Source of the DNA: a virus
Virus record (IMG/VR): IMGVR_UViG_3300023090_000010
Coordinates: 1 to 22,378 of that record
DNA: 22,378 nucleotides
Reading direction: 5' to 3' (one strand)
Translations under genes and position numbers: made by a program
Notes under the pieces: model-generated
Told to the model about the DNA's origin: nothing
Databases searched by the model: none
What the model saw: the letters and a program-made list of their open reading frames with translations, nothing else
Part shown: one piece after another, positions 1-22,378 of the stretch
Position numbering within the stretch: the stretch's first letter is position 1
Layout of the letters: every line of letters starts with the position of its first letter

Positions 1-2
1 AA

Positions 3-179
3 ATAGAAGCGGCGGCAAAAGAACATTTTGCGGCGATGCGTACATCCCTTAACAATCACTACAGCAAGTCAATGTCTGCAATCGAAGCACTTGAAAAGGC
101 TCTGACCGGCGAAGCGGACAAAATATCGGAAGAGGCATTCGCCAAGATTGTACCCACAGGGATGCCTGCCGGTGAGTGA
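3..179 (+). CDS. C-terminal part of an unidentified phage protein
   Basis: The reading frame is already open at the left edge and runs 58 codons to a TGA at 177-179, so the N-terminus lies outside the window. The visible part is Ala/Glu/Lys-rich and probably helical, ending in MPAGE. No motif is recognisable. The next gene follows within 50 bases on the same strand, so it appears to be the upstream member of the same operon. The function is unknown. Confidence 0.6.
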   Translation: MEAAAKEHFAAMRTSLNNHYSKSMSAIEALEKALTGEADKISEEAFAKIVPTGMPAGE

Positions 180-228
180 CAACGAATTCAAAGAGTACCT
201 TAGGTCCATTATTATGAGGGATTGGTGA
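172..228 (+). CDS. Possible 18-residue peptide, GTG start
   Basis: A GTG at 172 overlaps the stop of the preceding gene. The frame runs 18 codons (VSDNEFKEYLRSIIMRDW) to a TGA at 226-228 whose last base is the A of the next gene's ATG. This overlap on both sides matches the coupling style of the operon and fills its only gap here. It is too short to judge by composition and may simply be a leader or chance frame. Confidence 0.25.
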   Translation: MSDNEFKEYLRSIIMRDW

Positions 229-419
229 TGGACAAATACCGGCCAGACGGATTTCCTCGCAGAAACGACATAACTCTATGCACCCCTGCAGAAAACGCCA
301 TCGACGCCGCAGTCGAGGCCGTCGAACTGGTTGGCGCCCATCCGCTTTTAACAGATGCGGTTAACCTGTTGCACGAAGCCCGTGAAAAAGTAGCTGATTT
401 TATCGAAGGAGAAGCGTGA
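228..419 (+). CDS. Small hypothetical protein (63 aa)
   Basis: A 63-residue acidic protein with no transmembrane segment. The N-terminus (DKYRPDGFPRRND) is polar. The rest looks like two helices separated by a GAHPLLTDA turn, suggesting a helical hairpin. ATG 228 is chosen over the in-frame TTG 222 and GTG 225 because a GAGGG at 216-220 sits at normal spacing and the ATG overlaps the preceding TGA. Its stop overlaps the next ATG. I do not recognise the family. Small helical proteins in this position are often regulatory or lysis-associated, but nothing here proves that. Confidence 0.7.
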   Translation: MDKYRPDGFPRRNDITLCTPAENAIDAAVEAVELVGAHPLLTDAVNLLHEAREKVADFIEGEA

Positions 420-592
420 TGTCCGAAACCGTACAAGTACCGAAAACCGAGCTACAGAAAATCCATGACCATCTAAAGGCCGTCGCCGATGGCGTTGAGG
501 AAGGTCTTATGACGGCGGCGGAAGTCCCGGCAATGGTGGTTCTGCTGGGAGCCTGTCTTGTCAGCGGGAGGGTGCCCGGATGCGAAGGCTAA
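419..592 (+). CDS. Small hypothetical protein (57 aa)
   Basis: ATG 419 overlaps the TGA of the previous gene (TGATG), with GAAGGAG just upstream as ribosome binding site. The frame runs 57 codons to TAA at 590-592 and overlaps the next gene by 13 bases. The N-terminal half is a probable amphipathic helix (KTELQKIHDHLKAVADG). The C-terminal half has a short hydrophobic stretch (AMVVLLGACLVSG), which may be membrane-associated but is short for a full span. The function is unknown. Its place directly before a lipoprotein makes a cell-envelope or lysis role conceivable. Confidence 0.65.
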   Translation: MSETVQVPKTELQKIHDHLKAVADGVEEGLMTAAEVPAMVVLLGACLVSGRVPGCEG

Positions 593-873
593 TCACTCTT
601 TGCGTCCTGGTCCTGTTTCTGTCCGGCTGCACCTCCAACCTCATGCTCACCAAAGCCACCATCAACATGGGCGGCAAGGACATAACCTATGTCGCGGCCC
701 GATCTGGCAATTCGCTCCTGGATCACACTATGGTTATCGATCGATATGGCCCTGATGGTGCGCTTCTGGCTCACGATTCTATGAGCAACAACGGCATCCT
801 TGAGCAGTTGGGCGGGCAGGCGTTACAGACCCTTGTGCCTGCGTACACGGCCTTTGAAGCGGTGGGGAAGTAG
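580..873 (+). CDS. Small phage lipoprotein
   Basis: A 97-residue protein with a textbook lipoprotein signal: MRR, a hydrophobic core at residues 4-14, then lipobox L-S-G-C with Cys17 as the predicted acylated residue. The mature part is about 80 residues, with no transmembrane segment and no proline-rich region. Its membrane (inner or outer) cannot be decided, although Thr-Ser after Cys17 rather than Asp is compatible with the outer membrane. The gene overlaps its upstream neighbour by 13 bases and is followed by a small membrane protein. That context would suit an outer-membrane spanin subunit, but typical Rz1 proteins are proline-rich, so the spanin reading is only a guess. Confidence 0.75.
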   Translation: MRRLITLCVLVLFLSGCTSNLMLTKATINMGGKDITYVAARSGNSLLDHTMVIDRYGPDGALLAHDSMSNNGILEQLGGQALQTLVPAYTAFEAVGK

Positions 874-883
874 GAGAAAAGTC

Positions 884-1159
884 ATGAAGGAATGGTTTGC
901 GAAACAGATAACATCAGCGTTCTTGGGTAGCTGGAAGACAACGACGCTCGGGTTTATCATGGCAATTTACATCCTGGTCAAGCCTTCACTTGATGCCGGG
1001 CAGATGCCGACCGAGACTCAGTGGGTCGGGGCTATCTTTGCGGCGCTTGTGGGGACACAGCTTAAAGACCACGACAAATCTGGAACAGGAACACCCGGCG
1101 ATCCGATCAGGGGAACTGAGGCTAAACCCGAAGAGCACAACCTTTCGAGCCTGAGTTAA
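884..1159 (+). CDS. Small membrane protein, holin candidate
   Basis: A 91-residue protein. ATG 884 is chosen because a TAGGAGA lies about 8 bases upstream; an in-frame upstream start at 800 would lie inside the lipoprotein gene without a good binding site. The order is a short amphipathic N-terminus, SWKTT at residues 16-20, a hydrophobic segment at about 20-33, a second weaker one at about 47-58, then a charged hydrophilic tail (KDHDKSGTG and onward). The SWKTT-hydrophobic-hydrophobic-K/D-D pattern is common in small phage membrane proteins often labelled holin-like. The position beside a lipoprotein supports a lysis role. No endolysin is present in the window, so this stays a candidate. Confidence 0.65.
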   Translation: MKEWFAKQITSAFLGSWKTTTLGFIMAIYILVKPSLDAGQMPTETQWVGAIFAALVGTQLKDHDKSGTGTPGDPIRGTEAKPEEHNLSSLS

Positions 1160-1179
1160 GCTAAACATGGAGGCAAGCT

Positions 1180-1290
1180 ATGTGGCCGAAGAAACCGAAG
1201 AAGGTAACGTTGGGACTTCCTAAACCGTCAGTAAAGAAGCTGAAGCTGAAGAAAATCCAGCCGAAAAAGATAAAGAAACCCAAGATTTAA
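1180..1290 (+). CDS. Lysine-rich 36-residue peptide
   Basis: ATG 1180 follows a strong GGAGG (1169-1173) at ideal spacing. The frame encodes 36 residues, 15 of them lysine, and the protein contains neither Asp nor Glu. Lysines come in pairs spaced by Pro, Leu and Ile (KKPKK, KKLKLKK, KKIKK). Such a peptide would bind nucleic acid or acidic surfaces non-specifically. It lies directly upstream of the SpeD-like gene. The same purine-rich DNA reads as an acidic stretch in another frame, which is broken by a TAA at 1221. The strong binding site and the ATG favour the lysine-rich reading. The function is not known. Confidence 0.55.
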   Translation: MWPKKPKKVTLGLPKPSVKKLKLKKIQPKKIKKPKI

Positions 1291-1304
1291 AGGACATATA
1301 TGGG

Positions 1305-1661
1305 ATGGTTGAAGAACACAGGCTTATTTTGCGAGGCAAACAATGTGCCGCCGACCTGAGTGCCGCTTTAATCAAGGCGTTCTTCCGCGATTTGACCGCT
1401 ACGCTCGGCATGACGTTGTGGAAAGGTCCATGGTCGTGGCGGATGCAGGAAGAGGGGAAGGAACCAGGCTTTTCGGGAGCGGTATTCTGGACGGAAAGCG
1501 GGACTCAGCTTCACCATTACGCATCAGAGGCAAAAGTGACAGTTGACATATACAGTTGTAAGCGATTCAACGTGGTTGAAGCACAGAGGCTATTCGAATT
1601 GTACTTTCGACCGGAAGAAACATTGAACTGCATACCTGTTTTGGGTTCTTCGAGAGGGTAA
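1305..1661 (+). CDS. speD: SpeD-like pyruvoyl-dependent decarboxylase (AdoMetDC family)
   Basis: A 118-residue protein resembling bacterial class 1b S-adenosylmethionine decarboxylase, which self-cleaves at a Glu-Ser bond to make a pyruvoyl cofactor and produces decarboxylated SAM for spermidine synthesis. Compared from memory with the Thermotoga maritima enzyme, the region from its Ser55 to Cys83 matches without gaps at an offset of two: Ser57, cleavage pair Glu64-Ser65, His70 and Cys85 here for Ser55, Glu62-Ser63, His68 and Cys83 there. An N-terminal EHRLIL fits the usual GRHLV, and the protein ends in RG like part of the family. The residue after the cleavage serine is Gly rather than the usual His, and the usual WPE is YAS, so the substrate may have changed. 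ATG 1305 lies 10 bases after AAAGGA. No other polyamine gene is visible. Confidence 0.75.
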   Translation: MVEEHRLILRGKQCAADLSAALIKAFFRDLTATLGMTLWKGPWSWRMQEEGKEPGFSGAVFWTESGTQLHHYASEAKVTVDIYSCKRFNVVEAQRLFELYFRPEETLNCIPVLGSSRG

Positions 1662-1665
1662 ACAA

Positions 1666-1959
1666 ATGGCGAACAATTTTAACGATAGAACGTGGATTTT
1701 GGACACCGCCGGGGCCACCAGTCAGTATAACGGGCCGGTTTACGTTGGAAGGCTATCTTGGCATCCGACAGCATCAGGGCAAAACCTCATCATAGAAGAC
1801 GGCAAGAAACACGTTCAATGGCAAATAACTTCCATCGCGGCGGGCAACGACGCTTCTGTCGGTATCGAGGACTGGCCCAATCCTGAGCATAAAATCCCTT
1901 GGGATGGCTTCTATATCGCAACGATGGACGGTGGCGTTCTTTATGTTACGGTGATTTAA
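1666..1959 (+). CDS. Hypothetical beta-rich protein upstream of terminase
   Basis: A 97-residue protein starting at ATG 1666, four bases after the SpeD-like stop, with GAGAGGG upstream as binding site. The sequence is rich in aromatic and beta-forming residues with regular Gly/Asp turns (YNGPVYVGRLSWHP, HVQWQITSI, DGFYIATMDGGVLYVTVI), so it is probably a small beta-barrel or sandwich. There is no signal peptide and no cysteine. Its TAA overlaps the terminase ATG by one base, implying coupled translation. I do not recognise the family; a minor structural or packaging accessory role would fit the position. Confidence 0.65.
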   Translation: MANNFNDRTWILDTAGATSQYNGPVYVGRLSWHPTASGQNLIIEDGKKHVQWQITSIAAGNDASVGIEDWPNPEHKIPWDGFYIATMDGGVLYVTVI

Positions 1960-4900
1960 TGCCTCAACTTGACACAGCGTCGCAACTGAACGACTTCGCA
2001 ATGTTTCTGAGCTACACTCCGACATGGCTCTTCTACCAGTTCTGCGCCCTGCCTCCATATTACAATCAGATAGCATTTTTTACCGGCAATCAGCTCGGCA
2101 AAACGAGTGTGCTGTGTCACGAGAAAGTCATGCGGGTAATGGGTTCTCACCCGATACCGGAAAAGAATTTCCTGTATTTTGAGTGCGAAAACGGACACAC
2201 TTACGGGCGGCCTGCGCCGTGGCCGGGACTTCATTTCTTCGGCCTGCAAGATGGTCAATGCTTCAGGCTGTCGGAAAATAAGAGATCGGAAACCAGAAAG
2301 GTTCCTTTCCCGTCTGATATGACCTGCTCGTGCGGGGCGAAACTCAATATTCACAATAGAAGGGCAAACATCTACCGGCTGTGCTCGGAGAACCTGCCGA
2401 TGGAAAAGGAGGGAAGTGGTGCCGAATCAGGAGAAATCAAGAACAGGACTTATCCAGAGCTTAAAAAATGGTTGCCTCCGTTTCTTATCAAAAAAGACAT
2501 ATCGCAACGTAATCCTTCCCTCAAGATCGCAGACCCAAACGGTGGATGTGTCTTTGGGGAAGGTGCTAATGCTATACAATATCCAGGCCATGACATCATT
2601 TTCGAATTTGTTTCCTACTCGCAGGTAACACAAGGAACGGCCGGGACTCAGCGTTTATGCGTGTTCTGCGTGGCTAAGGGCCAACGTGTTCTTATGTCTG
2701 ACGGGGTGTGGAGAAACATTGAAGAACTCATCCCCGGCGATGAACTTATCTGCGAAACAAGGGGCGGGCACGGTACGAGGCAAAGAACAAACAAGATTAA
2801 ACACATTTTCGGCAGAGGCCCAAAACCAGTATATCGAGTTAAGTGTTCGAAGGGGATAACTCTTGAACTAACATCTGACCACAAAGTTATGGTTCCGTCT
2901 ACTGGGAAGTCCCAATATATGCCAGTATCAGAGTTAAAGATAGGCGACAAGATAACGTGCAGAATGAGTGATTTTGACAATGATGATACTATAGAATCTT
3001 GGAAAATGGTGCTACTGGCGGTGGTGTTGGGCGATGGTTGCATTACGGATAAGCAAAAATCGGCTAAATTTACATGCAAAAACGGCAAACTCATCGAGGA
3101 GATAGAACAGCAACTTCCCGATTTTATTTCTTTGCGTAAGCACGTTTTCAAGAATGGTCACTCTCCCGACTACTGGATAAATTCTAACCGCAATATCGGT
3201 AAAAACCGGAATGAGTTCAAAGCTTTTCTCAAACAAATCGGGGTGTGGGGACATTGCGCTGGGTCCAAATATATACCCGATGAAGTGTTTAGACAGTCCA
3301 ATTCTTCGATAGCCCTATTTTTGAGATTTCTTTTTGCAACCGATGGATGGGCATCCAACTCCATCGGTTATTGCTCTACTTCTTATCGGCTAGCGCAGGA
3401 TGTATTTCTCCTACTAAGAAGGCTTAAAATAAGGTCCACTATCAGGGTGAGAACCTTTGAAAATGGTTGGGCAACTCAGTATCATATCTCTGTAAACAAC
3501 TCAAAAGATATTATAAGGTTTGCTGAAATCGTAGGAATAGCCGGGAAGTTAGAACAGTTGGACGTGTTGGTAGAGAAGAGTAAGGGAAGGGTTATCGGAA
3601 GAAGCGAATCGTGTTCTTTCGAGAACAAAAACAAAACCGATATATTTGCACCTTCGGATAGAAATGTGCGGTGGGTGCAAGTGCGTAGCATCGAACCCGT
3701 AGGGGAAAAGGATGTTTACGATATTTCAATGGAAACTGGCGGCTGGGATAAATCATCTAAAACCGGAAAGCAAATTCCAGTTGCTAGATCGCCAAGAAAC
3801 AACTTTCTGATTCAGGGGGGAGCGGTAATTTCCAACTGCGACGAAGAACCGCCGTACACGTTCTACGAGGAACAAGTGCCCCGGCTCATGGCCGAAAATG
3901 GCGACTTCCAACTCGGACTTACGCCGGCCATACGAACCAGCTTCACGTTCGATGAGTTCTTCGAGCAGGCAGAGATTTACGTGAGAACCAAATCGATCTG
4001 CGAGTTCTACAAGACTTCCGGCGAAGAGGACAAATCCAAACCGTTTGAGAAGTTCCCGACAAGACATAGCTATAAAGCCGTTTTTCAGGCATCGACTTAC
4101 GACAATCCAACTCTTAGCCGGGAAGTAATCGACAAGACGGTCGGCAACTATGCAGACCCCGACACGGTAGCCACAAGGCTTTACGGGATTCACAGGCAGG
4201 CGACAGGCAGGATTCTCAAAGATTTCGACTGGAAGATTCATGTTATCGATGCTGATAAATACTTCTCTAACAGCCGCATTCCTCTTTCTTGGACTCATTT
4301 TAGAGGTATTGATTACCATCCTCGTACTCCTTGGGCTTGTGGCGCTTGCAGCCTATCTCCTACTGATGAGATGTATATCTGGTACGCCAAAGGAATCACG
4401 CCTGACAAGTTCACCACGTTTCAGATAATGGAGCAGTTCTCCTACGGATGCATGGACTATCAGTTCAAACTGAACCTTGTGGACCCTCTGGCCGAAGCGA
4501 CGAAAGTTGACCTTGTGACTATGCTCGACGAGATCAACCGAGTTACGAGGGAACTGAAGAGAGACGACATCGGCACGGGCGGCTACTGGCAGGCGTGGAA
4601 CACGAAAGGTGAGTTCGGCCGCGATCAAATCAGGGTGAGACTTAAAAACGCTCGTAAAGTGGGACGGCCCTTCAACAACAAAGTTATTGAGAATGGGCGC
4701 GAAGTCAATCTGCCTACTATATGGATATTCAGGGACGGCGCTCATGAAGCGGCTGAATCAATGGCGAAGTGGAGCTGGGAACAGTGGGTAGATCAACAGG
4801 CCATGACGACCAAAGACGACAAGAACACGCCACAGCAGAAGTACAGTCATCTCAATATGGTTTGGGAGTGCATTCACAAGCATACAGCGTTTAGGTTTAG

Positions 4901-4964
4901 CAAGCATTCTGAGTATCGGGAAAGAGACATGGGTGGACAGTATTTTAAATCAGCGAGGGCATAA
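1959..4964 (+). CDS. terL: Terminase large subunit precursor with intein
   Basis: A 1001-residue precursor; removing the intein (residues 237-626) leaves 611 residues, a normal TerL length. This is the ATP-driven motor and nuclease that cuts and packages phage DNA at the portal. The Walker A motif is FTGNQLGKTS (residues 41-50). A Cys-containing insert follows (C76, C101, C123, C125, C142). The Walker B strand RLCVF-CDEE is split by the intein just before Asp-Glu. The motif GLTPA after the splice fits the coupling motif. The C-terminal part begins an RNase H-like nuclease with Asp785 (GIDYH) and Asp842 (LVDPL) as likely metal ligands. ATG 1959 overlaps the previous stop. No small terminase gene is recognised in the window. 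Confidence 0.93.
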   Translation: MPQLDTASQLNDFAMFLSYTPTWLFYQFCALPPYYNQIAFFTGNQLGKTSVLCHEKVMRVMGSHPIPEKNFLYFECENGHTYGRPAPWPGLHFFGLQDGQCFRLSENKRSETRKVPFPSDMTCSCGAKLNIHNRRANIYRLCSENLPMEKEGSGAESGEIKNRTYPELKKWLPPFLIKKDISQRNPSLKIADPNGGCVFGEGANAIQYPGHDIIFEFVSYSQVTQGTAGTQRLCVFCVAKGQRVLMSDGVWRNIEELIPGDELICETRGGHGTRQRTNKIKHIFGRGPKPVYRVKCSKGITLELTSDHKVMVPSTGKSQYMPVSELKIGDKITCRMSDFDNDDTIESWKMVLLAVVLGDGCITDKQKSAKFTCKNGKLIEEIEQQLPDFISLRKHVFKNGHSPDYWINSNRNIGKNRNEFKAFLKQIGVWGHCAGSKYIPDEVFRQSNSSIALFLRFLFATDGWASNSIGYCSTSYRLAQDVFLLLRRLKIRSTIRVRTFENGWATQYHISVNNSKDIIRFAEIVGIAGKLEQLDVLVEKSKGRVIGRSESCSFENKNKTDIFAPSDRNVRWVQVRSIEPVGEKDVYDISMETGGWDKSSKTGKQIPVARSPRNNFLIQGGAVISNCDEEPPYTFYEEQVPRLMAENGDFQLGLTPAIRTSFTFDEFFEQAEIYVRTKSICEFYKTSGEEDKSKPFEKFPTRHSYKAVFQASTYDNPTLSREVIDKTVGNYADPDTVATRLYGIHRQATGRILKDFDWKIHVIDADKYFSNSRIPLSWTHFRGIDYHPRTPWACGACSLSPTDEMYIWYAKGITPDKFTTFQIMEQFSYGCMDYQFKLNLVDPLAEATKVDLVTMLDEINRVTRELKRDDIGTGGYWQAWNTKGEFGRDQIRVRLKNARKVGRPFNNKVIENGREVNLPTIWIFRDGAHEAAESMAKWSWEQWVDQQAMTTKDDKNTPQQKYSHLNMVWECIHKHTAFRFSKHSEYRERDMGGQYFKSARA
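2667..3836 (+). mobile_element. Intein with LAGLIDADG homing endonuclease in terL
   Basis: An in-frame 390-residue intein. Block A starts at Cys1 (CVAKGQRVLMSDG), block B has Thr69-x-x-His72 (TSDH), and the C-terminus is AVISN (Asn390), followed by Cys+1 of the extein. The endonuclease has two LAGLIDADG motifs, LLAVVLGDG (116-124) and FLRFLFATDG (218-227), with acidic residues Asp123 and Asp226 both present, so homing activity is likely. Block F reads VYDISME (350-356), about 20 extra residues, then NNF where HNF is usual. The penultimate residue is Ser389 instead of His. The DNA is visibly AT-richer than the flanking terL. Host protein activity depends on splicing because the insertion splits Walker B. 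Confidence 0.93.
4240..4428 (+). CDS. Possible overprinted small membrane protein inside terL
   Basis: In the +1 frame relative to terL, an ATG at 4240 preceded by GGAAG (4231-4235) opens a 62-codon frame. Residues 10-43 are almost entirely hydrophobic with one charged residue (Glu22), enough for one long or two short membrane helices. A basic tail of about 19 residues follows. Over this stretch terL switches to T-ending codons (about 29 of 46 codons at 4239-4377, against about 6 of the 33 before), which is what a hydrophobic +1 frame would impose. The same pattern could come from recombination with a T-rich source, leaving the frame a by-product. If real, a holin-like role is the obvious guess. 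Confidence 0.3.
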   Translation: MLSMLINTSLTAAFLFLGLILEVLITILVLLGLVALAAYLLLMRCISGTPKESRLTSSPRFR

Positions 4965-4966
4965 TA

Positions 4967-5356
4967 ATGGATACTGAGCGTATAGATATATCTGACCTGC
5001 TGAAAGGTTTTAACGTGCATCCCAAACTCGGTGACTGCGCCACAAGCCCCGATGGTGGAGAATATGTCGAACTCGCCGGGGGAGATGTGTTTGACGGTGA
5101 TGCGTCTAAATCTTGGTCGTCCGTTAAAGATGAGGCCGTCGATAGATTCAGACTGAAATTCTCGGAGTACTTAGGTAAACCTCCAGCAGTTATATACTGG
5201 AGAATTAAACCGGAATTGACCCATTGGCCTGCATATTCTGGCCCCGATCTTAACGTTAGACAACGGGGAGGCGATTGTAGGCCTGGGACTACCGGATGGA
5301 TAGAAACGCCCGAGAAATGGTGTGTTTATACTCGATTGCGCATAGGGAGGGGATAA
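4967..5356 (+). CDS. Hypothetical protein (129 aa) after terminase
   Basis: A 129-residue soluble protein, slightly acidic, beginning two bases after the terL stop. The middle (KFSEYLGKPPAVIYWRIKPE) reads like a helix followed by a buried strand. The C-terminal third holds two cysteines (RGGDCRPG and EKWCVYTRL). There is no signal peptide or membrane segment. Its stop overlaps the next ATG. I do not recognise the family. The position between terminase and portal is a common site for small accessory genes. Confidence 0.65.
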   Translation: MDTERIDISDLLKGFNVHPKLGDCATSPDGGEYVELAGGDVFDGDASKSWSSVKDEAVDRFRLKFSEYLGKPPAVIYWRIKPELTHWPAYSGPDLNVRQRGGDCRPGTTGWIETPEKWCVYTRLRIGRG

Positions 5357-5538
5357 TGGATTATAGGAAGGTGGCAGTTCAAAAACTGGTTGGGAAAACA
5401 ATCAAAGATGTTCAGATTGAAGATTTCTCACTATTTACAATATGGTTTACGGACGGGACTAAATTTGAAATATCTTCGAATGATCACCTGATGGATGGAT
5501 CGGGCATCCTGGAATACGATATCAGGGATTTGATCTGA
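5356..5538 (+). CDS. Small hypothetical protein (60 aa)
   Basis: ATG 5356 overlaps the preceding TAA and has GGGAGGGG upstream, so this start is preferred to the in-frame upstream ATG at 5296. The 60 residues look like a compact alpha/beta fold: VQKLVGKTIKDVQIEDF, then LFTIWFTDGTKFEI, then an acidic end. The pattern 'G-K-T-I-x-D-V ... F-T-D-G-T-x-F-E-I' is common in small phage and bacterial proteins of unknown function. There are no catalytic or metal-binding residues to name. Confidence 0.65.
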   Translation: MDYRKVAVQKLVGKTIKDVQIEDFSLFTIWFTDGTKFEISSNDHLMDGSGILEYDIRDLI

Positions 5539-5557
5539 TCTTCACGAGAAAGAACTT

Positions 5558-5722
5558 ATGAAGAAAACAATTCCAGCCGTACCCCCTGCCGTAAACGACG
5601 CTCTTGCGCTGCAAAAGGCGCGTGAAATCCTTGCAGATAAGAACAGAGTTAAAGCGGCGGCACGGTTCGAGGCTTCGAGAATGACCGCGAAGAAACCAGC
5701 TAAGGCGAGGAAGAAGCGATGA
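5558..5722 (+). CDS. Small basic protein (54 aa)
   Basis: ATG 5558 lies downstream of a GAGAAAG sequence. The 54-residue product starts with a proline-rich stretch (IPAVPPAV), continues as a probable amphipathic helix (ALQKAREILADKNRVKAAARF) and ends in a very basic tail (KKPAKARKKR). The tail suggests nucleic-acid contact. The stop overlaps the next ATG by 4 bases (ATGA). The family is not recognised. Confidence 0.6.
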   Translation: MKKTIPAVPPAVNDALALQKAREILADKNRVKAAARFEASRMTAKKPAKARKKR

Positions 5723-5895
5723 GTTTCCTTAGAATCTATGACTTCCTGTGTCCGAAATGCGGACTTTGCGAGGAAGCATTCGTTGATAACGATTCTCAGA
5801 AGAAGCCTACTTGCCCCCGGTGCAAACAGGCAGAGATGGATAGACTTATTCCTGCGCCTGTTTGGCGATGGGCCAACGGCAACAGAGGGTTTTGA
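5719..5895 (+). CDS. FmdB-like zinc-ribbon protein
   Basis: A 58-residue protein with two Cys pairs, CPKC (residues 11-14, with a further Cys at 17) and CPRC (32-35), spaced as in FmdB-type zinc ribbons. The N-terminal IYDFLCPKCG fits the usual 'YxYxCxxCG' start of that family. A Trp-rich tail follows (VWRWANGNRGF). One zinc ion is expected. Such mini zinc ribbons occur beside terminase and portal genes in many phages, with no fixed function. It overlaps both neighbours (ATGA at the start, TGATG at the end), so it is translationally coupled. Confidence 0.7.
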   Translation: MSFLRIYDFLCPKCGLCEEAFVDNDSQKKPTCPRCKQAEMDRLIPAPVWRWANGNRGF

Positions 5896-6464
5896 TGCTG
5901 GAAGAATATGATGAATATCCGACGTGGGGGTTCCAAGGCAAACTGTGCGAATGCGGTTGCGGGAAACCGACTAGCATTATAGCTAAATCGGATGCATCGC
6001 GCGGATATGTAAAGGGACAACCAATGCGGTTTGTCGCGGGACATAGATTTAAGAATCTTCATCGGTTGGGTTCTGAGTGTCCCGCATGGAAGGGCGGTCG
6101 AACTGAAACGGGCAACTATCCTGCTGTTTACATACCGGATCACCCTAAGGCGAATAGTTATGGCTATGTAAACGAGCATATTGTCATCGCAGAGAAAGCC
6201 TTGGGCAAGCCATTGCCTACAGGGGCAGTAGTCCACCACCATGCTTCCGATCAATTAGTAATATGTCAAGACAAGGCATATCACAACATGATCCATCGGC
6301 GTATGCGAGCTTATGAGGCTTGCGGCAATGCCGATTGGGTTAAGTGTTCTTATTGTGCTACATACGACGACCCATCAAATATGTGGATTTCAAAGAAAAG
6401 CGGGTACGGATTCCACCGAGAGTGCCAAAACAAGAGCCGTAAAGCTCGGAAAGCAAACAGATGA
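5895..6464 (+). CDS. Free-standing HNH homing endonuclease, possibly degenerate
   Basis: A 189-residue protein. The N-terminal CECGCGKPT plus a later GH is a zinc-binding type often seen before phage HNH domains. The HNH core runs GYVNEHIVIAEKALGKPL, then AVVHHH, then AYHNMIHRR. The C-terminus has a second Cys/His cluster (KCSYC and HRECQ). Between VHHH and the LVICQD segment there are only three residues (ASD), where related phage proteins usually carry about ten more, including the central Asn. The N of HNH therefore looks deleted. ATG 5895 is preferred over TTG 5862 and ATG 5868 because of the CAGAGGG just upstream and the overlap with the preceding TGA. It lies between terminase and portal, a common homing site. 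Confidence 0.8.
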   Translation: MLEEYDEYPTWGFQGKLCECGCGKPTSIIAKSDASRGYVKGQPMRFVAGHRFKNLHRLGSECPAWKGGRTETGNYPAVYIPDHPKANSYGYVNEHIVIAEKALGKPLPTGAVVHHHASDQLVICQDKAYHNMIHRRMRAYEACGNADWVKCSYCATYDDPSNMWISKKSGYGFHRECQNKSRKARKANR

Positions 6465-8434
6465 GTCGAAAGTTTTCAGAAGATGTCGAAAAACAGTTAT
6501 GCCTTAAAGTTGAGGCCGAGTATGTCTTATCAAAAGCCAACCGCCAACAGGATATGGATGACTTTGAAACATACGTAGACCTTCTCGACCAGAAGCGTAC
6601 CGAGAAAGACTATGACTGGATGAGCGACATCAAAATCCCTGAGTACGTAAGCCAGGAACTCACCCAAGCGGCCCTTGACGCTTCTATGACCTTCGGGACT
6701 CGCGATTTCGCAGAAGTCTACCTTGAAGATGCCAGCGATGAAGCCAAGAAGTGCGCCGATGCAGCGAAGACGCTTATCAATAAAACGCTCAATCGCAGGG
6801 ACTTGTTTTACTATCAGAAACGGATAAGGGCCGGTTCTCTTGCCCGACTGTCCGGATTAGTCCACGGCGAATGCCGATGGAGTAAGGAACAACGAGACGT
6901 TATCGTCGGTTATGAGTTTGTCGAGGGAGACACCGACATTCACGGGGCTAAGATCACAGATCGGGATAGTCAACTCCCGATCATGGAACCGAAACCAGTA
7001 AGACAGACGATCACCCACAAAGATCAGTTCGAAATTGAGGTACTGGATAACCGGAATGTTTACTACGATGACAGCTACGTTTACTCGCTTCAGCAAAAGC
7101 CTTTTGTCCTTACGAGATCGGAACGAAGTCTCGACTGGCTTGAACGAAACAAGGATGTGGCCGGATATTTCAATCTCGACCTTTTGAAAGAACTGAAAGC
7201 GGCCCCTGAGACCGAGACTTCGCAGGAGACTTACAATAAGTACAAGGACGATGCTCCCGAGCAGAAACCAGCTTCGCCCATGTTCGACATTCTGAAGCGA
7301 TACGGAAAAGGCTGGTGTATCGTGAAAAAAACGAACCCCACGAATGCACTGCCGATTGAAATCCTCCCCGGAATAGACGATGAAGGGGAGATCAAAAAAG
7401 GCGCTGAACTCCATGAACTTATTCAGGAATACGCTCTTTCCGAAGGCCGGTGGCAGCTTATAGCGTATCACCCGACCCCCTATATAGATTGCTTTAACAA
7501 TCCTTACCGGCCGATCCTGCGAGGTATCTGCTATATCCACCCGACAGAAGACGGCGGTTTCGGAGATGCGAAGCACGCTCATGACTTGCAGATCGGGCTA
7601 GACGATACGGTCAATATGAGTAACGACAGGACAATGCTGGCTACACTCCCGACCTTCAAGGTGAAAAGGCACGGAGCTTTCGAGGAAGATGCAGATCAGT
7701 ATTACATGGAGCCGGGTCACAAGATTCCTGTAAACGAAATGGACGATATGCAGGAGTTTAAAATCCAGGACAACATTCAGGGCGCGGTTCTCCTGGCTCA
7801 ATTTTTCAGAGACGCCATGCGGCAGCTAACGGCGATTGACCAAACCACTCAAGGCAAGCTCCCGGCCGCTTCGAATACTGCAACGGCTATCGTTGCGAGC
7901 GAAGGCAAAACCGACAACCGTATCCACTTCAAGGCCCTGACGTGGACGAATACCTGGGACGCGGACCTTTATTGGATGATTCAGCAAATGTCGTGGAGGT
8001 TTGCGGAACCCGAAACCGCCAAGAAACTCTTGGGTAAACATCTCGACGACTACAGGCCCGATCTTGATTATTTTTATCTGCCCGTGACCGCGGCTATTGA
8101 AACCGAGCAATCAAAGCAGTCTAAACTCAGAAACAACACGAGCTTCATGCAAATGCTCATGCCGTACATGCAGCTTTTTGCCAACCAGCCGGGTATGGTC
8201 ATGCTCCTAAACGATATTCTGCTCGATTCGGCGGAACTTATGGGGAAAGACGTTGAACGGTTTGCGGGAAAGCTCCTAAACCCTGCCATACCGCCCATAC
8301 CGCAGAAGGGGCAGGGGCAAGGCAGCCCACCGAACGTACCTCAAGGTGGGGGCGCTCCATCGAATCAGCAGGGGATACCGCAGGGGGCCATGCAGGCCGA
8401 AGCTAGGCAGGCGGCAGGGGGAGGAGCATTTTAG
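6461..8434 (+). CDS. Portal protein
   Basis: A 657-residue protein in the expected place after terminase. The portal is the dodecameric ring at one capsid vertex through which DNA is packaged and ejected. The length and the sequence fit podovirus-type portals: helical N-terminus, a basic middle, the characteristic GFGDAKHAHDLQ...DDTVNMSNDR segment (about residues 366-390), and a helical crown region (SFMQMLMPYMQLF). The last 50 residues are a low-complexity Gly/Gln/Pro tail. ATG overlaps the HNH stop (ATGA). A strong terminator follows two small genes later. No specific residue proves the call; length, order and pattern do. Confidence 0.87.
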   Translation: MSRKFSEDVEKQLCLKVEAEYVLSKANRQQDMDDFETYVDLLDQKRTEKDYDWMSDIKIPEYVSQELTQAALDASMTFGTRDFAEVYLEDASDEAKKCADAAKTLINKTLNRRDLFYYQKRIRAGSLARLSGLVHGECRWSKEQRDVIVGYEFVEGDTDIHGAKITDRDSQLPIMEPKPVRQTITHKDQFEIEVLDNRNVYYDDSYVYSLQQKPFVLTRSERSLDWLERNKDVAGYFNLDLLKELKAAPETETSQETYNKYKDDAPEQKPASPMFDILKRYGKGWCIVKKTNPTNALPIEILPGIDDEGEIKKGAELHELIQEYALSEGRWQLIAYHPTPYIDCFNNPYRPILRGICYIHPTEDGGFGDAKHAHDLQIGLDDTVNMSNDRTMLATLPTFKVKRHGAFEEDADQYYMEPGHKIPVNEMDDMQEFKIQDNIQGAVLLAQFFRDAMRQLTAIDQTTQGKLPAASNTATAIVASEGKTDNRIHFKALTWTNTWDADLYWMIQQMSWRFAEPETAKKLLGKHLDDYRPDLDYFYLPVTAAIETEQSKQSKLRNNTSFMQMLMPYMQLFANQPGMVMLLNDILLDSAELMGKDVERFAGKLLNPAIPPIPQKGQGQGSPPNVPQGGGAPSNQQGIPQGAMQAEARQAAGGGAF

Positions 8435-8740
8435 ATGAATGATTCCGAATTAAAAGACTTCGTACAGAAGTTCGGCAAGAAAAAAGCGGAGTTCATGCTG
8501 TCGGCCATTGGGAAGGATCAGGGCTTTATCGATGCCATACAGAAGCCCATAGGTAAAGAACTGTTGGGCGGTTGGCTGGATGACTGGAAATCCCTACTCA
8601 GTCTCATCGTGAACGGTCAGGCATCGGAAGAGGAACGGGTAGAGTTTGTCGTTGTGGATCGCAAGTTGACGGAAGCCGCTAAAAGAATAGCTCATTATTA
8701 CCAGATCAAAATGGGTGTCGATAATGCAATGTCCCAATGA
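8435..8740 (+). CDS. Hypothetical protein between portal and scaffold (101 aa)
   Basis: ATG 8435 immediately follows the portal stop, with GGGGGAGGAG upstream. The 101-residue product is predicted mostly helical (DFVQKFGKKKAEFML, DDWKSLLSLIV, KLTEAAKRIAHYYQIK), has no cysteine and no membrane segment, and overlaps the next gene by 17 bases. The family is not recognised. Its position between the portal and a transcription terminator suggests a head-assembly accessory. Confidence 0.65.
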   Translation: MNDSELKDFVQKFGKKKAEFMLSAIGKDQGFIDAIQKPIGKELLGGWLDDWKSLLSLIVNGQASEEERVEFVVVDRKLTEAAKRIAHYYQIKMGVDNAMSQ

Positions 8741-8891
8741 AAAGACGGAGCAAGTTAAGGGGATTGTCGCGCGTCTCATTGAGGAATGGGCCGAAAAGAA
8801 GTATCATGGGTCGATTCAACTTAACTTCAATGCGGGGAGCGTGCCGAATATTAACGTGAACAGAAGCATACGGTTGTTAGAAACCAAATAA
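8724..8891 (+). CDS. Small protein resembling the YezD/DUF2292 type
   Basis: ATG 8724 lies inside the end of the previous gene, and the frame runs 55 codons to TAA 8889-8891. The pattern helix (VKGIVARLIEEWAEKKY), then HGSIQLNF, then a turn, then INVNRSIRL resembles small proteins of the YezD/DUF2292 type, which have a helix followed by 'yGsVxI...vxxIxxxxxxRL'. This is a resemblance by eye only. The role of that family is unknown. It is the last gene before the terminator at 8918. Confidence 0.6.
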   Translation: MQCPNEKTEQVKGIVARLIEEWAEKKYHGSIQLNFNAGSVPNINVNRSIRLLETK

Positions 8892-8917
8892 GTTTTAAGG
8901 GACAATCTGAACAACAG

Positions 8918-8960
8918 AAGCCCTCTTATCCGGTGGTCCGGGTTCGAGGGCTTTTTTATT
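8918..8960 (+). terminator. Rho-independent terminator
   Basis: The stem AAGCCCTC (8918-8925) pairs with GAGGGCTT (8946-8953) and runs into a T tract (CTTTTTTATT, 8951-8960). The 20-base loop contains its own small hairpin, CCGG-TGGT-CCGG (8930-8941), so the RNA would stack two stems. It lies between the portal group and the scaffold gene and would split the late transcript or lower expression past it. No convincing promoter is visible before the next gene at 8984. Confidence 0.88.
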
Positions 8961-8983
8961 AACAACCAACCAAAGGAATTAAC

Positions 8984-9778
8984 ATGTCAGACGAGTTTGA
9001 AAGCCAGGAAGCCAGCCAGGATACACCCGAAGTTGAGGATTTATCCAGGGCCGCAGAAGAGGCAAAACAAACCGAAGAATCTTCCGAGAAATCGGAAGAA
9101 CAGGAGCAGCACCTAGAATCCCCCGAAGACAACGCTGAGAAGTCTCGGCTTGGACGAAAGGTCGCCGCTATGGAACGCCTGTTTGAACAGCAGAGCGCAC
9201 AACTGACGCAACTGACTAATTTTGCGTCAACTATCGCTCAGGCTATGCAACAGCAGGCTCAAACAGAAACCCAAAGAAAGAACCAGTCCGAATTACCCGA
9301 ATACATCCCGACCGAAACAAACGAGTTTGTACCCTTTGCTGAAAAGATGATTGAAAGTGCGCTGGCTAAAAAGCAGACCGAGGCCGAGCGGGAATCTCAG
9401 GAATTTGCTCAGGGGTACATCGCGTACATCGATGAATTGAGCGCCGATGAAGACGACCCTGCACTTGTGGCTGAGATTAAAAAACTCACCACGGGGACCG
9501 GAGAACCCTACAATAAAAGGCTTTCCAATAACCCCGTTGCCGATGCAGGAAAGAACTATCAGAGGGCCAAAAAGCACCTCCTGAACGCTCAACTTGGTAC
9601 AGGCAAGGGCAAAGAGAACCAGTTCAGGGGCGGCAAACCCGATACTCCGCTTGGATCCGGTTCGGGGAACACCGTAAAAAGGGATGACTCAACGACTCAA
9701 CTCAGCCCGTTTGCAAAGCGGGCAGCAGCCGCATGGGGTCATTCGGGTAAAGAACTCGCAGACATGATGAAGGAATAG
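8984..9778 (+). CDS. Probable scaffolding protein
   Basis: A 264-residue, Glu/Gln/Ser-rich protein. It has a very acidic N-terminus (residues 1-55), a probable coiled coil (about 57-95, with AAMERLFEQQSAQLTQLTNF), a helical middle and a basic, Gly-rich C-terminal third ending in a short helix (SPFAKRAAAAWG). This charge layout and its place between portal and capsid are typical of phage scaffolding proteins, which bind the inner face of the coat protein during assembly and are then removed. AAAGGAATT is the binding site before ATG 8984. No protease motif is seen, so it is not obviously a fused protease-scaffold. Confidence 0.72.
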   Translation: MSDEFESQEASQDTPEVEDLSRAAEEAKQTEESSEKSEEQEQHLESPEDNAEKSRLGRKVAAMERLFEQQSAQLTQLTNFASTIAQAMQQQAQTETQRKNQSELPEYIPTETNEFVPFAEKMIESALAKKQTEAERESQEFAQGYIAYIDELSADEDDPALVAEIKKLTTGTGEPYNKRLSNNPVADAGKNYQRAKKHLLNAQLGTGKGKENQFRGGKPDTPLGSGSGNTVKRDDSTTQLSPFAKRAAAAWGHSGKELADMMKE

Positions 9779-9781
9779 CCG

Positions 9782-10180
9782 TTGGGTGAAAAGACTCGTA
9801 GACATCCAAGCAGAACCATTGTCCGGCATGACGCAAGAACTCGGCCACTCAAACCTGCAAGATGGGAAGACGAAGGCCGGTACTTTATGTGCTGGAACTG
9901 CGGATTTGTCTGCGACTCTAAACGCGATGCCCTTGGCGGCGCGGACGATCGGGCTGGAACGAACACAGAATTTGAGCAAACGACGCTCCCAGATAACCAC
10001 TGGATCACTTACGGACAAAAGGCCGACATTCCCAAGATCATGCGGGGGCAAAGCCATACCGTTTTAGTCAAAGTGGGACCAGACGGAGCGCCACTACCGA
10101 TCATGCTTTCTTACTCACCCACAGTCGATAGGGGGTGTCCCATGTGCGGCACCTTGAATTGGCGGGGTGATTACCGCTAA
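9782..10180 (+). CDS. Zinc-finger-like phage protein, TTG start
   Basis: A 132-residue protein with CWNC (Cys37, Cys40) and Cys44 near the N-terminus and CPMC (Cys119, Cys122) at the C-terminus, likely one zinc site joining both ends. TTG 9782 is taken as start because GAAGGAA lies just upstream and the conserved-looking stretch before CWNC (PARWEDEGRYF) would be lost if translation began at the next in-frame ATG, 9887. It sits in the head module between scaffold and decoration protein. A role in head assembly is inferred from position only. Confidence 0.65.
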   Translation: MGEKTRRHPSRTIVRHDARTRPLKPARWEDEGRYFMCWNCGFVCDSKRDALGGADDRAGTNTEFEQTTLPDNHWITYGQKADIPKIMRGQSHTVLVKVGPDGAPLPIMLSYSPTVDRGCPMCGTLNWRGDYR

Positions 10181-10191
10181 GGAGAACATTT

Positions 10192-11025
10192 ATGGGATTT
10201 CAAATCGTAAACACAGGTGAACCTGCACAAAGGCAGTGGGTTCCCGTGCAGACCTCCGGGGGGGCCGTCACCCTGTACGAAAATCAACTCGTACAGATGG
10301 GAACTGACGGTGTAACCGCGCTTGGCGCTGCGAGCGGAGTCTGGAACGCCACAAACAAAACCACTTATCCAGCCTATGGCATACCGTACGGTATAGTGAT
10401 CGGCACATCAAGGCGATACGAGCTGTACGATTCAACGTACAACACGCAGAAGATCACCTCGATGATAACCTCGAACGTCAACTTCAACGTAGAGATGCGG
10501 GAAGTTGGCCCTTATGGGATAGACCAGCAGGCATACGTCTATGTCGAGCGAATCTTCCCCTGGACGGTTCTGCAAGGCCCCGTTTACTTTTCGACCCTTG
10601 GGACCGCCCCCACAGTTTCAACCGTTCTAACGCTCGCCACAGGCGGCGCCACCGGCGTTGGCTTTACGACCGCAGCGTCTATCGGCTTTACAGGAGTTGC
10701 TTCGCAGACGACCCTGTGCTTCAGGTCTGGCGCTAATCTCGGCCTGTACCGTATCGGCTCAGATACCAGCACGACAGTCAAAACCGTAACCTCGCCATTT
10801 CCCTACGCGATTGCTATAGGGGATACGCTGGTGGCCGCAAACTTGAGGTTTGCCGGGACCGCGCGGGTTCAGTTTGACAGCCTTTCCCTCGGTGTTTTGG
10901 CTGATGCGGCTGCGACCTCAGATTACTTCGGAATCGAAGTATCAAGGCTCGACCTCTCGACCGCCGGGAAAGAATATGTCGATTTCCGGTTCATGAACAT
11001 AATGTTTGACCCCCTTGGAACTTAA
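10192..11025 (+). CDS. Structural protein, probable head decoration protein
   Basis: A 277-residue protein, rich in Thr, Ala, Gly and Val with few charges and strong beta character throughout, typical of virion structural proteins. It begins after AAGGAG with ATG 10192 and directly precedes the major capsid gene, the usual place for a decoration or head-stabilising protein. A Gly/Thr-rich segment at about residues 140-215 may be an added beta domain. It has no signal peptide and no catalytic motif. The decoration call rests on composition and position. Confidence 0.6.
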   Translation: MGFQIVNTGEPAQRQWVPVQTSGGAVTLYENQLVQMGTDGVTALGAASGVWNATNKTTYPAYGIPYGIVIGTSRRYELYDSTYNTQKITSMITSNVNFNVEMREVGPYGIDQQAYVYVERIFPWTVLQGPVYFSTLGTAPTVSTVLTLATGGATGVGFTTAASIGFTGVASQTTLCFRSGANLGLYRIGSDTSTTVKTVTSPFPYAIAIGDTLVAANLRFAGTARVQFDSLSLGVLADAAATSDYFGIEVSRLDLSTAGKEYVDFRFMNIMFDPLGT

Positions 11026-11045
11026 TGCGGAAAGGAGAATAAGTT

Positions 11046-11969
11046 ATGCCTAGTATTGTCAATGATCCCTCCTTCCGTAAGCTGGTGGAAGGGCATATCA
11101 AACACGTCGAAAAGCAGTCCTATAAGGACATTCCTTCTTACAAGGACCGGCTTTTCAAGGTAGGGACTTCTGATTCAGCGTACGAAGATTTCTTCGACAT
11201 CGGATCGGTCCCCGACATCCCGGCATTTAACGGCAGGATCAACTACCTGCCCGTATATCCCGGCTACTACACCAAAATAGAGCACAAGGAGTTCGCAGGT
11301 GGCCTCCTGTTCCAGAGAAAGATTCTGGACGATGAAAAGTACGGTGTTCTTTCTGACCGTGCTTCATGGCTCATGGAGGCTTCCAGACGGACCCAGATTA
11401 AGGCCGAGATGAAGTTCCTCGTTTACGCCTTTTCCAGCGCGTTCGAGTACCAGACGTCAGAAGAAGGCGTGGCCCTTTGCTCAACCGGGCATCTTACCAA
11501 GTCCGGCGTTTCGACCACAACCGGTTTCAACAATCTGAGTACGGCGGCGCTCTCCAAAACATCGGTTGCGGCTGCACGGCTCAAGATGCGGCTCTTTAGA
11601 GACGACATCGGGGAACGTATCGATGTGGGCGACGACCTTATGTTGGTTGTCCCTGATAACCTGGCTGAAGTCGGATACGAGATCACCAAGACCCCTAAGA
11701 GCCTGGACACCGCCGAAGGTAATGTGAACTTCCATTATCAACGATACGACCTTCAGGTGCTCCCTCGTCTTGACGATTACTCGACTTCCAACTGGTATCT
11801 CGTGTGGAAAAGCCGGATGAAGAAAGACAACCTGTGGTACGACCGAATCAAACCCGAAGCCAAGACCACATGGGACTTTGAAACCTACACGCTGAAGCTG
11901 GCGCAGTATTTCAGGTTTAGTTACGGGAGTAAGAATTGGCGCTTCATTTTAGGTAGTCAAGTCAGCTAG
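11046..11969 (+). CDS. Major capsid protein
   Basis: A 307-residue protein that follows scaffold and decoration genes and has the layout of HK97-fold coat proteins: a helical charged N-arm (residues 1-40), an E-loop-like region (VYPGYYTKIEHKEFAGGLLFQRKI), a spine-like helix (ASWLMEASRRTQIKAEMKFL), and a C-terminal domain with VGDDLMLVVPDNLAEVGYEI, a common capsid P/A-domain pattern. GGAGAATAAGTT precedes ATG 11046. A GC-rich hairpin follows the gene. The fold assignment is by pattern, without alignment. Confidence 0.8.
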   Translation: MPSIVNDPSFRKLVEGHIKHVEKQSYKDIPSYKDRLFKVGTSDSAYEDFFDIGSVPDIPAFNGRINYLPVYPGYYTKIEHKEFAGGLLFQRKILDDEKYGVLSDRASWLMEASRRTQIKAEMKFLVYAFSSAFEYQTSEEGVALCSTGHLTKSGVSTTTGFNNLSTAALSKTSVAAARLKMRLFRDDIGERIDVGDDLMLVVPDNLAEVGYEITKTPKSLDTAEGNVNFHYQRYDLQVLPRLDDYSTSNWYLVWKSRMKKDNLWYDRIKPEAKTTWDFETYTLKLAQYFRFSYGSKNWRFILGSQVS

Positions 11970-12000
11970 TTAGCTGATAATGAATAACCATTTAACCCTG

Positions 12001-12023
12001 CTGGGGGGCGCAATGCCCCCTGG
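12001..12023 (+). promoter_or_regulatory. Intergenic hairpin 1, after the capsid gene
   Basis: GGGGGC (12004-12009), loop GCAAT, GCCCCC (12015-12020), extended by one C-G and two G-T pairs to 12001-12023. No T tract follows, so it is not a classic terminator. The same stem recurs at 13175-13191. Likely roles are partial termination, 3'-end stabilisation of the capsid mRNA or a processing site. The surrounding gap (11970-12053) holds nothing else I can support besides the binding site AGGAAAGG of the next gene. Confidence 0.7.
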
Positions 12024-12053
12024 TGAGCCTTCACTGGCAGGAAAGGATTCAAC

Positions 12054-12980
12054 ATGCCTGTAGGAACTAATTTTTCAAAGGGTCTTTCGGTATTTGGTAT
12101 CCCGGTTTTCGGGGGTATGGGCGGTCTTATTCCCACCGGGAACGTCTTTTTTGTGGACAGCAGCGGCAGCAACCCTGCCGACAACTCAGCCAACGGTACG
12201 TACGCCAAGCCGTTCAACACGATCAATTACGCCTTCACGCAGTGCAAAGACAATAACGACGATTGGATTGTCTGTGGTGCCGGACACGTTGAGACGGTAT
12301 CCGTTGCAAGCACTTCGACTTACGCGGTCGGCGGTCTGTCGATGAACAAAATCGGCGTATCTGTTTTCTGCCTCGGGAACGGGTCGCAGAGAAGCACTGT
12401 CACCTTTACCGCAACTACAGCGACAATGCTTGTAAGTGCGGTCAACATCAAGCTTTACAATCCGAGATTTCTAACCGGCATAGACGCAGTAGCGGCGCCG
12501 ATCAACGTCCAGGCGGCGGATTTCAATATGTTCGGTGCTGAGTATTACGACGCCCCCGCAATGGCGACGCTGGTACAGGTTTTGACCACGGCGGCTGCTA
12601 ATCGGATGGTTATCGACGGGTATCGGTTCATCGCTTCCACGACCGGCACGCAGAAGACAGCGGCAATTAAAATAGTTGGTGGCGACCGCATAACAATTCG
12701 AAATTTCGATATTGTGGGGGACTTCACCAACGCAGGGATTTACAACCTGACTACCGCGTCAACCAACCTCGTTCTCGATACGGGTCAGGTGACAAATTCC
12801 AGCGCAACTCCGCAACCCGCGATTGCTACAGTTTTGGCTACCTCTGGCGTTGGCAGAAACCTAATGGCTATCGTTGCATCGGGCGCACAGTTCACCGCCA
12901 CTAACCAGATGGCGTGGCCTCTTTCTTACGGCAGTGTCATAGGCACAGGTGGAATAACGCAACTTACCGTAGCCAACTAA
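12054..12980 (+). CDS. Beta-helix structural protein
   Basis: A 308-residue protein. After a Gly-rich start, residues 31-60 (FFVDSSGSNPADN...KPFNTINYAF) match the entry of right-handed parallel beta-helix proteins ('yVdsstG...GtPfxTIxxAi'). Short repeating strands then follow to the end (VSVFCLGNG, IKLYNPRF, RITIRNFDIVG, NLVLDTGQV). There is no catalytic dyad I can name. In phages such folds serve as head fibres, decoration or tail spikes. Next to the capsid gene, a head-surface role is the simplest reading. It lies in a two-gene cassette bracketed by matching hairpins. Confidence 0.7.
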   Translation: MPVGTNFSKGLSVFGIPVFGGMGGLIPTGNVFFVDSSGSNPADNSANGTYAKPFNTINYAFTQCKDNNDDWIVCGAGHVETVSVASTSTYAVGGLSMNKIGVSVFCLGNGSQRSTVTFTATTATMLVSAVNIKLYNPRFLTGIDAVAAPINVQAADFNMFGAEYYDAPAMATLVQVLTTAAANRMVIDGYRFIASTTGTQKTAAIKIVGGDRITIRNFDIVGDFTNAGIYNLTTASTNLVLDTGQVTNSSATPQPAIATVLATSGVGRNLMAIVASGAQFTATNQMAWPLSYGSVIGTGGITQLTVAN

Positions 12981-12991
12981 AGGATAAGATT

Positions 12992-13165
12992 ATGGCCGAT
13001 GGAAGAAACTCAGATTGGCAGGAACTTCACGACAAGCTGGATGCGATTCTTGATGCGGTTACGCCCAAGGCCGATGAGCCTAAAACCAAGGCTGAGATTA
13101 AGGCTGAAGCGGCGCAGGACAAAGCGGACGCCAAAGCCGACGCAGAGGACGCAAGTAAATTTTAA
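12992..13165 (+). CDS. Small Lys/Ala/Asp-rich helical protein (57 aa)
   Basis: ATG 12992 follows AAAGGATAAG. The product begins with an amphipathic helix (DWQELHDKLDAILDAV) and ends in a low-complexity K/A/E/D-rich stretch (EIKAEAAQDKADAKADAEDA). It would be an extended charged helix with no membrane segment. It shares the hairpin-bracketed cassette with the beta-helix protein and may act with it. The function is unknown. Confidence 0.62.
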   Translation: MADGRNSDWQELHDKLDAILDAVTPKADEPKTKAEIKAEAAQDKADAKADAEDASKF

Positions 13166-13174
13166 ACTTTATCG

Positions 13175-13191
13175 GGGGGCCTCGTGCCCCC
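13175..13191 (+). promoter_or_regulatory. Intergenic hairpin 2, same stem as hairpin 1
   Basis: GGGGGC (13175-13180), loop CTCGT, GCCCCC (13186-13191). Stem and loop length equal those of the hairpin at 12004-12020, with a different loop sequence. No T tract follows. In both places a CCTTCA lies a short distance downstream and then the next gene's binding site. The shared structure argues for a selected RNA element rather than chance. Confidence 0.7.
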
Positions 13192-13215
13192 TTAACCTTC
13201 AAACCAAGGATTGTT

Positions 13216-13881
13216 ATGGCTAAGGAAGATTTGAGAGCAGCGGGAGTGGAAGACATTCAGTTTTTCACCGATGTGGACAAGAAATGGGACAAGGGAGATT
13301 CGACCATAACGGCGACTTATCCCGGCTGGTACTTCGATCAGCAGTTGGCCGAAAAGAAAGAGGAATACCGGCAGAGAACACGCAAACCTGCGGATGATGA
13401 AATCGTTTCGGACGCCGACCCGGAATACCTGAACGAGACAAGAGCACTGGCCACTAAGATCAAAGCCCTTGAGGAAGCAAGGCCAAAGTTGAACGGCGCC
13501 CAAACGACTTTCCTTAAAAAAGCGGTGTCCGAACTTGAATGCGGAATATCCGAGTCTATGTTTTCTTACGACGACATGCACTTCGGGGAAGCCTCAGCGC
13601 ACGAGGAACTGAAGCGCCAACTCAACCCTTGCATCAAGATCGACAAGCGGCTCGCCACATCCCTGAACCTCAAGAGCTACAAAGGTGGCATGGTATCGAG
13701 GGACGATGCCACAATCGCCACACAGATAATGAACAAGGCGCTGGGAGAGACGAGCAACATCGAGCGGCTACGCAGGAAAGACTTGACCTGCCGGACCCGA
13801 AGAGTCACCCCGTTTACGGGCGATGGCGAATTTATGGAGACACCGGATGGACGGGAATCAGCTTCTACGGCAACTGCGTGA
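13216..13881 (+). CDS. Hypothetical structural-region protein (221 aa)
   Basis: A 221-residue protein, strongly charged and mostly helical (QQLAEKKEEYRQRTRKPADDE, LNETRALATKIKALEEAR), with no signal peptide or membrane segment. ATG 13216 has AAGGATTG upstream. The C-terminus overlaps the adaptor gene by 35 bases and ends in low-complexity STATA. Position between the capsid group and the adaptor suits a neck or head-completion protein, but no family is recognised. Confidence 0.65.
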   Translation: MAKEDLRAAGVEDIQFFTDVDKKWDKGDSTITATYPGWYFDQQLAEKKEEYRQRTRKPADDEIVSDADPEYLNETRALATKIKALEEARPKLNGAQTTFLKKAVSELECGISESMFSYDDMHFGEASAHEELKRQLNPCIKIDKRLATSLNLKSYKGGMVSRDDATIATQIMNKALGETSNIERLRRKDLTCRTRRVTPFTGDGEFMETPDGRESASTATA

Positions 13882-14755
13882 CCTTCTAAATGAGTCGGAT
13901 AGTTCCGGCTGGCTGGACGATTTCACCAGCTACATGTACTTGTGGCAGGCGGCGGTGGAGTTCGTCACAAGGACCGAGTGCTTCAAGGCTACTCAGACGA
14001 TCACCACGACCAATGCCAATTCATACCGACTGAACGCTGACTATCTACAACTGTTCGCAAGGACGAAGGATAACCGCTATTTCCTGAAGCTGAACGACGG
14101 AACAAGCGACCACTACCTTTTTTACCGGGACTACAACGAGTTCCTGTACGAAACCACACAGACCCCCGTTGAATATCCTTACAACTTCACGGTAATAGAC
14201 GACCCTAACCCTCCAGCGGCGGTAAGCGGTACGGCTTCATCGGCTGGTGCCTTATTGGGCGGCCAGTGCATCTTGACCGACTCTACAGCCGATTTCTCGG
14301 ATTTCGACGCAGGAGACACCGTTCACAACATAACGGACGCATCGACCGGCATTGTGCTTTCTAAGACTTCGAGCACTCAGCTTGTGTGCGCTCTTTTCAG
14401 CGGGGCCGGCAACGATTGGTCGCAAAATGATGACTATCAGATCGTCCCACAAGGTCGAACGCTTCTGGTTGTCGATCCGGCCCCCTCAGTTACAGGATAC
14501 ACGATCACCGTCAATTACCTTCAGAGACCCGCTCCGGTGTTCTCAGACTACGGCCTTTACCGGCTTCAGCGTGAATACTGTCTGGCACTAATCTTCTACG
14601 CCGCATGGCTCTACAAGTATCGGGATGCCGATCCGAACCGGGGCGATAAGTTCTTCGTTCACTTTGATAATCAGATTAAAAAATTCAGCTACGGGATCGC
14701 AAAGCGGTTCCAGGACGTAGGGCGCATGAAGGTTAATATGAAATGCAGAAACTAA
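13847..14755 (+). CDS. Head-tail adaptor (connector) protein
   Basis: A 302-residue protein. The N-terminal part is helical (LLRQLRDLLNES, YLWQAAVEFVTR) as in phage adaptors that dock on the portal. Residues about 130-215 form an inserted beta domain of the type seen in adaptors of podoviruses (ILTDSTADFSDFDAGDTV, TDASTGIVLS, NDWSQNDDYQIVP). The C-terminal helices (REYCLALIFYAAWLYKYRD) complete the bundle. ATG 13847 with GGAG nine bases upstream is preferred to the in-frame start at 13823. It overlaps both neighbours and lies in the usual place after the head genes. Confidence 0.68.
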   Translation: MDGNQLLRQLRDLLNESDSSGWLDDFTSYMYLWQAAVEFVTRTECFKATQTITTTNANSYRLNADYLQLFARTKDNRYFLKLNDGTSDHYLFYRDYNEFLYETTQTPVEYPYNFTVIDDPNPPAAVSGTASSAGALLGGQCILTDSTADFSDFDAGDTVHNITDASTGIVLSKTSSTQLVCALFSGAGNDWSQNDDYQIVPQGRTLLVVDPAPSVTGYTITVNYLQRPAPVFSDYGLYRLQREYCLALIFYAAWLYKYRDADPNRGDKFFVHFDNQIKKFSYGIAKRFQDVGRMKVNMKCRN

Positions 14756-15720
14756 GACTGCTTGCTTTTTTCACCGTCATTTTTATGACAGGTTTGGCGT
14801 TCGCGGGAGATGATATGGCAGTACCGACAGGGACAAGGCAGCAAAGGGTTATGGGGACGGCGAAAGTACAGCCTGCCGCTCCGAGTGCGAACCCGAAGAA
14901 GGTGGCCCCTAACGCCACATTGGGGACGAGTCTGTACGCCAACGATGGAGTTACGCTACTGGACAATTCCGATGTGAAGAACTCCTATATCTTGGCTCCT
15001 GCTAAGAATTTGAGGATAGGGACTCCATCCCTCACTATATATAATGCAGATGTCGCAATAGTAGCTGATTCAGTTACAGTCAAGGACGCTTCCGGCAACA
15101 ACTATATGGCACTAAATGTCAACGTTGGAATAGTTAATAGCATAATAGGTGCTGGAGGCTTTGATGCTGGTACTTTAGGTGGATACAATAATGTAGTTAA
15201 TAATACAGGCTGGTATTACATCTATGTTATTTATAATCCAACAACACAAACTGTGTCTGGCTTATGTTCCTTGAGTGCCACATCTCCGGCACTCCCTTCA
15301 GGGTACACTTATTCTGGTTTAGTTGGCATCGCTAATTATATAGGTATTACTGGGCCTAGTTATGCCTTTGACGGCTTTCAGCAAATCGGCAACATATGGT
15401 GGGCTGGTGTTCCTGCGAACTACACCCTTACGACTTCGCTACATTCCGGCAGCTACGCAAACCTTCCCCACGTCCCGGTTTCCATCGCCGGGGCCGCCTT
15501 GCTCAAATGTGATTACACGGGGGCTACCGCTATCTCGGACTTAGATATAAGCCTCGATGGAACAAATATATGGGCAGCTTGTAGTAGCCTGACCGGCTTT
15601 GCCGGGGGCCATATTGAAACATGGGTGCCGGTTGTCGGTGGAAGCCCCTACGCCCAATACGAAACAGGCGCAACGGGAACGGTGGCTATCTACTTGAAGG
15701 CATTTATCCTGAATATTTAA
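14743..15720 (+). CDS. Fibre-like tail protein with an N-terminal signal peptide
   Basis: A 325-residue protein. From ATG 14743 it starts with a clear Sec signal: MQKLR, a hydrophobic core at residues 6-19 and an AFA-G cleavage site at residue 21. From the in-frame ATG 14815 (residue 25), which has GGGAGA just upstream, a form without the signal could be made. Residues about 156-195 (GWYYIYVIYNPTTQT, LPSGYTYSGLVG) match a domain common in phage tail fibres. The rest is beta-rich and Gly/Ser/Thr-rich. The middle (about 15000-15400) is AT-richer than both ends, pointing to mosaic origin. It lies between adaptor and nozzle-like genes, so it is probably a tail appendage; the signal peptide is unexplained. 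Confidence 0.65.
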   Translation: MQKLRLLAFFTVIFMTGLAFAGDDMAVPTGTRQQRVMGTAKVQPAAPSANPKKVAPNATLGTSLYANDGVTLLDNSDVKNSYILAPAKNLRIGTPSLTIYNADVAIVADSVTVKDASGNNYMALNVNVGIVNSIIGAGGFDAGTLGGYNNVVNNTGWYYIYVIYNPTTQTVSGLCSLSATSPALPSGYTYSGLVGIANYIGITGPSYAFDGFQQIGNIWWAGVPANYTLTTSLHSGSYANLPHVPVSIAGAALLKCDYTGATAISDLDISLDGTNIWAACSSLTGFAGGHIETWVPVVGGSPYAQYETGATGTVAIYLKAFILNI

Positions 15721-15732
15721 AAGGATTCTATC

Positions 15733-18700
15733 TTGCCAAAAGACCCATACGCAGTCCAGAAAAAGGACATCCCCCTGTCGGGTAAACTCATCACGGTTGA
15801 TGACGGCGCGACAATAGGGACCAATTTCACTGCGCTCCAAAATATGAGATACACGGACACTCACCCGCAGGGTATTCTTGGCATGACCAAGATAAACTCA
15901 ACAAACCTTGCAAACCCGCTGGTGAGATCGGCGCATCACTTCAAGAAAGCGCAGCCGGTCGAATCTCACGTCTTAGTTCAAGCATACGATGTAAACGGGG
16001 CGAACCCGGCGGTCTACAGAAACGACGCTACAGTTCCGGCAACAGGCAACTTCAACGCCACGCCACTCCACACCGACGCAGCCGGCGCACAGAGGGGCCT
16101 TTTCGCCACCGCAACCGAAGGGGCGGTAGTTTATGCCAATAGCGTCGAAACGATGATCTGGGGCGGCAATGAGACGCGCATGGCCGCGTTTGTCAACTAC
16201 GATCCTGCCGGTACATTCAAGCTGGATCAAACCGATGTTTTGACGAACACGTTGTCTGATGCGACTAATTGCGCCGTTCTTGTGGGACACTCAAGCGCGG
16301 GAATAGACACGAATACGAAGTTGCTCCTTCACCTGGACAACAACGTCACAGACTCAGAGACAACCCCGAAGACCGTTACGAACGTAAACGTGACCTATAG
16401 CGCCGCAGTCTATCGGTTTGGATATTCGGGGGTGTTCGACGGGGCAACTGCCTATCTCACAACCCCGGACCATGCCGACTTCAACTTTTCGGGCGGGAAA
16501 TGGACGATAGATGGTTGGATCCAGACTCTTTCCAATACGAACAACCAGACGATTTACGCACAAATAACCGATGCAAACAACTGGCTCAGGGTATTCGTAG
16601 ACACAACCGGAGCGATAAAGATTGCAATAAATGCTTCAGGAACCGAAACCATAATAGCCGGGACCATTGATAGCCTGCTGATTCCAGACGGAGCTTTCCA
16701 CCAAGTAGAGATAAGCGAAAAAGCGAACTGGTATCGAATCTTTGTGGACGGGATTCTCCAGGCAAGTGTCAAGTCCACCGAAAGGCCAGCGAACTACACG
16801 GGCATTGTTTATATCGGGGCCAGAAGCAACGGGTCTTCTGTAACGGATTATTTCAACGGGTACATCGATGAGTTTAGAGTAAGCAATCTTTGCAGGCACA
16901 CAACCGCTTTCGAGGTCCCGAGTGAACCATACGATACCTCAGCGACTACGGTTTACTGCTATATAGGCGCTACCAGACCCCTTTCCGGGATAAATCCTTA
17001 CGTCAAAACAGCAAACGGAGCATCGGGGACCATTGCCGTTTATTACTGGAATGGGTCTGCGTGGGTGGCTGTTTCATCTCTGGCGGACGGTACGGCAGGG
17101 CTGCACCAAACGGGCTCCATAACTTTTACCGACACGTCAACCGTCGCCAAAATGCGTGTTCTGGATCAACTGGTTCTCTACTGGTACAAGATTGTATTGA
17201 GTGCATCGACCAGCACATCTCTCTACTACGTCACCCTTACCGACACTATGCAGCCGCTTGTGGACTTATGGGATGGAACTCCCCGGACAATCGATGCTTT
17301 TGAGGTGGATAACGGAACCTCTTACGTAGATTACACCAATGCGGTCTACGACAGTTCTTTCTCTACTGCCGATCCAAGCTCTTTCTGCAATATAGGGGGG
17401 GTGCAAAGCACCAGCCCGGCTACGGACTCATCATACACTGCCAACACTTTTGAGTTGTTTGCTGATTTCGCCAGCGGCGGTACTGGCGTAGCTCAGGCAT
17501 TAGCCATCGGTTTTAGCGATAGAATGAGGGCAGTTCACTTCTATTTGGGCGGCGGGAATGGAAACACAACGGCCAGCACCGTGTGCTACGTCTATTACTG
17601 GAACGGGTCTGCGTGGCAATCAGTAGGGACGGTCCAAGACGGAACAAGCGCCAACGGAATAAGCATGGCGGGAACAGGAATCATATCCTGGGATCCTCCG
17701 TCGCCTCAGCTTGAGGTCAGGCGAAGCGTCAATACGCAAGATGATGTTCAGCTATACTATTACAGGTTCGTATTCACTAAAACACTCAGCAACACCGTTG
17801 ATGTGTATTACGCAACGGGCATTCCGGCCCCGATCATAATCTACCCGTTCAAGTTCCCAGTTTCCGCCATGGACAGGATTTTCCTCTGCTCAAATCAGTC
17901 GGGACCGAAAAACCAAATGATTTGCTCATCGGACAGCACGAGCCAAGTTTTTAACGGAAGCGATTCGGCTACTTTTTATTTCGGAGACGACACGGACCTT
18001 ACCGCTGCCTGCTGGCTTTACTCTCAGTATGGTACAACGCTTTACAACACTCTGGCGATCACGAAGACGAGTGAGACATACATCCTTGTGGGTGACGGGC
18101 CTTCGGATTGGGTGCAGTATCAAGTGTCTCCAACTGTCGGGTGCCCTGCCCCTCAGACAATGGTGTCTCTACCAGCTCCGTTCGAAATCTACGGTGGAAC
18201 CAGCCGGACAATCGCTATCTGGCAGGGGAACGAAGGCATCTATATGTTTGACGGCAAGGGCTTTATGCCTCTCCACGGCGACATAGAGGACTATTGGGAC
18301 AGGCGCAAAACGTATTCAATCAACAGGAGCATGATAACTTCCAGCCAAGCGTTCTACGACCAGCTAAACCAAGAATACCATTGGATATTCGCTTCAGGGA
18401 CTTCGACAACTCTTGATACTGAATTTGCCTACGACATCCCGAAAAAGAAATGGTTCCAGATTGAGCGAGGGACCGGCAAGAAACTTCAGTGCGGCATGGG
18501 CCTTCTGGACACAAGCGGCAACATGTTCAATTACGGCTTCCTCGACACGGGTTATATGGAGCGCCTTGAATACGGAAACGATTTCGACGGGAACCCCATC
18601 ACCTACATTATGAACCTGGGGGACATTCCTCTGGAAGACTTGTGGAACACAACGGCCATTCGAAAAGTAAAGCTCTTGTGTACGGCGTTGACGAACACCC

Positions 18701-18942
18701 CGAGCCAAATCACGCTTTCTCATTGGGGGGAGACTTCGTCTTCAACTTCAAACACGGCGCTCATGGACCCGCACAAGACGGGATTTCGGGTAGCAATGCC
18801 GATTCTCAGCCTTCAAAACAACTACTTCAGCGATTCTATCTTTCACAAGTTCGGCTTTACTATGACGGCCGGTGATGAACCATACGGACTGGAAATTTTA
18901 GGGTTAAGCATTCAGTTTGAAAGAAAACACGAGACGAAGTGA
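15733..18942 (+). CDS. Large nozzle-like tail protein with LamG domain
   Basis: A 1069-residue protein. The N-terminus (DGATIGTNFTALQNMRYTDTHPQGILGMTKIN) and the C-terminal 350 residues (IAIWQGNEGIYMFDGKGF, EFAYDIPKKKWFQIE) fit P22 gp10/T7 gp12-type tail nozzle proteins. Residues about 195-395 form a LamG/concanavalin-like jelly roll (LLLHLDNNVTDS, YSGVFDGATAYL, WTIDGWIQT, YFNGYIDEFRVSN) that probably binds glycans. Residues about 400-700 carry two similar beta modules, each with YYWNGSAW (from residues 437 and 621). Start is TTG 15733 with AAAGGATT upstream; no in-frame ATG lies near. Its stop overlaps the next GTG. Confidence 0.75.
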   Translation: MPKDPYAVQKKDIPLSGKLITVDDGATIGTNFTALQNMRYTDTHPQGILGMTKINSTNLANPLVRSAHHFKKAQPVESHVLVQAYDVNGANPAVYRNDATVPATGNFNATPLHTDAAGAQRGLFATATEGAVVYANSVETMIWGGNETRMAAFVNYDPAGTFKLDQTDVLTNTLSDATNCAVLVGHSSAGIDTNTKLLLHLDNNVTDSETTPKTVTNVNVTYSAAVYRFGYSGVFDGATAYLTTPDHADFNFSGGKWTIDGWIQTLSNTNNQTIYAQITDANNWLRVFVDTTGAIKIAINASGTETIIAGTIDSLLIPDGAFHQVEISEKANWYRIFVDGILQASVKSTERPANYTGIVYIGARSNGSSVTDYFNGYIDEFRVSNLCRHTTAFEVPSEPYDTSATTVYCYIGATRPLSGINPYVKTANGASGTIAVYYWNGSAWVAVSSLADGTAGLHQTGSITFTDTSTVAKMRVLDQLVLYWYKIVLSASTSTSLYYVTLTDTMQPLVDLWDGTPRTIDAFEVDNGTSYVDYTNAVYDSSFSTADPSSFCNIGGVQSTSPATDSSYTANTFELFADFASGGTGVAQALAIGFSDRMRAVHFYLGGGNGNTTASTVCYVYYWNGSAWQSVGTVQDGTSANGISMAGTGIISWDPPSPQLEVRRSVNTQDDVQLYYYRFVFTKTLSNTVDVYYATGIPAPIIIYPFKFPVSAMDRIFLCSNQSGPKNQMICSSDSTSQVFNGSDSATFYFGDDTDLTAACWLYSQYGTTLYNTLAITKTSETYILVGDGPSDWVQYQVSPTVGCPAPQTMVSLPAPFEIYGGTSRTIAIWQGNEGIYMFDGKGFMPLHGDIEDYWDRRKTYSINRSMITSSQAFYDQLNQEYHWIFASGTSTTLDTEFAYDIPKKKWFQIERGTGKKLQCGMGLLDTSGNMFNYGFLDTGYMERLEYGNDFDGNPITYIMNLGDIPLEDLWNTTAIRKVKLLCTALTNTPSQITLSHWGETSSSTSNTALMDPHKTGFRVAMPILSLQNNYFSDSIFHKFGFTMTAGDEPYGLEILGLSIQFERKHETK
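17041..17064 (+). repeat. Direct repeat copy 1 in the tail gene
   Basis: A 24-base segment coding for YYWNGSAW recurs in the same frame at 17593-17616 with one difference (T versus C at base 12). The protein around both copies is similar over a longer stretch (VYYWNGSAW, then a variable part with D-G-T), so this is the best-conserved core of an internal duplication. Confidence 0.8.
17593..17616 (+). repeat. Direct repeat copy 2 in the tail gene
   Basis: Second copy of the 24-base YYWNGSAW-coding repeat, 552 bases (184 codons) downstream of the first, so the repeated module is about 180 residues apart in the protein. The near-identity at DNA level, including synonymous positions, suggests a fairly recent duplication or conversion. 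Confidence 0.8.
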
Positions 18943-19388
18943 TAAATATCGTTAAAACGCCCATTGATGTTTTCGCAGAAGACCCCGCATTCTCTGTTTT
19001 GTGCAAGGAATACGAGGGGGAATACATCGAGGACATGCCACCCGCTTGTTTGAGCGTGGGAACCTATAAGGCAATGGATAAAGCCGGAACGATTCATACT
19101 TTTTGCGCCTACAACCAAGGCCAGCTTATCGGTTTTTTGCTGCTGATTATGTCTGTTTTGCCGCACTACAGCGTTCTCGCCGGTATCGTTGAGTCCTTTT
19201 TTGTAGCGGGTCCGGCTCGGAAAACCGGCGCTGGGCTTAAACTTCTCCGAACGGCGGAGCACTTTGCCAAGGAAAGTGGCGCGAAAGTGTTTCTCTGTAC
19301 GGCCCCGGTTGGCAGCCGGATGTGCAAAATTCTCCCGCGCAAGGGATATACCGAAATGGACGTAGTGTTTTCAAGGAGTCTGGTATGA
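18939..19388 (+). CDS. GNAT-family acetyltransferase, GTG start
   Basis: A 149-residue protein with GNAT layout: strands HTFCAYNQGQLIGFLLLIM, then the VESFFVAGPARKTGAGLKLLRTAEHFAKESGAK segment holding the R-x-x-G-x-G-like acetyl-CoA loop (ARKTGAGL), then VFLCTAP and a final MCKILPRKGYTEMDVVFSRSL, the usual 'fYxkxGFxxxxxxxxkxL' end. It would transfer an acetyl group from acetyl-CoA to an unknown amine. GTG 18939 overlaps the previous TGA, and the end overlaps the next ATG. Small GNAT proteins are often found after tail genes in podoviruses. The target is unknown; host or virion proteins are possible. Confidence 0.75.
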   Translation: MINIVKTPIDVFAEDPAFSVLCKEYEGEYIEDMPPACLSVGTYKAMDKAGTIHTFCAYNQGQLIGFLLLIMSVLPHYSVLAGIVESFFVAGPARKTGAGLKLLRTAEHFAKESGAKVFLCTAPVGSRMCKILPRKGYTEMDVVFSRSLV

Positions 19389-19858
19389 ACAATCTACTGA
19401 TCCATCCCAGTTGGAGGTGGCCGTCAATGCCTGCAATGTCGGTTGAAGATGTTGGCAATGTGCGGCGCATCGAAGCCGCACTCTTGCAACATCCACAGGT
19501 GGACTTTAAAACGTTTCACGTCATACACGGCGGCATGTACTCACGCACAGTGATGGTTCCTGCGAACCACATCATTACGGGAGCACTAATCAAAATCCCG
19601 ACACAGGTTATCGTGGTTGGCGACGCAAAGGTTTTGGTTGGAGACAAGGTTCTGAACTTATCCGGCTATAACGTCCTTCCGGCTCAGTCGGGAAGAAAGC
19701 AAATCTTTCGGGCGATTACGGACATATATATCACAATGGTTTTCCCGACCAAGGCTCAAACGGTTTCAGACGCGGAAAACGAGTTTACGGATGAGGCGAA
19801 TTTGCTCGCTTCCAACCGGGATGAATCGAAAAATATCTTCATCAAAACGGAGGATTAA
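19385..19858 (+). CDS. Cupin-like phage protein (157 aa)
   Basis: ATG 19385 overlaps the GNAT stop and has AAGGAG upstream, so it is preferred to the in-frame start at 19322. Residues 43-120 look like a cupin-type double-stranded beta barrel (FKTFHVIHGGMYSRTVMVPANHIITGAL, VIVVGDAKVLVGD, YNVLPAQSGRKQIFRA, DIYITMVFPT). A conserved-looking acidic tail follows (DAENEFTDEANLLASNR). The usual metal set HxH is not complete: a single His is seen in VIHGG. A structural or scaffold-like cupin is therefore as likely as an enzyme. The tight GNAT-cupin pairing suggests a joint task. Confidence 0.65.
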   Translation: MNNLLIHPSWRWPSMPAMSVEDVGNVRRIEAALLQHPQVDFKTFHVIHGGMYSRTVMVPANHIITGALIKIPTQVIVVGDAKVLVGDKVLNLSGYNVLPAQSGRKQIFRAITDIYITMVFPTKAQTVSDAENEFTDEANLLASNRDESKNIFIKTED

Positions 19859-19860
19859 AT

Positions 19861-20193
19861 ATGTCTGGCGTGATAGCCGGTATCGCAGCGGTGGCTTCGG
19901 TGGCAATGGGGGCCATGAGCATGTCTAAGGGTTCGTCTGCACCTACTCAAGCCGTAACGCCTTCGTCCTATAACGTAACTGGTTCCGGGGCGGCGGGAAC
20001 CCCAAGCGGAGGGGGAGTAGGAACCGAGCAGGCAGTGGCAAGCGGAAATTCGGCTGCTCCTGCGGCGGTAGGTGGCGGTGGCGGTGGCATGGGAATGGGT
20101 GCCGGAATGGGGGCCCAGCCAATACAGCAAGCGGCGGTGACAAGCTCCTATGTCCCGAATACGTTCAACTCGGATATTAAAACACCTTCGTAA
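19861..20193 (+). CDS. Gly/Ala-rich protein, possible internal virion protein
   Basis: A 110-residue low-complexity protein. Residues 4-20 are hydrophobic and small (VIAGIAAVASVAMGAMS), followed by Gly/Ser/Ala-rich sequence including a run of six glycines and a GMGMGAGMG motif. It starts two bases after the cupin gene with GGAGG upstream. Small Ala/Gly-rich hydrophobic proteins followed by larger Gln-rich ones fit ejection protein sets of podoviruses (proteins that leave the capsid and form a channel across the envelope). This is inferred from context only. Confidence 0.6.
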   Translation: MSGVIAGIAAVASVAMGAMSMSKGSSAPTQAVTPSSYNVTGSGAAGTPSGGGVGTEQAVASGNSAAPAAVGGGGGGMGMGAGMGAQPIQQAAVTSSYVPNTFNSDIKTPS

Positions 20194-20205
20194 AAGGAGC
20201 CAGTC

Positions 20206-20934
20206 ATGGCCGACGATGGAGTAGTAAGCCCATACTCGCTTGATTCAATAGATCAGATGCTTCGGCAGAAAAGAGCGGGCGGAAGGTATGTTAGCGATGC
20301 CGATACCCGCAACGCTTATGCCGGTGCGCTGGAAGCCCAGGCGTCCAAGAATCTTCAGGAGCGGCAGCTTAACCAGCAGTTGTCGGAATGGAAACAGGGA
20401 TTCGCGCTTCAGCAGAAGCAGTATCAGGATCAGCGGAACGCCGCTCTGTTTACGGGCGGAATGGGTCTTTTGAGCGGTGGGACCAAGGGATACGATTGGC
20501 TGAAGAGCAATAAGTTTATTGGTGGCAGCGCGGTCCCCGGAACAAGCAGCGGTCCAACTGGCGGAACAGCTAATCCCGCATTGGCTTACGGGACGGGAGA
20601 CGCTTGGACGGCAACACGGACGAATGCAGGACCAAACTATCCATACGATATTCCGTCATCAACCGCAGGAGGACCGGCCGTAGGGTACGGCGGAACAGCG
20701 GTAGACGAAGGAGCGCCCGCAGCGGTCGCAGGAGTAGGCACAGGCGGAGGAGCGGCGGTAATGCCACAGATGCAGGTTCCTGCGGTCTCACCATTTTCGT
20801 CCACGAGCTATGCACAGTTCTTCCCCAATATGCCTAATCAGCCTGCCGGTGATGCGGCCGATGCTGCGGCACTGTTTAATCCAGTGGGCGGAACTACAGA
20901 CACATCCTGGATGGATACCTTTTCGGCTTTTTAG
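20206..20934 (+). CDS. Probable ejection or internal virion protein (242 aa)
   Basis: A 242-residue protein with two parts. Residues 1-105 are helical and Gln/Arg-rich (DQMLRQKRAGGRY, QASKNLQERQLNQQLSEWKQGFALQQKQYQDQ) and end in LFTGGMGLLSGGTKGYDWL. Residues 106-242 are Gly/Ala/Thr/Pro-rich and disordered-looking, ending in DTSWMDTFSAF. The helical QQ-rich arm followed by GGMGLLSG is common in phage ejection proteins. AAAGGAG precedes ATG 20206. It lies between two other candidates of the same kind. Confidence 0.62.
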   Translation: MADDGVVSPYSLDSIDQMLRQKRAGGRYVSDADTRNAYAGALEAQASKNLQERQLNQQLSEWKQGFALQQKQYQDQRNAALFTGGMGLLSGGTKGYDWLKSNKFIGGSAVPGTSSGPTGGTANPALAYGTGDAWTATRTNAGPNYPYDIPSSTAGGPAVGYGGTAVDEGAPAAVAGVGTGGGAAVMPQMQVPAVSPFSSTSYAQFFPNMPNQPAGDAADAAALFNPVGGTTDTSWMDTFSAF

Positions 20935-20948
20935 CGGGGGTTTAGCAC

Positions 20949-22378
20949 ATGGCTAATTTTCTTGCAGACCTTGGAATGGCGATGCCTGCCATTACTCAGA
21001 TGCAGGCGGTAAATGCTGAAACGAAACAGCGCGAGCAAGCCGCGGTGATGCAGAACTTCCAGATCGATCAGTACAAGAAAGAGCAGGAGCGGCTCGATAA
21101 ACCTATCCCGCTTGAGAATTTCCAGGCTAAGTTTGCCGACAATTCAGAAGGCGGTAAAACCTTCATAGATATGATGCGGGCCAACGGTTTCGTAAACAAT
21201 GCGGGCGGTATTGAAACCGTAAACCAGCGCGGCATCAAAACCACACAACAAGCAATAGGTGAAGACCAGGAACTTCACTCGCAGATGGCACAGTGGGAGT
21301 ACAGGTCGTCGCTTCAGAAACAAATGGGTTTGCAGCAGCAGATAGCAGAAGCACAGGCGAAAGGGAACTCTAAGCTGGTAGAAACCCTGACCCCACAGCT
21401 ACAGTCGGCTAAGCAGCGAGTGGACCAAATGCTCGAAATGAACAAAAAAATGGCAGCAGGCAAGCCCGAAGTTGCGGAGAAGGTGGAGGTCGCAAGGGCA
21501 GGGGCAGAGAATAAGTTGCAGACCCACATGCCGACCATACTTGAGGACAAGAACACTCATGTTCCTAAGCCGTGGTATCCGCAGTTAGGACAGGAACCGC
21601 CGCAAAACGCCGTGATACCCGCTACGGCCAGGCAGCAAGACCCGCAAGAAAAACCGGGGAGCGGCGATAAGGCCAAGGCTCCTCTACCTACAGCCACAGG
21701 CCCAGATGGAATTGTCCGTACAATATCAAGCGAGGGTCCAATCAACTACGCTAATTGGGTTGACGCACAAGGAGTACAGCACAAAGAACCCCTCGACCCT
21801 AAAAAACACGGAACCGTGACCGCCGCCTCGGAAAGTCAAAAAGATGCAGCAATGGATGCGGACCTTGAGGGGGCCGTTAAGTACAATGTTGAAATGGCGA
21901 AGCGTGGTGAACCGATAGACATGAAAGGTATGGGCGGCGTAAGGGCCAACTTGGCCGTAAGAAACGCTTTGCAAAAAGAAATCGACAAAGGGTTGGACGC
22001 TGGCGACTTAGCCGGGGTCAAAAGAATCAAGGATTCTCTAACCAAATCCCTCAATACTCAGGAAACATCTTTCAATAACCTGCAAAGCTACGTTCTGAAT
22101 CTTGACAAGCAAATCGACCGTTTCAGTAAGCCGGGAGGGGTGGCCGACCAACTATTCAGGTTGGATGCGAAGCTTGAAAATGAGCCGATATACAAATGGA
22201 ACACAATGATCGCCGGTAAGCCGTATGAAAACATAGCAAAAATGTATGTAAATGAAATTTCTTCGGAGTGTGCAAAAATAGCAAACGGAGCACAATCTTC
22301 AGTTCAGGCTCCAAGCGATACGATGGCCGCAAAGTGGGATCAGGTGCATGATTTAAAATTGAACATGACGGACCTGAG
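20949..22378 (+). CDS. Large internal virion/ejection protein, N-terminal part
   Basis: ATG 20949 follows GCGGGGGTTTAGC, and the frame stays open for 476 codons to the window edge, so the C-terminus is missing. Residues 1-45 are helical and Gln-rich, starting with a hydrophobic MANFLADLGMAMPAI. A long Gln/Lys/Glu-rich probable coiled coil follows (about 105-180), then a Pro-rich linker (about 190-240), a short beta segment (PINYANWVDAQGVQ) and further helices. No lysozyme or transglycosylase motif is seen in the visible part. Size, composition and place after two similar proteins suggest the large ejection protein of a podovirus. Confidence 0.65.
   Translation, partial: MANFLADLGMAMPAITQMQAVNAETKQREQAAVMQNFQIDQYKKEQERLDKPIPLENFQAKFADNSEGGKTFIDMMRANGFVNNAGGIETVNQRGIKTTQQAIGEDQELHSQMAQWEYRSSLQKQMGLQQQIAEAQAKGNSKLVETLTPQLQSAKQRVDQMLEMNKKMAAGKPEVAEKVEVARAGAENKLQTHMPTILEDKNTHVPKPWYPQLGQEPPQNAVIPATARQQDPQEKPGSGDKAKAPLPTATGPDGIVRTISSEGPINYANWVDAQGVQHKEPLDPKKHGTVTAASESQKDAAMDADLEGAVKYNVEMAKRGEPIDMKGMGGVRANLAVRNALQKEIDKGLDAGDLAGVKRIKDSLTKSLNTQETSFNNLQSYVLNLDKQIDRFSKPGGVADQLFRLDAKLENEPIYKWNTMIAGKPYENIAKMYVNEISSECAKIANGAQSSVQAPSDTMAAKWDQVHDLKLNMTDL

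Follow-up and report, generated by a model that had tools for sequence, protein, structure and literature searches.

Phage polyamine enzymes are known, and their genes mostly lie beside replication genes. The SpeD family, to which some of these enzymes belong, includes S-adenosylmethionine (SAM) decarboxylases (AdoMetDCs) such as the class 1b SpeD of Thermotoga maritima (PDB 1tlu, 1vr7). In phages and prokaryotes, SpeD homologues have repeatedly turned into arginine decarboxylases (ADCs) or ornithine decarboxylases (ODCs), as described in PMC9992855 and PMC10407285; our first-pass annotation also said that some SpeD relatives had taken this route.

Some SpeD homologues encoded by phages are reported to have ADC or ODC activity and no AdoMetDC activity (PMC9992855), e.g., an AdoMetDC homologue of pelagiphage HTVC201P that has ADC activity. 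The same study validated the AdoMetDCs of S-PM2, phiYS40, and P2559S, and these are the ones used in our alignment. According to PMC10407285, SpeDC ornithine decarboxylases are marked by four diagnostic residues (Gln, Thr, Phe, and Tyr), and Pro71 is completely conserved in bona fide AdoMetDCs but not in ADCs.

A divergent phage member of the SpeD family

The gene described here occupies positions 1305–1661 (plus strand) of the window, i.e., the whole stretch of viral DNA analysed (22,378 nucleotides; IMG/VR record IMGVR_UViG_3300023090_000010, positions 1 to 22,378). It is an intact frame of 118 aa with an ATG start, preceded by a possible ribosome-binding site (AAAGGA, 1289–1294, plus strand). 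A PDB sequence search gave only chance matches to nanobodies, so both profile and fold were needed to place the protein, hereafter window SpeD. It scored 37.4 bits against the PF02675 AdoMet_dc profile (cut-off 25, E 3.6e-9) and matched PHROG 3125 ‘S-adenosylmethionine decarboxylase’ (E 9.5e-6). An AlphaFold2 model made from a 68-sequence alignment had a mean pLDDT of 91.5 and a pTM of 0.85. Its best solved match in Foldseek was T. maritima AdoMetDC (E 3.6e-7), and it shares the fold of 1vr7 over 113 residues (Z 16.3, rmsd 2.2 Å), with 16% identity in the structural alignment. The first-pass annotation had called this a SpeD-like enzyme and proposed a profile search and a structure prediction; both have now been run, and both bear it out. 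The family is known and in part characterised; the window gene represents a divergent member of it from a phage, and we annotate it as a predicted SpeD-like pyruvoyl decarboxylase proenzyme.

Near copies of this protein are few: an identical one is encoded in two more metagenome contigs (L002 and L003), the sole near copies found, and our searches gave no diverged orthologue usable for a selection test. Searching phage records with tblastn gave zero matches at 1e-5 and, at a threshold of 10, weak matches only, the top one being a cyanophage SpeD (E 0.1). A protein search of genome contigs with window SpeD found no relative; a degenerate DNA pattern succeeded.

The pyruvoyl serine and the processing/catalytic histidine and cysteine of the PF02675 superfamily are all present. 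In a gapless alignment, Ser57 (codon 1473–1475), Glu64-Ser65 (1494–1499), His70 (1512–1514), and Cys85 (1557–1559), all on the plus strand, correspond to T. maritima Ser55, Glu62-Ser63, His68, and Cys83, and their spacing is the same (Ser57 to Ser65, 8; Ser65 to His70, 5; Ser65 to Cys85, 20). Glu64-Ser65 is thus the predicted self-cleavage site, with Ser65 as the pyruvoyl serine. Across the 68 sequences, Ser65 and Cys85 are invariant and His70 nearly so. The alignment confirms the full catalytic set at Thermotoga spacing that had been claimed against a T. maritima sequence (which agrees with PDB 1tlu), and also the two substitutions listed with it: His64 is Gly66 (1500–1502, plus strand), and Trp70-Pro71-Glu72 is Tyr72-Ala73-Ser74 (1518–1526, plus strand). 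Two further differences from the T. maritima enzyme are that its Phe49 loop is missing and that its Thr-Cys-Gly is Ser-Cys-Lys.

The probable substrate

In window SpeD, changes affect the part of the pocket by which the Thermotoga enzyme holds SAM, and SAM has therefore probably ceased to be the substrate. The Phe49 column contains a gap in window SpeD, but Phe in T. maritima and in the validated AdoMetDCs of S-PM2, phiYS40, and P2559S; Phe49 is also absent from the validated phage ADC of HTVC201P. The conserved Pro after His-x-Trp has been lost (Pro71 to Ala73), as in SpeDA arginine decarboxylases and against the AdoMetDC pattern. Against the AdoMetDC equivalog TIGR03330, a model for one branch of the class 1b enzymes, window SpeD scored 20.1 bits (cut-off 75.65). 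Together, the missing Phe49 loop, the missing Pro, and the low equivalog score add weight to an earlier warning that the enzyme may not act on SAM. Judged from its residues, window SpeD has probably left SAM for another substrate, and arginine or ornithine would be the likeliest replacement.

No close relative was found among published ADC or ODC sequences. The HTVC201P enzyme resembles window SpeD in being the product of a phage gene, in length (~120 aa), in lacking both Phe49 and the conserved Pro, and in its N-terminal half. However, Thr precedes its cleavage serine, it keeps Ser-His, and its gene lies beside ribonucleotide reductase genes. The two proteins fall in separate clades in our tree, but a common clade was not rejected (AU test, p 0.144). 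SpeDC ornithine decarboxylases, as described in PMC10407285, share the SpeD fold and an ending of Asp-Ile-Phe/Tyr-Ser-Cys-Lys. They differ in the four diagnostic residues, none of which window SpeD shows as mapped here (Val60, Glu64, His71, and Thr79 instead); the positions were mapped on L093, L145, L250, and L150 from the order in which that text gives them. Ser-Cys-Lys-x-Phe was also considered as an ODC mark, but we dropped it because short-loop Winogradskyella proteins with His-Thr-Trp-Pro-Glu carry it too.

The best-surviving alternative, which we consider unlikely but not far-fetched, is that the pocket has diverged but the enzyme is still a true AdoMetDC, whose decarboxylated SAM would be turned into spermidine by a host spermidine synthase. 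The complete catalytic set suits such an enzyme, phage relatives with the same Ser-Gly cleavage site retain His-Thr-Trp-Pro-Glu, and placing window SpeD in the half of the tree that contains the AdoMetDCs was not rejected (AU test, p 0.199), although unconstrained trees put it elsewhere. The phiYS40 SpeD is reported to be a functional AdoMetDC (PMC9992855) and has Trp-Ile-Asp at the Trp-Pro-Glu positions, an exception to the conserved Pro in our own alignment, so the substrate loop, judged by these sequences, is not decisive alone. In window SpeD, however, Phe49, Trp70, Pro71, and Glu72 are all changed, and the TIGR03330 cut-off is missed as well.

The Ser-Gly clade and SpeD genes elsewhere

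Ser-Gly at the cleavage site also occurs in CPR bacteria and DPANN archaea, where it was found with the degenerate pattern in genome contigs and with a profile search in two phyla, and a second pattern search found it in the phage proteins L333–L335 and L338. Two trees, built from 76 and 79 sequences, put window SpeD in a Ser-Gly clade with support of 99/95 and 99/96, on a long branch, with L338 outside the clade. When the motif columns were removed, its supported clade was lost; since the alternative groupings were not rejected either, the placement is likely, not firm. We therefore regard window SpeD as a likely member of this clade. On the sequences compared, Gly after the cleavage serine (Gly66 in window SpeD) is a trait of the clade, shared by phage, DPANN, and CPR members, and not a lone oddity. 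These Ser-Gly relatives of window SpeD are new here.

The phage members L333–L335 (L333:2055-2660, L334:2981-3586, and L335:1941-2546) are SpeD-DUF3310 fusions encoded just before prohead protease (XkdF-like) and capsid genes. They share with window SpeD the Glu-Ser-Gly cleavage site and a His at +5, but they keep Trp-Pro-Glu and carry the fused DUF3310, and in L334 and L335 the gene comes directly after one for a DNA methyltransferase. Ser-Gly is combined with Trp-Pro-Glu in the nearest phage relatives, L333 and L334, so the clade may include SAM enzymes.

The uncharacterised DPANN/CPR proteins are up to 33% identical to window SpeD and, like it, have Arg replacing His near the start; three of them (L037, L056, and L077) also share V-D-I-Y-S-C-K-x-F with it. 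His68 is Tyr in 17 of the 18 prokaryote members compared, and only one keeps Ser55, whereas both residues are retained in window SpeD and in the three phage members included in the comparison. From this contrast, the phage members look active, while the prokaryote ones may lack the usual self-processing. The DPANN/CPR branch of PF02675 with Ser-Gly and with Tyr for the catalytic His is encoded by stand-alone genes in L303–L321 and L274–L279. No polyamine genes were evident within ~1.5 kb either side of the prokaryote Ser-Gly genes. In L077:2325-3215 (minus strand; a CPR bacterium) and L125:2-712, the Ser-Gly SpeD-like domain is fused to a SET methyltransferase domain; a SET domain was found neither in the window nor in the record of a related phage (described below).

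Could the clade have a function of its own? A separate Ser-Gly branch that acts on another amino acid or amine, outside polyamine synthesis, would fit the well-supported grouping of window SpeD with the DUF3310 fusions and the DPANN/CPR proteins, the neighbourhoods of the prokaryote genes, and the two SET fusions. Against this, window SpeD is on a long branch, no clade is supported without the motif columns, and the prokaryote members lack the His and mostly the Ser that window SpeD keeps and so may not work alike. We think such a branch function improbable. The narrower idea, that window SpeD is a catalytically complete phage member of an undescribed Ser-Gly branch and has a substrate or use beyond the chemistry of AdoMetDC, ADC, and ODC, is a little easier to accept but still doubtful.

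SpeD genes in other phages repeatedly lie directly after a DNA methyltransferase gene (L004:6479-8324, L005:2635-4276, L020:988-2815, L168:6788-8357 on the minus strand, L334:1087-3586, and L335:624-2546). The two genes overlap in four phages, where the methyltransferase is of ParB-N6/N4 type; other types precede SpeD in L334 and L335. One of the SpeD proteins encoded behind methyltransferase genes, from P2559S, has been validated as an AdoMetDC (PMC9992855). Decarboxylated SAM could, by analogy with carboxy-SAM and phage carboxymethylcytosine (PMC12783734), serve as the donor for a DNA-modifying transferase, giving aminopropylated DNA; our literature search found no paper on decarboxylated SAM for phage DNA modification. 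An N6/N4 DNA methyltransferase was not found in the window or in the related phage record. Two other arrangements were seen: in one DPANN genome, an AdoMet_dc domain is fused to deoxyhypusine synthase (L327:1411-2355; PF01916), and the isolated Microcystis phage MaAM05 carries a single cluster with speE, speB, and two SpeD genes in tandem (L021:2483-5261), possibly a complete spermidine route. The available part of PMC10407285 describes speDA adjacent to speY, but not an AdoMet_dc-deoxyhypusine synthase fusion.

Gene neighbourhood, timing, and a related phage

The window gene belongs to a run of plus-strand genes with short gaps or overlaps. The run begins with a 97-aa probable lipoprotein (580–873) of the presumed lysis group, whose LPAM_1 lipobox is below the cut-off (15.7 of 20 bits). 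A 91-aa holin-like membrane protein follows (884–1159; no Pfam match), and then a tentative, very short Lys-rich gene (1180–1290; 36 aa, 15 Lys) that has a GGAGG Shine-Dalgarno sequence, belongs to no family, and ends where the speD ribosome site starts. The first-pass annotation had placed speD right before terL, but a conserved 97-aa gene (1666–1959; no family found) intervenes. The terL gene for the terminase large subunit (1959–4964) is interrupted before its DEE motif by an intein with a LAGLIDADG endonuclease (2667–3836; Pfam LAGLIDADG_3 and Intein_splicing). Downstream lie a head protein (Mu-like gpT in Pfam, major head protein in PHROG) and an SU10-type adaptor; contig L002, which reaches 4.5 kb further left, adds a phage lysozyme. 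Because the run from lysis genes to terminase is tight and on one strand, window SpeD is probably made late. Sigma-70-like sites in the region were no more than chance (7 vs 7.3 expected). In a biased sample of 50 virus records, 11 had a detectable terL (phrog_2), with SpeD no more than ~2.5 kb away in four of them (G009, G017, G040, and G048).

A search with the C-terminal portion of TerL brought up contigs with a 79% identical TerL (a portal bait found the same species only). The related phage L271 has a holin-like gene, a Lys-rich gene, a SpeD homologue (70.6 bits against PF02675), ~4 kb of other genes, the 97-aa gene, and an intein-free terL. The terminase annotation is based on its TerL, which matches annotated terminases of Arthrobacter and other phages (E 2e-9); Pfam and PHROG models gave nothing above cut-off on TerL, and the structure model of the intein-free protein had a pLDDT of 28.7. 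The intein is also absent from a near relative, L017 (98% identical TerL), so it was recently gained or lost. The L271 holin-like protein matches phrog_126 holin weakly (E 0.027). Its Lys-rich gene (L271:2181-2366; 61 aa, DUF3008-like below cut-off) stands in place of window 1180–1290 and encodes a product with no detectable homology to the window one; it is possible that the short Lys-rich ORFs ahead of speD encode DNA-binding peptides. HNH-type endonuclease genes sit at differing places in the two phages (window 5862–6464, with an HNH_3 match below cut-off, and L271:5984-6502 on the minus strand) and are likely mobile. The tail region of the window also contains a GNAT acetyltransferase (18939–19388; PF00583); phage spermidine N-acetyltransferases are known.

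Besides TerL, the two phages are 83% identical in the head protein, 73% in the portal-sized protein, 73% in the 97-aa protein, and 44% in the holin-like protein, but only 30% in SpeD, and the L271 SpeD falls elsewhere in the tree. SpeD has therefore either evolved very fast or been replaced by another in one of the phages, and both readings suggest that SpeD activity was kept at the corresponding place. That a related phage retains a SpeD in this module is new here. The low SpeD identity, together with the changes at His64 and in the loop, could also be read as decay, i.e., a non-enzymatic relic or a protein without self-processing. We judge this very unlikely, as the frame is intact, all processing residues are present, the fold is well defined, and the protein is identical in three metagenome contigs.

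T3 SAM lyase depletes SAM early against host restriction or methylation, and a similar role here, which would lower SAM if SAM were the substrate, is scarcely credible given the pocket changes and a same-strand position between the lysis genes and terL that suggests late expression.

With moderate confidence, we favour a late-expressed, self-processing pyruvoyl decarboxylase that has probably moved from SAM to a different substrate, be it arginine, ornithine, or some other amino acid. The proenzyme, of AdoMetDC/SpeD fold, would cut itself between Glu64 and Ser65, turning Ser65 into the pyruvoyl group. The substrate amine would form a Schiff base with this group and then lose CO2, with His70 and Cys85 as catalytic helpers and Cys85 protonating the product, as is established for the family. 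Arginine or ornithine would give agmatine or putrescine. A spermidine synthase was not found in the window, L002, or the 49.7-kb record of the related phage, nor an arginase/agmatinase in the window and the related phage record, so the product would act directly or need host enzymes. Such a late-made di-cation would help to balance packaged DNA or support late translation; a polyamine for DNA packing is what the gene order suggests.

Phage polyamine genes mostly lie near replication genes, whereas the window speD sits between lysis and packaging genes. In the Ser-Gly branch of the SpeD family, the catalytically complete members are the phage ones. That a related phage has a very different SpeD in the same module suggests that the activity, and not one exact enzyme, matters late in infection.
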